DNA of 64,000 bases from Undibacterium hunanense (lineage in GTDB: Bacteria > Pseudomonadota > Gammaproteobacteria > Burkholderiales > Burkholderiaceae_D). Of the stretch, positions 1 through 64,000 are shown piece after piece. Location: positions 1-64,000 of the forward strand of contig NZ_JACOGF010000020.1 of the NCBI RefSeq assembly GCF_014284335.1. The letters are read 5' to 3'. The notes beneath the pieces are model-generated. The model was not told where the DNA came from and searched no databases. It saw nothing but the letters and a program-made list of their open reading frames with translations. The translations under genes and the position numbers were made by a program. How positions within the stretch are numbered: position 1 is the stretch's first letter; every line of letters starts with the position of its first letter.

Positions 1-118
1 GTATTTCATCATGCGTCAGCAGTCATCAAGCGGCTGCAATAAAGACCGAATGTATGGCTGCAATCGACTACGTCAGGTTTAATTTGAAAATGCTCTTGCA
101 AATGGGGGGCGTCCATGT

Positions 119-181
119 ATGCGCCGCGCGCACCATATTTTCAATCGCATGGTGGCATTCGGTGCGCATGGCGCACCCTAC
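119..181. repeat. REP-like palindromic repeat, copy 1 (dimer)
   Basis: Two inverted modules of the type GGTGCGC-N-GCGCACC flank an AT-richer spacer. The same spacer with few changes occurs in opposite orientation at 5776-5844, so this is a repeat family and not a chance palindrome. It lies just past the end of the DUF1566 gene. Confidence 0.75.
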
Positions 182-232
182 TCCCCCCATACGACATCAA
201 GCCTTACGATGCCTAGAGCAAAGGCCGATGGA

Positions 233-751
233 CTAAAACGCCCTGATCGCCCGGACGCGTTCCTCAGCCGAACGTTTCATCAAATCCATCCGTGCACCAT
301 TATTACTGATAACAACAAAGGCTTCAGAGTCGCTCTTTTCGTTGGAACTCCAGTAATAACCTTCACTGAATTTGCCGATGTTCCTGTTCGGGCCATTGGT
401 ACCATTCCCTATCGTTTTAATCATCAGTTCCAGCTCGTATAGGGAAGGCAGGTACCAGTCGCCAATGCCATTCAACTGGTAACGTGCGCAAAGTATGGCA
501 GCGTAATCGCCGGAGCCATATTTATCGATAATTTTTTCCGTATTGTACCGGCCCATACCGATCCCATCCCTTACCGTCATTGCCAGAACATTCGGGCTTT
601 TGGCAGGGCACCAAGCTGTTCTTTCAACCGGATCGACAGGCGCGGCCATCAAGCCATGTTCACCGCTTTTATCGAGATAAAATATGATGCCGCCGTCAAG
701 CTGTTCACCTATCTTGTATTTCGCACCTGCTGCAGTCGTTCCATTTGTCAT
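233..751 (-). CDS. DUF1566 (Lcl C-terminal-like) domain protein
   Basis: The 172-residue product has the hallmarks of the DUF1566 family: an early GGIIFYLD segment, then GDWYLPSLYEL, YYWSSNE and a terminal VRAIRAF. The family is common in bacterial surface or secreted proteins and its biochemical role is unknown. No signal peptide or lipobox is visible, so this copy is either cytoplasmic or a bare domain. I chose the ATG at 751, preceded by GGTGG at a workable distance, over a GTG three codons upstream. It stands alone, with a REP-like repeat past its stop codon. Confidence 0.75.
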   Translation of the reverse strand: MTNGTTAAGAKYKIGEQLDGGIIFYLDKSGEHGLMAAPVDPVERTAWCPAKSPNVLAMTVRDGIGMGRYNTEKIIDKYGSGDYAAILCARYQLNGIGDWYLPSLYELELMIKTIGNGTNGPNRNIGKFSEGYYWSSNEKSDSEAFVVISNNGARMDLMKRSAEERVRAIRAF

Positions 752-1126
752 CTGATCCACCGTAAGTTATGAAGTGTAGAGTTTCCGATAAACTATGCGC
801 CTGAAAATAAAAGAATGCGCCAGAAACGGTCGTGTCCAATCGCATTCAGTTTATACACGGCAAATACCGGTTTTCGTTAATCATAACCCAACACTTCCAG
901 TGCACGCCATTTTTTTATCTGTCTGGCATGCACTTTGGCAGAGAAATCAAGATCACAATTATGTGGAACTGCCATACACCTTGCTTCATGATGTGTTATC
1001 TGTCGGCATTGACGGAATGAGCCTTTACTATTTACGGAAGATATCCGGTGCACGACACCCTGCCGCATAGACAATAAGCAGGATGTCATGTCGCGCACCG
1101 TTTTTCTTCACAGCCAAAAACGGGAA
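752..1126. other. Intergenic stretch without recognised gene
   Basis: About 375 bases between the DUF1566 gene and the end of the TonB receptor gene. Short frames exist on both strands but none has a plausible ribosome site or a recognisable product. The only structure seen is an inverted repeat at 1098-1123 (CCGTTTTT / AAAAACGG) just after the receptor stop codon. It could act as a weak terminator, but no strong T-run follows it. Confidence 0.4.
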
Positions 1127-3826
1127 TTACGCACCAAATTTATAATTCACCTCCAGCCATCCTTGTCGTCCAAACGGGGTAAATGAACCTACAGGGTAAT
1201 TCGGCCAGCCGCCGCTGTAATCGTATTTGATCTTGTTGAACACATTGTTGATGATCAGCGATACCGACAGGTTCTTGCTGGCCTGATAGACCGTACTCCA
1301 GTTAGCGATGCCCGTCGGGGACAGGTAGTATTCACCAGAGCCATTCGGTATCTTGCCGTAACGAGTGACCGTCAGTGTATTGGACCAGTCGCCCTTGTTC
1401 CAGTTGACGCTGGCGATCAGTTTGTCGCGCCAGTCTGAATTGCCAAGATCGGCCAGGTCATCGTAGAGGGCATCGCCTTCAAACTGTTTGGACTTCTTGC
1501 TCAACACCTTGCTGTAATTGGCCTTGAAAGTAAAGCTGCCAGCCGTCGTTGTTTTCAGCAGGTATTTGGCACTGATGTCGATGCCGCTGGTGGCCTGGTA
1601 AGCCGCATTGATGGGATTGACCCAGATCTCCTGTATTTCACCGGCATGGCTGAGCGCATTGGTCGGATAACGTTTGATGCGGTTGATGGTGTCGGCACAC
1701 AGACTGGATTTGATATCGCGTTTGCCAGTGCGGCAATCAGCTTCATCGCGCAATAACTGGTCTGCGCTGAGGTTGACGACCATGTCGCTGATCTTGATGT
1801 TCCAGTAATCAAGCGAAACATCGAACTGATTGCTGGGTGACCAGACCACGCCCACGCCAAAGGATTTGCCTTTTTCTGATTTCAGGTCAGGGCTGCCGAA
1901 CTGCACATAATTGGCGCCTGGCGAGTAATTCGCATAGTCACAATCCTTCAGTTCCTGCCCTTCGGCCTTGCAGCGATAATAATCCGTCGTGCTTGAATAA
2001 TAACCGGTGCCGCGTGCCTTGAAGATGTAGTTCATGTCCGGCGCACGGAAACTGGTGGCATAGTTGGCGCGCAACAGCAATTCTTGCGTAGGGCGAATTT
2101 CCAGACCACCGTTATAGGTCAGCTTGCCATCCTTGCGTCCGGCAAAGTGATAATCATCATAGCGACCGGCCAGGCTGGCAGTGACTTCTTTCAACAGCGG
2201 CACATATACTTCTGCCCCCAGCGCATAACGTTTGCGCGAGCCGCGCACATCATCGGACTTGGTAACGGTATTGAACACGCCCTGGTTAATCTGCGGATCA
2301 GGCAGGTTATCAAAACTCTGGTTACCAATTTCTGCGATGCCTGCGGTTTTGATGGCTCCGGCAGGCAGTTGCCATAATTCACCATTCAGTGCCACGCTCA
2401 GGGTTTGCGTGCGTGAACTGTCGGCACTGCGCGAGGCGGCAGTGATCTGGTTGAATTCTTCGGGTGTCAGCCGACGCGTCAGACGTTGCACGTCGGGGGC
2501 ATAGATGGCGATGCCAGCACTGTCCAGTCCCAGTTTGGGGCCAAGGAAGAAAGTATCAATATTGGCCAGGGTACGTGGTACCACGTTTTCACTGCGGTAG
2601 GCCGATGCGCTATAAGCCGCTTCATAATTCCACTGCGAGCCCGGCAACACGCCGCGTATGCCCAGGTTGATACCTGCCGAGGTGTCGTCCCAGCGACGGT
2701 TGAAGCGGTTCACGCCATTGATTTCTTCTGGGGCAAATACCTTGCTCCAGGCCTCATAGGCGTTGGTGTTTTTATTCCAGAAATAACTCTGGTTTGTCGA
2801 TGACGATACCCAGCTTGGCGAACGTGTATCGTTTTCTGTCTTGTTCTTGCCCAGCAGGATATCAGCGAACAGGGTGGTATCAGCATTTAGCGTCAGATTG
2901 CTGCTGGAGAAAAGATTCAGGCTCTGGTTCTTGGTTTGTACTGTCCAGTGCATAGGGCTTAAACGCGGGCTGGCGCAATAGCTGCCTTTGCTGGTTTTAT
3001 AGCTGATCTGGGTGCCGTCAAAGAAATCGCTCAACTGGCTACAGGCATCCCCCAGGTCGATATAGCGACCGGTCTTGATATCCTTGCGGTACAGCGTGGC
3101 ACTGGGTGTACTGCGTAACGCCATGAAATCGCGCTGGGTGGCGCGCAGTGGCTCACGTTCGCTGTATTCAAGGCTGAACAGGCTTTGCAACTGATCGACA
3201 TTGACCGTGCCGGAAAATTGCACGCGCTTGTTACCCCCGCCACCACGTTCGGTATCGCCGATTTTGGCATTGATGTTATACCCTTGCGTATGCTTTTTGA
3301 GAATGATGTTGACCACACCGGCAATCGCGTCTGAACCATAAATGGCTGATGCACCACCGTTCAGTATCTCTATGCGTTCCACGATATTCGAAGGGATATT
3401 TGCCAGGTTGGTGAAATTGACCGTACCTTCATAAGCGATAGGAAAATCCGCCATGCGTCGCCCGTCCAGCAGGATCAGCGTATGGTTCGGCCCCAACCCG
3501 CGCAGACTGATGGTATTGGCTGATGGCGTAAAGGTATTGCCAAAATCTTCGCCCTGGGTAAAACCGGAATTTTGCACGGCATTGTTGAGGGCATCGTAGA
3601 CATTCTTGTAGCCCTGGCGTGTGATTTCTTCACCCGTGATGATGGTCACCGCCGCCGGCCCTTCGAGGCTGGCACGCGGTATGCGCGAGCCGGTGATGAC
3701 CACGGACTCTTCTTTTTTATCTTCCTTTTGCGCGGTCTGTGCCAGCGCAGCATGGCTATAAAACAGCGCCAGAGCACTGACAACGCAAGCAGATAAAGGC
3801 TTTAGTTTGATTTTCTTGGTAGGCAT
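1127..3826 (-). CDS. TonB-dependent outer-membrane receptor
   Basis: The 899-residue protein has a signal peptide (about residues 1-29, ending AALAQ), a TonB-box-like ESVVITGSRI near 40-49, and a plug domain to about residue 175 with the typical LRGLGPNHTLILLDGRR and GGASAIYGSDAIAGVVNI motifs. A long beta-barrel rich in aromatic girdles follows. Such receptors import siderophores, vitamins or oligosaccharides across the outer membrane using TonB energy. The GSRI-type TonB box and very large size resemble carbohydrate or peptide receptors more than classical siderophore receptors, but the substrate cannot be read from the sequence. A 377-base upstream region carries several palindromes. AAGAAG precedes the ATG. 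Confidence 0.93.
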   Translation of the reverse strand: MPTKKIKLKPLSACVVSALALFYSHAALAQTAQKEDKKEESVVITGSRIPRASLEGPAAVTIITGEEITRQGYKNVYDALNNAVQNSGFTQGEDFGNTFTPSANTISLRGLGPNHTLILLDGRRMADFPIAYEGTVNFTNLANIPSNIVERIEILNGGASAIYGSDAIAGVVNIILKKHTQGYNINAKIGDTERGGGGNKRVQFSGTVNVDQLQSLFSLEYSEREPLRATQRDFMALRSTPSATLYRKDIKTGRYIDLGDACSQLSDFFDGTQISYKTSKGSYCASPRLSPMHWTVQTKNQSLNLFSSSNLTLNADTTLFADILLGKNKTENDTRSPSWVSSSTNQSYFWNKNTNAYEAWSKVFAPEEINGVNRFNRRWDDTSAGINLGIRGVLPGSQWNYEAAYSASAYRSENVVPRTLANIDTFFLGPKLGLDSAGIAIYAPDVQRLTRRLTPEEFNQITAASRSADSSRTQTLSVALNGELWQLPAGAIKTAGIAEIGNQSFDNLPDPQINQGVFNTVTKSDDVRGSRKRYALGAEVYVPLLKEVTASLAGRYDDYHFAGRKDGKLTYNGGLEIRPTQELLLRANYATSFRAPDMNYIFKARGTGYYSSTTDYYRCKAEGQELKDCDYANYSPGANYVQFGSPDLKSEKGKSFGVGVVWSPSNQFDVSLDYWNIKISDMVVNLSADQLLRDEADCRTGKRDIKSSLCADTINRIKRYPTNALSHAGEIQEIWVNPINAAYQATSGIDISAKYLLKTTTAGSFTFKANYSKVLSKKSKQFEGDALYDDLADLGNSDWRDKLIASVNWNKGDWSNTLTVTRYGKIPNGSGEYYLSPTGIANWSTVYQASKNLSVSLIINNVFNKIKYDYSGGWPNYPVGSFTPFGRQGWLEVNYKFGA

Positions 3827-4017
3827 GGGTCTTCTTTAAAAAAAACAGCGAAGACCGGAAAATATCAAGAATATATCAACAGACAAACGAATATAAGCGC
3901 ATATGGAAATTCACTCGACCACTGGTATGGTGATCTTGTGATGGGTGGTGATGGCGTTTGCCCTATTAGTGCAAAACAGCGTAAGTCGGCAAAGTGGTAT
4001 GCAGGTGTGACGGTTTT

Positions 4018-4043
4018 ATTTTTTGCATAGAGCGCAAAAAAAT
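4018..4043. promoter_or_regulatory. AT-rich inverted repeat upstream of TonB receptor
   Basis: ATTTTTTGC and GCAAAAAAAT arms surround a short loop about 195 bases upstream of the receptor start. It could be an operator or part of a structured leader. No known motif is matched. Confidence 0.3.
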
Positions 4044-4059
4044 GTTCGGCATTTATTTT

Positions 4060-4078
4060 TGTTCGCGTTACGTGAACA
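4060..4078. promoter_or_regulatory. TGTTC...GAACA palindrome upstream of TonB receptor
   Basis: A 19-base near-palindrome (TGTTCGCGT / ACGTGAACA) lies about 235 bases upstream of the receptor start codon. Its symmetry suggests a dimeric regulator site. No regulator is assigned. Confidence 0.3.
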
Positions 4079-4158
4079 TCCTGAAAAACAGAACAGCCAC
4101 GCGACAACAGGTCAGAATTTTTTACAAAAAGCAGATAAAAGTGCACTTAAAAATACGT

Positions 4159-4184
4159 ATAAGTGATTGATATCAATCACTTAT
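4159..4184. promoter_or_regulatory. Perfect 26-base palindrome, candidate CRP/FNR-type operator
   Basis: The half-site ATAAGTGATTGAT is followed immediately by its exact reverse complement. The core GTGAT-N4-ATCAA differs by one base from the FNR/ANR consensus TTGAT-N4-ATCAA, on both symmetric registers. It lies 20 bases past the cupin stop codon and 333 bases upstream of the TonB receptor gene. It is too GC-poor for a good terminator, so an operator is more likely. Confidence 0.45.
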
Positions 4185-4203
4185 CCTCTATTTTACATTT
4201 TCA

Positions 4204-4596
4204 TCAAATCCACACATCCAGCGCACTGGTCCTGTCACCACCCTCTTCACCTGTATTCACCACACCCCGTGGTTCTATCAGCAAGAGTTTGACTTCGTGT
4301 TCGGCATAGGGTTTGTGTTCAACACCTTTGGGGACAACATACATTTCGCCTTGCGATATCAATACGTGACCATCACGAAAATCGATGCGCAGTTGCCCTT
4401 CCAGAACGATGAAGCTTTCATCGGTATCGACATGGTCATGCCAGATGAAATCGCCTTGCAGGCGGGCGACTTTGAACTGGTAGTCGTTCATTTCGGCGAT
4501 GACTTTTTGTGACCATTGTTCGCTGAACAGGCTGAATTTGTCGGCGAAGTTAAGACTTTTGTAGCTCTTTGCGGTGGTGTCTGGCTGGGTAGACAT
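4204..4596 (-). CDS. Cupin-domain protein
   Basis: A 130-residue single-domain cupin. Motif 1 is seen as WHDHVDTDESFIVLEG, with His53, His55 and Glu60 as likely metal ligands. Motif 2 is PKGVEHKPYAE with His94. Such small cupins bind a metal and act as enzymes or small-molecule sensors; nothing fixes the substrate. It is encoded about 100 bases downstream of the AraC-type regulator on the same strand, so it may belong to that regulator's local unit. Confidence 0.85.
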   Translation of the reverse strand: MSTQPDTTAKSYKSLNFADKFSLFSEQWSQKVIAEMNDYQFKVARLQGDFIWHDHVDTDESFIVLEGQLRIDFRDGHVLISQGEMYVVPKGVEHKPYAEHEVKLLLIEPRGVVNTGEEGGDRTSALDVWI

Positions 4597-4697
4597 GGCG
4601 GCGTATCCTGTGGTGGAGTGAACAAGCCAACAGCATAAGCAAAGTCAGGCAGCAAATATTGTACGATTGTGCGTGAAACTTGACACTGTATCGCGCG

Positions 4698-5600
4698 CTA
4701 TCGCTTGATCTTGGTCCCATGCATTTTCAGCCAGTGCAGTGGTGTCAAACCGAAGGCCTTGCCAAAGTGTTTGGTCATATGGCTTTGGTCGGTAAAACCT
4801 GCCGTCAGTGCAGCATCCACCAGGGAATAGCCGTCCATCAACAATTTTTTGACCATATCCAGGCGACGCATGGTCAGGTAGCGATAGGGGCTGGTGCCAA
4901 ACAACAGACGAAAATCGCGTGACAGGCTCCAGCGGTCACGGCCACTGTGTTCTTCCAGCTCTTCGAGGGTGATGCCATGGACTAAGTTATCCGAGAAATT
5001 ATCTGCGCGCTTACCAGCGATTACGCTGTGGATGTATTCGCGCGCCCGTTCTGCTGCCTGGTAATCAAAGCGCTGGCTGCTGGGGCTGCGTTCAGGGCTA
5101 CCTAAGAACGTGTCAGCGATTTTACTTGATGCGCCATGCATGGCGTGGGCCAGGTCAAACAGGGCATCCTGTTCTTCCAGCACATCCATGGGTCCATCCA
5201 TGCGTTGCAGCAAGGCCAGGGTGGCGGTATGCAGACGCGGGGCTGCCGAGATGCCGTGCTTCACAAAGGGCAAAGGCTGTCCACCAAGAATTTGCTGTAT
5301 CAGCGCCGGTTCAACATAAATCATGCGGTAGCGAAAACCATCACCAGTACCAGCCTGCCCATCATGCGCCTCGTCCGGATGCAAGACGATGGTGCCACCT
5401 GGCAGGCTATGGCATTCACTGCCGCGATACGTAAAGCTTTGTACACCAGACAGTGTGGTGCCTATGGCATAGGTATCGTGCCTGTGCATGGCATAGGCAT
5501 TGCCGGCGAAATAGGCTTCGATACGTTCCAGCCGGTTGGCGTTGCTGCCCGGGGCATGGTGTATCCAGTCGCTTCGGTGGTCCTTGGGGTGTTTGCTCAT
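4698..5600 (-). CDS. AraC-family transcriptional regulator
   Basis: The 300-residue protein has an N-terminal cupin-like sensory domain (RHDTYAIGTTLSG, then LHPDEAHDG and YVEPALI) and a C-terminal double helix-turn-helix ending in the family signature DAALTAGFTDQSHMTKHFGKAFG and TPLHWL. It is a paralogue of the regulator at 21495-22325, sharing the xDExHDG and YxEPALI blocks. The nearest same-strand target candidate is the downstream cupin gene. Confidence 0.92.
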   Translation of the reverse strand: MSKHPKDHRSDWIHHAPGSNANRLERIEAYFAGNAYAMHRHDTYAIGTTLSGVQSFTYRGSECHSLPGGTIVLHPDEAHDGQAGTGDGFRYRMIYVEPALIQQILGGQPLPFVKHGISAAPRLHTATLALLQRMDGPMDVLEEQDALFDLAHAMHGASSKIADTFLGSPERSPSSQRFDYQAAERAREYIHSVIAGKRADNFSDNLVHGITLEELEEHSGRDRWSLSRDFRLLFGTSPYRYLTMRRLDMVKKLLMDGYSLVDAALTAGFTDQSHMTKHFGKAFGLTPLHWLKMHGTKIKR

Positions 5601-5720
5601 GGCTTTGGGTGTGATGCGGTGGCTGCCACTATTTTAAGCGTTTGTGAGAGCATGTGCTGAAGCCGCTGCTGTATGCACCGTGTACACCATATCTCGTCAT
5701 GGATTTGGTGAGTTTGAAAA

Positions 5721-5743
5721 CGGTGCGCGTGGCGCACCCTACG
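5721..5743. repeat. REP-like palindromic repeat, copy 2 (single module)
   Basis: A GGTGCGC-GTG-GCGCACC module followed by CTAC. It lies in the 240-base gap between the AraC gene and the membrane-protein gene, 33 bases from copy 3. Confidence 0.7.
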
Positions 5744-5775
5744 TATTATCCATGCCCATGCGCGAGGTCGAAAAT

Positions 5776-5844
5776 GGTAGGGTGCGCCACGCGCACCGAA
5801 TGCCGCCATGCATTTGAAAATATGGTGCCCGTGGCGCAGCCTAC
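5776..5844. repeat. REP-like palindromic repeat, copy 3 (dimer), overlapping a stop codon
   Basis: Two inverted modules around a spacer nearly identical to that of the 119-181 copy in the other orientation. Its outer edge (GTAGG read on the minus strand) supplies the TAG stop codon of the membrane-protein gene at 5841-6509. Confidence 0.75.
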
Positions 5845-6509
5845 TTTGGCTGTAAGACGGACCGGTAACGGCGTTCCGCTTCAGTCGCGTCTACCCAGCC
5901 ACAGCCTTCGGGATGATAGCTGACAAAGAAAAGCAGCGATGACTTGAGGTCTGGATTCTGGCTGTCGACGAATTGGTATTGCACATTTTCTGCAAGAATA
6001 TCCGGCTTGTCAAAATCGAGCAGGGTTTTGCGGGTGCGTTCTATGCCGTTTTCCAGTATCTCTGACTTGGTGCGGAATCCATATTTGAATGTCCTGCGGA
6101 TGGCAGTTTCGGCGGGTTTGCGATCACGGCTCAGGCGCTGTATCTCGCCATTGGCGGCGGCGTATTCCACCTGTGGATAAATCTCCAGAAAGAAAGAGCT
6201 GTCCGCACCGGCCTCTTCACCTGCCTGCGATGCGATGAAGACGCCGTCGACATCCTTGACGGTACGGTAGACTTTCCAGCCACAGTCTGCGCTGATGGCA
6301 TTCATTTTTTGTTGCCGGACAATCTGCGGATAATTAAAGATGCCCCAGACGGCAGCAATAACGACCAGGTTGACGATGACCAGGGTAATCTTGCGGTTGT
6401 TGATGCTTTGTATATTGGCAAAGCGAATGACGTAGCGTGCACACAGGCTGCCCAGCAATATAAAAACCAGCAGGCATGCCAGAAAGCCTAAGAAGCTGAT
6501 GATACCCAT
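5841..6509 (-). CDS. Unassigned membrane protein
   Basis: A 222-residue protein with two N-terminal membrane helices (about 4-30 and 41-60), then a hydrophilic domain of about 160 residues. I do not recognise the family. The second half has a CGWKVYRTVKDVDGVFI segment and CGWVDATEAERRYRSVL near the end, so two Cys-Gly-Trp motifs flank the soluble domain. The stop codon TAG lies within the edge of a REP-like repeat, so the last few residues may have been changed by its insertion. Confidence 0.65.
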   Translation of the reverse strand: MGIISFLGFLACLLVFILLGSLCARYVIRFANIQSINNRKITLVIVNLVVIAAVWGIFNYPQIVRQQKMNAISADCGWKVYRTVKDVDGVFIASQAGEEAGADSSFFLEIYPQVEYAAANGEIQRLSRDRKPAETAIRRTFKYGFRTKSEILENGIERTRKTLLDFDKPDILAENVQYQFVDSQNPDLKSSLLFFVSYHPEGCGWVDATEAERRYRSVLQPK

Positions 6510-6642
6510 TCAGAAACGCCTCGTACTTTGATCTGCCCTTAAACTGCCTGTGAACAAAAACATGGTGGTTGCATTGTGGTTCAAAAATAAGACCCGCATT
6601 ATTTCATGCACCAAGCCTGGTGTCTGGCTTTTTTTGCAGAAC

Positions 6643-7536
6643 TCAGGCTTGATGACGCAAGGCATCCACCACCAGCGCAAAGGCCGGTGAAGCCTGACGG
6701 CGGCTGGGGTAATACAGGTGGTAACCCTGAAAGCTGGGCGCCCAGTCTTCCAGAACGCGTTGCAAATGGCCATCGCGTACATGTTGCGCCACCATGTCTT
6801 CTGGCAGGCAACCAAGACCAAATCCGGCCAGCGCGGCACGCAAAATCGGCGTACTGCTGTTGAACACCAGTTGCCCTTCCACCCGCACATTCAGTTCCTG
6901 GCCATTGCGTTCAAATTCCCAGGCGTACAAACCGCCATACGTGGGCAGGCGCAGGTTGATGCAATTGTGGCCCGCCAGCTCTTGCGGGGTGTGCGGTGGT
7001 GCATGTCTGGCAAAATACGCAGGCGCACCCACCACCGCCATACGCAGGTCGGGCGCGATTCTGACGGCGATCATGTCCTTGGCGACTTGCTCCCCCAGAC
7101 GCACACCGGCATCAAAACGGTCCGCCACGATATCGGTCAGGCCATAGTTGATATTTACCTCGACCTTGATATCCGGATAATCAGGCAAGAACGCGGCCAG
7201 TTTGGGCCACAAAACGGTACTGGCTGCATGTTCAGCCGCTGAAATGCGGATGGTACCGGCAGGTTTGTCGCGCAACTCGCTCAAAGCAGCCAGTTCAAAT
7301 TCAATTTCTTCAAAACGCGGGGCAACGGTTTTCAGCAACCTTTCGCCAGCATCGGTGGGCGACAAGCTGCGTGTGGTGCGTGTCAGCAGCCGTACGCCCA
7401 ACCGCGTTTCCAGCCCACGGATGGTATGACTCAAGGCCGATTGCGACACCCCAAGCTGGGCAGCAGCCCGGGTAAAGCTGCCTTCACGGGCGACGGTGAT
7501 GAAAGCAAGCAGGTCATTGAAATTTTCTTTTTGCAT
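6643..7536 (-). CDS. LysR-family transcriptional regulator
   Basis: A 297-residue LTTR with an N-terminal winged helix (GSFTRAAAQLGVSQSALSHTIRGLE, about residues 20-44), then LLTRTTRSLSPTDAG and a C-terminal substrate-binding domain. It resembles the CrgA/DmlR-like group common in Burkholderiales. No divergent target gene is adjacent, because its upstream neighbour lies on the same strand, so its regulon is not evident. A REP-like repeat lies just upstream of the start. Confidence 0.93.
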   Translation of the reverse strand: MQKENFNDLLAFITVAREGSFTRAAAQLGVSQSALSHTIRGLETRLGVRLLTRTTRSLSPTDAGERLLKTVAPRFEEIEFELAALSELRDKPAGTIRISAAEHAASTVLWPKLAAFLPDYPDIKVEVNINYGLTDIVADRFDAGVRLGEQVAKDMIAVRIAPDLRMAVVGAPAYFARHAPPHTPQELAGHNCINLRLPTYGGLYAWEFERNGQELNVRVEGQLVFNSSTPILRAALAGFGLGCLPEDMVAQHVRDGHLQRVLEDWAPSFQGYHLYYPSRRQASPAFALVVDALRHQA

Positions 7537-7579
7537 TCATGCATCTCTTTTCGTCAGTAGCTAGCGCACAGGAATAATA

Positions 7580-7645
7580 GTAGGGTGCGCCGCGCGCACC
7601 TTTGTTGTGTCGTGCTAAAACCCGGTGCGCGCAGCGCACCCTACG
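7580..7645. repeat. REP-like palindromic repeat, copy 4 (dimer)
   Basis: GTAGGGTGCGCC...GCGCACC and GGTGCGC...GCGCACCCTAC flank a short T-rich spacer. It lies between the LysR gene and the downstream end of the small hypothetical gene. Confidence 0.75.
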
Positions 7646-7681
7646 ACTTTTTGCCTGTACGGGCGCATCGATCAATCTGCA

Positions 7682-8083
7682 TCACCCCGGCACATCCACT
7701 TCATTGCCGACAAAGTACGAACCATCGCTCCCTAATCCTGACAGGCTGATGTCGTGGGCATGCGGGTTGTTGAAATCGAGTTTAAGGTGGTAATTTTTGC
7801 TGGCGTCGACTGCCAGTACGACCACCAGCGGGCGGGTTTTACCTTCTTTTTCCAGCTCGTCAAACAGGCTATGCATCAACGGGCCAAGCAGGCCGGTGTA
7901 TTCGGCGCTGGCATGTTGCGGGTGTAACTGACGGCCTTTACGGCTGATGAACTGGAAGTGGTTCTGCGTCTTTTCTGTAGACTGGAAGCGGCATACCACC
8001 TGATCCCATTCCTGCTTTGACGCTGCCATCAGGGCGAGCAAGACCTTGGCCATGACGACAGTAATTTCATTCTTGCGGGACAT
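7682..8083 (-). CDS. Hypothetical soluble protein
   Basis: A 133-residue product without signal peptide or membrane segment. I chose the ATG at 8083 (MSRKNEITVV) because AAGGA sits seven bases upstream; an in-frame start eight codons earlier lacks this. Features seen are an acidic helix LFDELEKEG, then VVVLAVDASKNYHLKLDF and a glycine-rich C-terminus. The family is not recognised. The overall look resembles small contact-toxin immunity proteins, but no toxin gene is adjacent and I do not call it one. Confidence 0.6.
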   Translation of the reverse strand: MSRKNEITVVMAKVLLALMAASKQEWDQVVCRFQSTEKTQNHFQFISRKGRQLHPQHASAEYTGLLGPLMHSLFDELEKEGKTRPLVVVLAVDASKNYHLKLDFNNPHAHDISLSGLGSDGSYFVGNEVDVPG

Positions 8084-8326
8084 CCATCTATCCTTATATC
8101 TAATCACCCGTTTACCAGGCTGGCTTACCTTTGCAAGCGCTCATATGTCCCTGGGCCTTCCGACCACATAATTGACAGAAATCACGTCATTTTGTTCCTG
8201 TCACGGGCATCCGTGAGCAGGCCGAAACGAGTTGTGATGGCGTCCAGACCTGTATTCTATCCTAAGACCACTTGATTAACCGGAGGAAACTTGTCAATTC
8301 ACCTACATTCATCCAGGAGATACTCC

Positions 8327-9250
8327 TCAACTCAGCCAGATATCATTCTCAGGATGCGGGTATTTCGCCAGGATGAAATCAACAAAGCTACGCACTTTGG
8401 CAGACAGCAGGCGGCGGCTGGGGTACACCATGGAAATCGACACCCGGCCAAAACACTGATCCGGAAACAGCCTGACCAGACGGCCGCTGACCACATCGTC
8501 GGTCAACTGGAATGAGGTACGCAAAGCCAGGCCCATACCTGCCAGGGCGCAGACCCGCAGCACATCGGCATTGTTGGAAATCACCGTGCTATGGATGGGA
8601 ATGTGCCTGCCCAGTTCTGGCCCATCGCAAGAATTGCGCACCATCCAGTTATCGCGCAAAAATTCATAGCTGAAATTCAGGCAGCGATGCTGGGAAATAT
8701 CGTCTGGTGTCTGCGGCGTGCCGTATTTTTTCAGATATTCGGGCGAGGCGCATAACACCACTTCGGATGTCGCCAGCTTGCGCGAAATCATGTTGCCATC
8801 GATTTTTTGCAAATCCAGAAAAAAACCGACATCAATTCCCTCTTCCACCAGGTCCACATGGTGGTCGGTGATTTTGATGTCCAGCACCACATCCGGAAAT
8901 TCCTGCGCAAATTGCGGCAGCAAGGGTGCCAGTTGCGCTTTACCGAAATGTGGGACAGAATAAATACGCAAGGTGCCGCTGGGCTTTTTAGCCGCATACG
9001 AAGCCACGGCATCGGCATCATCAATATCAGCCAGTATCTGGCGGACCCGCTCCAGGTAGATCTGGCCGGTCTCGGTCAGAGACAATTTACGGGTCGAACG
9101 GTTGAGCAGGCGGGTGCCCAGATGGCCTTCCAGGTCAGCGATATAACGGGTCACCACAGCATTCGACATCTCTAATGCCTGTGCCGCCTTGGCGAAATTA
9201 CCCAGCTCGACGACCTTGGAAAAGAGTCGCATTGATTGCAGCCTATCCAT
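8327..9250 (-). CDS. LysR-family transcriptional regulator
   Basis: A 307-residue LTTR with a typical N-terminal helix-turn-helix (GNFAKAAQALEMSNAVVTRYIADLE), RLLNRSTRKLSLTETG, and a C-terminal effector-binding domain ending in VYPSRRLLSAKVRSFVDFI. It belongs to the same broad clade as the regulator at 6643-7536. An inverted repeat at 9264-9285 lies right in front of its start, fitting autoregulation. Confidence 0.93.
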   Translation of the reverse strand: MDRLQSMRLFSKVVELGNFAKAAQALEMSNAVVTRYIADLEGHLGTRLLNRSTRKLSLTETGQIYLERVRQILADIDDADAVASYAAKKPSGTLRIYSVPHFGKAQLAPLLPQFAQEFPDVVLDIKITDHHVDLVEEGIDVGFFLDLQKIDGNMISRKLATSEVVLCASPEYLKKYGTPQTPDDISQHRCLNFSYEFLRDNWMVRNSCDGPELGRHIPIHSTVISNNADVLRVCALAGMGLALRTSFQLTDDVVSGRLVRLFPDQCFGRVSISMVYPSRRLLSAKVRSFVDFILAKYPHPENDIWLS

Positions 9251-9263
9251 TTTTCAAGCCCCT

Positions 9264-9285
9264 TATTGTTTCGGATTCCACAATA
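9264..9285. promoter_or_regulatory. Inverted repeat upstream of LysR gene
   Basis: TATTGT-N10-ACAATA lies 14-35 bases upstream of the LysR start codon, a usual position for an autoregulatory LTTR site. The rest of the 323-base gap to the DUF4148 gene shows no recognisable gene. Confidence 0.4.
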
Positions 9286-9573
9286 GTATATTCCTGATTT
9301 GCTACTTTATTGTTGAAACCGGAAGGCCTACACTGCATTCATCGGTGGAGGACATCTACAAACAGCCCGACACCGAACCGCAATCGACAGACTTTTTTCA
9401 GTTGTCATCGGAAGTGAAGCATCCCTCTCACTTCTCATGACAATTTAAATCAAGAGGTGGTTGCAAGATGACACTGGCGTGAGTATCCCGTCTGGCCGGT
9501 TACATCTTGCAGCAAACCTCGAGTCAGATAGAAAGCGGTTTCTCTTAAATTTTATATAGGATAGGAACCCATC

Positions 9574-9864
9574 ATGAATGCGAAACAAGTCTTTTTGGCC
9601 ACTAGCGCCTTTTTTCTGACCAGCACTGCCGTATTTGCTGCTGATACAACAACTCCAGCCCCAAAAACCCGTGCAGAAGTGGTTGCTGAACTGGTACAGG
9701 CACGTGCCAATGGTGAAGAACTGGGCAGCGAAGGTTTTGCCTGGTACCCAGCACAAAAAGCTGCACTGGTAAAAGCCAATACAGAAACCAGACTGGCTGC
9801 TGAAAAAGCCGCTGCTGATTCCAAAGTTGCTGCTGGCACTACCCAGAAAACACAGCAAAACTAA
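9574..9864 (+). CDS. DUF4148 small exported protein
   Basis: A 96-residue protein with a clear signal peptide (MNAKQVFLATSAFFLTSTAVFAADT, cleavage near residue 22) and the DUF4148 pattern KTRAEVVAELVQARANGE followed by a short helical C-terminus. The family is nearly confined to Burkholderiales and its function is unknown. GGATAGGAA precedes the ATG, and a strong terminator follows at 9953-10006, so it is probably a single-gene unit. Confidence 0.9.
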   Translation: MNAKQVFLATSAFFLTSTAVFAADTTTPAPKTRAEVVAELVQARANGEELGSEGFAWYPAQKAALVKANTETRLAAEKAAADSKVAAGTTQKTQQN

Positions 9865-9952
9865 GACAGCCGGTTTAAGGTCACGGCAATGCAGGCAAGC
9901 TGCACCGTGTGACCAGCAGTAAGTAATCAGCGGCAGATCGTCTGCCGCAACA

Positions 9953-10006
9953 AAAAGCGGGGAAGATAGCGGGCAGCGATGCCCCTGTCTTCCCCGCTTT
10001 GTTTTA
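9953..10006 (+). terminator. Rho-independent terminator after DUF4148 gene
   Basis: AAAGCGGGGAAGA pairs with TCTTCCCCGCTTT around a GC-rich loop, followed by GTTTT. It lies 90 bases past the DUF4148 stop codon. The remaining sequence up to the next gene (10213) shows nothing recognisable. Confidence 0.85.
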
Positions 10007-10212
10007 TAAGCCGAACCAGCAGGCTGCATGGCTATCCCTTCCCCCTCAAAATCCGCTCGTCAACAAACATCAACCGTTTATCCGCCGGCTGAGCCATGTC
10101 GGTTGCTGCTCAGGTAATATCCGTTTTAATTTTTGTAATTCGACGTGACCTCATTGCCGAATGTCAATTTTTTGGCATGGCTATTCCATTGCGCGTCCCA
10201 AAGGGAACCATC

Positions 10213-11157
10213 ATGCAAAAAACGGTGCAGAACGACCAGCCATTAACGTCCAATGCGGTAGTCATCGCAAAATTGCTCTGTATCAGCCTGCTACTCTTTG
10301 GCGCATTGCGTCTTGCACGCACGATCATGTCACCCAATAGTGATAGCAGCGACATGATGTATATATTGATTTTCTGTATTGGTGGCGGCATGGGTCTGTG
10401 GGCAAACAGCTACGACAGCCCGACCTCAAGACGCCTGTTTGCGATTTTTTTCAATGTACTGTGCCTGATGACGCTGATGTCGAATTTCAGTCCGCGCAAC
10501 AGTCAGATACACCTGATCCCGCGCTGGCAAATACTCTGGTTCGGACTTGTTTTTGTCATGAATATCTATGTACTCGCCAGAGGCAAAAAAATACATGCAG
10601 AACCGAAACAAGTGGCAGAAGAAGGTGAGACCGGGCAAGAAGCCGCTGAATCAAGTGCGCGCGACCACCATTTCACCATGACGCGTATGGTGCTGCAAGG
10701 TCTGTTGCAAGGTGAAAAAGGGGCGCTGTTCGTCAATAATCTGAAAAACAAAGGGCGCGTTATTTTTGCCAATATATGGGACGCTTTTGGAAAAAGGGAA
10801 ATCAAGGACCCTGCAAAAATCATCCCCAGCAAAGAGATCGAAGTCTATGTCGATAAAACGACAAGCGGCAAAGAAATTGTCACCATCAAAATGCCAAGAC
10901 CCGTTGCCAGGAATGAGACTTATTTTGTCGCCATCGTTGAGGATGAGCAGCCAGGAAGTTATTACACCTACAGTCTTGAACTGAGTATCATGCCCAACAC
11001 CGGCAAAATGTTCACCATGCTGACCGGCATACGCAATGGCCATCGCGCCAATTTTGGTATCGGCCCGGCACCAGATAAAAATGCCTTCGTCGAAACCATA
11101 TCCGGCATGCTGGATACCCCCAAAGAACCACAAACCATGATGCAGATGCCGACTTAA
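10213..11157 (+). CDS. Unassigned membrane protein with soluble C-terminal domain
   Basis: A 314-residue protein, taking the ATG at 10213, which has AAGGGAA eight bases upstream; upstream in-frame starts lack such a site. About four membrane helices are seen in residues 10-130 (VVIAKLLCISLLLFGAL, MMYILIFCIGGGMGLW, LFAIFFNVLCLMTLM, WQILWFGLVFVMNIYVLA). A charged linker and a roughly 180-residue cytoplasmic domain with no recognised motif follow. It appears monocistronic, converging with the gene at 11186-11950. Confidence 0.7.
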   Translation: MQKTVQNDQPLTSNAVVIAKLLCISLLLFGALRLARTIMSPNSDSSDMMYILIFCIGGGMGLWANSYDSPTSRRLFAIFFNVLCLMTLMSNFSPRNSQIHLIPRWQILWFGLVFVMNIYVLARGKKIHAEPKQVAEEGETGQEAAESSARDHHFTMTRMVLQGLLQGEKGALFVNNLKNKGRVIFANIWDAFGKREIKDPAKIIPSKEIEVYVDKTTSGKEIVTIKMPRPVARNETYFVAIVEDEQPGSYYTYSLELSIMPNTGKMFTMLTGIRNGHRANFGIGPAPDKNAFVETISGMLDTPKEPQTMMQMPT

Positions 11158-11185
11158 GACGGCATCACTGCTAAACAGGCCCGGT

Positions 11186-11950
11186 TCAGGGCAATTGCCA
11201 GGCGCTGATACTGCGCGCCTGCAATGTCATGTCCACCATGAAATCGCCCGCTGCATCCTTGCTGCCCACATCATGTGAACGCAATTGCCCTTCGATTTTG
11301 ACGGGGAAGCCCAAAAAAGCATGCGGATGCAGGCCAAGGGTACGTCCATAACCACGCGTCAATGCCAGGCGCATGACAGAAGCCGACGCCGGAATATCGG
11401 CCACGGTAATCTCATATTGTTCGGTATGCACAAAGCGTCGCGTAAAAACCAGCGCGGCCCGCATTACCATCGTATACCTCAATTCGACCTGATAACGCTG
11501 GCTGGCATAGCCATTCCAGTTCGCCGCCGGTACTGGCGGGCTGATCTTGATGTGTTCATCTTCCATGCTACCCACCAGAGGATCGAACAGACCACCACGT
11601 TCTGGCAACAGGGGCGTATTGGTATTGGTATCAGCATGCGGACCTGCTGGCACGGGGTCGAAACGGGTATGGGCACCATCATCTTCCGATACTTCGCTGA
11701 CCTGCCCTCTGGCCAGATTCAGCAAACGAAAGTGCATACCGTCAATCTCGGTCAAAAAACGGCCCTCGCCATTGCGTGCCGGCTTGCCAGGCTGACGACT
11801 CTGGCTGCGTTGTTCAAATTCGATACGCACACCGGCATGCGCTTGCAGGTAAAACACGCACAACAGCGTCAGCAACAAACATCTCTTGATGCTGGCTATG
11901 CCCAGCTTATCAGGGGTTTGCTGCATGGTTTTCTGCACGTTCTGTGACAT
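11186..11950 (-). CDS. Hypothetical exported protein
   Basis: A 254-residue protein, starting at the ATG at 11950 with GGAAG seven bases upstream. The signal peptide core LLLTLLCVFYLQAHAG (about residues 24-40) predicts export to the periplasm. The mature part has a duplicated pattern of VRIEFEQR and YQVELRY strands and an FLTEIDGMHFRLLNLARG segment. It resembles the DUF4412-like periplasmic proteins only vaguely, and I do not assign a family. Confidence 0.65.
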   Translation of the reverse strand: MSQNVQKTMQQTPDKLGIASIKRCLLLTLLCVFYLQAHAGVRIEFEQRSQSRQPGKPARNGEGRFLTEIDGMHFRLLNLARGQVSEVSEDDGAHTRFDPVPAGPHADTNTNTPLLPERGGLFDPLVGSMEDEHIKISPPVPAANWNGYASQRYQVELRYTMVMRAALVFTRRFVHTEQYEITVADIPASASVMRLALTRGYGRTLGLHPHAFLGFPVKIEGQLRSHDVGSKDAAGDFMVDMTLQARSISAWQLP

Positions 11951-12095
11951 GATGATCTTCCAGGTAGAGGGCAACCTGGCGCAGCATGAACAAGCTAGCT
12001 GCGGCTGTCTACCGGAAGATGAAAGGTAGCAGCATATCCACAAGAAAGTTGCAGGATATGCTGCCCTGAGAGCCTGAAGACGATGGATTACAGAA

Positions 12096-12131
12096 CGTAG
12101 GTACGATTAGCGCAGCGTAATCGTACGTATG
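12096..12131. repeat. TACGATT-type palindromic repeat, copy 1
   Basis: GTAGGTACGATTA-GCGCAGCG-TAATCGTACG forms a near-perfect hairpin. It pairs with an inverted partner at 12252-12300, and the same arrangement recurs at 29574-29706. Confidence 0.7.
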
Positions 12132-12251
12132 TTGTGCCCGTCCGTGGCAATGACGCTTCAAATTGTCTTGTCTTTTAACCCACCGGGAAAACTTCACTGT
12201 TTTGTATTTTCATCAGCAAATCAACAGTTGAAGATAGCAAGCCGTGATGGA

Positions 12252-12300
12252 CATGCGTACGAATACGATTACGAGCGCGCTGCGCTAATCGTACCTACAT
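12252..12300. repeat. TACGATT-type palindromic repeat, copy 2
   Basis: An inverted partner of the 12096-12131 copy, with ATACGATTACG then GCGCTGCGCTAATCGTACC. The two copies are about 120 bases apart. Confidence 0.65.
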
Positions 12301-12343
12301 AGGTTCAATGCGCAGCGCTGCTGTTTTGCGTAAATCCGATTAA

Positions 12344-13141
12344 TTACAGCTTGAATTCAGCCTTCAACTGACGCTCAATATTCTTGCCGTGTTCTTTGCC
12401 GTACTGGGCTTCGATGGCGCTTTGCATGGTACGGGCATAGCCCACCATATACGCCTTGGCATCATGCGCGTCACCTTGCTGTATCAGTTCCAGCTCAATA
12501 CCGTCCTTGTTCAGCAACTGCGCCAGCCTGGTGCTGACCTCAGCTGGCAGGCTGTCTTTAAACATCGACACAACATAGCGTTTTTTGGCGATGTCCTGCT
12601 GGGCTGCCTGCATCCATTGTTTGGTTTTTTCATCCGGCACCATTGATTCCCTGGTTTGCCCCAGGTCTTTTTCAGTCGGGATGGCTGCCAGGTCCAGTTT
12701 GGAGATGGTGCAGGCTGGCTTGTCCAGATTCAGGACGATACCGCTACCCAATTCATCGACACGGTCAGCACCACCTTTGGGGCCATAACCCTGTCTGGAT
12801 TGGCTGCCACCCCAGGTCGATGTCAGATAACGCGGTACGGCAGCAGAATAATCATACAGACTGATTTTTACCAATTCTGTCGTCTGCGTCACATTGCGCT
12901 GAAAATCGCGCTCATAAATCTCCCTGGCGCCCTGCTCGGTCTTCACACCCAGTACAAAACCGTTAGGCAAAGTCAGCTTGTGGATCTGGCTGGAATTGCC
13001 TTCCCAGTGGGCCAGTTCATTGCCGCCATAAGTCAGGCTGACCTTTTGCACGCCGGGGCAAAGTTCAGCATGGGCCACGCCACTGATGGCAAACAGTGCC
13101 GCTGCAGCACAGGCGAAGTGATTCAATTTGGAACATATCAT
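12344..13141 (-). CDS. Hypothetical exported protein
   Basis: A 265-residue protein from the ATG at 13141, preceded by AGGGGA at seven bases. The signal peptide is MICSKLNHFACAAAALFAISGVAHAE (about 26 residues). The mature domain is about 240 residues with QKVSLTYGGNELAHWEG, a glycine-rich GGSQSRQGYGPKGGADRVDELG loop in two parts, and a helical C-terminus. I see no catalytic signature or family match. It appears to be a stand-alone gene. Confidence 0.65.
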   Translation of the reverse strand: MICSKLNHFACAAAALFAISGVAHAELCPGVQKVSLTYGGNELAHWEGNSSQIHKLTLPNGFVLGVKTEQGAREIYERDFQRNVTQTTELVKISLYDYSAAVPRYLTSTWGGSQSRQGYGPKGGADRVDELGSGIVLNLDKPACTISKLDLAAIPTEKDLGQTRESMVPDEKTKQWMQAAQQDIAKKRYVVSMFKDSLPAEVSTRLAQLLNKDGIELELIQQGDAHDAKAYMVGYARTMQSAIEAQYGKEHGKNIERQLKAEFKL

Positions 13142-13376
13142 TGCGCATTCCCCTAAAGTGTTGTTCTGCAACTCCACCATCAAAAAGTTTCTTTCAAAGC
13201 AAATATCATTTTAATCACTCTGTAAGAAAAAGCAAATAGGATAAAGGGTTTGCCACAGCGCCGCTTGTCGGCCGCACCAGTATGCGCTATCTTGAAACAC
13301 TGTGCATCTGGCCTGCAGTAGCGATAACAACCGGACCTGTGGCTGGCATCGTCAACAATGAATATACAAATAAATT

Positions 13377-13569
13377 GGACTTGCGCGAAATTGTCCCAGC
13401 ACGGCTAACGCCGTAGGAAACCTCCCTGGCAAGGTCGGTTCGTTGCGTCGGCAGACAATATATTGTCTGAAACCCCGACTTCACCGTAGCGACGAAGACA
13501 GTACGAATAGTACCGAATCTTGCTAAATACGGGAGCTACAACACAGCTGGGGCAGTTTTGCGTAAGTCC
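13377..13569. repeat. Long inverted-repeat element with central palindrome
   Basis: The 24-base ends (13377-13400 and 13546-13569) pair with only four mismatches, all of G-U-compatible type. Inner segments also pair in register (TTCGTTGC with GCGACGAA, GTCGG with CCGAC). The centre at 13452-13469 is a perfect 18-base palindrome CAGACAATATATTGTCTG. It fills the gap upstream of the lipase gene. It could be a MITE-like element or a structured RNA leader. Confidence 0.6.
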
Positions 13570-13593
13570 ACATAAATTAAGCGAGGATGATGT

Positions 13594-14436
13594 ATGCAAT
13601 ACGACCCTAGCGAAACAGCATTGCTGCACCCTGAACAACAGCCGGCACTGCTCAACAAAGACAAAAAATGGACCAGCCACGCCATTTGCGCCGAACTGTC
13701 ACGGCTTGTCTACTGGCGCTTTGAACAGGGTGACCAGTCATTGGCAGCGCTGGAAAACATCCTCGCCCATGCCCAGATGGGCAAACCACAGTTATTCAAA
13801 AATGCCGACAGCAGCACTCAGGCATTTGCCGTCAGCAGCGCCGACGGCAATACCACTTACCTCAGTTTCAGGGGCACGCAAGCTGATGACATGACAGACC
13901 TGATCACCGACATCCGTTTTTTTCCTGCCGAATGGAACGGACGCGGCAAAGTACACTCCGGCTTTCTGGCCGCTTTTCAAAGCATAGAAAAAGAGCTGGA
14001 TGTCTGGTTCAGGCAATGTCCTGCCAATACCGTATGGATATGTGGCCACAGTCTTGGTGCAGCGCTGGCGACACTGGCTGCCGCCAGATACCCTGGCACC
14101 CGGCTGGTCAATTTTGGTTCCCCCTGTGTCGGTGACGCAGAATTTGCCGCCAGCTTTACCGGCCGCGAGGTGGCACGCTATGTCAACTGCGCCGATTTTG
14201 TCACCAAACTGCCGCCGGAATCATCATTTTACCAACACTTGCAAGGCATGCGCTACATAGACAGAAACGGCGTCATGCCACCCGGCATGAGCAGCACAGA
14301 GATGGAAGCCGATCAGGACGTCGCCGCCACCGCCTACACACTGGATTACGCCACCACGCCTGGCAACGTGCCATTTCGCAATATGGCAGACCACGCGCCC
14401 ATCAATTATGTGCGCGCCCTGCTGGGGGAGTTATAG
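13594..14436 (+). CDS. Class-3 lipase (alpha/beta hydrolase)
   Basis: The 280-residue protein has the class-3 lipase layout: the FRGTQ oxyanion strand near residues 92-96, the nucleophile elbow ICGHSLGAALAT with Ser153, the RLVNFGSPCVG strand, a CADFVTKLP segment with likely catalytic Asp201, and ADHAPINYV with likely His267. The family hydrolyses triacylglycerols or phospholipid esters. No signal peptide is seen, so it is cytoplasmic or exported by a specialised system; cytoplasm-made lipases of this class are also known as type VI secretion effectors. GAGG precedes the ATG. Confidence 0.9.
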   Translation: MQYDPSETALLHPEQQPALLNKDKKWTSHAICAELSRLVYWRFEQGDQSLAALENILAHAQMGKPQLFKNADSSTQAFAVSSADGNTTYLSFRGTQADDMTDLITDIRFFPAEWNGRGKVHSGFLAAFQSIEKELDVWFRQCPANTVWICGHSLGAALATLAAARYPGTRLVNFGSPCVGDAEFAASFTGREVARYVNCADFVTKLPPESSFYQHLQGMRYIDRNGVMPPGMSSTEMEADQDVAATAYTLDYATTPGNVPFRNMADHAPINYVRALLGEL

Positions 14437-14472
14437 CAGCACTCACTATCAACAGGGTAAGTTCCCGTCCTG

Positions 14473-14851
14473 TCACGGCAGCGCATAATCAAAGCTGTAG
14501 TGATGCTGTCCATTGCTGATTTCTATCGCCAGCCTGCCACTGAGCCCCGTCAGTTCATCCGTGCCGGAATCCGGTACCACCTGCACCGTCAGCGACGGCA
14601 CGCCACGACTCATGATACCCATATGTATCAGCACAAAGCTGCCCTTCCTGCCTTGCAGTGTGCCAGTCACACGCTCGATCGCCACATACCCGGCCGAACC
14701 CTTGGTCGCCGTACCCGCCGCCAGCATTTCCCCCAAGCTATGCGCCTCCAGCTCGCCGGTACGTCTGCCGCCCCAAAGCCGCCTCCGCAATCTCGCTGGC
14801 AGCAGGCTGCGGGGTCAACTTGACGGTAAAGGTTCCGGTGATGTGGGGCAT
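14473..14851 (-). pseudogene. DUF3224 gene disrupted by deletion/frameshift
   Basis: From the ATG at 14851, preceded by GGAGA, the frame gives [18 protein letters not shown] and on to EAALGR. This is the classic DUF3224 N-terminus, but the frame then hits a stop codon near 14740. The remainder of the family ([54 protein letters not shown]) continues in another frame from about 14770 to 14473. Compared with family members as I know them, roughly eight residues are also missing at the junction. I therefore read this as one broken gene, not two. A sequencing error alone would not explain the missing segment. Confidence 0.75.
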
Positions 14852-15062
14852 GGTTGTCTCCTTGAATGTGAGAATCCGTTTTGCTGTAAGCACCAGAAAA
14901 TACTGAGGTCTGTTGATGATCTGTTTCTGGCAATGACAAGCAAACTGTTTGCAATATAGTATATCAAGGTCTGCGATAGAAAAAAGGACTTCCTCAGTCT
15001 GAACAACCCCACAGGTCTGCTAGACTGGCATTCTGACCTGGACCATCAACTCAATCCATCCC

Positions 15063-15413
15063 ATGATTGCCCTCCTACTCAAATGCCTGCTGGGTGCACT
15101 GGCCGTGTTACTGATTGCACTCGCATCCAAATCCCGTTATTTCGTGCTGGCCGGGTTGGTGCCGCTGTTTCCCACGTTCGCGCTGATCGCCCATTTTGTG
15201 GTCGGCACCACACGCCCCGCCACGGCTTTGCAAACCACCGCCCTGTTCGGACTATGGTCATTGTTCCCATATGCGGTGTATCTGTTTGCCGTGTACTGGC
15301 TCAGCACCAGAACATCCATCGTCATCACACTGGGTGCCGCCACTGGCTTATGGGCATGCGCAGCAGCGATCATGCTGACCGTGTGGTTCAGGTGTTATCC
15401 GACGGCGGGTTGA
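15063..15413 (+). CDS. GlpM-family inner-membrane protein
   Basis: A 116-residue, very hydrophobic protein with four predicted membrane helices. The stretch AGLVPLFPTFALIAHFVVG followed by LFGLWSLFPYAVYL matches the GlpM family, named for a membrane protein linked to alginate production in Pseudomonas. Its molecular function is unknown. It stands alone between the DUF3224 remnant and the aminotransferase. Confidence 0.85.
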   Translation: MIALLLKCLLGALAVLLIALASKSRYFVLAGLVPLFPTFALIAHFVVGTTRPATALQTTALFGLWSLFPYAVYLFAVYWLSTRTSIVITLGAATGLWACAAAIMLTVWFRCYPTAG

Positions 15414-15480
15414 CGTATCTTTCATCTTCGCTCATCGCACGAACATGGATGGTCGCGCAAGCAGTTGGTTGCTCCCTGCA

Positions 15481-16614
15481 TCACCCCGCCAACACCTTGC
15501 CCACCACCCCACAAATCTCATCCACATCCCCCAGCGTCAGGCCCACGTGCAAAGGCAGTGTAACGGTTTCGCGGGCGATGCGTTCGGCGTTGGGGAACAT
15601 GCCTTCGCGGTAGCCGTAGTGCCTGGCAACGGTAGTCAGGTGGCAGGCTTCGTAAGAGATGCCTGTGCCTATGCCTGCCTCATTCAATGCGTTGCGAAAG
15701 CTGGTACGGGTGTGGCCAAAGTTTTCATAGGGGATGAGCACGCAGAACATATTCCAGGTCTGGTCGGTCTGTCCGCTCTGTCCATTTGGTGGCAGCACGA
15801 CACCTGGTAACTGTGGGAAGCGTTCAAAATAACGCTCAGCCAGTACCTGACGCTGCGCCATGAATGTATCAAACTGCGCAAGCTGGTGCAGGCCAATGAC
15901 GGCAGACACATCCGACATATTGAACTTGCCGCTGGCTTCGACCACATCACGGGTCTGGTCTGGCAGCTTGCTGATGCCATGAAAGCGCAAAATATCCACA
16001 CGCTGTGCTTCTGCTTCGTTATTGACGACGATGGCGCCGCCTTCTATGGTCGTCATGTTTTTGTTGGGATGAAAACTGAAAGTGGCAATATCGCCAAATG
16101 CGCCTACAGGTTTGCCTTGCCACTTGGAACCCTGCACCAAGGCGGCATCTTCAATCACGCGCAGCTTGTATCTTTTGGCCAGTGCATACAGGGCATCCAT
16201 ATCCCCCAGCGCGCCGGGGAAATGGGTGGGCATGATGACTTTGGTTTGGGGTGTAATCGCCGCCTCGACCTGGGCCAGATCAATCGCCCGCGTGACCAGA
16301 TCACAATCCACAAACACCGGCCTGGCACCACATTTGACGATCATGTTCATCGCCGAGAAAAAACTCTGCGCTGAAGTAATGACTTCATCGCCTTCACCGA
16401 TATCACAAAGCGCCAGCGCGATTTCCATCGCGCCAGTGGCCGATGTCACCAACCTGGTCGGGCGATTGCCAAAAGTATGCGACAGCGCCTGCTCCAACTC
16501 GGTCACTTTGGGGCCAGTGGTGATCCAGTTGGAACGCAGCACATCGGCCACGGCCTGTATGCTGGCTTCAGACAATTGTGGCTGGGCGAATTTACGGAAA
16601 ATGGGAGCTGTCAT
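15481..16614 (-). CDS. DegT/DnrJ/EryC1/StrS-family aminotransferase
   Basis: A 377-residue PLP enzyme starting at the ATG at 16614 (MTAPIFRKFAQPQLS); a longer upstream in-frame extension has no homology-like features. Seen are TSATGAMEIAL (58-67, phosphate contact), IEDAAL with Asp156 (pyridine N contact) and FSFHPNKNMTTIEGG with Lys185 (Schiff base). The family transaminates keto-sugars for cell-surface polysaccharides or antibiotics. No other sugar-biosynthesis gene is adjacent, so its pathway is not evident here. Confidence 0.92.
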   Translation of the reverse strand: MTAPIFRKFAQPQLSEASIQAVADVLRSNWITTGPKVTELEQALSHTFGNRPTRLVTSATGAMEIALALCDIGEGDEVITSAQSFFSAMNMIVKCGARPVFVDCDLVTRAIDLAQVEAAITPQTKVIMPTHFPGALGDMDALYALAKRYKLRVIEDAALVQGSKWQGKPVGAFGDIATFSFHPNKNMTTIEGGAIVVNNEAEAQRVDILRFHGISKLPDQTRDVVEASGKFNMSDVSAVIGLHQLAQFDTFMAQRQVLAERYFERFPQLPGVVLPPNGQSGQTDQTWNMFCVLIPYENFGHTRTSFRNALNEAGIGTGISYEACHLTTVARHYGYREGMFPNAERIARETVTLPLHVGLTLGDVDEICGVVGKVLAG

Positions 16615-16699
16615 GGCAAAAATAGGCTGTAAAAATCGAATGCCAATTGTAGCCGAAGTGCCCGTCGTGGCTGAGTATTGTTTGTTCAACGGCACATCT

Positions 16700-16768
16700 C
16701 GTAGGGTGCGCCGGACACACCATTTACGCAAACGGATAGCGGTATCCGGTGCGCATGGCGCACCCTAC
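16700..16768. repeat. REP-like palindromic repeat, copy 5 (dimer)
   Basis: Inverted GTAGGGTGCGCC and GGTGCGCATGGCGCACCCTAC modules around a spacer (TTTACGCAAACGGATAGCGG) shared with copy 6 at 17716-17785. It lies upstream of the aminotransferase gene. Confidence 0.75.
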
Positions 16769-16823
16769 GGAGTGACAACACCTGGGTCAGATAACACCTC
16801 GAATCTAGCGTAGAAATTGATGC

Positions 16824-17103
16824 TAGAACTCATTTCATAAATAGGAGTGAGTGCGAGCAAGGCGATTCGGGATGCAGTGCAAGGCGTGACGCGCAGCTAA
16901 GGCTGGTGCCTTAGCAAGCGCAATGTCACCACCTCGCGCTGCAATGCGCCCGAATCGCCCGCTCCCGGAGGGTTTGCCTCATAACGCGTGCTGGACTGCG
17001 TTGGACTCGTTGTCAATAGACCCGCTATTGACTGCCTCGTCCGCCTTGCCAGCCCACGTTATGAGGCAAACGCATCTCACTCCTATTTATGAAATGAGTT
17101 CTA
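16824..17103. mobile_element. 280-base MITE-like element with 28-base perfect terminal inverted repeats
   Basis: The ends, TAGAACTCATTTCATAAATA and its continuation to 16851, reappear in perfect inverse complement at 17076-17103. Nested inner inverted repeats are also present: GTTTGCCTCATAACG (16972-16986) with its exact complement at 17057-17071, and GCGATTCGGG near 16862 with CCCGAATCGC near 16949. No open frame inside looks like a transposase. It fills most of the roughly 500-base gap between the aminotransferase and the zinc-ribbon gene. Confidence 0.75.
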
Positions 17104-17117
17104 ATCACAAACAGGGT

Positions 17118-17564
17118 TTATTCTTCTGCCTGATCACGGACATATCTTTCCTCTTCGGTGACCAGAGACTTTGTCGCTGTCTGCTTACGCAGGAATTCTG
17201 CCACCAGCAGCAACGCCAGCAATACAATCTGTGTGCCTGGCCGCCATGGGGAAAAAGCAGACGCAATGATGATCAAGAGCATCAATGCCATTTCGGCTCT
17301 GGTTCTTTGAATGACAGTGCGGTCCCGCAAAATGGCCTGGCAATGCGGGCATTTTGCCTTTTGGATTTGTGGCCGGTACCATTTCGCATGTGGAGGCCAG
17401 ATTGCAATATCAGGCTGATCAAAACGACAGGCGCATTCCGGACAACGGTATTTGCCGGTATGTTTATCTGGCCCCGAAAATTCTGGCTCACAGCGCGGAC
17501 AAACAGCGTTGGCGCTAGCCAAAGTATTACCGCAGTTTGCACATTGAAATCTGCTATCTGTCAT
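17118..17564 (-). CDS. Zinc-ribbon membrane protein
   Basis: A 148-residue protein from the ATG at 17564. Cysteine pairs CANC and CPRC, CPEC, then CPHC form two or three zinc ribbons in the first 75 residues. A hydrophobic region of two membrane helices follows (MALMLLIIIASAF and IVLLALLLVAEFL), then a charged tail EEERYVRDQAEE. Such short double-ribbon membrane proteins are common and uncharacterised. No strong ribosome site is seen; an alternative GTG lies 14 codons upstream. The MITE-like element ends 15 bases past the stop codon. Confidence 0.7.
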   Translation of the reverse strand: MTDSRFQCANCGNTLASANAVCPRCEPEFSGPDKHTGKYRCPECACRFDQPDIAIWPPHAKWYRPQIQKAKCPHCQAILRDRTVIQRTRAEMALMLLIIIASAFSPWRPGTQIVLLALLLVAEFLRKQTATKSLVTEEERYVRDQAEE

Positions 17565-17715
17565 AAGATTTTGAATTCGATATTGAACGGGGTGTCCGGT
17601 CTTCACGTAGTGAATTTGCCATCAGTTTAAAATACTATACGATCACATCACACTTTACAAATTCTGGATGATAAAAACGATGTACATGGGTTCAAGCCCC
17701 CGCATCTCCACACCG

Positions 17716-17785
17716 CGTAGGGTGCGCCACGCGCACCGTTTACGCAAATGGGTAGCGGTGTTCGGTGCGCGCGGCGCACCCTACG
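17716..17785. repeat. REP-like palindromic repeat, copy 6 (dimer)
   Basis: The same family and the same spacer type as 16700-16768: GTAGGGTGCGCCACGCGCACC, then a TTTACGCAAATGGGTAGCGG spacer and the inverted module. It sits just downstream of the MFS gene stop codon. Confidence 0.8.
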
Positions 17786-17825
17786 AAGGGACACGGTATG
17801 ACTTATCGCAGCAAATTTATGGCCA

Positions 17826-18974
17826 TCACAATCCACGACCAACAAACAATTTCAACCGTGAACTGGCCGCCACCAACAGCATGGCTGCTCCCAGACCGGC
17901 AAAGGCGGTGTTCAGGCTGATGGCGTGGGCGATGAAGCCGATCAGCGCTGGCCCGGCCAGCACGCCTGCGTAACCGATGGTGGTGATGGCACCAATGGCC
18001 AGACTGGCGGGCATGGCGTCTTGTTTGCCGGCAGCGCTGAACAGTATGGGGACGATATTCGATGCGCCTATGCCGACCAGCACAAAACCCGCAATCGCCA
18101 GGATGGGCGACGTGGCCAGCACCGCCGCAAAGAAACCGATGGCCGCACATATGCCACCGGCCAGCATCACCAGCTTGCCGCCAAAGCGTTTGACGACACG
18201 GTCACCAGTCAGGCGACCAGTGGTCATGGCGACCGAGAATGCGGCATAGCCTATGCCGCCCTGCCCAGCATCGAGGCCACGGCCTGCAGTCAGCAACAGG
18301 GCGCTCCAGTCCAGCAAAGCGCCTTCTGCCAAAAAGACGATAAAACACAAGACGCCGATCAGTATCACGGCACCATGCGGCACCACAAAATGCGGGCCAT
18401 CACGGTCGGATGCATCCGGCTCGCGCAACAGATAGGGGCTGGCGATGCCCAGCATCAGTGCCACCAGCAGCGACAGGCAGATGCTGGATACCAGCGTGCC
18501 CATATCCAGCCACAACAACAGGGCCATGCTGCCCGCTCCCAGAAAACCACCGGCGCTGAACATGCCATGGAAGCCGGACATCAAGGCATCGCCGGACACT
18601 TTTTCAACGATGACCGCCTGTATATTCATAGCCACATCCAGTGTGCCTACGGCTGCGCCAAAGGCAAACAGGGTCAGGCCAAACAATAGTGGATTATCCA
18701 CCAGTGCCAGACAAGGCAGGATGAGGCAAGTCAACGTACCCGCACACAAGACCACGGCACGGCAACCAAAACGGGCCGACAGCATGCCTGTCATGGGCAT
18801 GGCCAGTAAAGAACCGCCACCCAGGCACAGCAACAGCAAACCCAGGGCTGCCTCATCCAGGCCGAGCCTGGCTTTGGCATAGGGCACCAGCGGTGCCCAG
18901 GCTGAAACGACGAGCCCGGCAGCCAGGAAAGCCAGGCGGGTAGACAAGCGTTGTGGTGCGCCAACTTCATTCAT
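17826..18974 (-). CDS. MFS transporter (YbjJ/fucose-permease-like)
   Basis: A 382-residue, 12-helix transporter from the ATG at 18974 (MNEVGAPQRLS), with AGAAG upstream. The RFGCRAVV loop between helices 2 and 3 and the overall pattern, with MSGFHGMFSAGGFLGAG in mid-protein, match the small YbjJ-like MFS group. The substrate is unknown. The gene appears monocistronic. Confidence 0.88.
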   Translation of the reverse strand: MNEVGAPQRLSTRLAFLAAGLVVSAWAPLVPYAKARLGLDEAALGLLLLCLGGGSLLAMPMTGMLSARFGCRAVVLCAGTLTCLILPCLALVDNPLLFGLTLFAFGAAVGTLDVAMNIQAVIVEKVSGDALMSGFHGMFSAGGFLGAGSMALLLWLDMGTLVSSICLSLLVALMLGIASPYLLREPDASDRDGPHFVVPHGAVILIGVLCFIVFLAEGALLDWSALLLTAGRGLDAGQGGIGYAAFSVAMTTGRLTGDRVVKRFGGKLVMLAGGICAAIGFFAAVLATSPILAIAGFVLVGIGASNIVPILFSAAGKQDAMPASLAIGAITTIGYAGVLAGPALIGFIAHAISLNTAFAGLGAAMLLVAASSRLKLFVGRGL

Positions 18975-19339
18975 TGTGAATCTTCTACGGTGGGTCAATA
19001 TTGCGACATCAAAACCTGTCAACAGGTATGAATGCATGTGATTCGGGGGCGTCATAGTCAAATAACGAAGGAAGCGGCATCTTACCGCATGTAGAGTGCG
19101 GAAGTAAAAAGAGCAATGAAACCACATCGACAAGCCGGGTTTGATCCAGCACATACCGATGTCACAATTTTTGGCACATTGATTTCACAGCTCTTCTATA
19201 CTCATTTTGTACGCTTAGTTTTTCACCAGAATTCAGATCATTGTGTAGGCAATGCGATGCATGGCTACATGCATTTTAATTATGCAAATTACGCGATCAC
19301 AATAGAATCTGACATTAAATAATAAACAAGGAGACGACA
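18975..19339. other. Divergent intergenic region, MFS / Cache gene
   Basis: About 365 bases between divergent genes, presumably holding both promoters. Short frames extending the MFS gene upstream have no transporter-like sequence. No clear operator was found; the only strong signal is the AAGGAG ribosome site before the Cache-domain gene. Confidence 0.4.
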
Positions 19340-19801
19340 ATGAACAGATTTGGCTCGCTGGTATTGGCTTTTTTCATGGCTTTTTTCTCATGCACGATAG
19401 CACTTGCCGCAGACGACAAGGGCACGGCAGATCAGGCTACGGCAATGGTAAAGAAGGCAGTCGCGCATTTCAAATCAGTGGGTAAGGATAAGGCACTGGC
19501 AGATTTCAATGATGCATCCAACAAGCCCTTCCATGACCGTGACTTGTATGTCATCGCCTTTGACATGGAAGGCACCATGCTGGCATCCGCCAATCCCAAG
19601 CTGATCGGCAAGCCGATGATGGATTTTAAGGATGGTGATGGCAAGCTGCTGACCAAAGAAATGCTGCACATCGCCAAAACCAAGGGTTCTGGCTGGGTCG
19701 AATACAAATGGCCCAACCCTGTCACCAAGGTACTGGAGCAAAAATCCACTTACATAGAAAAAGTGGACAATTATTTTCTGGGTGTAGGCATTTATAAGTA
19801 A
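19340..19801 (+). CDS. Exported single Cache-domain protein
   Basis: A 153-residue protein with a signal peptide (to about residue 23, IALAADD) and a single Cache domain: ATAMVKKAVAHFKSVG, then DRDLYVIAFDMEGTMLASANPKLIGK and GSGWVEYKWPNP. Free-standing Cache proteins are periplasmic small-ligand binders often encoded near chemoreceptors or two-component genes, but none is adjacent. AAGGAGACGACA gives a strong ribosome site. Confidence 0.88.
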   Translation: MNRFGSLVLAFFMAFFSCTIALAADDKGTADQATAMVKKAVAHFKSVGKDKALADFNDASNKPFHDRDLYVIAFDMEGTMLASANPKLIGKPMMDFKDGDGKLLTKEMLHIAKTKGSGWVEYKWPNPVTKVLEQKSTYIEKVDNYFLGVGIYK

Positions 19802-19944
19802 ATCGCACTGCCCCCCCACCTCCCTCACCGCCTCCGCACCAAACTCCTGTTATGCTGGCGAAATCAGTGTGCTGGCCGCATACTGCTTCGCCAGCCATTT
19901 TTTGGCCGGAGTGCGACTGACTGTTCGTTGATAGAAGGCAGGTT

Positions 19945-20337
19945 TCAGGTACCTGGGGGTTGCCACAGTTCGACCCGGTTACCTTCGGGATCCATCACCC
20001 AGCCAAATTTACCAAATTCTGACTCGTCGACCTTTGCGTCAACCGCGCAGCCTTCCTGGCGCAACTGCGCGAGCAGGGCATGCAGGTCATCCACACGATA
20101 ATTGATCATGAATGCCTGGGTGCTTGGTGCAAAATAATCCGAATCGCTGGGGAATAATGACCAGACCGTTTTTTCAGTATCGGTGGTGCCATCGGCGTCT
20201 TTGCTACCGCTTGGCTGAAAAATCGCACCGCCCCATTCTTCCAGGTTGAAACCAAGGTGATCCCGATACCATGTACGCAGTTTTTCAGGGTCCTTCGCTT
20301 TGAAAAACACGCCGCCTATGCCTACAACACGTTTCAT
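19945..20337 (-). CDS. VOC-family (glyoxalase/bleomycin-resistance fold) protein
   Basis: A 130-residue protein from the ATG at 20337, with AGGGAG upstream. The pattern GIGGVFFKAKDPEKLRTWYRDHLGF and the closing FGWVMDPEGNRVELWQPPG are typical of vicinal-oxygen-chelate proteins. The terminal Glu in VELWQ is a usual metal ligand. Substrate cannot be assigned. It looks monocistronic. Confidence 0.88.
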   Translation of the reverse strand: MKRVVGIGGVFFKAKDPEKLRTWYRDHLGFNLEEWGGAIFQPSGSKDADGTTDTEKTVWSLFPSDSDYFAPSTQAFMINYRVDDLHALLAQLRQEGCAVDAKVDESEFGKFGWVMDPEGNRVELWQPPGT

Positions 20338-20656
20338 ATCAACTCCCTGAAAACATCTGTCGAACAAAGAATCGCCTTATCTGGCCGATCACGCTACTGG
20401 ATACTACATGATCAGATAATCGCGCGCAAATCAGTTGGCAAGGCACAGGCAGCAAGCGTGGCCCACATACCTGTGCTCAAAGGCCGCTCTGTCGTTTGGC
20501 AACACTGTCTCATTTTCAATGCTTTTATTACAAAAAGTACGATATTTGCTACACTGCACGCGGGAGTTGCTTCCATCGTTTGTATGCCGTCCACGCTGAA
20601 GCCGGGGCCAGTGCCTGATACAGGCCTGCCCTGTCTATAGAATGAGATCATCAAGC
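20338..20656. other. Intergenic stretch, nothing recognised
   Basis: About 320 bases between divergent genes (VOC and solute-binding-like). I see no gene, strong palindrome or convincing promoter here. Confidence 0.4.
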
Positions 20657-21415
20657 ATGCGCTTAGTCCGTATCCTGCATCGCTATCTGCTGGCCAGCAT
20701 CATGCTGATGGGCTTTGCCATGCCTGGGCTGGCACAGGAAACGCCAGCCAGCTTCAAACGCCATATCGTCTTGCCGGTATTTGTCGATGGTCTGGAGATG
20801 CGGCAAACCCGTTTTGCCCTGGAAATGGCCTATGCAGCCATCGGCATCAAAGTCAGTTTCGTGGCCCGGCCTGCCTTACGGGCACTGTTGGAAGCCGACA
20901 GCGGGCAGGTCGATGGCGAAGTGGTGCGCGATAACTCTATCGAAGCCAGCGCCCCCAACCTGGTGCGGGTTGACGTGCCCATGTTCCGCTATGTAGGCAG
21001 TGCCTTTGTACTAAAGGGCAGCGAGCTACCCACCAGCCTGGAAGCAGCATCACGCCTGCCCAGCGTGGGCATAGTCCGTGGTGCCAGACGGGTAGAAGTG
21101 GAAACCCAGGGCTGGTCCAATCTGGTGCCCATCAATGATCATGGTGCTGCCGTCAGGATGCTGAAAATCGGACGCATCAGCACCCTGATCGGTGCATATG
21201 AAGTCGTCAAGGATGCCATCCTCAGCAACCAGTTCAGTGAAAACGACTTCAGCTCACATGAGATGTACAGCATTCAGGTATTCCATTATCTGCACAAAAG
21301 CCATGCCGACATCATCCCCGCCCTTGGCCTGCAGCTTAACCGGCTCAAGGGTAGCCAGGCCACGGTACTGGATGGCTTGCGTGCCAGCAAAATCAAGGAT
21401 TTCCCCCGGCAGTAG
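20657..21415 (+). CDS. Periplasmic solute-binding-like protein (SBP family 3 fold)
   Basis: A 252-residue protein with a signal peptide (YLLASIMLMGFAMPGLAQE). I chose the ATG at 20657; another in-frame ATG lies 15 bases upstream without a ribosome site. The strand order, with the RPALRALLEADSGQVDGEVVRD motif and a YVGSAFVLKG strand, matches the family-3-like proteins found without transport genes in Burkholderiales. No permease or ATPase is adjacent, so it may be a sensor rather than a transporter component. Confidence 0.72.
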   Translation: MRLVRILHRYLLASIMLMGFAMPGLAQETPASFKRHIVLPVFVDGLEMRQTRFALEMAYAAIGIKVSFVARPALRALLEADSGQVDGEVVRDNSIEASAPNLVRVDVPMFRYVGSAFVLKGSELPTSLEAASRLPSVGIVRGARRVEVETQGWSNLVPINDHGAAVRMLKIGRISTLIGAYEVVKDAILSNQFSENDFSSHEMYSIQVFHYLHKSHADIIPALGLQLNRLKGSQATVLDGLRASKIKDFPRQ

Positions 21416-21494
21416 CGGCAACACCGGGCGCGATAGTGCTAGACTGTCATAACTACTCCAGCCCGGCACTGTTGCCCCTTAGCCGTACCACGCG

Positions 21495-22325
21495 ATGAAC
21501 AAACCCACCCAGCGCCCATTTACAATGCTGCCCTGCCTGATACCTGGCATTGAAGCCGTGCAAGCGCAGTCGCGGCATCGCTTTGGACGGCATATGCATG
21601 AACAGTTTGGCATAGGCGTTGTGCTACAGGGCGGGCAAAAATCACTGAGCGGGCGCGGCGTGGTAGAGGCCATGGCAGGTGATACGATTACCGTCAACCC
21701 TGGCGAAATCCATGATGGTACCCCCATCAGCGACGCTGGCCGCAGCTGGAAAATGCTCTACCTTGAACCAGCACTGATCGCCGCCCTGCGCAGTGACATC
21801 AGCGAAGGCAAATCAGAACACGCCGAATTTACCCTGCCCGTGATTGCTGACACACGCACCAGCAGGCAAGTACAAGACCTGTTTGCCTGCATGACCACAC
21901 CCGGCAATAAAATTAACGGCGTCGCCCGCATGGCTGCCGAAGAAGCCATGCTCTTGCTGTTTGCCAAGGTCATGCATGTTCCCGCAGGCATGCACACGGT
22001 GCTGGCTATTCCACAGGCGATAGCACATGCACGTACCCGCATTGATGACGACCCCACCGCCGCCCTTACCCTGCACGAACTGGCGCAAGAAAGCGGCCTG
22101 AGCCGCTTCCAACTGGTGCGCGCCTTTGCCAGGGCTACTGGCATGACACCGCACGCCTATTTGTTGCAACGCCGCCTGCATCATGCCCGCCGCCTGATCG
22201 CTGGTGGCACACCCCTGGTGCAAGCCGCTGCCCACAGCGGTTTTGCCGACCAGAGCCATATGACGCGTCTGTTCATCCGCAATTTTGGTTTATCGCCCGG
22301 CATCTATGCCAGCGCGCTGACCTGA
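21495..22325 (+). CDS. AraC-family transcriptional regulator
   Basis: A 276-residue protein with a cupin-like N-terminal domain (RHMHEQFGIGVVLQGGQ, NPGEIHDGTP, LYLEPALI) and a C-terminal AraC DNA-binding domain (HELAQESGLSRFQLVRAF, then AAAHSGFADQSHMTRLF and GLSPGIY). It is a paralogue of the regulator at 4698-5600. This subgroup often controls adjacent LysE or EamA exporters; the EamA gene here lies 1.5 kb downstream beyond an ArsR operon, so the link is only suggestive. Confidence 0.92.
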   Translation: MNKPTQRPFTMLPCLIPGIEAVQAQSRHRFGRHMHEQFGIGVVLQGGQKSLSGRGVVEAMAGDTITVNPGEIHDGTPISDAGRSWKMLYLEPALIAALRSDISEGKSEHAEFTLPVIADTRTSRQVQDLFACMTTPGNKINGVARMAAEEAMLLLFAKVMHVPAGMHTVLAIPQAIAHARTRIDDDPTAALTLHELAQESGLSRFQLVRAFARATGMTPHAYLLQRRLHHARRLIAGGTPLVQAAAHSGFADQSHMTRLFIRNFGLSPGIYASALT

Positions 22326-22370
22326 AACCACCACCACTTGCATAGCCCAAGCCCCATCTAAAAACCCTTC

Positions 22371-22399
22371 TTGACAATCCATAACCAGTTAGCTATGAT
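22371..22399 (+). promoter_or_regulatory. Near-consensus sigma-70 promoter with inner operator
   Basis: TTGACA (22371-22376), a 17-base spacer and TATGAT (22394-22399). Within the spacer, TAACCAGTTA (22382-22391) is a perfect palindrome, placed to occlude RNA polymerase. This fits autoregulation by the ArsR-type protein encoded 35 bases downstream. Confidence 0.75.
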
Positions 22400-22433
22400 T
22401 TATTTATGCCTATTTACAATGCGAGGATTAGCA

Positions 22434-22757
22434 ATGCATGCCGAGCCAACCGCCGTCCTGAAAGTCTTGTCAGACCCGACCCGGCGCGCCATTTTTGAAC
22501 GTTTGAGCAAAAGCGGTGAAATGACAGTGCATGCCCTGACTGACCCGTCTGGCGTGTCACAACCAGCCATTTCCAAACACCTTAACGCCCTTAAACAGGC
22601 GGGTCTGGTACAGGGCCGGCGTGAGGGGCGCGAGACCTATTACAGCGCTGAACCGAAAGCACTGGCACCGCTCATGAACTGGATCAGTTTTTATTCGACT
22701 TTCTGGCATCACAAATTTGACCGTTTGGAAGACCTATTGAAAAGGATGGATCAATAA
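22434..22757 (+). CDS. ArsR-family transcriptional regulator
   Basis: A 107-residue winged-helix protein from the ATG at 22434, with GAGGA upstream. It has the family pattern LKVLSDPTRRAIFERLSK, then GVSQPAISKHLNALKQAGLVQGRREGRETYY. It lacks the Cys metal box of arsenic sensors and belongs to the SdpR-like group co-encoded with SRPBCC proteins. The stop codon overlaps the next start (TAATG), so the two genes are translationally coupled. Confidence 0.92.
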   Translation: MHAEPTAVLKVLSDPTRRAIFERLSKSGEMTVHALTDPSGVSQPAISKHLNALKQAGLVQGRREGRETYYSAEPKALAPLMNWISFYSTFWHHKFDRLEDLLKRMDQ

Positions 22758-23179
22758 TGCATACCGATAAGCTACAGAACAGCAATGACACCCAAACCGT
22801 GGTGGTAGAGCGCGAAATGCCGCATCCCCAGGAAAAAATCTGGCGGGCGCTGACGCAGGGTTACCTGATCGAAGAATGGCTGATGAAAAACGACTTCCAG
22901 GCTGTCGTCGGCCACCGCTTCACGCTCAGTGCAGACTGGGGCACGGTGGATTGCCAGGTGCTGGTGGTAGAACCCAACCAGGCATTGTCGTATGCGTGGG
23001 AAGCAATGGGCCTTAAAAGTGTCGTCACCTGGACACTCACCGCCACCAGCAACGGAACCCATCTGCGTATGGAACAATCGGGCTTCCGCCCCGATCAGCA
23101 ACAAGCCTTTCAGGGTGCAACATACGGCTGGCAAAAATTCTTCAACAGCCTCGACAATGTGGTGGGCGGTCTGTCATGA
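22757..23179 (+). CDS. SRPBCC (AHSA1-type) domain protein
   Basis: A 140-residue START/Bet v1-like fold: VEREMPHPQEKIWRALTQGYLIEEWLM at the start, GTVDCQVLVVEPNQALSYAWE in the middle, and a terminal GWQKFFNSLDNVVGG helix. These proteins bind hydrophobic ligands or act as cofactors of stress responses. Its start overlaps the stop codon of the ArsR gene, which is the commonest partner of this family. A DUF1801 gene follows on the same strand. Confidence 0.9.
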   Translation: MHTDKLQNSNDTQTVVVEREMPHPQEKIWRALTQGYLIEEWLMKNDFQAVVGHRFTLSADWGTVDCQVLVVEPNQALSYAWEAMGLKSVVTWTLTATSNGTHLRMEQSGFRPDQQQAFQGATYGWQKFFNSLDNVVGGLS

Positions 23180-23313
23180 GCCATGCAGTCATGAACCATG
23201 TCATAGGCCGCGCCGTGGCTTTGCGTTGCCCGTCCCATGCTGGTCGTCTTGCATTGGCTGCTGTTCTCTGGAAAACACCTTTTCTGTCCTATCTGCCCTT
23301 TTGAAAGTGCCAC

Positions 23314-23748
23314 ATGAAAAAAACCGACACAGAGCAAGATCAGTCCGTCCCCGGTCAATCTGCATCTGAACTCATCTCGGCAAAAATTGCCAGCCTGGGT
23401 GACTGGCGTGGCGAAACGCTGGGCAAGATGCGCCAGTTGATCAAGGCAGCAGACCCCGATGTCGTCGAAGAAGTCAAATGGATGGGCACGCCGGTGTGGT
23501 CACATGACGGCATCATCTGCACTGGAGAATCTTACAAGAGTGTGGTGAAACTGACCTTCGCCAAGGGCGCTTCGCTGCCCGATCCGGCGCAGCTTTTCAA
23601 CTCCAGCCTGGACGGCAACGTACGCCGCGCCATCGACATCCATGCAGGCGAAGCAGTGGATGAAGCCGCCTTCAAGGCACTGATACACGCAGCAATTGCC
23701 CTGAACAGTTCGGCCAAGAAAAAACCGGCAAAAAAAGCCAAAACCTGA
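23314..23748 (+). CDS. DUF1801 (YdhG-like) protein
   Basis: A 144-residue protein with the DUF1801 pattern: RGETLGKMRQLIKAADPDVVEEVKWMGTPVWSHDG (seen in two blocks), then VVKLTFAKGASLPDP and a Lys/Ala-rich tail KKKPAKKAKT. The fold is YjbR/CyaY-like and the function unknown. ArsR-SRPBCC-DUF1801 is a recurring gene order, so the three probably form one operon from the promoter at 22371. The 134 bases before it hold only a 42-codon frame that I do not call. Confidence 0.88.
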   Translation: MKKTDTEQDQSVPGQSASELISAKIASLGDWRGETLGKMRQLIKAADPDVVEEVKWMGTPVWSHDGIICTGESYKSVVKLTFAKGASLPDPAQLFNSSLDGNVRRAIDIHAGEAVDEAAFKALIHAAIALNSSAKKKPAKKAKT

Positions 23749-23830
23749 ACACCTGGCCTGCAATTTTGTTCAAGACCCGCAGGCCGTGACCTGTCAGGCT
23801 GATGCTTTTCCATTGATGGTGAGGCGGATG

Positions 23831-24748
23831 ATGCGGCAAAAGATGTCAGACAGGTTATTGGGATATGTGTATTTGGCGCTGGCGATGATCCTGGTCGGCA
23901 GCACGGTGGTGGCCAGCAAGCTTATCGCATCGGGTTTGCCAGTATTCACCGCCACGGCACTGCGGTTTGCGATTGCTTTCCCCTGCTTTTTGTTGATGAT
24001 GCGGGCCACAGGCACCCGTTTTTCAGGGCCGGGCAAATACAATAAGCATGACTGCATCATCCTGCTATTGCAGGCAGGTGCCGGCAGTCTGGGTTACACC
24101 ACTTTGCTCATCAGCGGCCTGCACCTGACATCGGCGGCGGATGCCGGTGTCATCATCGGCACGCTGCCGATTGTGTCTGCCGCCATCGCCATCGTGTTGC
24201 TGGGCGAAAGACCGCAGCGCTTCCTGTTGCTGGCCGTGGTGCTGGCCGGTGCGGGCGTGTTGTCGATCGCCTTTGATGCAAAGCCCGGTGGTCATCATTC
24301 CCTGCCCGGCAATGCCCTGATCTTGTGCGCGGTCATTTGCGAAGGCCTGTTCATTTTGCTCAACAAGCGTTTGAAAACCGCCATCGCGCCACTCACCCTG
24401 TCCACCATCATGACGGGCCTGGGCCTTGCACTCTCCATCATCCCTGCCCTGTTTGAAATGCCCTGGAACACCCACATCAGCAGCGATGCAATGATGGCTG
24501 CCGCCTGGGCTACCGTGTATTACGCCCTGGTGCCTACCGTGGCGGGTTTTTTGCTGTGGTATGCCGGTGCCGCCCGCGTCAGCGGCAGCGAAGCCGCCCT
24601 CTTCACCGCCCTGGCCCCGGTATCGGCCGTGCTGCTGGCGATGGTGGTGCTGGGCGAACCTGTCAGCCGCAACCAGCTCATTGGCATAGTCTGCGTGTTG
24701 ATCGCCATAGGGGGTATGGGTTTTCTGGGTAAGCCAGGCAATAAGTAG
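23831..24748 (+). CDS. EamA-family (DMT) transporter
   Basis: A 305-residue, ten-helix transporter with two EamA repeats (about residues 10-140 and 155-290). Motifs include the first helix YLALAMILVGSTVVASKLI and the second-repeat end VSAVLLAMVVLGEPVSRNQLIG. I chose the second of two adjacent ATGs (23831), giving six bases from GAGG. Members export amino acids or metabolites; the substrate is not evident. The TAG stop codon lies inside the edge of a REP-like repeat. Confidence 0.88.
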   Translation: MRQKMSDRLLGYVYLALAMILVGSTVVASKLIASGLPVFTATALRFAIAFPCFLLMMRATGTRFSGPGKYNKHDCIILLLQAGAGSLGYTTLLISGLHLTSAADAGVIIGTLPIVSAAIAIVLLGERPQRFLLLAVVLAGAGVLSIAFDAKPGGHHSLPGNALILCAVICEGLFILLNKRLKTAIAPLTLSTIMTGLGLALSIIPALFEMPWNTHISSDAMMAAAWATVYYALVPTVAGFLLWYAGAARVSGSEAALFTALAPVSAVLLAMVVLGEPVSRNQLIGIVCVLIAIGGMGFLGKPGNK

Positions 24749-24830
24749 GGTGCCAAATGGCGATGGTGCGCGCGACGCACCCTACGAAAAACGTAAAATT
24801 GCTACGGAGTAGGGGGCTCCATGCGCACCA
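24745..24830. repeat. REP-like palindromic repeat, copy 7 (overlaps EamA stop codon)
   Basis: It begins with GTAGGGTGC, whose TAG is the EamA stop codon, followed by GGTGCGCGCGACGCACCCTACG. A spacer ACGAAAAACGTAAAATTGCT, shared with the copy at 38467-38530, and a degenerate outer module then follow. Confidence 0.75.
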
Positions 24831-24973
24831 TCGCCAACATATTGACATATCCGCACATCCAATAGCCTGTAGATGGTGGCACACATCATAATTTCATACA
24901 TATGGATACTTCACACCCACACAAATCCGTTTATGATTGGCATCATACCTAAACCTCCCCACAAGGCACCGCC

Positions 24974-26284
24974 ATGTCCAAACCCCGCAAAGCCCTACTC
25001 ACCATGACGTTGCTGGCCGCTTTCGGTCTGCATGCCGCAGCAAGGGCAGATGATTTGTCAGCCACCGAGCAAAAAATTGTCGCCGCCGTACAGACAAGAT
25101 CTGACGCTGCCCTGGAATTGCTGGAACGCAGTGTCAACATCAATAGCGGCACACTGAACCATGAAGGCGTGCGTGCCGTCGGCAAGCTATACCGGGCCGA
25201 GCTGGATGGCCTGGGTTTTAAAACCAGCTGGTCAGACATGCCAGCAGCCATGAACCGTGCCGGGCATTTGCTGGCAGAACGCGAAGGCACCCAGGGCAAG
25301 CGGGTACTGCTGATCGGCCATCTGGACACCGTATTTGAAAAAGACAGCCCGGTGCAATTGTGGAACAGGCAAGGCAACAAAGTGCGCGGCCAGGGCGTGA
25401 ATGACATGAAGGGCGGCGACGTCATCATCATCGAAGCCCTGCGTGCGCTGCATGCCGTTGGTGCGCTGGACAATACCCGCATCCAGGTGATTTTTAGCGG
25501 CGACGAAGAAGCCGCAGGCCACCCCATCGCCATCTCGCGTGCGGACCTGGTCAACGCCGCCAAACGCAGTGATCTGGCACTGGCCTTTGAAGGCACGGCG
25601 CTCGATAGTCAGGGCAATGCCACCGGCACCATAGGCCGTCGTGCATCGGGCGGTTTTGTGCTCGATGTCAAAGCCAAACAAGGCCATTCTGCAGCTGTAT
25701 TTGGCCAAAATGGCTATGGCGCGATTTATGAAACTGCCCGCATCCTCAACAGCTTTCGTGAACAACTGATCGAACCGGACCTCACCTTCAACCCCGGCAA
25801 CATCATCGGCGGTACAGAAATCAGCTATGACGACCAGGCCAGCAAGGGCACTGCCTTTGGCAAAACCAATGTCATCTCGCCGACTGCGCAGGTGCATGGT
25901 GACCTGCGTTATATCACCGCCGAACAGGGTAAGCGCGCCGCAGACCGCATGCGCGACATCGTCGCCAAAAACCTGCCCGGCACCACCGCCAGCATCCGTT
26001 TTTATGAAAACTACCCGCCCATGTCGCCCACCATCGGCAACCTGGCCCTGCTGGAAATCTACTCCAAAGCCAGCAAAGATGCCGGGCTGGGTCCGATAGG
26101 CCCTTTCCCACCGGGCTTGCGCGGTGCTGGCGACATCCAGTTCGTCGCTCCATTCGTCGATAGCCTGGACGGCCTGGGTGCCACCGGCAGCGGTTCTCAT
26201 TCACCAGACGAAGACCTCGACATCAGTTCCATACAGCGCGCTACCATCAGGACGGCGATTTATTTGTACAGGCTGACGCGGTGA
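24974..26284 (+). CDS. Exported M20-family metallopeptidase (carboxypeptidase G2-like)
   Basis: A 436-residue protein with a signal peptide (to about residue 25). M20 zinc motifs are LIGHLDTVF (His116, Asp118), VNDMKGGDV (Asp144 bridging), and FSGDEEAAG (Glu178 base, Glu179). A dimerisation/lid domain follows with the RRASGGFVLDVKAKQGHSA strand, and the final zinc His lies in GSGSHSPDED. The family removes C-terminal residues or hydrolyses N-acyl amino acids in the periplasm. It stands immediately upstream of a GH115 gene but has its own start region. Confidence 0.93.
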   Translation: MSKPRKALLTMTLLAAFGLHAAARADDLSATEQKIVAAVQTRSDAALELLERSVNINSGTLNHEGVRAVGKLYRAELDGLGFKTSWSDMPAAMNRAGHLLAEREGTQGKRVLLIGHLDTVFEKDSPVQLWNRQGNKVRGQGVNDMKGGDVIIIEALRALHAVGALDNTRIQVIFSGDEEAAGHPIAISRADLVNAAKRSDLALAFEGTALDSQGNATGTIGRRASGGFVLDVKAKQGHSAAVFGQNGYGAIYETARILNSFREQLIEPDLTFNPGNIIGGTEISYDDQASKGTAFGKTNVISPTAQVHGDLRYITAEQGKRAADRMRDIVAKNLPGTTASIRFYENYPPMSPTIGNLALLEIYSKASKDAGLGPIGPFPPGLRGAGDIQFVAPFVDSLDGLGATGSGSHSPDEDLDISSIQRATIRTAIYLYRLTR

Positions 26285-26399
26285 TGTAACAGCAATCATC
26301 TTGTCGATTGTTTGAGCGTGGCGGGCTGGTCTGCCGCCCCGGCGGGTAGTGTTCTCCTACAATGCGGGTTATAGATGACACTCGACAGGACGACCCGCC

Positions 26400-28973
26400 A
26401 TGCACGCTTTCGCCAGACTTTGCCGCATATTGATTAGCTTGCTGGCTTCGTCTTTCCTGTTATGCAGCCCTGTGCTGGCGCAGAGCAGTCCCCATGATGA
26501 CTGGATCAGCAGTGTTGTCCTGCCCGGTTCGGCTGTCATATCCGACGCCAGCAAACCCACACAGATCGTGCTGGCTGATGGCGATGCCAAAGTCGTGCAA
26601 CTGGCGGCGCGTGATCTGGCGACTGACCTGGAGCGTGTCACCGGGCGGCACGCACATATTAGCTCGCCCTCTGCCATCAAATCCACGTCGCTGATCCTGG
26701 TCGGCACGCTGGGCAAATCCCCCTTGCTGGATCAACTGGTGGCGGCAGGCAAGCTAGACATTGGCAACCTGCGTGGCGCGTGGGAAAGTTTTGTTGTCGC
26801 CAGTGTCACCGCACCCATGCCGGGTGTGGATAATGCCGTGGTCATTGTGGGCAGTGATGCACGCGGCACCGCCTTTGGCATTTATGAATTGTCGCAAGCC
26901 ATCGGTGTGTCGCCGTGGCATTGGTGGGCAGATGTGGCACCGGAAAAGAAAGCAGCCCTGTACATGGCAGCAGGCACACGGCGCTTTGGACCGCCTTCGG
27001 TCAGGTATCGCGGCATTTTCATCAATGACGAAGACTGGGGCCTGCATGTGTGGGCGGCCAACAATTTTGAGCCAGAACACAAGGGCATAGGCCCCAAGAC
27101 CTATGCCAAAGTGTTTGAACTGTTGCTGCGCCTGAAGGCAAATACCCTGTGGCCTGCCATGCATGCAGTCAGCCCGCCTTTCAACCAGTTGGCTGCCAAT
27201 GCGGCGCTGGCGAATGACTATGGCATCGTCATGGGATCATCCCATGCTGAACCCATGCTGCGCAATAATGTCGGCGAATGGAAGGCCGCGCCAGAAAGCT
27301 ATAATTACGTCAGCAATGCAGATGGCGTGCGTGCTTATTGGGAAGAACGCCTGCGCAGCAATGGCGGCTATGAAAACATCTATACCCTGGGTATGCGCGG
27401 CATCCATGATTCCAAAATGCAGGGGCCAAAAACGGATATAGAACGCAGGCAGGTGCTGGAAACCATCTTTAGCGACCAGCGTCGTCTGTTAAACAAATAC
27501 GTGAACCCCGACATCAATCAGGTACCGCAGGTATTTTGTGCGTATAAAGAAGTATTGCCTCTGTACCGTCAGGGCCTGCAGGTGCCGGACGATGTCACCA
27601 TCATCTGGCCGGATGACAATTTTGGTTATGTGCGCAGCTTTGCCACTGCAGAAGAACGCAAGCGTGCAGGTGGCTTTGGCGTATATTACCACCTGTCATA
27701 TCTGGGCGCACCTTTGTCTTACCTGTGGCTAAGCACCACGCCCCCGGCCCTGATCTGGGAAGAAATGAGCAAGTCTTACGACAACGGTGCCCGTAACATA
27801 TGGATAGCCAATGTCGGCGACCTGAAACCAGCAGAAATCGGCACCGAATTCTTTTTGCAAATGGCCTGGGACATGCAACGCTGGCCGCTGGCACAACTGT
27901 CCACCTACTTGCGACAGTGGGCCGGGCGTGAATTTGGGGCAACACAGGCAACAGAAATTGCCGCCATCATGTCAGAGTATTACCAACTGAATTACCAGCG
28001 CAAGCCAGAACACCTGCAATGGTGGCTGCCCAAAGAAAGCCCACGCCCGAGCGCACTAAGCCCTGACGAAATCACACAAAGGCTGGCGGCATTTACGCAA
28101 TTGCAAAGCCGCGTTGGCAAAGTTGGCAAGCAACTGCGCGCCGACCAGCAAGATGCATTTTTTGAACTGGTGGCCTACCCGGTGCAGGCATCGGCCCTGG
28201 CGAATCTGCGTTATTTTGAAACCGAACGCGGCAACCGTGCTGCCGCCATCAACGCCGACCAGCAACTGCAAACCATCAACGCCCATTGGAACGGCCCACT
28301 GGCAGCTGGCAAATGGCGTGGCATCATGGCAGCAGAACCGGCAGATGATCAGTGGAAATCCATGCGCATCAGCAAGTGGCAGGCGCCCGCTACAGATATT
28401 GTCGCTGCAGCACCCGTAGCACCTGTAGCACCTGTAGCACCGCCCACCGCATCAGTGGTCGCCATGGAGGCCGAACAATTCCAACATCAGCGTGCAAATG
28501 GCAGCATGCGCTGGGAACTGATACCCGGCCTGGGCCGCACTGGTGCTGGCACTATGGCCTTGTTCCCCACCACGGCCGCTGCCATCCCACTGGCGCAGGC
28601 AGCAAGCACAGCACCGCGTCTGGATTATGAATTTACGCTGGACGGTACAGACGGTGCGGGCAACTACCAGTTTTCAGCCTACCTCATCCCCACTCAACCT
28701 CTCAGCGGTACGGTACTGGAGCTGGCCATTGCCATTGATGATGGCGCACCTCAACTGGTACAACTCGATGTCAAAGATGGCAGTGCAGAATGGGCGCAGG
28801 GTGTATTGAATGCCACACGCATTGCCAGCACCCCGGTGGGCACGCTGGCGGCAGGCAAGCATCAATTGCATGTGTATGGCATACGCCCCGGCATTGTGGT
28901 GGACAAGATCGTGCTGCATCAGGGCAAGCTGTCATCTGGCTATCTGGGGCCGGTGAGCGCAAGCAGGAATTAA
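26400..28973 (+). CDS. GH115-family exported alpha-glucuronidase
   Basis: An 857-residue protein with a signal peptide (to about residue 27) and the GH115 order: an N-terminal domain with VGSDARGTAFGIYELSQAIGVSPWHWW, then PSVRYRGIFINDEDWG, NTLWPAMH, IVMGSSHAEPMLRNN, YENIYTLGMRGIHD, and VTIIWPDDNFGYVR. GH115 enzymes remove (4-O-methyl)glucuronic acid from xylan. After residue 660 a Pro-Val-Ala repeat linker (28410-28441) leads to a C-terminal beta-rich domain (about 690-857), likely carbohydrate-binding. No xylanase gene is in the window. Confidence 0.92.
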   Translation: MHAFARLCRILISLLASSFLLCSPVLAQSSPHDDWISSVVLPGSAVISDASKPTQIVLADGDAKVVQLAARDLATDLERVTGRHAHISSPSAIKSTSLILVGTLGKSPLLDQLVAAGKLDIGNLRGAWESFVVASVTAPMPGVDNAVVIVGSDARGTAFGIYELSQAIGVSPWHWWADVAPEKKAALYMAAGTRRFGPPSVRYRGIFINDEDWGLHVWAANNFEPEHKGIGPKTYAKVFELLLRLKANTLWPAMHAVSPPFNQLAANAALANDYGIVMGSSHAEPMLRNNVGEWKAAPESYNYVSNADGVRAYWEERLRSNGGYENIYTLGMRGIHDSKMQGPKTDIERRQVLETIFSDQRRLLNKYVNPDINQVPQVFCAYKEVLPLYRQGLQVPDDVTIIWPDDNFGYVRSFATAEERKRAGGFGVYYHLSYLGAPLSYLWLSTTPPALIWEEMSKSYDNGARNIWIANVGDLKPAEIGTEFFLQMAWDMQRWPLAQLSTYLRQWAGREFGATQATEIAAIMSEYYQLNYQRKPEHLQWWLPKESPRPSALSPDEITQRLAAFTQLQSRVGKVGKQLRADQQDAFFELVAYPVQASALANLRYFETERGNRAAAINADQQLQTINAHWNGPLAAGKWRGIMAAEPADDQWKSMRISKWQAPATDIVAAAPVAPVAPVAPPTASVVAMEAEQFQHQRANGSMRWELIPGLGRTGAGTMALFPTTAAAIPLAQAASTAPRLDYEFTLDGTDGAGNYQFSAYLIPTQPLSGTVLELAIAIDDGAPQLVQLDVKDGSAEWAQGVLNATRIASTPVGTLAAGKHQLHVYGIRPGIVVDKIVLHQGKLSSGYLGPVSASRN

Positions 28974-29061
28974 CCAACGGAAGATATGGCAATAGCTGCC
29001 GCCATTACCGTCCATACAATTGCGATCATAAATGCCGTTACAATTAATTTTTAAAAATAAC

Positions 29062-29090
29062 TTGCTATTAGATAGTACGCTATATATTAT
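29062..29090 (+). promoter_or_regulatory. ohrR promoter with candidate OhrR operator
   Basis: TTGCTA and TATTAT are separated by 17 bases. Overlapping them at 29064-29088 is a 25-base segment whose core CTATTAGATAG is an inverted repeat. The same segment, with six changes, occurs upstream of ohr at 29773-29797. This fits an OhrR-controlled autoregulated promoter. Confidence 0.6.
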
Positions 29091-29097
29091 GTGAAAC

Positions 29098-29553
29098 ATG
29101 AAAACGCCCAACACCAAATCCATGCCAGTACCGCAGCTCGGTGATCAGTTGTGCTTTGCCTTGTATTCCACCTCACTGGCAATGAACAAGCTGTATCGCA
29201 AGCTATTGAAAGGCATGGGCATCACCTATTCGCAGTACCTGGTGCTGATGGTGTTGTGGGAGCAGGATGCGCAAACCGTGAATGACATCGGTGCCCGTCT
29301 GATACTGGATTCAGCCACCCTGACACCTTTGCTGAAACGCATGGAAGCGCAGGAACTGATCACCAGGGTCCGGGCCGCCAGCGATGAAAGACAGGTCATC
29401 ATTTCACTGACCAAAGCTGGCAATGACATGCGCAAGGCAGCATCTGCCCTGCCGGTGTCGGTGATGTGTGCGACAGAATGTTCGTCAGACCAGATCAAAG
29501 GCTTGAAGGAAGAAATTATCGCATTGCGGGAAGCGATTTTGAAGAATGCATGA
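29098..29553 (+). CDS. ohrR: OhrR-type MarR-family peroxide-sensing repressor
   Basis: A 151-residue winged-helix protein. The N-terminal DQLCFALYSTSLAMNKLYR with Cys19 is the reactive-cysteine signature of OhrR, and GITYSQYLVLMVLWE, NDIGARLILDSATLTPLLKRME and RAASDERQVIISLT are the MarR core and wing. OhrR represses ohr until organic hydroperoxide oxidises the cysteine. Additional cysteines near the C-terminus (VMCATECSSD) could form the two-cysteine disulfide, though their placement is unusual. The ohr gene lies 474 bases downstream, separated by a repeat pair. Confidence 0.9.
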   Translation: MKTPNTKSMPVPQLGDQLCFALYSTSLAMNKLYRKLLKGMGITYSQYLVLMVLWEQDAQTVNDIGARLILDSATLTPLLKRMEAQELITRVRAASDERQVIISLTKAGNDMRKAASALPVSVMCATECSSDQIKGLKEEIIALREAILKNA

Positions 29554-29573
29554 AGGTAGTAGATGCAGAAGCA

Positions 29574-29609
29574 GTAGGTACGATTCGCGGAGCGTAATCG
29601 TACGAATGT
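29574..29609. repeat. TACGATT-type palindromic repeat, copy 3
   Basis: GTAGGTACGATTCGCGGAGC continues into TAATCGTACG, a hairpin of the same family as 12096-12131, starting 21 bases after the ohrR stop codon. Confidence 0.7.
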
Positions 29610-29672
29610 GAGCCACGGCTTGTGATATTTAAATGCCGATTTGAAATATCTTCGTGATTTTCAGGCATAGCA

Positions 29673-29706
29673 TATGTGCGATTACGCTACGCTAATCTCA
29701 CCTACG
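29673..29706. repeat. TACGATT-type palindromic repeat, copy 4
   Basis: An inverted partner of the 29574-29609 copy (GCGATTACGCTACGCTAATC, then CCTACG). The pair encloses about 65 bases, again giving the facing arrangement. Confidence 0.65.
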
Positions 29707-29772
29707 CAGCTTGGTTTCTTGACGAATGCAAGGTAGTTTTTAGCAAATTCGATTGTTGTTTTTATATAGTGA

Positions 29773-29797
29773 GCTATTTAATAGTAATCTATTTATG
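29773..29797. promoter_or_regulatory. Candidate OhrR operator upstream of ohr
   Basis: A 25-base segment matching the one in the ohrR promoter at 19 positions, with the inverted repeat CTATTTAATAG at the core. A partly related inverse segment, ATAGCTCACTAT, lies near 29870. The remaining 29800-30026 stretch is an AT-rich leader with no gene I can support. Confidence 0.5.
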
Positions 29798-30026
29798 TGG
29801 GATTACAAAGAATGGCTGCAAGAGCAGGCAAGTGTGTCATCAGTTTAGCTACTTGCTTCATATCATTTATATAGCTCACTATTTATTTTGTAGCGATTTA
29901 AATTCAAGAAAAAAATGCAGTAAAAGTAGCAGCAGCAGTAAAACCAGCAACGCCAGCAACACCGTAGCAAACCCATGTGTTTTATTTTCGCAGCCATACC
30001 GGCTGCACAAACTGAAAGGAAATTGT

Positions 30027-30452
30027 ATGTCTATAGCTCAAGTTCTCTATCGTGCGTATGCCAAAGCCACCGGTGGTCGTGATGGCCGTGCTGTTTCTTC
30101 GGATGGCGTACTGGATATCAAGCTGTCTACCCCCAAAGAACTGGGTGGTGCGGGTGGCGCGGCGACCAATCCGGAGCAATTGTTTGCTGCCGGTTATTCA
30201 GCCTGTTTTCTGGGTGCGATGAAATTTGTCGGCCAGCGCGACAAGATCGCCATTCCGGCAGATGTTGAAGTCAATGGCAGTGTCGGCATCGGTGCGATAC
30301 CACAAGGTTTCGGCATAGAAGTTGAACTGAAGATCAGCCTGCCCGGCATGGACAAAACCGTGGCCGAAGACCTGATCGCCCGCGCCCATATCGTCTGCCC
30401 GTATTCGAATGCGACGCGCAATAACATCGACGTCACATTGACCCTGGTGTAA
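30027..30452 (+). CDS. ohr: Organic hydroperoxide resistance protein Ohr
   Basis: A 141-residue Ohr/OsmC-fold peroxidase from the ATG at 30027, with AAGGAAA upstream. The thiol pair is Cys60 in [12 protein letters not shown] and Cys124 in [12 protein letters not shown], at the expected spacing, with [11 protein letters not shown] at the start. It reduces organic hydroperoxides using lipoyl or dihydrolipoamide systems. It is encoded downstream of its repressor gene but through its own leader, so it is probably transcribed separately. Confidence 0.95.
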
Positions 30453-30494
30453 ACCTGACGCATCACAACCCCATCCATCATCACAGGACATACC

Positions 30495-31514
30495 ATGAAC
30501 CACTTGAAGACCATCCTGGCAGCGACTGCCATCAGCTTATCTGTTACCAATGCCTTTGCCGCCGGTAGCCCGGGTGTGGAACCAACTACCCAGGCCTTCC
30601 TAGAAGCCTTGCAGGCCGGTGGTGGCAAGCCACTGGAACAACTGTCTGTCGCCGATGCGCGTGCCGTACTGGTCGGCGCGCAGGCAGGCGTGAAACTGAC
30701 TTTGCCCAAGGCTGATGTCTCTGAAAAAATCGTCAAGCTCAACGGCAGCGATGTCAGGCTGACCATCGTGCGCCCGGCTGGTGTCAAGAAAACCTTGCCT
30801 GCGTTCATGTTCTTCCACGGTGGTGGCTGGGTGCTGGGCGATTACCATACCCATGAACGTCTGGTACGCGACCTGGTGGCACAGTCTGGTGCAGTGGCCG
30901 TGTTTGTGAATTACACACCGTCACCAGAAGCAGGTTATGGCGTCGCCATACAGCAGGCGTATGCAGCGACCAAATGGGTAGCAGAGCATGGCAAAGAAAT
31001 CCACGTGGATGGTAGCCGCCTGGCAGTAGCAGGCAATAGTGTAGGCGGCAATATGGCAGCCGTGGTCAGCCTGATGGCGAAAGAAAAAGGCGAACCCAAA
31101 CTGCGTTCACAGGTCTTGCTGTGGCCAGTGACGGATGCCAGTTTCGACAATGCGTCTTACCAGCAGTTTGCCGATGGCCATTTCCTGACCCGCAATATGA
31201 TGAAATGGTTCTGGGACAATTACACCACCGACCAGGCAAAGCGCAAGGAAATCTACGCATCGCCTCTGCAAGCCAGCACCGAGCAGTTAAAGGGTTTGCC
31301 ACCAACACTGATACAAACCGCTGAATTTGATGTGCTGCGTGATGAAGGTGAAGCCTATGGTCAGAAGCTGGCCAGTGCCGGTGTAGCAGTAACTACCGTC
31401 CGCTACAAGGGCATGATTCATGACTTTGGCTTGTTGAATGTGTTGAGCACGGTACCGGCAGTACGGTCGGCGATGTTACAGGCAGGGGCTGAGTTGCAAC
31501 TGCGCTTGAAGTAA
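30495..31514 (+). CDS. Exported alpha/beta-hydrolase (HSL/esterase type)
   Basis: A 339-residue protein with a signal peptide (to about residue 22, AFAA). The hormone-sensitive-lipase pattern is clear: HGGGW (108-112) oxyanion hole, AGNSVGGNMAA with nucleophile Ser182, TAEFDVLRDEG with the likely Asp, and KGMIHDFGLLN with the likely His. The activity would be periplasmic ester hydrolysis. It starts 42 bases after ohr and is likely co-transcribed. A terminator follows at 31529-31571. Confidence 0.92.
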   Translation: MNHLKTILAATAISLSVTNAFAAGSPGVEPTTQAFLEALQAGGGKPLEQLSVADARAVLVGAQAGVKLTLPKADVSEKIVKLNGSDVRLTIVRPAGVKKTLPAFMFFHGGGWVLGDYHTHERLVRDLVAQSGAVAVFVNYTPSPEAGYGVAIQQAYAATKWVAEHGKEIHVDGSRLAVAGNSVGGNMAAVVSLMAKEKGEPKLRSQVLLWPVTDASFDNASYQQFADGHFLTRNMMKWFWDNYTTDQAKRKEIYASPLQASTEQLKGLPPTLIQTAEFDVLRDEGEAYGQKLASAGVAVTTVRYKGMIHDFGLLNVLSTVPAVRSAMLQAGAELQLRLK

Positions 31515-31528
31515 TAGCCTGACAAATA

Positions 31529-31571
31529 CAGCAGATACATCACGCCAGCCATGTTGTATCTGCTGATTTTT
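31529..31571 (+). terminator. Rho-independent terminator after ohr-esterase unit
   Basis: CAGCAGATACA pairs with TGTATCTGCTG around a 15-base loop and is followed by ATTTTT. It lies 15 bases past the esterase stop codon. Confidence 0.85.
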
Positions 31572-31667
31572 CAGCATTCATTTCATCATTTCATCATTTC
31601 ACGCTACTGAATGCAAGTGGCGATGAAATTATCGAAACGTATTCGCAATCAAGCGAAAAATAAACTC

Positions 31668-33233
31668 TTAAAAAATAGCGCACATGTCTTTACATGTTTC
31701 TTCATAGCCTTTTGGATCAGTCAATATTTTCTTTTTTAAATCATCATCGTCATCTATTTCGTCGAGCAGTCTGTCAGTATTGTCGATGCGCTGATTCTTA
31801 AACTGATCACTGTCTTTTCCAGCAGCGCCACTTAACTCATGGATACCAAATTTCTCGGGATCGATGATATCTTCAGGATCAATCTTATTGCCTTCCACTT
31901 GCTGGCTCTTCAACACCAAAGACGGAATAAATTCATGGTTGCGCAAGGACTCCAGGGCATACAGATACTTGAAGTGTTCACTTCCGCCACCAACTGTTGG
32001 ATAGAGATTATTTTCAGTCAGGCTGGCATAGCTGCTTTTCCCTTTGGTTCCCGCCAGAGAAACATGAGTAACCGCCAGCAAATCCTTGTAAGTGCGCAGA
32101 TTGCTTTGGTTGGCTACATTAACAGAAAAATGTACTTGCCCAATCGAAAAATGAGCTGTGAACCGAGCATTGCTGTTTCTGTCAATCACATTGGTAAACA
32201 TCTTTTTTAAGATAAGGTGCAAATCGTTGACCTTGTTTCCCTTATTTTGTTTCGCTTTCTTTAAAATGCCTTTAGAAACTTCAAAAATTCCCGTGATGCG
32301 TTTGAGTTTCGTAGAATTTATCTTAGAACGCCTGCCTCTTACTGATTGTGATTTTCGTATGTGCTCAAGAACAAAATCCGATTTTTTTATTTTCTTTTTA
32401 TCGTCTGGTGCAGGAACCTCTACCAGGGCCTTCTTCTTTTTATCATAAATATAGTGCCTGTTTGGGTCATCCATTTTTTCCCGCATCTCTTTTGGATCAA
32501 CGCCTTCCAGTTTAATCGCATTCTTATACGGGTCTGATCTGGCCGTTTTTAGTTTATGGACAATACGCTGCACGGGCACGTGCTCATACTGCCGATCGGC
32601 TCCAGGCGATGAAGCAGACTGCGCGCTGATCTGATTTTGTGCGACGCGCTTTTGTTGTATCGCCCCGCCCTGACTCAATGCCTTTGCCCCCATGACATCG
32701 GCTTCCTGTTCCAGCCCGGCATCATCATTGACGGCAACACCCTGTTTGATTTTCAAGGTAGGACGAACCCGTCCTTGCGCCTGCTGCACCACATGCCAGG
32801 CTTCATGCGGCAAATGCTGTTCTTGCCCCGGTGCCAGGTGGATGGCATTGCCCTGGGCAAAGGCATGCGCCTTCAGCTGGGCTGGTTTGGACGAATTGTA
32901 ATGCACGCGCACATCGTCCATGCGCATGCCGGACAGGGCTTCTATGCCTGCTTTTAACTGGGCTGGCAAACCATTGGCCTGTGCAGAAGATGCCACCGGT
33001 TTGGCTTCCTTGCCTGGTTTTCCCTGCTCCATCAACTGGGCACAGGCTTGCAGTCGCCGTGCTTGCGGACTGTGGTTGGCCATCTGCTGCAACTTTCGCT
33101 GCGCAAGGGCGGCGGGCCGCTGATCATGCACGCTGGCAGCCACTGTAGCCAGTGTCTGTTTTTGCCGCGCATCAACGCCTGTCATAGCCCTTGGCTGACA
33201 GGGTTCGGCTTTAGCAAAAAAAGGTGCTTTCAT
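31668..33233 (-). CDS. DUF4157 protein A, eCIS-type cargo with unknown C-terminal payload and CaaX-like end
   Basis: A 521-residue protein. Residues 86-190 form a DUF4157 module (GLPAQLKAGIEALSGMRMDD, then [19 protein letters not shown]), with a HEAWH zinc-protease-like motif at 143-147. DUF4157 is known to mark cargo of extracellular contractile injection systems. The Lys-rich C-terminal part (about 225-521) is not recognised; it has no signal peptide or membrane segment, an acidic EIDDDDDLKKK stretch, and ends in Cys-Ala-Ile-Phe, a perfect CaaX box. Two paralogues lie at 39884 and 48832. It is less similar to them than they are to each other. Confidence 0.82.
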   Translation of the reverse strand: MKAPFFAKAEPCQPRAMTGVDARQKQTLATVAASVHDQRPAALAQRKLQQMANHSPQARRLQACAQLMEQGKPGKEAKPVASSAQANGLPAQLKAGIEALSGMRMDDVRVHYNSSKPAQLKAHAFAQGNAIHLAPGQEQHLPHEAWHVVQQAQGRVRPTLKIKQGVAVNDDAGLEQEADVMGAKALSQGGAIQQKRVAQNQISAQSASSPGADRQYEHVPVQRIVHKLKTARSDPYKNAIKLEGVDPKEMREKMDDPNRHYIYDKKKKALVEVPAPDDKKKIKKSDFVLEHIRKSQSVRGRRSKINSTKLKRITGIFEVSKGILKKAKQNKGNKVNDLHLILKKMFTNVIDRNSNARFTAHFSIGQVHFSVNVANQSNLRTYKDLLAVTHVSLAGTKGKSSYASLTENNLYPTVGGGSEHFKYLYALESLRNHEFIPSLVLKSQQVEGNKIDPEDIIDPEKFGIHELSGAAGKDSDQFKNQRIDNTDRLLDEIDDDDDLKKKILTDPKGYEETCKDMCAIF

Positions 33234-33415
33234 GGCGGCACGGGGAAATTGGACAAATAGCGAAAATCACATAACACATTACAACATGATCAATGTTGCA
33301 ACAAGCACTAAATCATGCACCAAGAGATGCACGGTGCCGATAAAACCAGGAAGCAGGGCATTGCTGTAATGCCACTATTCCACTATTTATTACATCTATT
33401 CGGTACCTCTATTTA

Positions 33416-34171
33416 TTATCTCTTTTTGGGGTTTTCTTTCTTCAACTCTTTCTGGCAATCTGCATAATTCGAGAATTCATAGATCACCCCTACCCCGCCC
33501 TGATGAATGGTTTCCGCCTGGGCATAGACGATGATGTTCATGATATCGTCGGGCAAATCTTTTACCGTTCTACCTGCGGCCCAGCGATAGCCATAGCTGA
33601 CGGATCCTTCTTTCAGGCCCACCATCCAGTATTGTGGCTTTTTGCGATAGACATCAACGCTGATGACGTCTTTTTTCTTGCTGGGTTTGCCGTATTTTTC
33701 TTCCAGGCTGGCAGCGATGCGGTCTACTGCTCCCCTGATTTGATCACCACTGCCATTGACGGTATCAAAGCGGGCATATCCACCGATCCTGCACAAGCCG
33801 CTCAAGGGTGTGGCCAGGGCAAAATAGTCAGAAAAATCTGCCATCGGTTGTGGTGGTTTGCCAGTGTACAAATGCCTTACCTTGTCTGAAGCGCTGTAGG
33901 CCAGTTGACCGGTCAGTTCAGCTTCGGTGATGCCCATGGCCAGACCCAGCGGGCCGTTGTAGGCGAGCCTGCTGCTTGCCTGCGCTGTTCCCGCGCTGGC
34001 TTCTGAAGCTATTGCAGGCAGAAAAGCGGAGGTGGCAGAGGCATGGGCCAGAGCTTTTCCGGCATCAGATGCGGCAGGTTTTTGACAACCTGCCGCAGCA
34101 GTCAGCAACAAAAATGACACGGCAACATTGCGCAGCATTGCCGGGTGGTGAGGTCGCTGGTTGGCTATCAT
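33416..34171 (-). CDS. Putative lipoprotein, paralogue 1 of a tandem pair
   Basis: A 251-residue protein with a lipobox-like TAAAGC, predicted to be lipid-anchored. After an Ala/Ser-rich linker comes a 180-residue domain (YNGPLGLAMGITEAEL, HLYTGKPPQPMADFSDYFALATP, GLCRIGGY, SLEEKYGKPS, PQYWMVGLKE, VGVIYEFSNYADCQKE). The same blocks occur in the gene 120 bases upstream, so the two are tandem duplicates. The family is not recognised. The start is uncertain; I used the ATG at 34171. Confidence 0.75.
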   Translation of the reverse strand: MIANQRPHHPAMLRNVAVSFLLLTAAAGCQKPAASDAGKALAHASATSAFLPAIASEASAGTAQASSRLAYNGPLGLAMGITEAELTGQLAYSASDKVRHLYTGKPPQPMADFSDYFALATPLSGLCRIGGYARFDTVNGSGDQIRGAVDRIAASLEEKYGKPSKKKDVISVDVYRKKPQYWMVGLKEGSVSYGYRWAAGRTVKDLPDDIMNIIVYAQAETIHQGGVGVIYEFSNYADCQKELKKENPKKR

Positions 34172-34290
34172 TTCAGACAACGATCTTTGCTGTTTGGTGT
34201 ACTGTTTGGTAATTTGGCGAATGCTGATCAGTCATATCGTGTGATGGATATGACTGATACGATGAATGTCATAGCGAACTACAAATTACT

Positions 34291-35022
34291 CTACAGATTA
34301 CTCGCTTTGGCTTTTTTGTATTCTTTCTCGCACTCTTTGAAATTCGTCATGTCATAAGTGACACCGACACTACCTGAATCCAGAGAATAACCAGTGACGG
34401 TGATATCTATAGAGTCAATATTGTTTGGCAAAGCGGCAGTGTTTTTTCCTTTCTCCCAGTCATAACCATAGACGACAGATTTTTCCTTCAAACCCAGCAT
34501 CCAGTATTGTGGATTCCTGCGGTAGATATCATTGGCAATACTATTGTATTTACCGCTCGGTTTCCCGTACTTTTCTTCCATCAGAGACGCCAAATTATCT
34601 GCTTCTTCCTTGAGCTGATCACCTCTGTCATTCACAGAATTGATCACCTTGATTGCACGTATCCGACAAACACCCGCAACAGGCGTAGCGATTACATAGT
34701 ATTTCGTAAATCCAGGGCCAAGCTTGGGTGGCGTTCCTGTATAAACGTGGGTCGCTTCTGCAGTATTGGTAAAGCCAAAAATCTCGTGTATTTCTTTGTC
34801 ACTAATGCCCATTGCGAGGCCAAACGGACCATCATAAGTCTTGACCGCAGGCTTGGCGGCTGTCGTGGTTGCAGCCACTGCAGATGCAGTTGCCGAAGAC
34901 GATGCCGCGGTTTTGGGTTCTTCATGCTTTTCGCAAGCAGACAGGCTGGCGATTGCAGCGATCACGGTCATGGATAAAAATTGGCGATGGAATGCTTGTT
35001 TCGTTCTTTTCATAGTGGGCAT
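34291..35022 (-). CDS. Putative lipoprotein, paralogue 2 of a tandem pair
   Basis: A 243-residue protein with signal FLSMTVIAAIASLSAC and lipid-anchor Cys near residue 30, then an Ala/Thr linker. The conserved domain follows: YDGPFGLAMGISDKEI, HVYTGTPPKLGPGFTKYYVIATP, GVCRIRAI, SLMEEKYGKPSG, PQYWMLGLKE, VGVTYDMTNFKECEKE. It clearly shares ancestry with the downstream gene. A central domain with conserved Cys and an EEKYGKPS helix suggests a periplasmic binding or scaffold role, but no function is known. Confidence 0.75.
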   Translation of the reverse strand: MPTMKRTKQAFHRQFLSMTVIAAIASLSACEKHEEPKTAASSSATASAVAATTTAAKPAVKTYDGPFGLAMGISDKEIHEIFGFTNTAEATHVYTGTPPKLGPGFTKYYVIATPVAGVCRIRAIKVINSVNDRGDQLKEEADNLASLMEEKYGKPSGKYNSIANDIYRRNPQYWMLGLKEKSVVYGYDWEKGKNTAALPNNIDSIDITVTGYSLDSGSVGVTYDMTNFKECEKEYKKAKASNL

Positions 35023-35135
35023 TTTTTTTGGTTTATCTTGGAACTACGCGACAATTCTGCATGGGTGGCAGACATCAATTAGATGATAAACAGGCATAAA
35101 TTGCAACGCCTTTCCTTTAAACAATCATCGATGCC

Positions 35136-36107
35136 TTATTCTTTATCCAGCGGCAGGCGTGTCATTAAAAAACTCAGGAATGCCGCGACACGCGGGGCGA
35201 TGGCTTCCTGTTTGTAAAACACGGCCCACACCGGCTGAGACCAGGGCAAAGCCTTACTGGCCAATACCGGTACCAGGCGACCATGGGCGCGATCTGCCGT
35301 GGTCATAAAATCTGCCAGACAGACAATGCCTGCCCCGCTCAACGCCAGATGGCGCAGGGTTTCGCCGTTTGATGCGCTGACTGTTGCATCGATCACCAGA
35401 CCACCCTGCCTGCCTAATGGATCAAAATCGGGGTCAAAATCAGGATCAAAATCGGGATCAGAATCAGAATTGGAATTGGAATTTGCAGTTGAACCGGCCA
35501 GCGGCCAGGTGTTCAGGCTGGCAGGTGTGGTAAAGCCTAGCAGGCGATGGTGTTGCAGGTCGCTCACTTCTTTCGGTTCACCATGACGCGCCAGATAATG
35601 CGGCGCTGCCACCACACGCAGGCGGCTATTGCCCAGGCGACGTGCATGCAGGCTGGAATCGGTCAGGTTACCGATGCGTATGGCAAGGTCGGCACGCTCT
35701 TCGATCAGGTCAACAAAGGTTTCGCCACTGACCAGTTCCAGCCGTATCAGCGGATAGGCATCCATAAAATCGGCCACCAGCGGTGCGAGCAAATGATCAA
35801 GTGTAGGCGTGGCTGCATTTACCCTGACCAGGCCAGACGGTTGTGACAATCTGGCCGTTAATTGATCTTCGGTATCTTGCAGGTCGGCCAGCAGCTTTCT
35901 CGCCCTTTGCAGGAGCCATGTTCCCTCTTCCGTCAAATCCAGCCGGCGCGTGGTGCGGGTCATGAGAGTCATGCCCAGCTGTGTTTCCAGCCGCGACATG
36001 CTGCGACTGATGCCGGACGGCGTCTGGCCCAGTCGCTCCGCCGCTGCAGAAAACGAGCCGGTATCAACGACGGCGACAAAGGCAGTGAGTACATCCAGAC
36101 CTAGCAT
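35136..36107 (-). CDS. LysR-family regulator with in-frame acidic tandem-repeat insert
   Basis: A 323-residue LTTR with a normal DNA-binding domain (GSFSAAAERLGQTPSGISRSMSRLE) and effector domain. Between STAN and LGRQGG it carries an Asn/Ser then Asp-Pro-Asp-Phe repeat of about 20 residues, encoded by five 12-base units at 35421-35480. This lies in the effector domain, where relatives have a short loop. The gene is divergent from an MFS transporter, its probable target. Confidence 0.9.
   Translation of the reverse strand: MLGLDVLTAFVAVVDTGSFSAAAERLGQTPSGISRSMSRLETQLGMTLMTRTTRRLDLTEEGTWLLQRARKLLADLQDTEDQLTARLSQPSGLVRVNAATPTLDHLLAPLVADFMDAYPLIRLELVSGETFVDLIEERADLAIRIGNLTDSSLHARRLGNSRLRVVAAPHYLARHGEPKEVSDLQHHRLLGFTTPASLNTWPLAGSTANSNSNSDSDPDFDPDFDPDFDPLGRQGGLVIDATVSASNGETLRHLALSGAGIVCLADFMTTADRAHGRLVPVLASKALPWSQPVWAVFYKQEAIAPRVAAFLSFLMTRLPLDKE
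35421..35480. repeat. 12-base tandem repeat inside LysR gene
   Basis: ATCAAAATCGGG-type units repeated five times with some drift. The unit length is a multiple of three, so copy-number change would keep the frame and alter the length of an acidic loop. Confidence 0.85.
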
Positions 36108-36189
36108 TAGTGACTCCCAGTCAAAAGTCTAGTGTAACCGCAGGCATTTTTCTTTGCAGCATCAAACTGCACAATGTGGGCTGTTTTAG

Positions 36190-36222
36190 TCTATTCATGA
36201 TCTATTCAGGATTTATTCAGGA
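36190..36222 (+). repeat. Three 11-base direct repeats upstream of MFS gene
   Basis: TCTATTCATGA, TCTATTCAGGA and TTTATTCAGGA stand head to tail and end in the ribosome-binding sequence CAGGAG, six bases before the ATG. The period equals about one helical turn. Confidence 0.8.
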
Positions 36223-36228
36223 GCCACT

Positions 36229-37434
36229 ATGCCTCTCGCCTTATGGGCGCTCACTCTCAGCGCCTTTGCCATCGGTACGACAGAATTCGTGATTGTCGGC
36301 CTGATCCCCACCATTGCCGACAGCCTGCAGGTGTCGGTTCCTTCGGCTGGCCTGCTGGTCAGCCTGTACGCCATGGGTGTAGCCGTTGGCGCACCAGTCC
36401 TGACGGCACTGACTGGGCGCCTGCCACGCAAGCAATTGCTGCTGGGTCTGATGGCCTTGTTCACCATCGGTAACCTGGTCGCCTGGATGGCCCCCGGCTA
36501 CCATGCGCTGATGGCTGCCCGTGTCCTGACCGGGCTGGCCCATGGCGTGTTCTTTTCCATCGGGTCTACCATCGCTACTGGCCTGGTACCCAAAGAAAAA
36601 GCTGCCAGCGCCATTGCCCTGATGTTTACCGGTCTGACCGTGGCACTGGTGACAGGCGTGCCGCTGGGCACCTTCATCGGTCAGCATTTTGGTTGGCAGG
36701 CGACCTTTCTGGCCGTGTCTTTGCTGGGTGTGATTGCCTTTATCGGCAGCTGGATACTGATACCCGGCCATATTGCCAGCGCTGCTCCGGCTTTATTACT
36801 GACCCAACTGGCGGTTCTGAAAAAGCCGCGCCTGTTACTGGTGTATGCCATGACGGCGCTGGGTTATGGCGGCACTTTTATCACATTTACGTATCTGGCA
36901 CCAATACTGCAAGACATCAGCGGGTTTTCACCTTCGGCCGTGGGTCTGGTGATGCTGGTGTATGGGGTATCGGTTTCCGTGGGCAATATTTGGGGTGGCA
37001 AACTGGCTGATAAAAAAGGCCCCATACGTGCCCTGCAAATTATTTTTGCCCTGCTGGCTGTGGTCTTGCTGGTGCTGACCTTCACTGCACACAACAAGTG
37101 GCTGGCATTGCTGACAGTATTGGCCTGGGGTGCGGTTGCTTTTGGCAATGTGCCGGGTTTGCAAGTGTATGTGGTACAGCGTGCAGAACGCGATGCACCA
37201 CAAGCCATTGATGTAGCGTCCGGCCTGAACATTGCTGCTTTCAACGTCGGCATAGCCGCCGGTGCCTGGGCCGGTGGCCTGATCGTCAGCCGCTTCGGCC
37301 TGATGACCACGCCATGGATAGGTGCACTGGTGGTTGTCGGTGCCTGGGCCCTGACGACACTGGCAGGACGCCTGGACCGGGCAGATGGTGTAGCGGATAA
37401 ACCAGTCAATCTGGGTGCAGTAGCCATGCATTGA
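36229..37434 (+). CDS. MFS transporter (AraJ/YdhP-like drug or sugar efflux)
   Basis: A 401-residue, 12-helix permease beginning MPLALWALTLSAFAIGTTEF, with VGLIPTIADSL and the loop motif GRLPRKQLLLGLM. It belongs to the DHA1-like efflux group that includes AraJ and YdhP. GTTEF in helix 1 is the signature of this group. CAGGAG sits five bases before the start, within an 11-base tandem repeat. It is divergent from the LysR gene. Confidence 0.93.
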   Translation: MPLALWALTLSAFAIGTTEFVIVGLIPTIADSLQVSVPSAGLLVSLYAMGVAVGAPVLTALTGRLPRKQLLLGLMALFTIGNLVAWMAPGYHALMAARVLTGLAHGVFFSIGSTIATGLVPKEKAASAIALMFTGLTVALVTGVPLGTFIGQHFGWQATFLAVSLLGVIAFIGSWILIPGHIASAAPALLLTQLAVLKKPRLLLVYAMTALGYGGTFITFTYLAPILQDISGFSPSAVGLVMLVYGVSVSVGNIWGGKLADKKGPIRALQIIFALLAVVLLVLTFTAHNKWLALLTVLAWGAVAFGNVPGLQVYVVQRAERDAPQAIDVASGLNIAAFNVGIAAGAWAGGLIVSRFGLMTTPWIGALVVVGAWALTTLAGRLDRADGVADKPVNLGAVAMH

Positions 37435-37441
37435 TGTGGTA

Positions 37442-37563
37442 GGCAGCCGCTCGTCAAGTTCGAGATATAGTGTTTAAAACATCGCGTTTTAAATATCCCG
37501 TTTTAAATATATCGTTTCGTATTTCAAACTTGGCAAACTTGGCAAACCGAGCAAGCGGCTGCC
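37442..37563. repeat. Inverted-repeat ends around short direct repeats
   Basis: GGCAGCCGCT (37442-37451) and AGCGGCTGCC (37554-37563) are perfect inverses. They enclose two copies of CGTTTTAAATAT and two of CTTGGCAAA. It lies between the MFS gene and the metalloprotease gene and may be a small mobile element or a weak terminator. Confidence 0.45.
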
Positions 37564-37638
37564 GTTAAAATTTTACTTTTATCCATGTTGAAGCGCTAAA
37601 CTGGCAGTCAATCTCCAACGCTTATTGATGACGCCAAC

Positions 37639-38436
37639 GTGAAACGCATGCCTACCTATCGCCATCTGCTGACGCAGTACGCCCGGTTCTTGAAGTTTGC
37701 TGGCCTGGCCGCCATACTGGTCGGCGCTGCGGCAATCCGTGCAGAAGAAACAGCCCCCGCAACAGAATGCAGCAAACTCATCCCGCCTGAATATCAATGG
37801 CAGCCGCTGGACTGGTCGCAATTACATGCAGCCAGCCTGCCGCGTGAATTGCGCATATTCCCAAACCAGCAGCCAGGCTGCGAGGCCAACGAGGCAATGT
37901 GCACGGCAGCAGAAAGCAACAGGCTGATAGGCATCCATGTGGACGTGTATTTCAAAGACTCCGCCATCTGGAACAGGCCGGAACAATTGTTGCCTTACAT
38001 GGAACTGGTCAACCGTTACTATCAGCAGGCGCGTATTGTCTTCCATTTCAGGTTCAAACCTGCGACAGAGATACCAGCATGGAATGACAACATCAACCAG
38101 TTGTCCGTCATTTTTGCAGCAGCCATGCCCAATCCGGCAGGCACGGTTGCGGATGCCTTTGGCAATCTGCCCGCCGGTAAGGCGGTATTCAATGATGTGC
38201 TGATGAACCGTCCGGACAGACACGCCAATCGCTATTTCGCTATGGGCAAACCGCTAGGGCATGAGCTGGGCCATGTGCTTGGCCTGGCGCATACGCAGGA
38301 CAAGGCATTGTTGATGACGCAAGGCACCTCACCACAGAATGCACTCGTCATCACGCCTGAGCAGGCCCTGATCATGCGGGTAATGGCATTGCAGCGTTTT
38401 GGCGGGGTGTTTGAAGCGGTCAGCGCGTGTAATTAA
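37639..38436 (+). CDS. Exported zincin-like metalloprotease
   Basis: A 265-residue protein with an N-terminal hydrophobic segment (FLKFAGLAAILVGAAAIRAEE). The zinc motif HELGHVLGLAH occurs near residue 210, the HExxHxxGxxH arrangement of metzincin-like and related peptidases, followed by LLMTQGTSPQNALVITPEQA. This suggests a small secreted or periplasmic metalloprotease. The start is a GTG at 37639 or an ATG three codons later. It appears monocistronic. Confidence 0.8.
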   Translation: MKRMPTYRHLLTQYARFLKFAGLAAILVGAAAIRAEETAPATECSKLIPPEYQWQPLDWSQLHAASLPRELRIFPNQQPGCEANEAMCTAAESNRLIGIHVDVYFKDSAIWNRPEQLLPYMELVNRYYQQARIVFHFRFKPATEIPAWNDNINQLSVIFAAAMPNPAGTVADAFGNLPAGKAVFNDVLMNRPDRHANRYFAMGKPLGHELGHVLGLAHTQDKALLMTQGTSPQNALVITPEQALIMRVMALQRFGGVFEAVSACN

Positions 38437-38466
38437 GATGGTGGCAATAAAGAGATAACACAAATT

Positions 38467-38530
38467 GGTGCGCGTGGCGCACCCTACTCCGTAGCAATTT
38501 TACGTTTTTCGTAGTGCGCCACGCGCACCG
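38467..38530. repeat. REP-like palindromic repeat, copy 8 (dimer)
   Basis: GGTGCGCGTGGCGCACCCTAC and an inverted module with one lost G flank a spacer identical to that at 24782-24808 in inverse orientation. It lies between the converging metalloprotease and hydrolase genes. Confidence 0.78.
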
Positions 38531-38590
38531 ATCAAGCGATATCCGCATCGAAAACGTGTCTTCAAAACCCCATCATCGAACAAGGATGTT

Positions 38591-39772
38591 TCAAGGATAC
38601 ACCACCTTGCACGTCGCCCCTTTTCCAACTTCACCAACTGCAACACCAAACACCGCCTGCATGCCGCACTGTGACCCGAACATGCGTTCCTGGTCGTGGC
38701 CAACACCGTTCACTTCCAGATAGCGGTGCATGGACATCACCGGCGGAATGGCCACCGGCAATGACAAAGCCGGGTTGGTCGTTGCACCAGCTTTGGGTTC
38801 TGCCTTTGCCTGCACCTTGCTGTTGACCTGCGCAGCCAGTTGCGTATCAAGCATGGCTTCGTAACGCCAGTATCCGCGTGCACGTTCCAGGCGATTGGGG
38901 CCTTCTGCTTCGGCACCGCAGGATTTATCCAGCACACGGTGATTCGGGTCATTGTCGCTGGTACCTGCCAGGTAAGTGACCTGACGTTTCTGATAGCGCC
39001 GGTACAGCTCATCACCATTCATCTTGTTGGCATACGCCACCATGTGCTGCATGCCATAGCGGTAATCATCATAATTGGCGCACAGGGCCGTGTCATACGG
39101 GGCAAACCCCTTGACACCGGGGCGGTCTGGCGTAAAGTACAGATACGAAGACGGATTCGCCACCACATACTGCACATCCAGCCCCTGACTACGCAGGCGG
39201 TCGTCAACATGATTGAGCACAGCATAACGATGTATCAATTGCGCGCCACCAGAATGACCGGCAAAGGTGATCTTGCTGATCAGCGGAAAACGTTTTTTGT
39301 CCGCCACCATCAGCGCCAGATCATCCATCACACGCAGGGAACTTAACTCTGCAGGCACAGCTGCGGCAGGCAGCGCCGCATCACCACCGGTCCAACCCTG
39401 CACGGTCCATACCGGCATGCCGGTAAAACCTTTGTCCGCATCTGGCGTACCAGGGAAATTGGGGGCAATAATCAACACATCCTGCCCGGACCTGCCAGCC
39501 GCTTTCAGCAAGTTCATGGCAGCGGCATAATAATCATCGCCATTACGCTGTATGCCATGCTGGACAAAAATCACTTCACGGATTTTATTGTTATCTTTGC
39601 CGCCATCTGTGACCAGATCGTGATTGGCATAGACAGGGAAATCATAACCTGTCAAATGTACGCGCTGCCATGCTGGTGCGCTGGTGGTTTCTGCGGCAAG
39701 GGTGGCCGTGCTGACGGTGTAGCCTGTAGCGGTCAATAGCAAGGCGGTGAAGGCGTGTCTGAACAGGTGCAT
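38591..39772 (-). CDS. Exported alpha/beta-hydrolase
   Basis: A 393-residue protein with a signal peptide (to about residue 27). It has a VIFVQHGIQRNGDDYY oxyanion region, the nucleophile elbow FAGHSGGAQLIHRY, and a C-terminal VNGVGHDQERMF with the likely catalytic His. Cys pairs near residues 290 and 370 may form disulfides. It resembles PHB-depolymerase or feruloyl-esterase-like hydrolases. It neighbours the DUF4157 protein B gene on the same strand, with 110 bases between them. Confidence 0.85.
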   Translation of the reverse strand: MHLFRHAFTALLLTATGYTVSTATLAAETTSAPAWQRVHLTGYDFPVYANHDLVTDGGKDNNKIREVIFVQHGIQRNGDDYYAAAMNLLKAAGRSGQDVLIIAPNFPGTPDADKGFTGMPVWTVQGWTGGDAALPAAAVPAELSSLRVMDDLALMVADKKRFPLISKITFAGHSGGAQLIHRYAVLNHVDDRLRSQGLDVQYVVANPSSYLYFTPDRPGVKGFAPYDTALCANYDDYRYGMQHMVAYANKMNGDELYRRYQKRQVTYLAGTSDNDPNHRVLDKSCGAEAEGPNRLERARGYWRYEAMLDTQLAAQVNSKVQAKAEPKAGATTNPALSLPVAIPPVMSMHRYLEVNGVGHDQERMFGSQCGMQAVFGVAVGEVGKGATCKVVYP

Positions 39773-39883
39773 GGTGGTCCTTTTATCATCTCAACATTCA
39801 TCCTTGGATGATAACATTGTCCCGGTGTTAGAAAATACCCTGCCATGACACAGTCTTCGTCGCTGCACTTTGCAGTATCAAAT

Positions 39884-41605
39884 TCACTTTAAGGCTTTGA
39901 TAAAACTATCTCGATGAACAAGACGATATTTCTTACTACCTTTTATCTTCTCCATATCATTGACATGTGTTTCACCGACCTTCCATACACCTTTGCCAGT
40001 AGCAGCGTTTGCAGCCTCATGCATATTTTCTGAGCGCTGCTGAGTAATATCTGGTTCGTCGAGGAAGGGGGACCTTATCGATTGTTTTCCAAATTTTCCA
40101 ATATCGTCCGCTATTTCCATCACATTATATACAACGTCGTCGTATCTACTTACTGCATCGTGGGCCTCCAGACCCTGTAAAACTGTATTATGTCTGCTTG
40201 ACAATGGAGACAGCAATTTTGCCCATAAGATATATTCCCTCATATTGAGTTTGCCAGCAAAGGGGGATTTTTTCTTCCTGAACAGAGCGTTAATTGAAGA
40301 AATTTCTGCTTTCATTCCATTCATGAAACGATTTTCACCTGCCTTCATAGATTCGATCAGCTTGGCAACAATTTCACTTTTCTTTGTAGTCGTCAGATTC
40401 TGCATCAAAGCAAAATCCAGGGCAGATATTGACAATCTCTCGTAAAAATCCTTGGACCGGTAGACCAGATCTGCCATTCTCAAATATTTGTCATCGCCCC
40501 AATCGTCATCAGTGCTCAACGCAAATTGCTCTTCTCCCCAATACCCGGCATCTTCACCCAGAATACGCTTGGTGTAGTTTGTTTCAGCAAGTCGCTGGGG
40601 ATTTGATTCATCGTGGTTTTCACCGACAACATTCAACTTGCCCGTAGTCAAAGGACTCGCGCCCATCAAGTAACTGATGATTTTAGAAACACTCCAGATG
40701 GCCGCTACCGTTGCAATAGCAGTCAGCGCAAAATACAGCGTGGTGGGTGCCATACCCAGGGCCGCAGCCACACTGGCAAAGTTTGCTTCCACACCGAAAT
40801 ACAAGGCCAGCCGCTGCAAGGTTTCACCATACATCTGGACCGGTGCAGAACTACCCTGTGCCGCATTGACCGTCACTAGCTGGCGTGAAGCACCAGCTGT
40901 TGCTGTTGCGTCGACGGTATCCACGTGCATGCCTGCATGCTGCCCACCCTGTCCGGCAAACAGGTTGGCACCAGCACTCAGGGCCTTCGCCCCCATCACA
41001 TCCGCCTCAGCTTCCAGACCCACATCGTCATTCACTGCCACGCCCTGCTTCATCTGCATGGTGGGCCTGACACGCCCCTGGGCCTGTTGCACCACATGCC
41101 AGGCTTCATGTGGCACGTGCTGCTCTTGCCCGGGCGCTACATGGATTTCGCTGCCCTGCGCATAGGCATGGGCGTTCAGTTGCGCTGGTTTGCCGGAGTT
41201 GTAGTTGACCTTGACATGGTCCATGCTCATGCCGGACAGGGATTCTATGCCCGCCTTGAGTTGATTTGGCAGGCCAGTATGATTGGCTTGGGGTGCGGCT
41301 TGCGCAGCGAATTGGGCAGTACCACGGTCAGTAGATTTTTTTTGCAGCGATTCTTCGTCTTGCGCTTTTTGCAGCATCGCTTTATCCATCATTGCCTGCA
41401 CCGCTTTAAGCTGCATAGCGCGAGGGCTGTTTTGCATCATGTGACTATACGCTTTAAGCTGCCTGGCTTGCGGGCGACGATCAACAAATCCAGACGCACC
41501 TTCATCTATGCTTTGTTGGGTCAATGGCGCGCCACGGCGCTGAGCAAGTGCCCCTTGCCGGACTTGATCGACGGCCTTCCGACTTTGATAACTTTGCTCA
41601 GACAT
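39884..41605 (-). CDS. DUF4157 protein B, eCIS-type cargo with hydrophobic segment and paired GxxH payload
   Basis: A 573-residue protein. Residues 42-72 repeat an ARQLKA/AMQLKA motif. Residues 110-210 are a DUF4157 module with HEAWH at 166-170, close in sequence to protein C. After a spacer, a hydrophobic segment (about 286-314) precedes a payload beginning [12 protein letters not shown] and ending [13 protein letters not shown]. The two GxxH motifs (328-331, 544-547) frame the domain, as in the TIKI/TraB/EreA-like group, but I cannot confirm that assignment. No signal peptide is seen. Confidence 0.8.
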
Positions 41606-41723
41606 GGCATTCCTATCAGCAAGTTCACAATGACATTTGTTTAACTATTCTAACAAATAAATGCTACTGACTAAGAAACTTTTCACTTTTCGGCTACAAA
41701 GCAGCCAGACAGAACAACACGTC

Positions 41724-42359
41724 CTACCAATTCAAGCCCATCACCAGGCCACACAACAGCAAGCCGCCGCCACAGATTTTTTGAATGCCGCCAGCTTGTA
41801 GTCTGCGCAGCCAGCCTGATGAAGACTGTTGTGACAGCCGTTTATTGGCCCATGTAAGCAGGCTGCATAACAGCACAAAATACAGTACGTTGATGCTCTC
41901 AAAAACCAACCCCAGCATGACAAACCCTTGCACGACACTGCTTTGTGACGCAGGAATAAACAAGGGGAAAAATGTGCTGAAAAACAAAACCGGCTTGGGA
42001 TTGCTGATCGTCATCAGCAGGCCTCTGGTAAAGCCTGCATGCGCTGGGCTGGGTTGCTGCGCAGGTGCCGCACTACTTCGCAATATTGCTATACCCAGAT
42101 ACAGCAAGTAAGCTGCCCCCAGCACACGCATCGCTGGCAATAGCCAGGGCAGGCTTTGCATCAATACCGCAAAACCTGCCGCCGATAAGGTGATCAGCAA
42201 TACATCGCCACAGACAATTCCAGCCACTGCCACTATCAAGACAGCGCGCCGGCCTGACTGTCTGGCCTGCCCGGCCACCAGCAAAGTCGCCGGTCCGGGT
42301 ATGACAATGACCAGACTGGCGGCCAGTATGAAACTAAAGAGCGTGGATAGTTCAGGCAT
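41724..42359 (-). CDS. LysE-family amino-acid exporter
   Basis: A 211-residue, six-helix protein beginning LSTLFSFILAASLVIVIPGPATL, with the PGP signature of the LysE/RhtB family, then GLLMTISNPKPVLFFSTFFP. It exports amino acids or related compounds. A G-rich ribosome site precedes the ATG. Its start overlaps the upstream epimerase reading frame by 124 bases as sequenced, or by a few bases if a G-run in front of it is one base shorter. Confidence 0.92.
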   Translation of the reverse strand: MPELSTLFSFILAASLVIVIPGPATLLVAGQARQSGRRAVLIVAVAGIVCGDVLLITLSAAGFAVLMQSLPWLLPAMRVLGAAYLLYLGIAILRSSAAPAQQPSPAHAGFTRGLLMTISNPKPVLFFSTFFPLFIPASQSSVVQGFVMLGLVFESINVLYFVLLCSLLTWANKRLSQQSSSGWLRRLQAGGIQKICGGGLLLCGLVMGLNW

Positions 42360-43297
42360 GTTGCGCCCCCCTGCCCTTCCAACAGTAGCTGCTGATGCAG
42401 ATCCAGTATCAGCCTGTCAAGCCAGGCATCGACATTGGAAAACTGATAGCCCAGGCCGCGTGCCCGCGCAGTATCCATCACATAATCATGTGCATAATCA
42501 AAAGGACTGTGCGCTGTGTTGTCACCGGCAATTTGCAATATGGCCGGTTTGCCCAGCAGGCGCGCGATGCGCTGAACCAGTTGCGGCGCAGACAGATTAC
42601 CCTGACAGGCGAGATTCAGCGGCCCCAAAAAATCTGCCATGCCTGCCCAGACCATGGCATCGACCACCGCAGCCACATTCAGGAATGAGGTATTGCCCGC
42701 ACCTGCCAGATGCAGCAGGGTTTGCTCCTGCATCACCTGCTGAACATAACTGGCCAGCCTGCCGGTAAAATCATCCTGCGCCGACAACACGTGAGCAATG
42801 CGCAATGTGGCGACCGGCAAACGGCCATCCTGCATCAGCACGGCTTCTGCCTGTAGTTTACCGGCGGCATAACTGACATCCGCCAGTGCAGGGTCACGCC
42901 ACGGATATTGCCAGTCGATGGCGACCTGGGTCAGATCCAGATCATCTTCCCGCAAGGGACGCAAGACCCGGCCCACTAGGTGGCGATAGGTTTCTATGGT
43001 GGATGACATGACATAGCGCCCGACCTTGCCGGCAAACACTTCCAGCGCAATTGCCGCATCCAGGGGGCTATAACACATCTGGTCAAACACCAGGTCATAA
43101 CTGGCATGGGCAAACACGGCCTGCATGGCTTGTTCGTCACGCCGGTCCACGCGCAGGCGTTGCACGGCATCGCCAAAGTCATCCGGGTTGCGGCCACGGG
43201 TGGCGATGGTGACCCTGTGCCCGTCTGCCAGCAGACGTCTGACCAGTTGTTTTCCAAAAAATCGCGTACCACCTATAATCAAGATATTCTTATGCAT
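42236..43297 (-). CDS. NAD-dependent epimerase/dehydratase-family protein, C-terminus shifted by a G6 run
   Basis: A 353-residue extended-SDR protein with the Rossmann motif ILIIGGTRFFGKQL, then THxx-like strands and AYxxxK replaced by SYAAGKLQAEAVL, resembling isoflavone-reductase/epimerase-like proteins. The last 40 residues (CLNYPRSLVSYW and on) are an out-of-frame reading of LysE. With five instead of six Gs at 42366-42371 it would end at a TGA at 42352-42354 that overlaps the LysE start codon region. So the sequenced form is frameshifted or the overlap is real. Confidence 0.82.
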   Translation of the reverse strand: MHKNILIIGGTRFFGKQLVRRLLADGHRVTIATRGRNPDDFGDAVQRLRVDRRDEQAMQAVFAHASYDLVFDQMCYSPLDAAIALEVFAGKVGRYVMSSTIETYRHLVGRVLRPLREDDLDLTQVAIDWQYPWRDPALADVSYAAGKLQAEAVLMQDGRLPVATLRIAHVLSAQDDFTGRLASYVQQVMQEQTLLHLAGAGNTSFLNVAAVVDAMVWAGMADFLGPLNLACQGNLSAPQLVQRIARLLGKPAILQIAGDNTAHSPFDYAHDYVMDTARARGLGYQFSNVDAWLDRLILDLHQQLLLEGQGGATCLNYPRSLVSYWPPVWSLSYPDRRLCWWPGRPDSQAGALS

Positions 43298-43374
43298 GAT
43301 TGTTCATCCTTCCCGTTTTCATTGACATGGGACGATGATGTTCCCACATAGAGCAAATGACAAACGAGCATTAC

Positions 43375-43394
43375 CATACTCATGAATAAGTATG
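43375..43394. promoter_or_regulatory. Candidate LysR-type operator in divergent region
   Basis: CATACT-N8-AGTATG lies 26 bases before the LysR gene at 43420 and 78 bases before the epimerase gene. This is a usual place for an LTTR site controlling both directions. Confidence 0.5.
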
Positions 43395-43419
43395 ACTAAT
43401 GCAAAGATGAAAGAAAAGG

Positions 43420-44349
43420 ATGAACGGACAATTACGTAACCTGTCGGTATTGCTGGACTTTGACTGCGCAGCACGCTGGTGCAGCTTCAAGCTGGCGGCG
43501 CATGAATTACACAAGACCCCGGCAGCCGTCAGCCAGAACATCAAACAGCTGGAACAGCAGTTAGGCTTTGCCCTGTTCGAGCGCCATGCGCGTCATTTGT
43601 CGATCACCGAAAAAGGGGCAGAGCTGGCCGACACTGTCAGCCATATGCTGCGTGATCTGCACGTCAAAATTGCCGCCCTGCGTGAAGACAGCAGCAATGA
43701 CAGCCTGCGCATTTCCTGCACCCATTCTTTCGCCATGAAATGGCTGGTGCCGCGCCTGCATCACTATACCCGCCTGCACCCCGGCATGGATATCCGCATC
43801 GATTCAAATGATACCGTCGTTGATCCGTCACAGGGGCAATGCGATATCGCCATCCGTCATCAGCTTTATACAGAGGGCGATACCGACAGCCTGCTGTGGC
43901 GCGAGCAATTGCTGCTGGCCTATAGTCCGGCTATATTGAATGACAAGGACAGGCAGGCACGCCAGCCGCCCGGTCTGAAACGCCTGTTGCGCTACCCATT
44001 GTTGTATGAAGGTACGCCTGAACACTGGATACGTTTGTTGCACAACCATGCCTTGCTGGACCAGCAACACGACTTTGCACAAAATTATAGCCATGCCGGT
44101 TTGCTGGTACAGGCTACCGTGGCCGCCCAGGGCGTGGCCCTGTTGCCTGCCGCCATTGCGTACGAAGACCTGCGCCAGGGCCACCTGCGTACACTGCCCA
44201 TGCCGCCTTCCATGGCGCCAGCATCCCGCTATTGCTATCGCATCGTCACGGCAAAAGGCAAGGCAGCGTCAGAAAAAATCAGCAACTTCGTGGCCTGGCT
44301 GCATGGCGAGATGCTTGCCATGCAGACCTACCTGAAACAAATGGAATAA
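43420..44349 (+). CDS. LysR-family regulator (GcvA-like)
   Basis: A 309-residue LTTR with the N-terminal WCSFKLAAHELHKTPAAVSQNIKQLEQQLGFALFERHARHLSITEKG typical of the GcvA group (quoted here in part only for the HTH: AAHELHKTPAAVSQNIK). It is divergent from the epimerase-LysE pair, which it probably controls. AAAGGATG provides the ribosome site. Confidence 0.92.
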   Translation: MNGQLRNLSVLLDFDCAARWCSFKLAAHELHKTPAAVSQNIKQLEQQLGFALFERHARHLSITEKGAELADTVSHMLRDLHVKIAALREDSSNDSLRISCTHSFAMKWLVPRLHHYTRLHPGMDIRIDSNDTVVDPSQGQCDIAIRHQLYTEGDTDSLLWREQLLLAYSPAILNDKDRQARQPPGLKRLLRYPLLYEGTPEHWIRLLHNHALLDQQHDFAQNYSHAGLLVQATVAAQGVALLPAAIAYEDLRQGHLRTLPMPPSMAPASRYCYRIVTAKGKAASEKISNFVAWLHGEMLAMQTYLKQME

Positions 44350-44405
44350 AACCCGTGCCTGCTCGCAGGCGCTGTATCAGCCTGGCGAGCTGCCCAGGTT
44401 TAATC

Positions 44406-45260
44406 TCACTCAAAATTCCCATCGGTTGATGTGGACAAGGCACTCCACTGCTCCAGTTCCTGGCGGCGTTTTTCTGTATTGCCACGCAACAGGGTGATCG
44501 CGTCGGAACCGGCAGCAAAATGCAGTGGCGGCGCAGGCAGCTTGCTGATGGCCAGCAAGGCGGCACCCAGCTTGTCAGGATCACCAGCCTGGCGGTGGTT
44601 GTAGCTGTCATAGGTTTCGCGTGCGCTGGTGCTGTTGCCGTCAGTGCCATTCACATAATCAGCGATGCTTTTCTGGCCGTAACGTACCGAACTCTGATCC
44701 AGAAAATCGGTACGAAAAAAGCCCGGTTCCACGATCGTGATGTGAATGCCAAAACGCGCCACTTCCAGTGCCAGTGATTCCGAAAACCCTTCAATCGCAA
44801 ATTTGCTGGCGCAATAGACTGATGCACCGTCAAACCCGACGACCCCGCCTATGGACGACAGGTTGAAGATATGTCCACGCCTTTGTTCGCGCATGACAGG
44901 CAGGACCGCACGCGCCACGTTCATGCTGCCAAAGACATTGGTATCAAACTGCTGACGGATGTCGGCCGCGTCAATTTCTTCAAACAAGCCCAGTTGCCCA
45001 TAACCGGCGTTATTGACCAGCACATCGATACCACCAAAATGCGCGCAGGCAGCCTTGACCACGGCCTGTATCTGCGCGTCATTGTTCACATCCAGTGCCT
45101 GCACCAACACCTGGTCGCCATAGCTGCCAAAGCGGGCCTGCAACTGATCGACAGCACGCCCGGTAACGACGACCCTGTCACCACTATCCAGCACAGCGGT
45201 GGCAATGGCGGCACCTATGCCACGGGTTGCGCCTGTAATTAACCATGTTTTTTGCGTCAT
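44406..45260 (-). CDS. Short-chain dehydrogenase/reductase
   Basis: A 284-residue classical SDR from the ATG at 45260, with AAGG upstream. Seen are TGATRGIG (9-16) for cofactor binding, NNAGYG (83-88), Ser136, and the catalytic YCASK with Tyr149 and Lys153. Arg34-like GRA after the second strand suggests NADP. The substrate is unknown. It is divergent from an AraC-type regulator, a common arrangement for SDR-AraC_N pairs. Confidence 0.93.
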   Translation of the reverse strand: MTQKTWLITGATRGIGAAIATAVLDSGDRVVVTGRAVDQLQARFGSYGDQVLVQALDVNNDAQIQAVVKAACAHFGGIDVLVNNAGYGQLGLFEEIDAADIRQQFDTNVFGSMNVARAVLPVMREQRRGHIFNLSSIGGVVGFDGASVYCASKFAIEGFSESLALEVARFGIHITIVEPGFFRTDFLDQSSVRYGQKSIADYVNGTDGNSTSARETYDSYNHRQAGDPDKLGAALLAISKLPAPPLHFAAGSDAITLLRGNTEKRRQELEQWSALSTSTDGNFE

Positions 45261-45462
45261 GATGCACCTTTTAAAATGATGGCCCGCGAATTGCGAGCAG
45301 GGTGTCATCATAAGATCCGGGCGGCAAAACCAGAATGCCGGAAACTGTAGCAGATTTGCCTAATCCTATAATCCGGCAATCACACAGACTAAATATTGCT
45401 ACCATACTTGCCTGTTCATATCAGCGCGTACAATCCCACCACGCATACAAGGTGTTTATTCC

Positions 45463-46446
45463 ATGACGATTTCTTCCATCCCTGCCATCCCTGAAGTGAC
45501 AGGTGGTCCTGCTCATAACAGCAACAACAGCAGCCACAACGCAGCCACAAACATGGCCGCCATCGTGGCACGCCTGGCGCCAGAAGAAGGCTTTACGGCA
45601 TCGGAGCTGGACTATGTGCACTTCATGCGCAGCAACCACGCTTTCAGCCGCACACCTGTGATGTACGAGCCCTGTATCTGCATCATTGTGCAGGGTCGAA
45701 AGCGTGCTTATCTGGGTGAGGCTATGTTCACCTACGATGCGCAGCAATACCTGGTGGTGTCCGCCCCCATGCCGTTTGAAGCAGATACCGAAGCCGCGCC
45801 AGATCACCCTTTGCTGGGCATCCATGTCGGCATACAGCAAACCCTGGCAGCAGAGCTGGCATTGGCTGTTGAAGAAGAAGACTTTGCCGCTATCAAGCCA
45901 TCGGTACAACCAGGTTTCATGTATTCGACCAGCGTTGAAGGCAGCCTGGCCGATGCGGTCATGCGCTTACTCATGGCATTGTCGTCACCACTGGAAGCAA
46001 AAATCCTGGCACCGGCCATAGTGAAAGAAATCTATTTCCGTATACTGATGGGTGAACAGGGTACAGCGATGCGCGCCGCCTTAAGCCAGGGCAGCCATTT
46101 CCAGAAAATCACACGGGCATTACGCAGAATCCATGAAGGCTTTAATCAAAAGCTGGATGTCGATACCCTGGCGAAAGAATCCGGCATGAGCGTACCCGCC
46201 TTTCATCATCACTTCAAACAGGTGACGGCAACCACACCCATCCAGTACATCAAGGCGATGCGCCTGCACAAGGCCAGGCTGCTGATGATACGTTCGGGTA
46301 TGAGCGCGTATACCGCATCCACCAGCGTCGGCTATGAAAGCAGCTCGCAATTCAGTCGTGAATTCAAACGCCTGTTTGGCCGCAGCCCGCTGGAAGAAGT
46401 ACAGCAGATGCGTACAGTATTACGCATGCAGCCAGCGGCGGCTTGA
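45463..46446 (+). CDS. AraC-family regulator (AraC_N type)
   Basis: A 327-residue protein. The N-terminal half (FSRTPVMYEPCICIIVQGRKRAYLG, then YDAQQYLVVSAPMPFE) is the AraC_N domain, and the C-terminal half is a double helix-turn-helix (LAKESGMSVPAFHHHFKQVT, AYTASTSVGYESSSQFSREFKRLFG). It probably controls the divergent SDR gene. The 46 N-terminal residues are low-complexity (SNNSSHNAA). Confidence 0.92.
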   Translation: MTISSIPAIPEVTGGPAHNSNNSSHNAATNMAAIVARLAPEEGFTASELDYVHFMRSNHAFSRTPVMYEPCICIIVQGRKRAYLGEAMFTYDAQQYLVVSAPMPFEADTEAAPDHPLLGIHVGIQQTLAAELALAVEEEDFAAIKPSVQPGFMYSTSVEGSLADAVMRLLMALSSPLEAKILAPAIVKEIYFRILMGEQGTAMRAALSQGSHFQKITRALRRIHEGFNQKLDVDTLAKESGMSVPAFHHHFKQVTATTPIQYIKAMRLHKARLLMIRSGMSAYTASTSVGYESSSQFSREFKRLFGRSPLEEVQQMRTVLRMQPAAA

Positions 46447-46566
46447 TTGCTTGATTGCCAAGGAATTGCTGGCAATCAGAAATCAAACAAGCTATGATTT
46501 CGCGGCGATTTCATCTGCACAATGCATTTCGCACATTCAAAAACAAATCAAAAATGAAAGAAGGAT

Positions 46567-47238
46567 ATGAAATTACTCATGTTGTTGGGATCGAACCGTT
46601 TTTTTTCAAATGCAGGAAATAGTTTTTCTCGCATGGTATTACTGGTTGGGGTACTAGGCTTTACTATGCTGGGCAGCGGCTGTGTCTCAGTAAAGCAATA
46701 TGTTGATCCTGCCTTACCTAAAGTAGCGTTTGAAGATTTATTGAAAAATCCATCCAAGCAAGAAAAGCAGCCAGTTCAGGTCATGATTGAATTCCGCACC
46801 AAAGGTATTGTCAATGCCCGCGCAACTGAAGCTGTTACCCCTTTAGTGATTAAAACCTTGCAACAGTCCAGCTTATTCAGCGACGTACTTACTGGGCAAG
46901 CAACATCTGGCAATAAATTATTCATTACCATCGATAATATTGTTGTGGACAAAGACGCATTCAGCAAAGGATTTGCCACTGGATTGACGTTAGGACTGGC
47001 AGGCTCCATGGTGACTGACGGTTATGTGATGAATGCAAGCTACATTACGCCCAACAAGGATGAGTTCAAGCACGTGTATAAACATGCCATCCACTCCACC
47101 ATTGGTAATGCAGAGGGTCCAAAGGGGCTGACACCTGTACCCAAAGAACCAAAGGACGAAGCAATTCGTCAGGTGGTTGAAGGTTTGATACTCAATCTTC
47201 TTAACGATATGCAAAAGAATGGCGAGATGAATAAATGA
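46567..47238 (+). CDS. Putative lipoprotein
   Basis: A 223-residue protein with a hydrophobic leader and lipobox MLGSGC near residue 39. The mature part contains PVQVMIEFRTKGIVNARATEA and SGNKLFITIDNIVVDKDAFSKGFATGLTLGLAGS, which reads like outer-membrane-associated lipoproteins of unknown role. Its stop codon overlaps the next start (ATGA), so it forms an operon with the second lipoprotein. The start is uncertain: AAGGAT directly abuts the first ATG. Confidence 0.75.
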   Translation: MKLLMLLGSNRFFSNAGNSFSRMVLLVGVLGFTMLGSGCVSVKQYVDPALPKVAFEDLLKNPSKQEKQPVQVMIEFRTKGIVNARATEAVTPLVIKTLQQSSLFSDVLTGQATSGNKLFITIDNIVVDKDAFSKGFATGLTLGLAGSMVTDGYVMNASYITPNKDEFKHVYKHAIHSTIGNAEGPKGLTPVPKEPKDEAIRQVVEGLILNLLNDMQKNGEMNK

Positions 47239-47825
47239 AGATATCGTCGTCCTCTTTCTTCATTGAGAGCTTAAGGAAAACCGGCTTGCTTGCCGCTTTG
47301 ATCTGTACTGTAATGCTGACCGCATGTACAACTGTTGCCCCCGGCTATCAAGCAACTGTGGACAATGTCAAAGTGCTGCAAAAGATGCCAGGAAATGGCG
47401 TTGCGGAAGTAGGAAAATTTACTGTCACTGACGACAGCCTCAATCACCTGAGAATCCGTGCCAGTGTCTACGCATCGCCTGCCAACGGGTCGTTTTCAGA
47501 ATATATTAAAGAAGCTTTGAAAAACGAATTGGCCAGCGCTGGCAAGTTAGGAAACAAGACCAGCGCAATAATAAGCGGGAAGCTACTGAAAAATTATCTC
47601 GACGGATCTTACGGTATAGGCAAGGCAACGGTAAGTGTTCGCTTTACAGTTACGCGAGGAACGACAATAAGCTACGAGAAAATCATCACTGGGGAAACCA
47701 CATGGGATTCTCCGTTTGTTGCAGCAATCGCGATTCCTGAAGCACAACGCAACCATACTGAAGCGGTAAAGCAATTGTTGGGAAATTTATTTGCTGACCC
47801 AGATTTCCAAAAGTCGATTCAATAA
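47235..47825 (+). CDS. Putative lipoprotein
   Basis: A 196-residue protein with lipobox MLTAC near residue 31. The mature domain has VKVLQKMPGNGVAEVGKFTV, IKEALKNELASAGKLGNKTSAIISGKLLKNYLDG and FTVTRGTTISYEKIITGETTW, all strand-helix patterns. It resembles DUF4410-like or curli-associated lipoproteins only in outline. It is translationally coupled to the upstream lipoprotein gene, and a strong terminator follows. Confidence 0.75.
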   Translation: MKISSSSFFIESLRKTGLLAALICTVMLTACTTVAPGYQATVDNVKVLQKMPGNGVAEVGKFTVTDDSLNHLRIRASVYASPANGSFSEYIKEALKNELASAGKLGNKTSAIISGKLLKNYLDGSYGIGKATVSVRFTVTRGTTISYEKIITGETTWDSPFVAAIAIPEAQRNHTEAVKQLLGNLFADPDFQKSIQ

Positions 47826-47913
47826 CGCTGATGAAAAAGAAAATCTGAGTATCTCGGAGTATCTCTGAGTATCAGCTACGTTCGAAAAATAGATTTTCAG
47901 GCTCTATGGCTGG

Positions 47914-47957
47914 CAAAAGCTGAACCCCGCACCTAGCAGGGTTCAGCTTTTTTTATT
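47914..47957. terminator. Bidirectional terminator between lipoprotein and GNAT genes
   Basis: AAAAGCTGAACCC pairs with GGGTTCAGCTTTT around a short loop, with T-runs on both strands. It stops the converging lipoprotein operon (plus) and acetyltransferase gene (minus). Confidence 0.9.
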
Positions 47958-48090
47958 GGCGTTGATTCAAACTTCGCCTGACACGGCATGCTTGAGTACG
48001 GGTATCTGCAAATAGTATCTCGTCGCCGGAGATGACATATATAACAACTCCGACGCATTCTAAAAAACAAGCACAGGGCAGTGCCTGGTT

Positions 48091-48756
48091 CTAATCTTGT
48101 CTCGCTTTGATTTCTACCGTCGAATAAGGCGACCGGACAACCCAGCCCAGCGTAGCATACAAGGCACATCCGGCTTCCGTCGCCACCAGCACCCGCTGTG
48201 CAGCATTTGACTGCTGGGTTGTACCCAGCGCCGCCATGATTGCCCGGCCCAGACCACGCCGCTGATGTGCAGCGTCGACCGCAATGCGGTCATAGATAAA
48301 GAATCCACCGTCTTCCATGGCATAACCACTGGCAGCAAGCGCACCGTCATCGGAAAAAATGCGGGCTACTGTTGCAGGGAATGGATGGTCAATGGCAATT
48401 TCCAACCGGTATCCGGGAGGCAGTACCGGCATCACGTCTGACGTTGCGGCATGGGTCATCAAATAGCCAACACGCTGGAGTTGCCAGTGCTGCGGCACCA
48501 GCGCCAGCAACTGCGCGGCTGTGCCACACATTTTGATGAAGGTGAATGGGGTAGTTATCGACAGCGCCAGTTCCCGTATCCCATCCGCCGGGCCAGCAAA
48601 GACATAGCGCCGTTGCTCCGTTTCTTGCGCGGTATCGACGCGCCATCCACCATGATCAGGCACCGGTGCCGGTAAACCACGCGCAACTGAACGCGTGCCT
48701 AGCCAACCGGCGATCAGTTCTGGTTCGACGTTATTCGAGATGTTTGGTTTAGTCAT
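48091..48756 (-). CDS. GNAT-family N-acetyltransferase
   Basis: A 221-residue protein whose C-terminal half is a GNAT domain: FPATVARIFSDDGALAASGYAMEDGGFFIYDRIAVDAAHQRRGLGRAIMAAL (key part RRGLG for CoA pyrophosphate), then AGCALYATLGW. An N-terminal domain of about 90 residues precedes it. The substrate is unknown. It lies next to the DUF4157 protein C gene on the same strand, 75 bases downstream. Confidence 0.88.
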   Translation of the reverse strand: MTKPNISNNVEPELIAGWLGTRSVARGLPAPVPDHGGWRVDTAQETEQRRYVFAGPADGIRELALSITTPFTFIKMCGTAAQLLALVPQHWQLQRVGYLMTHAATSDVMPVLPPGYRLEIAIDHPFPATVARIFSDDGALAASGYAMEDGGFFIYDRIAVDAAHQRRGLGRAIMAALGTTQQSNAAQRVLVATEAGCALYATLGWVVRSPYSTVEIKARQD

Positions 48757-48831
48757 TGTCAGAAAAATAGGTCAACCCGCCCTGGTACATTTTCTTGGTC
48801 ACATTCTTAATTCTGGGCTTGTTCAGGATCA

Positions 48832-51336
48832 TCAATCGTCTTTATGTGTATTCAAATACATTTCTTTCGCTACGTCTTTCACCCTGGTTTCACTGATGTG
48901 ATTAACACTGATTTCGATGGCTGCCTGAATTCCGGGCTTATGTTTAGCAATGACGCTTCCACGATAGTACACACAATCATTGCTGGGTTCGTATCGGAAG
49001 ATAGGGAAATCTGTGTTTTTGAAATCTTCGATCATGCCCGTTTTGATTATTTCATCACTTCCTTCTGCCATGACATATCCAGCATCATTCAATGACTGTT
49101 TTGCATCTCCCAACATAAAGCCCAGCATTTTATCCCTGGTCTCAGGTTCTCTATAGACACCCTGCATTGCCTTCTTAAAGTCAAGCGTGGCAATTGGGAC
49201 TATGCGTACCCCATGTATACTTTTAACTCTTTCCTGCAAATAGGAAATGAGCCGGCCCTTGTTTCTATCTACAGCACTGATTCCTTCCGCAATACCGTCG
49301 AGAAAAGCCCGGTTGTATTTACCGCCGGGTTCATAAGACTGTGTCCTTACTTTGCTGAGATATTCGCCACTTGGTTCAGTTTCGTCATCTTCGGCGTTAT
49401 CACCATCTCTCCAGGCGTCAAATTCTTCATCCGTACAGAAGTAATTGGGTGTTTTCGCACCGTCCTTGGCGAAGGTAGTCAGCGTTGAATGAATCAGGGT
49501 CGCATTCCATGCTTCACTCATCATGACATCAGGCAGAAACGATGTTTCTGCATCGACTATCACTGGAATACCGCCGCTACTTGTATAAATATTTTCCTGA
49601 TGCAAGTCTGTGACACCCAGCAATTTCGTTGCAATGACCATGCGCCCCATCTGATAGTAATATCTCCCCGCTTCTTCTATGGTCAGGCGTTTGGCCTTGG
49701 TGATATGTTCCATGTAGCCATATTGCTCGCCCTTATTGTCTTCTGTCTGGCTAAATTTAGTAGTAGCCAGCTCTGTGTTCAGGTCGGAAAGCACGCTTTT
49801 CTTGCCACCTTCGAGATGGATGTCAGGGCTTAACGTCCTGGGTTTGTACACTACTTTTTTACCCTCATCCGACTCAAGAATACAGACACTTTGTCCGTCA
49901 TTATGGTAGTCCGACCCAGTCAGATGCACGTGGACCAGGTGTTGCGATAATCCGTATTCATCACGAATACTAACCCAGTCACCTTCTATACGATCCAGCA
50001 TCTTCCTGAAATTCCGGTTTAACAGCCCTACTCTTTTTTGGGCAAATTCCAGATGCCCAGCCTTCACCGAATCCTGACGAATTTTGGAGGTATCCAACTC
50101 ACCAAGAATAGCCGCCTTGATGACTTCTTTGTTTTTTTCTGACTTTAAAACAATGGGGAGTTTCGAATACGTACTGCAGACCAGATATACCAGACGGGAT
50201 GCATCCGGGCCGCGGCTGCTCTTATCGATCCATTCAGCGATCTCTAAGGGATAGGCTCTGTCGTACTCAATCCAGGTTTTAGTGATGGCGGAAGATATAT
50301 TATCCAATCGATAGAAAATTGCTTTGAGAGTACGAAGCGTAGTTGCGTAATTAAGGGTCGTAATGGTTGAAGCTTCTATTTCATCAAAACGGTTTCTCAA
50401 TACAGAAATCTGCTCGCCACCCTGACTTTGTTCAAACGGTTTCATGGAATCCAGAAACTCTTTCACCCTCTTTTCCTGCGCCAGCAACTCATCTTCTTGC
50501 TGATTCTGGAACCAGTTGGTAAGGCGATTCCAGCCTTGAAAACGCTCAAATTTCATTAGCTGATAGGGCATGACCACACTGCTGTAAGCAGATGCTGCAG
50601 AATAATCAGGCGCAGCGGTTCTTTGATTACCCACTCCCTTGTTCTGTACCACCTTTCCACTTATAGCCGTACCAACACCCAGCGCCTTCGCCCCCATCAC
50701 ATCCGCTTCGGTTTCCAGGCCTGCATCATCATTCACCGGCACACCCAGCTTCATCTGCATGGTCGGTCTGACCCGCCCCTGTGCCTGCTGCACCACGTGC
50801 CAGGCTTCATGCGGCACATGACGTTCCTGCCCCGGGGCTACATGAATCTCGCTACCCTGTGCATAAGCGTGGGCATTTAACTGTGCGGGTTTGTCAGAGT
50901 TGTAGTTGACCCTGACATGATCCATGCTCATGCCGGAAAGCGATTCTATGCCGGCCTTGAGCTGGTTAGGCAAACCGGTGTTGTTGGGTTGGGCCGTGGA
51001 TTGTCCGGCTAATTGGGTAGTACTGTGATCAACAGATTTTTCTTGCAGCAGTTCTTCACCTTCTGCCTTTTGCAATACAGCTTGATTCATCAAGTGCTGC
51101 ATCGCCCGCAATTGCGTGGCACGCGGGCTGTTCTGCATCATGTGGCTATAGGCTTTGAGTTGCCTGGTTTGTTGGCGCTGATCAGCGAATTGTGGACGAA
51201 GGTCGACGGGATCTTGCTGGGCCAATTGTGCAGTGTGCGACTGTGGCTGCGACTGCACAGCAGATTGACGCTGGGCAGGCGCATGCTGCTGCCCCAGATC
51301 CATTTTTTTGCGTGCTTGACGAATATGCTCAGACAT
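48832..51336 (-). CDS. DUF4157-DUF4135 fusion: eCIS-type cargo with LanM-like dehydratase domain
   Basis: An 834-residue protein. Residues 57-80 carry RQLKA/TQLRA repeats and 120-220 a DUF4157 module with HEAWH (176-180). From about 400 to 834 it follows the DUF4135 lantibiotic dehydratase domain: GSDYHNDGQSV (Asp476, His478), VVYKPR (Lys498), TDLHQENIY (Asp577, His579, Asn582), VDAET (Asp595), Arg711 and Thr717 six residues apart, and DFPIFRYEPS. These match the phosphorylation and elimination residues I know for LanM enzymes. It has no LanC-like cyclase domain, precursor peptide or transporter nearby, so it is unlikely to be a lantibiotic maker. Confidence 0.85.
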   Translation of the reverse strand: MSEHIRQARKKMDLGQQHAPAQRQSAVQSQPQSHTAQLAQQDPVDLRPQFADQRQQTRQLKAYSHMMQNSPRATQLRAMQHLMNQAVLQKAEGEELLQEKSVDHSTTQLAGQSTAQPNNTGLPNQLKAGIESLSGMSMDHVRVNYNSDKPAQLNAHAYAQGSEIHVAPGQERHVPHEAWHVVQQAQGRVRPTMQMKLGVPVNDDAGLETEADVMGAKALGVGTAISGKVVQNKGVGNQRTAAPDYSAASAYSSVVMPYQLMKFERFQGWNRLTNWFQNQQEDELLAQEKRVKEFLDSMKPFEQSQGGEQISVLRNRFDEIEASTITTLNYATTLRTLKAIFYRLDNISSAITKTWIEYDRAYPLEIAEWIDKSSRGPDASRLVYLVCSTYSKLPIVLKSEKNKEVIKAAILGELDTSKIRQDSVKAGHLEFAQKRVGLLNRNFRKMLDRIEGDWVSIRDEYGLSQHLVHVHLTGSDYHNDGQSVCILESDEGKKVVYKPRTLSPDIHLEGGKKSVLSDLNTELATTKFSQTEDNKGEQYGYMEHITKAKRLTIEEAGRYYYQMGRMVIATKLLGVTDLHQENIYTSSGGIPVIVDAETSFLPDVMMSEAWNATLIHSTLTTFAKDGAKTPNYFCTDEEFDAWRDGDNAEDDETEPSGEYLSKVRTQSYEPGGKYNRAFLDGIAEGISAVDRNKGRLISYLQERVKSIHGVRIVPIATLDFKKAMQGVYREPETRDKMLGFMLGDAKQSLNDAGYVMAEGSDEIIKTGMIEDFKNTDFPIFRYEPSNDCVYYRGSVIAKHKPGIQAAIEISVNHISETRVKDVAKEMYLNTHKDD

Positions 51337-51540
51337 GACGTTCCCATTTCAGGTGCGCTGTGTCACTCAGATGGCAAGCAAGAGCACAACAACGGCACTC
51401 AGCGCTTTACCAACCAGGACGGATGAGCATTACTTGTAGATTATTTATGTTATTTTGTCAATTATCCCTACAAAAAATAATTCCTTGGAATGCTTCGTCT
51501 TACTGACCAGGAAAGCATCATTTTGCCTGCATCAAGAACA

Positions 51541-51578
51541 AAAAACCGCTACACCTTAACTGGCGCAGCGGTTTTTTT
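51541..51578. terminator. Bidirectional terminator downstream of chemoreceptor gene
   Basis: AACCGCT pairs with AGCGGTT, with T-runs on each side. It lies between the chemoreceptor (ending at 51626) and the start of the DUF4157 protein C gene, insulating the two. Confidence 0.8.
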
Positions 51579-51625
51579 TGTGAAGACTGTAACGCTTCGA
51601 TAATACAGACGGTTAGCAGCCTGGC

Positions 51626-53335
51626 TTAAAACTGTTCCCACTCTCCTTCTGTCCCTGCTGCCACTTTTGCAGCATTCCGGGGCCGGGTGCCAGCAGTGGA
51701 TGCCAGCCTGGATACGGTGGCTGTCTTGCTGACGACTTTAAGCTGTGGCCGTTTGGTGGCGCTTTTGATCGTTGCAGCAGTCATGCCCTGCTGATGACCA
51801 TTCAACCTGAACACATCGACCACGTGGGCCAGTTTGACGGCCTGATCCTGCATCGATTCTGCTGCGGCAGCGGCTTCTTCCACCAGGGCTGCATTTTGTT
51901 GGGTGACCTGATCCATCTGGGCGATGGCCTGGTTGATCTGTTCAATGCCGGCATTCTGTTCCTGGCTGGCAGACGAAATTTCGGAAATGATGTCCGTCAC
52001 GCGTCTGACGCTGTCTACAATCTCACCCATGGTGATACCGGCTTCATCCACCAGTTTGGCACCCATGCCGACTTTTTGTACCGAGTCGCCAATCAGCTCC
52101 TTGATTTCCTTGGCGGCTGATGCCGAGCGTTGTGCCAGGTTGCGTACTTCTGACGCAACCACGGCAAAACCACGGCCCTGCTCACCGGCACGTGCTGCCT
52201 CGACTGCGGCATTCAGCGCCAGGATATTGGTCTGGAAGGCGATGCCATCAATGACGCCGATAATGTCGACAATTTTCTTCGACGACTCATTGATCGAACC
52301 CATGGTTTCAACCACTTGTTGCACCACGCTGCCACCCTTGACAGCCACATCCGACGCCGAATTTGCCAACACATTGGCCTGGCGCGCATTGTCTGCATTT
52401 TGCTTGACGGTAGATGTCAGCTCTTCCATCGACGATGCGGTTTCTTCCAGCGAACCAGCCTGTTCTTCAGTGCGGGACGACAGATCCTGATTGCCCGCAG
52501 CAATCTGTTGCGACGCCGTGCTGATAGTGTCGGTACCGGCACGCACTTCGCTGACGATACCGGCAAGGCTGCCGGTCATGGCCTTGAGCGCCTCCAGCAA
52601 CTGGCTGACTTCATCCTTGCCCTGCACATCAATATGACGTGTCAAATCACCAGCAGCAACGGTTTGCGCAATGCTGACAGCTTCATCGATGGGGCGGGTA
52701 ATCGAACGGGTAATCGACCATGCCAGGCCTGCTGCAGCGATGAAAGAAAACACCGTAGCACCCAGCAAAATGTTTACGGCAAACCCGTAATCTGCGTGCA
52801 TCTGTTCTACCGATTCCTGGTTCTGTTTTTCCAGTAACTGGATCATCTCGTTCAGCAAGGCAAATGTGGCATCTTGCGGTTTCTGTACTGAATTCTGTAA
52901 AAAAGCTGTTGCCTCATCCTGCTTGTCGGCGTTGACCAGTTCAACCACGTTATTGAGCAGGCGCAAGGTATCGGGCACCTTGACTTTCATGTCTGCATGA
53001 AGTTGTTTGGCTTTTTCGCTGCGTACCAGACCACCAAGGCGTTCCACACCTGCGGTCAGGCTCTTGGACGCATCGTTGATACGTCCGCGCATGGTGGCCT
53101 GCGAATCCTTGTCTTTGTAGAGAATATAGTTGCGCGCCGAACGGGCAACCAGATTCAAGTCAGTCAGCATGCGATTCGACAAGGCCGTCTTTACATTGTT
53201 TTCGTTGACGACCACATCCATGCGGGCCTTGATCGACGACAGGGAAGACCAGCCGATATAAGCAATCATTATCAGCAACACCAGTATGGTGCCAAACGCC
53301 AGATTAAGACGAAAGCCGATTTTCAATTTGTTCAT
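51626..53335 (-). CDS. Methyl-accepting chemotaxis protein
   Basis: A 569-residue receptor from the ATG at 53335. It has an N-terminal membrane helix (about 9-28), a periplasmic four-helix-bundle domain with [19 protein letters not shown], a second helix (about 185-210), a HAMP linker, and a long signalling hairpin with the highly conserved tip [20 protein letters not shown]. The last five residues EWEQF resemble the NWETF pentapeptide that docks CheR/CheB in high-abundance receptors. The ligand is unknown. No other chemotaxis gene is adjacent. Confidence 0.95.
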
Positions 53336-53790
53336 ATAATATTCCTCAACCACACGTATATTTGAAGTAAAGACGATGCAAGCATGAAACGATAAGGCGA
53401 TCCGGCGATCTAACTATCCGGCGATCTAACTATCCGATGGTCCGGCGCTCAGGTGATACCGCTCGTAGCGGCATTCTGTTATGTGGGGAATTCAGTACCA
53501 TGGCTTGATGAAAGCCATCCGGCAAAAATCTGTTGACTGACACAAGTGCGACACAAGCCATCAGAAAGTACTATATCTCTGAAGTAATAGTACATTAGGG
53601 CAATAAATCAATGTGTTAACATGGGTTAAATGGTATGGCGGGAATGACGTGCCAAGAGCAAGCCAGGGTAGCCGTGCACCGGCAAGAGAAGATGTTTAAC
53701 AATCGCGTGCCTGATCAGCGCTTGGTTAATGCAGGCAGATTGCAAAAACGGTGCGCCACGCGCACCGAATCTGATACGTAGTACCGCCAC
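53336..53790. other. Upstream region of chemoreceptor with 16-base tandem repeat
   Basis: About 455 bases without a gene. At 53401-53432, TCCGGCGATCTAACTA is repeated twice and followed by a degenerate third copy. Farther on, a REP-like module occurs at 53749-53767. No other feature is recognised. Confidence 0.5.
53749..53767. repeat. REP-like palindromic repeat, copy 9 (single module)
   Basis: CGGTGCGCCACGCGCACCG, a single perfect-looking module of the family, 24 bases downstream of the SGNH hydrolase stop codon. Confidence 0.7.
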
Positions 53791-54609
53791 TTACTTCGCT
53801 ATTCCCCACTGCTTCAGAATCGGTATCCAGCGTTGTGCAACAATTTTGTCAAAACCGGATGAAGTGGGATGCATTTCATTTGCCCAGTCAGTCTTGTAGT
53901 CGGCACCGCTGCTGAGCGTGCCGCGTGAATCGATATAGACGACGTCATTGCGCCAGTCATCAAAGGTTTTGAAAAGGCCATTCAGGCGGTCTATCAGTTC
54001 ATGCACGACTGCCAGGCGAAAGGCGGGGTCTTTTTTTACCTTGGCTGCATCCAGCGCAGGCAGCAACCAGGGGCCGGTGACCAGTTTATTGAGAATGTTA
54101 AAGCCGCGCCCGTCAGGCACTGGATAATCATAGCCATGAATGAAGATGGGGCGTACCTGTTTGACGGCGTCTTTGTATGCCCAGCGTATTTCATGTATCA
54201 GCCCGCCCATGGCAGTGGCGATCTTGCGCAAAAGATCGTCGATACCTGTGGGATCCAGACAGGCTTTGGGATCGGTAATGCCGGTGCAGTCGGTCTTCAG
54301 GGCCAGCTTGTAATCGATGGCATCATTGCCGGCACCACTGATCATGAAGACGTTATAGTATTTCCTGACATCAGGCGTCAGGTTATATTCAACATCCCGG
54401 GCATACTTGCCGGCACCGACATAATCCTGCAGTGGCGCGCCATTATTGCCCACCGCCTGGATATTCGAATAATTAGCGCTTAATGAATTATTGCGTATCA
54501 GCGCCTGCAAAATATTATTGCCCGGATACCAGAACCACGAATCCCCTATCGCCAGGATAGCTGGGTACTCGCCTGCTACCCATTGTTCATTTTTTTGATA
54601 CACACGCAT
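53791..54609 (-). CDS. SGNH/GDSL hydrolase without signal peptide
   Basis: A 272-residue protein from the ATG at 54609, with AAGGA eight bases upstream; a longer in-frame upstream stretch has no such site. The SGNH blocks are GDSW (Ser24), GNN (54-56), GND (94-96) and a terminal DWANEMHPT with Asp241 and His247. Such esterases/lipases are usually exported; none of the N-terminus here looks like a signal peptide. Cys108 and Cys117 lie close together. It could be cytoplasmic or a substrate of a contractile secretion system. Confidence 0.85.
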   Translation of the reverse strand: MRVYQKNEQWVAGEYPAILAIGDSWFWYPGNNILQALIRNNSLSANYSNIQAVGNNGAPLQDYVGAGKYARDVEYNLTPDVRKYYNVFMISGAGNDAIDYKLALKTDCTGITDPKACLDPTGIDDLLRKIATAMGGLIHEIRWAYKDAVKQVRPIFIHGYDYPVPDGRGFNILNKLVTGPWLLPALDAAKVKKDPAFRLAVVHELIDRLNGLFKTFDDWRNDVVYIDSRGTLSSGADYKTDWANEMHPTSSGFDKIVAQRWIPILKQWGIAK

Positions 54610-55006
54610 ATCGTATTCCTTTGTATTTTTTAGCAAAACAGCAGAGAAAAGCACGACGTTTTCATGCCTTATGAGGCAGGCAGACAAGCAGGCCGTGCTG
54701 GCGGTGATGTCACGGTTCAATGTCGCAGCCAGGATTTGTGGCATCCATATCATTATAAATTTAATTATAAAATTAACCACTAAATAAATGATCAATTGAC
54801 TATGGATGTGCATTCCTTTCCATAGGCCAATATGAAAATAAAAACCGTCGAAAACCAATAATCCGCCTGTACTTCACTTGATCAAAGCATCCGTCTGCTT
54901 AATTTATTGATGATGAAAAAAAATAATTCTTTATGTGTGGTATCGAACCGAAGCGCGATGAAGTCGGGGACATACTTAAGTCTCGACTCAACGTGAAGGA
55001 ATTGAA
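54610..55006. other. Divergent intergenic region
   Basis: About 400 bases between divergent SGNH and PRC-barrel genes, AT-rich near 54740-54850. No operator is convincing. AAGGAATTGAA before the ATG at 55007 is a strong ribosome site. Confidence 0.4.
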
Positions 55007-55405
55007 ATGATTAACGAAAATTTGGACATCTACAGCGGCAACGGTGGCAATCCACACAAGGGCCCTGGTCCTGAACTGATGGGCGCAAAAACATTGACTG
55101 GCGACAATGTCGTCAACCATGCTGACGAACATCTGGGTGACATCAAGGAAATCATGCTGGACATGCGCACGGGCCGTGTCGCCTATGCCGTGGTCGCCCA
55201 TGGTGGCTTGCTGACCATCGGTGAAAAACTGTTTGCCGTACCCTGGTCTGCACTGACCCTGGACGCGGTCAACAAACGCTTTGTGCTGAATATCGATAAA
55301 GAGCACTTCGAAAAAGCACCTGGCTTTGACAGCGACCGCTGGCCAGACATGGCCGACCAGCTCTGGGTCAATGAAGTACACGGGTATTACGACACGAAAA
55401 ACTGA
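55007..55405 (+). CDS. PRC-barrel domain protein
   Basis: A 132-residue protein with a PRC-barrel: LMGAKTLTGDNVVNHADEHLGDIKEIMLDMRTGRVAYAVV (in two blocks), then KLFAVPWSALTLD. PRC-barrel proteins bind RNA or membranes and are part of stress operons. The ending YYDTKN is typical of the small soluble type. It begins a run of stress-related genes (ferritin-like, DUF883, tiny membrane protein). Confidence 0.88.
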   Translation: MINENLDIYSGNGGNPHKGPGPELMGAKTLTGDNVVNHADEHLGDIKEIMLDMRTGRVAYAVVAHGGLLTIGEKLFAVPWSALTLDAVNKRFVLNIDKEHFEKAPGFDSDRWPDMADQLWVNEVHGYYDTKN

Positions 55406-55598
55406 GCACGAGCGCCAACAGGGATGTGGGCGTAGGGATGTGGAAATAAGATGTAGATCAGGCGCGGTGAAAACCCGCTTGCCCCCTGCCCGCTCACACC
55501 AAAGCGCAGCAACGCAGCATGAAACTGCGACCCAAACATTGTACCGGGACGGTCGCAGCATCAACAGCAAGCAATAACCAGTTATGAAGGGAATCATC

Positions 55599-55832
55599 AT
55601 GGACTATACCGAAATGCATTTCGCCTTTGAAGTATATGAAAAGGCCCTGGCAAAACGTAGCAGGCATTTGTTCAAGACACCAGAACCTCTGCGCGATGCA
55701 GAAGAAAAACTGTACACGCTGGAAACAGCCGTGAGCGAAGTACTGGCCGATACCCGTAAAGTCGCAATGATGATCAGGTCCAGCGCGCAAAAATCCATGC
55801 CGGCCTATGTTCAAAGCGTGGCCAGCAAGTGA
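55599..55832 (+). CDS. Small unassigned protein
   Basis: A 77-residue protein from the ATG at 55599, with AAGGGAATC upstream. It is mostly helical (FAFEVYEKALAKRSRHLFKTPEPLRDAEEKLYTLE, in parts) with no signal peptide. The family is not recognised. It stands between the PRC-barrel and the ferritin-like genes on the same strand and may share their regulation. Confidence 0.65.
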   Translation: MDYTEMHFAFEVYEKALAKRSRHLFKTPEPLRDAEEKLYTLETAVSEVLADTRKVAMMIRSSAQKSMPAYVQSVASK

Positions 55833-55953
55833 ATGCCGGAAGCGCGGGGCTGTGAACAGTCTTGCGCAGTCTTCCTCTCAATAGGGCATAAGTCCAGGGC
55901 ACAAACCCGGGGCATAGACCAGGATATTTTTAACTGATCTCAGAAAGAACATC

Positions 55954-56490
55954 ATGCATGAAGTCAACAAGACCCAGCGCAACGGCCTGGATACAGCCGC
56001 GATTCGCCAGGCAGCAAAAAATCTGGATGATGGTGCCGTCACCGCTGGTTACCAGGGTAACCGCGAAGAAGTCATCGCCATGCTCAATGGCGCATTGGCG
56101 ACCGAACTGGTCTGCATACTGCGTTACAAGCGTCACTATTACACAGTAAACGGCCTGCAAAACGGCCCCATCAAGGCTGAATTTTTAGCGCATGCGGCGG
56201 AAGAACAGGCCCACGCCGATCTGCTGGCAGAACGTATCGTGCAATTGAATGGCAAGCCTGACTTCAACCCGGCCACATTGACGGAACGCAGCCATGCCGA
56301 ATATGACGATGCCGATGATATCAAGGGCATGCTGACGGCCAATCTGATCGCCGAAAGAGTTGCCATCGAATCGTATCGCCAGATGCTGGAAAAGATAGGT
56401 GAAAGTGATCCGACCACACGGCATATGCTGGTGGGGATTATGGCGAAGGAAGAAGAACATGCGGATGATATGCGGGATTTGCTGGCGTAA
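55954..56490 (+). CDS. Ferritin-like di-iron protein (bacterioferritin/Dps-like)
   Basis: A 178-residue four-helix-bundle protein. Candidate iron ligands are Glu in ALATELVCILRYKRHYY, the AAEEQAHADLLAERI pair, LIAERVAIESYRQML and IMAKEEEHADDM, giving two ExxH-type motifs in helices 2 and 4. It could store iron or protect from peroxide. It lies in the stress gene group. No heme-binding Met is obvious. Confidence 0.85.
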   Translation: MHEVNKTQRNGLDTAAIRQAAKNLDDGAVTAGYQGNREEVIAMLNGALATELVCILRYKRHYYTVNGLQNGPIKAEFLAHAAEEQAHADLLAERIVQLNGKPDFNPATLTERSHAEYDDADDIKGMLTANLIAERVAIESYRQMLEKIGESDPTTRHMLVGIMAKEEEHADDMRDLLA

Positions 56491-56603
56491 TGTTTAGGCG
56501 TGACATTTGGGCGTGATGTTTGGGTGCTGCGACTGGCTGGGTAGCTTGCGAGCCGCACGATGTAATGCTTGTGCTGAGTTTCAGTCGTTCAACGGCAATC
56601 ATA

Positions 56604-56896
56604 GCGTCGTCGCTCCAGCGAAGGCTGGAGCCCAGCGGCGTTTGTTGCATTGCCGTACTTTGATTGGAGCGATTGCCCTTCGTGGATACAGGCCGGGACT
56701 CGGCCCGGCGGCCGAATTCCTTTCTTTGCTTCGCCAAAGAAAGGAATCAAAGAAAGGCGACCGCAGACTTGCCCTTCGGGTGCTTACGCTACGCTTCAGC
56801 ATAATTTTTGCGTCACAAAAAATGGGAAGGTCCGCAACTCGCTACGCTCAAACATCGGACCTTCTTTTTCCATTTTCTGTGACGCAAAAATTACAT
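56604..56896. repeat. Intergenic repeat element with nested hairpins
   Basis: A roughly 290-base stretch in the 550-base gap before the DUF883 gene. It contains CTCCAGCGAAGGCTGGAG, TTCTTTGCTTCGCCAAAGAA, and a long inverted repeat (56802-56825 with 56870-56893) around GGTCCG...CGGACC. Similar strings recur in related genomes as I remember, but I cannot verify this here. The 56900-57010 remainder is purine-rich with repeated AAAAGCAAC-like units. Confidence 0.55.
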
Positions 56897-57039
56897 CGTC
56901 CCAAGCGGATTAAGGTCAAAAGCAACGTCAAAAACAACGGCAAAACAAAGATCAAAATCAAAAGCAACACAAAAAAAATAACGGCATCAACACCAACCAA
57001 AATTTGTTAGTTCCCTAACCAACCAGAAGGAAGATCATC

Positions 57040-57345
57040 ATGCTTGAATCCAACATCAAAGCTGTCAACAAAGATATCAAAGTATTGCTCAAAGATGCGC
57101 AGGCGCTGTTTAGTGCGGCGGCTACATTGAGTGGCGAGAAGGCCGAAGAGGCGCGTGCGCGGGGGATGAAATTGCTGGATACGGCCATGGTCGCTGCGCA
57201 GGATGCACAGGCGTCGGCACTGGCAACGGGCAAAGAAATGGCCAATTCGACCGATGCCTATGTCAAGGAAAACCCATGGAGCAGCATCGGTGTGGCAGCC
57301 ACGGCAGGCTTGCTGGTGGGTTTGCTGTGCTGTCGCAAATCATGA
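57040..57345 (+). CDS. DUF883 (ElaB/YqjD-like) ribosome-/membrane-associated protein
   Basis: A 101-residue protein with an amphipathic N-terminal half (NIKAVNKDIKVLLKDAQALF) and a C-terminal membrane anchor (WSSIGVAATAGLLVGLLCCRKS), the typical ElaB/YqjD/DUF883 arrangement. E. coli members bind stationary-phase ribosomes and the inner membrane. It has AGAAGGAAG as ribosome site and a terminator after it. Confidence 0.92.
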   Translation: MLESNIKAVNKDIKVLLKDAQALFSAAATLSGEKAEEARARGMKLLDTAMVAAQDAQASALATGKEMANSTDAYVKENPWSSIGVAATAGLLVGLLCCRKS

Positions 57346-57377
57346 ATCAGTAAGTGTGTAAGCATGTAAGCAGCACA

Positions 57378-57411
57378 AAAAAAGCAGCCTGAAATTCAGA
57401 GCTGCTTTTTT
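57378..57411. terminator. Bidirectional terminator between DUF883 and lipoprotein genes
   Basis: AAAGCAGC pairs with GCTGCTTT around a 14-base loop with A/T runs on both sides. It separates the converging DUF883 gene and the Mla-type operon end. Confidence 0.85.
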
Positions 57412-57431
57412 CTTGCCTGATGCAAAAACTG

Positions 57432-58076
57432 CTAACGCTGTCCCTTCGTTGTTCCCAACTGTTCAGCACAAAATGCTGTCAGTTGCTGCAGGGCCTGGGT
57501 AACAGCCTGGTTGCTGGCCAGAACACCGCCGTAGGCATCTTCAGTGGGCGTAGCGATGTTGACGTCGAATTCACGCCAGGCAGTGATTTGCTGGTTTTGA
57601 TTGTCCGACAGATGTGCGCGCAGGACGAAGTGGACGCGACTGGGGGTGCTGGTAAAGTCTTGTTGCAGGTTGCGTATTTCCAGATCCAGCCGGTAGGTGG
57701 TCTGCAAGGCACTGGGTGCCTGTAATACGACCTTGAACAAGCCGCTGGATTCAAGCGCACTGGTGACCAGGGGCATGAGCATGGCTGCCGGTGGTTTTTG
57801 CCACTGGCTTTGTTGAAATTCTTCCACCTGGTGTGGCTGACGCATGAACAACATGCGGGTGCTGTCAAAACCGGCAGCAGCGCGGATATTGCCTATCAGG
57901 ATACTGGCTGGTGGATTGCCAATTGCCTTATCAGGTGCCGGGATGCTGGCAACCGTATCGAGGCGGTACACTGCTGCCACCGGTACATTCGCCGGTTGCA
58001 GGGCAGAACAACCGGCGATCAATACTGCCAGCAGGGGGAGCAGTTTGGCTGGTTTGGCTGAATGGACAGGTTTCAT
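57432..58076 (-). CDS. ABC-transport auxiliary lipoprotein (last gene of MCE operon)
   Basis: A 214-residue protein with lipobox LIAGC at about residue 23. The rest (VAAVYRLDTVASIPAPDK, then PHQVEEFQQSQWQKPPAAMLMPLV and LSDNQNQQITAWREFDV) matches the auxiliary lipoproteins (DUF330-like, PqiC-type) that accompany MCE/Mla systems. Its start overlaps the MlaD-like gene by four bases. It is likely anchored in the outer membrane facing the periplasm. Confidence 0.9.
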   Translation of the reverse strand: MKPVHSAKPAKLLPLLAVLIAGCSALQPANVPVAAVYRLDTVASIPAPDKAIGNPPASILIGNIRAAAGFDSTRMLFMRQPHQVEEFQQSQWQKPPAAMLMPLVTSALESSGLFKVVLQAPSALQTTYRLDLEIRNLQQDFTSTPSRVHFVLRAHLSDNQNQQITAWREFDVNIATPTEDAYGGVLASNQAVTQALQQLTAFCAEQLGTTKGQR

Positions 58077-59017
58077 GGTGTTGCTCCTTTTGATTCCCCT
58101 GGCCCTGGTGGTGCTGGCTGCCGTCCTCTGATCAGGCTGCTGGGGTTGTGTTCAGTCTGTTCAATCAGACGGGTCAGGGATGCGGACAAGGTCGCCAGTT
58201 CTGCCATCAGCCTTTGTATCTCTGGCAGCGTATCGGTGCTGATCTGGCGCACGCCTCCACCCAGTTGATCTACTGCGGTCCTGGCGCTGTCACTGGCCTG
58301 GCCAGCCTTGTCCGCCATGGCAGCGACGGCATCTGCGCTTTTGCCTATACGCTGGAACAGGGCATCCAGTTTGGCGCTGGCCTGGGCCGTATTATTGGTG
58401 GTGATGGCAGCATTTGAAATCGCAACACGCATGGTCGCCTTTTGCGACGCCAGTGCATCCATCACGGCAGAGGTGTCTTGCAAAATCTTGCTGAATGCCG
58501 CACGGTTGTCTTCATTCAGTATAGCATTCACGTTGGCTGCCGTACGGTCCAGGTTGGCCAGTACGGCGCTCAAAACATTTTCCAGGCGGGCGCTTAGCGA
58601 AGGCTTGGTGCGTATCTGTGGATAATCCTGCCCAGGCAAGGCCTGCAACGCCGGCGCAGCGGGTGAGCCGCCACTCAGCTCTACATAGGCGATGCCGGTC
58701 AACCCCTGAGTTTTCAATACGGCCTGGGTATCGGTCTTGATGGGTGTGCCTGCGGCGATGGCAAATAGCAGTTGCACCTGCTGCGGATTAGCTGGATCCA
58801 GACTGATTGCATGCACCTTGCCCACATTCACGCCCTGGTATTTGACTGGCGCATCCAGGTTCAACCCTGCCACCGATTCACTCACCACCGATTGATACAG
58901 GATCGTCTGCGTGCGCTTGCCCAGACCAACTGACAGCCACAATACGGCAGCCACCAGCAAGGCCCCCAGCGCCAGCACAAAGGCACCGACTGCAGCGTAA
59001 TTTACTTTGGTTTCCAT
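58073..59017 (-). CDS. MCE/MlaD-domain periplasmic protein
   Basis: A 314-residue protein with one N-terminal membrane helix (AAVGAFVLALGALLVAAVLW) and the MCE domain (SVVSESVAGLNLDAPVKYQGVNVGKV, GLTGIAYVELSGG) at about residues 40-130. A long helical tail (NVLSAVLANLDRTAANVNAIL, MAELATLSASL) follows. MCE proteins form hexamers that carry lipids across the periplasm. It overlaps the ATPase gene by 16 bases and the lipoprotein gene by four. Confidence 0.93.
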   Translation of the reverse strand: METKVNYAAVGAFVLALGALLVAAVLWLSVGLGKRTQTILYQSVVSESVAGLNLDAPVKYQGVNVGKVHAISLDPANPQQVQLLFAIAAGTPIKTDTQAVLKTQGLTGIAYVELSGGSPAAPALQALPGQDYPQIRTKPSLSARLENVLSAVLANLDRTAANVNAILNEDNRAAFSKILQDTSAVMDALASQKATMRVAISNAAITTNNTAQASAKLDALFQRIGKSADAVAAMADKAGQASDSARTAVDQLGGGVRQISTDTLPEIQRLMAELATLSASLTRLIEQTEHNPSSLIRGRQPAPPGPGESKGATP

Positions 59018-59910
59018 GGACTGTCCTTGTTTGTCATTTGTTCTTGTTGTCCGGCCGTTTGTGTTTCTGTACTTGTTTTTGTTTGGGTTTGTGCCTGTTC
59101 CTGTGCCGCCCTGCCCCGCGCGCCATCAAAATAATCACGGATGACCGGGTGCTGCATGTGTGACAATTCCTCCATGGAAGCAACCGCCAGCACTTTACCT
59201 TCGCCCAGCACCGCTACCCTGTGGGTTACCTGCCACAGCAAATCCAGATCATGGGTAATCATGACGATGGTGGGTTGATACAGTGCGTGCAAATGCCGCA
59301 CCAGTGCATCAATACCACCGGCCCCGGCTGGGTCCAGACCAGCTGTGGGTTCATCGAGGAACAATAATTCCGGGTCCAGCGCCAGCGCCCTGGCCAGTGC
59401 AGCACGCTTTAACATGCCGCCGCTCAGCTCGGCCGGATACAGGCTGGCTGCTTCTGGCTTGAGACCGCTTAAAGATAATTTCCAGGCCGCGATCTCATTG
59501 ATGCTGGCTTCATCCAGATCGCTATGCTCGCGCAGCGGCAAACCTATGTTTTCACTAACGGTCAAAGTGCCAAACAAACCGCCTTTCTGGAACATCACGC
59601 CGCAACGCTGGCGCAATGCAGCCGCATCTGCGTCGCTGATGCCAGCCAGTTCAGACCCCAGAACTGTGACCGAACCAGAGTCGGGCGTATGCAGCAAAAT
59701 CATCTCGCGCAACAATGTGGATTTACCAGAGCCACTACCGCCCACGATGGCAAGAATTTCGCCACGGCGTATATCCAGATCCAGGCCATCATGCACGATC
59801 TTGTCACCAAAACGGGTACAAACCTGGCGCATTTGAATCACATAATCATCGCCATCCGGCGCAGGCGTAGTGGCTACAGTGGCCGCAGTGACTGTGGTGG
59901 CTGCCATCAC
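59002..59910 (-). CDS. MlaF-like ABC ATP-binding protein
   Basis: A 302-residue ATPase with Walker A GGSGSGKST, Q-loop, signature LSGGM, Walker B LLFLDEPTAGLDP and ITHDLDLLWQVTHRVAVL with H-loop. The layout is the MlaF/MkL type that pairs with MlaE permeases. A 60-residue C-terminal tail is low-complexity Gln/Thr (QAQTQTKTSTETQ). It overlaps the permease gene by four bases (ATGA). Confidence 0.95.
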   Translation of the reverse strand: MMAATTVTAATVATTPAPDGDDYVIQMRQVCTRFGDKIVHDGLDLDIRRGEILAIVGGSGSGKSTLLREMILLHTPDSGSVTVLGSELAGISDADAAALRQRCGVMFQKGGLFGTLTVSENIGLPLREHSDLDEASINEIAAWKLSLSGLKPEAASLYPAELSGGMLKRAALARALALDPELLFLDEPTAGLDPAGAGGIDALVRHLHALYQPTIVMITHDLDLLWQVTHRVAVLGEGKVLAVASMEELSHMQHPVIRDYFDGARGRAAQEQAQTQTKTSTETQTAGQQEQMTNKDSPWKPK

Positions 59911-61091
59911 AGCCCCAGCACATTAAAAATGACGGAAAAACCGGCATCCAGCACAATGACGGTAAAGATCGCCTGCACCACACTGCGCGTAGTCTGCCGA
60001 CCTACACTATCGGCATTGCCCTTGGTACGAAAGCCCTGATAACAGCCTATGATGGCAATCACCATCGCAAACACCACCGACTTGCCGATGCCGATCAGCA
60101 GCGTTCTCAGGGGAATTTCAGTTGCGAAGCGGTCCATGAATTCATGCGGGCCAACACCCAGTTGCGTACTGGCCATCAGCATGCCGCCCATAATGCCCAG
60201 CAAGTCGGCAAACAGGGTCAGCAAGGGCAAAGCCAGCATCAGCGCCATCAGTTTTGGGATGACCAGCAAATCAATAGGGGGAATGCCCACAGTTTGCAGG
60301 GCATCAATTTCTTCCGTCACCACCATGGTGCCTATTTGTGCCGCATAGGCAGAACCGGAACGTCCGGCGATGATGATGGCCGTAATCAGCGGCGCAAATT
60401 CGCGCAACATGGCATAACCCACCAGTTCCACCACAAAGATGTTTGCTCCATAGTGCTTGAGCTGGTCAGCCCCCTGATAGGCAATCACAATACCCAGTAA
60501 AAACGAGGTGACGCCGACGATAGGCAGCGCTTCAAATCCGGCAATCTGAATATTGCGCAGAATGGCACGGCCACGCCAGCGCCGTGGATGCCGCAGCACG
60601 CCCAACACGCTAACCGCAATCTCCCCCAAAAAACTGAGCCAGGCCAGATTGGCGTGCCAGACATTAACAGTCGCCTTGCCGGTTTTTTCCAGCAAGCCTG
60701 CGGCTTTAACTACCGGCTCTGCCGTCGCTGGAATCTCACCCAGTCCATCCAGCATATGCTGATACGCTTCAGGCCAACCTTGCAGCTTGATCTGCGTACC
60801 GCTGTCACGCAGCTTTTGCAGGCGTGTGTGCATGACCCAGGCTACGACGCTGTCTATCTTCTGTATTTGCTGACCATCCAGTTGCACCACCTCCGGGTGG
60901 CGTAACAGCAAGGCGTCCAGTTGACGCATGACATTACCCAACTGACATATGGTCCAGTTGCCGGACAGTTGCAAGACACCTGGCGTCGTCTGCTCAATGC
61001 GGGCAGGCAAACGGGCTGACTGGCGCGCCTTCACTTTGTGGGAAGTGCCTGTATCAGCTTGTAAGGGATGGTCAGCAGTAGGGGCAGGCAT
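59907..61091 (-). CDS. MlaE-like permease with N-terminal STAS domain
   Basis: A 394-residue protein. The first 130 residues look like a STAS/MlaB-type domain (VLQLSGNWTICQLGNVMRQL, LDGQQIQKIDSVVAWVMHTRLQKLRD). The rest is an MlaE permease (VTSFLLGIVIAYQGADQLKHYGA, ELVGYAMLREFAPLITAIIIAGRSGSAYAAQIGTM, PLRTLLIGIGKSVVFAMVIA). The fusion replaces the separate MlaB of E. coli. The operon order permease-ATPase-MCE-lipoprotein is typical. The substrate is likely phospholipid, by family. Confidence 0.93.
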   Translation of the reverse strand: MPAPTADHPLQADTGTSHKVKARQSARLPARIEQTTPGVLQLSGNWTICQLGNVMRQLDALLLRHPEVVQLDGQQIQKIDSVVAWVMHTRLQKLRDSGTQIKLQGWPEAYQHMLDGLGEIPATAEPVVKAAGLLEKTGKATVNVWHANLAWLSFLGEIAVSVLGVLRHPRRWRGRAILRNIQIAGFEALPIVGVTSFLLGIVIAYQGADQLKHYGANIFVVELVGYAMLREFAPLITAIIIAGRSGSAYAAQIGTMVVTEEIDALQTVGIPPIDLLVIPKLMALMLALPLLTLFADLLGIMGGMLMASTQLGVGPHEFMDRFATEIPLRTLLIGIGKSVVFAMVIAIIGCYQGFRTKGNADSVGRQTTRSVVQAIFTVIVLDAGFSVIFNVLGL

Positions 61092-61326
61092 GGATGCTCA
61101 TCATAAGAAATATATGCCTTCAGCTTGCCACTGGACGACATGCAGTTCTGTGCGCTGGCGTACCAAGGGAGGGGGAGTTTTTTGTGGATAAAGCAGAACA
61201 GCATTTTCAATGCTGCGCAGGCTGTTGGCAGCTGTTTTCTTTGTCTTGGAATTGAGCAGAGATGGAATAGAATCGAATTGAAGCAATGAAATAAATCAGA
61301 TGAAAAATCTGGATTCGTGTTCCAAA

Positions 61327-61426
61327 AATACTTGCGCAAAACCGCTCCGGCGACGATACAGAAGATGTATGGAGTTCTGTATTTTATCGCCGCCGAAACA
61401 TGCCGGAGCGATTTTGCGCAAGTATT
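61327..61426. repeat. Inverted-repeat element in a 570-base gene-free gap
   Basis: AATACTTGCGCAAAACCGCT and its five-base continuation (61327-61351) pair with 61402-61426 with a single mismatch; the inner GACGATACAG / CTGTATTTTATCGCC also partly pair. The gap (61092-61657) holds no supported gene. It may be a MITE-like element or a structured terminator. Confidence 0.6.
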
Positions 61427-61657
61427 CTTTTCTTTTTATCCTGCATCACTGATCTGGTTTCAGACCTGGAAAGATGCTGTATTCATGCATTCAATGTGCA
61501 CAAGAATGGCAGAAGAAAACCTGTCGCTCTGTGCGCTAGCTAACAGACGAAAAAAAACTTTTCTTTCACGATAGAGCTACCGTCAAAACGGCAAGCCGGA
61601 TATTTTCACCGGCACACCAGGGCGTGTTGACCCGACCAACTTCAAGAGAGAACCATC

Positions 61658-61804
61658 ATGCTTTATACCATCGCTGTAGTACTGATTATTTTGTGGTTAC
61701 TGGGTATGGTGTCGGCTTACACCATCGGTGGCTTTATCCATGTCTTGCTGGTGATCGCCATCATCATGGTCTTGCTGCGCCTGATCAGCGGCAGAGGCGT
61801 TTGA
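61658..61804 (+). CDS. Tiny membrane protein (lmo0937 family)
   Basis: A 48-residue protein: MLYTIAVVLIILWLLGMV, SAYTIGGFIHVLLVIAII and a short basic end (RLISGRGV). Two helices and this sequence fit the small lmo0937-type membrane proteins found in stress-linked clusters. AGAGAGAACC precedes the ATG. It was found by reading a short frame that falls below usual length cut-offs. It lies 39 bases before the YihY/BrkB gene. Confidence 0.85.
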   Translation: MLYTIAVVLIILWLLGMVSAYTIGGFIHVLLVIAIIMVLLRLISGRGV

Positions 61805-61843
61805 CCTTGCTCTATCAATTAATGAGCAGGCATTGAGCAACTG

Positions 61844-62761
61844 ATGAGGTCATGGCTCACAAAACAGCGGGCCATCCCTGGCCTGCTGGTGGCACTGGCT
61901 GGAATGATAGGACGTGCCGTACTGGAATGGGTGCGCCATCGTGCTGCCAGCAAAGGCGCTGCGCTGGCCTTTTATACCCTGTTTTCCATGGTGCCCGTGC
62001 TAATCCTGGTGCTGGCCATCGCCGGTTTTTTTTATGGCGAACAGGCCGCCCAGGGACAATTGTTCAATCAATTGCAAGGCCTGGTAGGCCAAAGCGGGGC
62101 AGCAGCAATACAGGTGTCGCTGGCAGGTGCTCATAATGTCTATGAAGGGCGTATCGCCACCCTGATCGCCAGCGTTTTGCTGTTAATTGGCGCCACCAGC
62201 GTGTTTGCCGAATTAAAAGAAAGCCTGGACGAAATCTGGCAAGTACCACCCAGCAATGCCAATAGCCTGTGGCACTTCTTACGCACGCGCCTACTGTCGT
62301 TCGGCTTGATACTGGTACTGGCGTTTTTGATGCTGGTGTCATTGATAGTCAGCGCTGTACTGGCGGCACTGGAGCATTACTGGCAAGGCAGTCGCACGGT
62401 CGTGGCACTGATATTGTTGCCGCTGTCGTCAGGCATAGGCTTCGCGGTGATTGCTTCACTGTTTGCCGTCATCTTCAAGATGCTGCCGCAGGTGCGGCTA
62501 TCCTGGGAGGATGTGTGGGTTGGTGCAACCGGCACGGCAAGCCTGTTTTATGTCGGTAAATTTTTGATCGGTGTGTATATCGGCAACAGCGGCGTCGCCA
62601 GCAGTTTTGGTGCTGCGGGCTCCATCATCGCCCTGCTGTTATGGGTTTATTATTCTGCCCAGATCTTTTTGCTGGGAGCAGAATTCACCCGTCAGTATGC
62701 CTACAGCCTGGGCAGCTTGCGCACCGTTGAAATGAGTTCTCATACCCACGCCACTCCTTAG
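61844..62761 (+). CDS. YihY/virulence-factor BrkB-family membrane protein
   Basis: A 305-residue, six-helix protein with the family signature AALAFYTLFSMVPVLILVLAIAGFFYG and DEIWQVPP, then GSIIALLLWVYYSAQIFLLGAEF near the end. The biological role is not settled. The TAG stop codon lies at the very start of a 143-base inverted-repeat element. It is probably co-transcribed with the tiny membrane protein. Confidence 0.92.
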   Translation: MRSWLTKQRAIPGLLVALAGMIGRAVLEWVRHRAASKGAALAFYTLFSMVPVLILVLAIAGFFYGEQAAQGQLFNQLQGLVGQSGAAAIQVSLAGAHNVYEGRIATLIASVLLLIGATSVFAELKESLDEIWQVPPSNANSLWHFLRTRLLSFGLILVLAFLMLVSLIVSAVLAALEHYWQGSRTVVALILLPLSSGIGFAVIASLFAVIFKMLPQVRLSWEDVWVGATGTASLFYVGKFLIGVYIGNSGVASSFGAAGSIIALLLWVYYSAQIFLLGAEFTRQYAYSLGSLRTVEMSSHTHATP

Positions 62762-62902
62762 AACCTGTTCACGATCTGTAGCGAGCGGGCGTCAGCGGGG
62801 TGAAGAGCAGCGCAAAAAGCGGAATGTACACTAGTACATGAGCATTTTGAGCAGCGCACGAGCCCCGATCACGCCCGCGCAGTAAGATCGTGAACAGGTT
62901 CT
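62760..62902. mobile_element. 143-base MITE-like element with 18-base perfect terminal repeats
   Basis: AGAACCTGTTCACGATCT at 62760-62777 is exactly inverted at 62885-62902. Inner inverted repeats (GCGGGCGT with ACGCCCGC, GTACACTAGTAC) give a strong secondary structure. No coding capacity. Its left end overlaps the BrkB stop codon. Confidence 0.75.
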
Positions 62903-62930
62903 TAGGCGGAGTGACATGGAAGTCAACCAA

Positions 62931-64000
62931 TTACTGTGCGAGTGCGCCTTGAACGGATTCAAGCTTACCATCAGATGGCAGGGCCGGAACATGAATCAGC
63001 TTCATGATCAATGGATAGACGCTGACGTTGTCGAAAGTCGGCAGCACGGCCCCCTGTTTGAAGGCGGGGCCATTGGCAATAAACAGCGCCTGCATTTCTT
63101 TGCTCTGATTATCGTAACCGTGCGCACCCTTACCCGCTTTTGCAACGGCAGCAGCGTCAGGCATGACCAGCCAGCTCACTTCTGGCAGACAGACAAAACG
63201 TGGGACGCGCGGGTTTTGTCCATATTCATAACGCGCAGGAATATTTTCTTTTTTCCAGCATTGCATATGCTCATGGGTTTTCAGCAGATCTTTGGCGACC
63301 GCTTCTTCTTGCCCCGGTTTCGGGTCGATACCGGCATAGCTGCCATAAGTCACAACAGTATAGAGAGCAGGATTAACGATTTTGTCGAGTTGCACAGTAC
63401 GTTCGGGGCTGGTCGCTGCCATGCCATGATCGGACACGATAATGACATTGGCATCCAGGTTCCGTGTACGCAAACCTTCCATCAGGCGGGCGATGGCCAC
63501 ATCCGCACTGGCTACCGCTTCGGTGACTTCTGGCGTATCCGGGCCAAATTCATGGCCGGCGTGATCAACCTGGTCAAAATACAGGGTCAGGAACTGGGGT
63601 CGGCTGCTGGCAGGTTTGTCCAGCCAGGCCAGCATGGTATCGACACGGTCAGACGGGCTCAACTTGCCATCGAAGGGACGATATTCCGATGGGCGCACAC
63701 CGTGGATGGCCGCCTCAGAACCTGGCCAGAACATGATGGCAGAACGAACATTATTTTTCTCTGCCGTCACCCAGACAGGCTCGGCCTCATCCCACCAGCG
63801 ACGGTCCAGCACCGCGCTGCTGTTACCCAGTCTGAAACGCACGCCAGGAATTTTGCTGTCTTCCATGGTATTGCCAACAATACCATGATGATCCGGGCGC
63901 AAGCCTGTCACCAGCGTGTAATGGTTGGGAAAGGTAATCGATGGAAACGACGGACGCATGGTCTCGGCGCGGACACCACTGGCCGCCAGTGCATTCAGCC
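62931..64000 (-). CDS. Alkaline phosphatase/nucleotide pyrophosphatase-family phosphodiesterase (5' end cut by window)
   Basis: The visible 356 codons lack the N-terminus; the frame stays open to the window edge upstream of the ATG at 63959. The NPP-type nucleophile region is seen as SITFPNHYTLVTGL with Thr, followed by VVSDHGMAATSPERTV-like IIVSDHGMA and QVDHAGHEFGPDTPEV, the two metal sites. Such enzymes hydrolyse phosphodiester or pyrophosphate bonds in the periplasm. The complete start and likely signal peptide lie beyond the window. Confidence 0.9.
   Translation of the reverse strand, partial: LNALAASGVRAETMRPSFPSITFPNHYTLVTGLRPDHHGIVGNTMEDSKIPGVRFRLGNSSAVLDRRWWDEAEPVWVTAEKNNVRSAIMFWPGSEAAIHGVRPSEYRPFDGKLSPSDRVDTMLAWLDKPASSRPQFLTLYFDQVDHAGHEFGPDTPEVTEAVASADVAIARLMEGLRTRNLDANVIIVSDHGMAATSPERTVQLDKIVNPALYTVVTYGSYAGIDPKPGQEEAVAKDLLKTHEHMQCWKKENIPARYEYGQNPRVPRFVCLPEVSWLVMPDAAAVAKAGKGAHGYDNQSKEMQALFIANGPAFKQGAVLPTFDNVSVYPLIMKLIHVPALPSDGKLESVQGALAQ

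Follow-up and report, generated by a model that had tools for sequence, protein, structure and literature searches.

The locus and its modular architecture

The window analysed here comprises the first 64,000 nucleotides of contig NZ_JACOGF010000020.1 of Undibacterium hunanense and encodes, on the minus strand, a protein in which an N-terminal DUF4157 module is joined to a large payload with a DUF4135 match. Two further DUF4157 proteins are encoded in the same window. The features are as follows.

48832..51336, minus strand: DUF4157/DUF4135 fusion protein, 834 aa (intact ORF with ATG start; Pfam)
50776..50973, minus strand: eCIS_core (DUF4157), residues 122-187 (PF13699, 32.9 bits, cut-off 22)
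50797..50811, minus strand: HEAWH metallopeptidase-like motif, residues 176-180 (sequence)
48835..50571, minus strand: payload module, residues 256-834 (blastp; G+C below that of the N-terminal module)
49531..50019, minus strand: DUF4135 match, kinase-like lobes, residues 440-602 (PF13575, 133.9 bits, cut-off 29; a partial match to profile positions 16-176 of 378 only)
39884..41605, minus strand: second DUF4157 protein, 69% identity in the N-terminal module, with another payload (blastp, Pfam)
31668..33233, minus strand: third DUF4157 protein, with another payload without Pfam match (blastp, Pfam)

The reading frame and the N-terminal DUF4157 module with HEAWH at residues 176-180, both named in the preliminary description, were borne out by Pfam scores over cut-off and by the sequence, and the domain search proposed there placed PF13699 and PF13575 over their curated cut-offs within the same 834-aa protein, which is the only DUF4135 match in its genome. 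The genome holds nine DUF4157 matches in all, three of them inside the window. The N-terminal 240 residues share 47-69% identity over 191-226 positions with the eight other DUF4157 proteins (blastp); the payload matches none of these (best E 0.37), and their own payloads gave no match above any Pfam cut-off. G+C content is 0.449 in the payload versus 0.546 in the N-terminal module, and GC3 is 0.47 versus 0.57, with six other genes of the window at 0.60-0.67. A payload so unlike both its own N-terminal module and these six genes in composition fits the expectation for a swapped payload.

As for the other DUF4157 proteins, the payload at 39884..41605 contains a 13-residue stretch with a GE-H motif that recalls the Ntox2 'GEsH' motif described in the toxin catalogue of PMC3482391, and GC3 declines across the gene at 31668..33233, from 0.58 to 0.42. 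Elsewhere in the genome, two DUF4157 proteins (L021:7061-9511, 816 aa, and L018:6544-9777, 1077 aa) carry long C-termini without other Pfam match.

Homologues and distribution

Two homologues of the payload were recovered, both from Bacteroidota. The first, L034 (positions 202-2427; Bacteroidetes MAG, genome G786), matches residues 259-826 at 46% identity, and the second, L080 (genome G1493), matches at E 3.5e-97 with 30% payload identity. HEAWH is kept in L080. L034 retains the payload, and of its DUF4157 module just the initial portion, without the HExxH core; the motif may be dispensable, or the L034 gene may be decaying. In the tree the three fusion payloads grouped together (100/100) to the exclusion of 32 LanM-type rows, with long-branch warnings, and the branching order within this clade was poorly supported (63/0). 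The payload of the window is closer to L034 (46% identity) than L034 is to L080 (32%), which suggests transfer between phyla. Among the LanM-type sequences, the LanM of G073, a genome of the same family, was identical to that of Oxalobacter formigenes over the tree columns.

The fusion is rare. It was present in one of 43 genomes of the genus, and three of 392 genomes of the family gave a match, the other two being LanM-like. Across the phylum 9/398 genomes matched, comprising the window gene, seven LanM-sized proteins that carry cyclase-like Cys motifs, and a single short frame (L033). Three Bacteroidota samples, which share some genomes, gave 9/399, 5/395 (the source of L080) and 3/359; in the first of these samples, four of the eight matches other than L034 (L067, L068, L069 and L072; 1088-1105 aa) were sorted by frame length only. 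The contig collection of GTDB species was scanned with two degenerate peptide patterns only; among the 28 loci matched, L034 alone was a homologue of the whole payload and none carried HExxH ahead of the match. Further fusions may have escaped a scan limited to two patterns. Four scans of viral contigs found no relative, and the one matching phage record was not a further fusion. Among plasmids, 160 records matched the payload query and 157 the whole-protein query, none of them over 80% of the query at any one place; of the rows listed (30 and 60 for the payload, 15 for the whole protein), those with names were LanM/DUF4135 or DUF4157 proteins and one bare 'hypothetical protein', and many were unannotated.

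The surveys also returned DUF4135 proteins whose frames, 516-652 aa long, include no cyclase (L066, L081, L082, L090 and L038), four from the Bacteroidota samples and one from Oscillatoria, which could be split biosynthetic enzymes or something else.

Rarity of this order, at 1/43 genomes of the genus and 1/392 of the family, would suit a decaying or non-functional fusion. We consider such decay hardly probable at all, as the 834-aa frame is intact and the catalytic residues described below are retained across phyla.

The payload retains the LanM catalytic residues

The LanM model TIGR03897 scored 119.4 bits on the DUF4135 part, under its cut-off of 304, and a phmmer search against solved structures returned CylM (E 9e-15) and LicM2 (E 1e-9) as sole matches. 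The catalytic and conserved positions, with their CylM equivalents, are as follows.

49903..49911, minus strand: D476-x-H478, P-loop residues (CylM D252/H254; phmmer and LanM alignments)
49843..49845, minus strand: K498 (CylM K274; phmmer and LanM alignments)
49591..49608, minus strand: DLHQEN with D577, H579 and N582 (CylM D347/H349/N352; phmmer and LanM alignments)
49552..49554, minus strand: D595 (CylM D364; phmmer and LanM alignments)
49186..49206, minus strand: RIVPIAT with R711 and T717 (CylM R506/T512, elimination; LanM alignments, HMMER weak)
48997..49011, minus strand: DFPIF, residues 776-780, a conserved stretch close to where the dehydratase domain ends (LanM alignment)

Residues D476, H478 and K498 correspond to CylM 252, 254 and 274 in an ungapped phmmer stretch, with positions counted by hand. 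In the CylM mutagenesis reported in PMC4550811, K274, D347, H349, N352 and D364 were assigned to phosphorylation, and D252, H254, R506 and T512 to elimination. All nine residues are present in the payload, each matched by 28 or 29 of 29 LanM-type rows, and none of the nine differs among the three fusion-type payloads (the window protein, L034 and L080), which share only 30-46% identity. The complete phosphorylation and elimination set claimed in the preliminary description was thus recovered at the positions given there and extends to both homologues. Of the 24 columns at which 90% or more of the 29 rows agree, the protein keeps the LanM residue at 20, as against 19% at 427 other columns. These rows, taken from other genomes, are a subset of the LanM-type sequences fetched (29 for the residue comparison and 32 for the tree); they exclude L033, L047, the second L054 frame and L056, and include a few cyclase-less DUF4135 proteins, namely L038 and, in the tree, also L066, L081 and L082.

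The predicted LanM-type dehydratase domain was upheld by profile comparison: two fusion-type payloads aligned to the 29 LanM rows with E 1.5e-32 over residues 441-807, with R711 and T717 in register. The region after residue 600 (KA) aligned alone by hhalign gave a score of 30.3 and a pairwise E of 5e-4 at a probability of only 31%; 0/200 column shuffles reached that score (maximum 20.5) and a reversed control gave 9.2. With HMMER against CylM the KA region stayed sub-threshold at -3.2 bits, and R711 fell on CylM R506 within that stretch. Four near-invariant LanM positions are changed, at L429 (P), I682 (F), F720 (Y) and M768 (E), and the second Arg of the LanM RxxxRxT motif (25/29 rows) is I715 here and non-Arg in both homologues too. 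We therefore assign the kinase half of a dehydratase firmly from these comparisons, and regard the elimination half as likely present but with less assurance; the changed positions, I715 and the weak scores of the KA region mean that elimination may be weak or lost.

These observations bear on whether the payload might be a kinase only, in which case the eCIS effector would add phosphate to Ser/Thr of proteins in the target cell and leave it in place. Its phosphorylation residues are complete, divergence is greater in its KA region, which lacks the second Arg as well as Tyr and Glu at positions 720 and 768, and such a role has been proposed earlier as 'Tox-Peptide Kinase' in the toxin survey of PMC3482391. 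Yet R711 and T717, which serve elimination in CylM, are kept in 3/3 payloads although their neighbours changed, and we regard the kinase-only account as rather unlikely. The retention of D476, H478, R711 and T717 in all three payloads at 30-46% identity was counted in favour of the dehydratase reading.

Search for a lanthipeptide cluster

No LanC cyclase accompanies the domain, in agreement with the preliminary description. The protein ends 54 residues past DFPIF, leaving it without the LanC domain of a LanM synthetase, and LANC_like gave no match at E 0.01 in the whole genome; a split LanM partner was rejected on the same ground. No neighbouring ORF was common to the homologue loci within 6 kb at E 1e-3: apart from the gene, the only ORFs matching the homologue loci were two antisense shadows that lie within it. 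A paired immunity or precursor gene was considered improbable, the loci having no common neighbour in this range. A loose filter for small precursor-like ORFs within 6 kb left five candidates, unconvincing by eye.

The DUF4135 enzymes characterized in PMC10676384 have co-encoded precursor peptides as their substrates, and by analogy the protein might be a maturation enzyme that works inside the producer, on a peptide or on some other component or cargo of the eCIS, its tag being incidental. Against this stand the lack of LANC_like in the genome and of a neighbour ORF common to the loci, as well as the DUF4157 module and the effector position of the homologue L080 within an operon, and we judge a maturation role quite improbable.

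Association with an extracellular contractile injection system

DUF4157 is an eCIS effector marker in the surveys of PMC8213781 and PMC11297309. The U. hunanense genome encodes an eCIS cluster on contig C43 that comprises Pvc16_N, a sheath (which passes the cut-off of the C-terminal sheath family alone), two gp19 tubes, CIS_tube, a spike, PAAR, gp25, Baseplate_J and an AAA ATPase. The fusion gene lies on a different contig (C22), and an eCIS-adjacent location was not found for it. In G1493 an AAA ATPase, a 192-aa ORF, an HNH protein and then L080 follow each other on the same strand at the 3' end of the eCIS operon. On contig C7 of G786, a stretch of about 21 kb contains a sheath match together with an AAA ATPase and a DUF4157 gene; this genome has two DUF4157 matches, and L034 itself is on contig C86.

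The link to eCIS drawn in the preliminary description is therefore sustained by eCIS genes in its own and both homologue genomes, and the proximity survey suggested there found L080 within an eCIS operon and the window gene away from its cluster. The three marks of an eCIS-associated toxin, namely an N-terminal DUF4157, a C-terminal payload and an eCIS in the genome, are all found. Delivery of the fusion protein by an eCIS is well supported, and the loading itself is predicted from sequence.

Two other loci were noted in passing. The HNH protein directly before the homologue (L083:16566-17105, 179 aa) has a cargo-like N-terminus by eye and no DUF4157 match. In U. hunanense, a second sheath-like match, weak and below cut-off (E 0.005), occurs in a 525-aa frame at G000:C12:85387-85629 (L012, L015/L016), and the ORFs around it are unlike an eCIS cluster by eye.

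Proposed function

We propose that the protein is a cargo of its own bacterium's extracellular contractile injection system, for which the N-terminal tail and the DUF4157 module would serve as loading mark, and that its C-terminal ~580 residues act as a LanM-type dehydratase freed of the cyclase. In the target cell this domain would bind ATP and phosphorylate Ser/Thr of a protein by means of K498, D577, H579, N582 and D595; the phosphate would then be removed in the same pocket through D476, H478, R711 and T717, and the resulting dehydroalanine or dehydrobutyrine would inactivate or cross-link the target. The basis of this proposal in the sequence is the domain identity, the residues, the modular architecture, the eCIS in the genome and the homologue inside an operon; loading, catalysis, elimination, the target and harm to it are predicted from these. 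We give an even chance to this reading, in which an eCIS effector would phosphorylate Ser/Thr of a target-cell protein and probably go on to dehydrate them. That one injected enzyme would perform both phosphorylation and dehydration, with no need for a kinase of the target, is a tentative and somewhat doubtful part of it. LanM enzymes normally require a leader peptide, which makes activity on a folded protein uncertain. The missing immunity partner has been argued to fit a distant target for such systems in the discussion of PMC3482391, and the lack of an obvious one here would fit such a target.

A kinase-fold effector with other chemistry, such as AMPylation, glutamylation or phosphorylation of small molecules or lipids, was also weighed. 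Kinase folds often switch chemistry, as in SelO and SidJ. The payload gave weak PI3K matches, which do not discriminate, since CylM too has a lipid-kinase fold (PMC4550811). The retention of all nine LanM residues speaks against such a switch, and we find it very improbable.

If the effector reading with dehydration is right and the enzyme is active, lantibiotic dehydration chemistry would be used against proteins of other cells, and an irreversible protein-modifying activity would join the list of eCIS cargo. In eukaryotes, LanC-like enzymes couple glutathione to dehydro-residues (PMC9934072); an active effector would bear on the reason for this addition, and, were the dual phosphorylation and dehydration true, these enzymes could counter it.

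Comparison with known systems

The LanM class II synthetases CylM and LicM2 share with the fusion protein the dehydratase domain and the nine catalytic residues, whereas the latter lacks LanC and a convincing precursor, has a DUF4157 N-terminus and falls in a separate clade (100/100, with long-branch warnings). The CcaM-type LanMbC enzymes presented in PMC10676384 resemble it in DUF4135 dehydration without ring formation, but their substrate is a RiPP precursor and they are fused to a cyclase-like domain. The phosphothreonine lyases OspF and SpvC generate protein dehydro-residues of the kind predicted here and are a precedent for such residues as an effector product, as outlined in PMC9934072. 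The insect symbiont Cardinium encodes a 556-aa protein with distant LanM similarity, read in the account of PMC12560110 as possible lanthipeptide biosynthesis, and this protein may deserve the same effector question.

OspF and SpvC act on pre-phosphorylated Thr and are unrelated in sequence to the fusion payload. With the eCIS-associated DUF4157 toxins of PMC8213781 and PMC11297309 the protein shares the order of N-terminal DUF4157 and C-terminal payload in an eCIS genome; the main texts of these two papers hold no words starting with lanthi- or lanti-. The literature search returned no work joining eCIS with LanM, or contractile injection with dehydroalanine; one apparent hit, 'LanM' in PMC13377157, was a mere piece of a DOI.

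The preliminary description took a lantibiotic fold in a delivered enzyme to be undescribed, and in this it was anticipated: Zhang et al. (2012; PMC3482391) listed a 'Tox-Peptide Kinase', kin to the kinases of lantibiotic synthetases and found with a PVC-metallopeptidase (equivalent to DUF4157) in Firmicutes, and suggested phosphorylation of target-cell Ser/Thr. The likeness, drawn from the motifs and the description given in that paper, lies in the joining of the metallopeptidase to a lantibiotic-synthetase-type kinase, and its four motifs (DxH, YKP[KR], DxHxEN and DxE) all occur in the 834-aa protein, as DYH, YKPR, DLHQEN and DAE. The earlier members were from Firmicutes and were called kinases, whereas those described here are from Burkholderiales and Bacteroidota and carry the full elimination set. 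The fusion idea itself is older; what is new relative to 2012 is this complete set, the Burkholderiales and Bacteroidota members and the location within an eCIS operon, by which a brief prediction grows into a small testable family that spans two phyla, has a complete site for phosphorylation and elimination and includes a member in such an operon.
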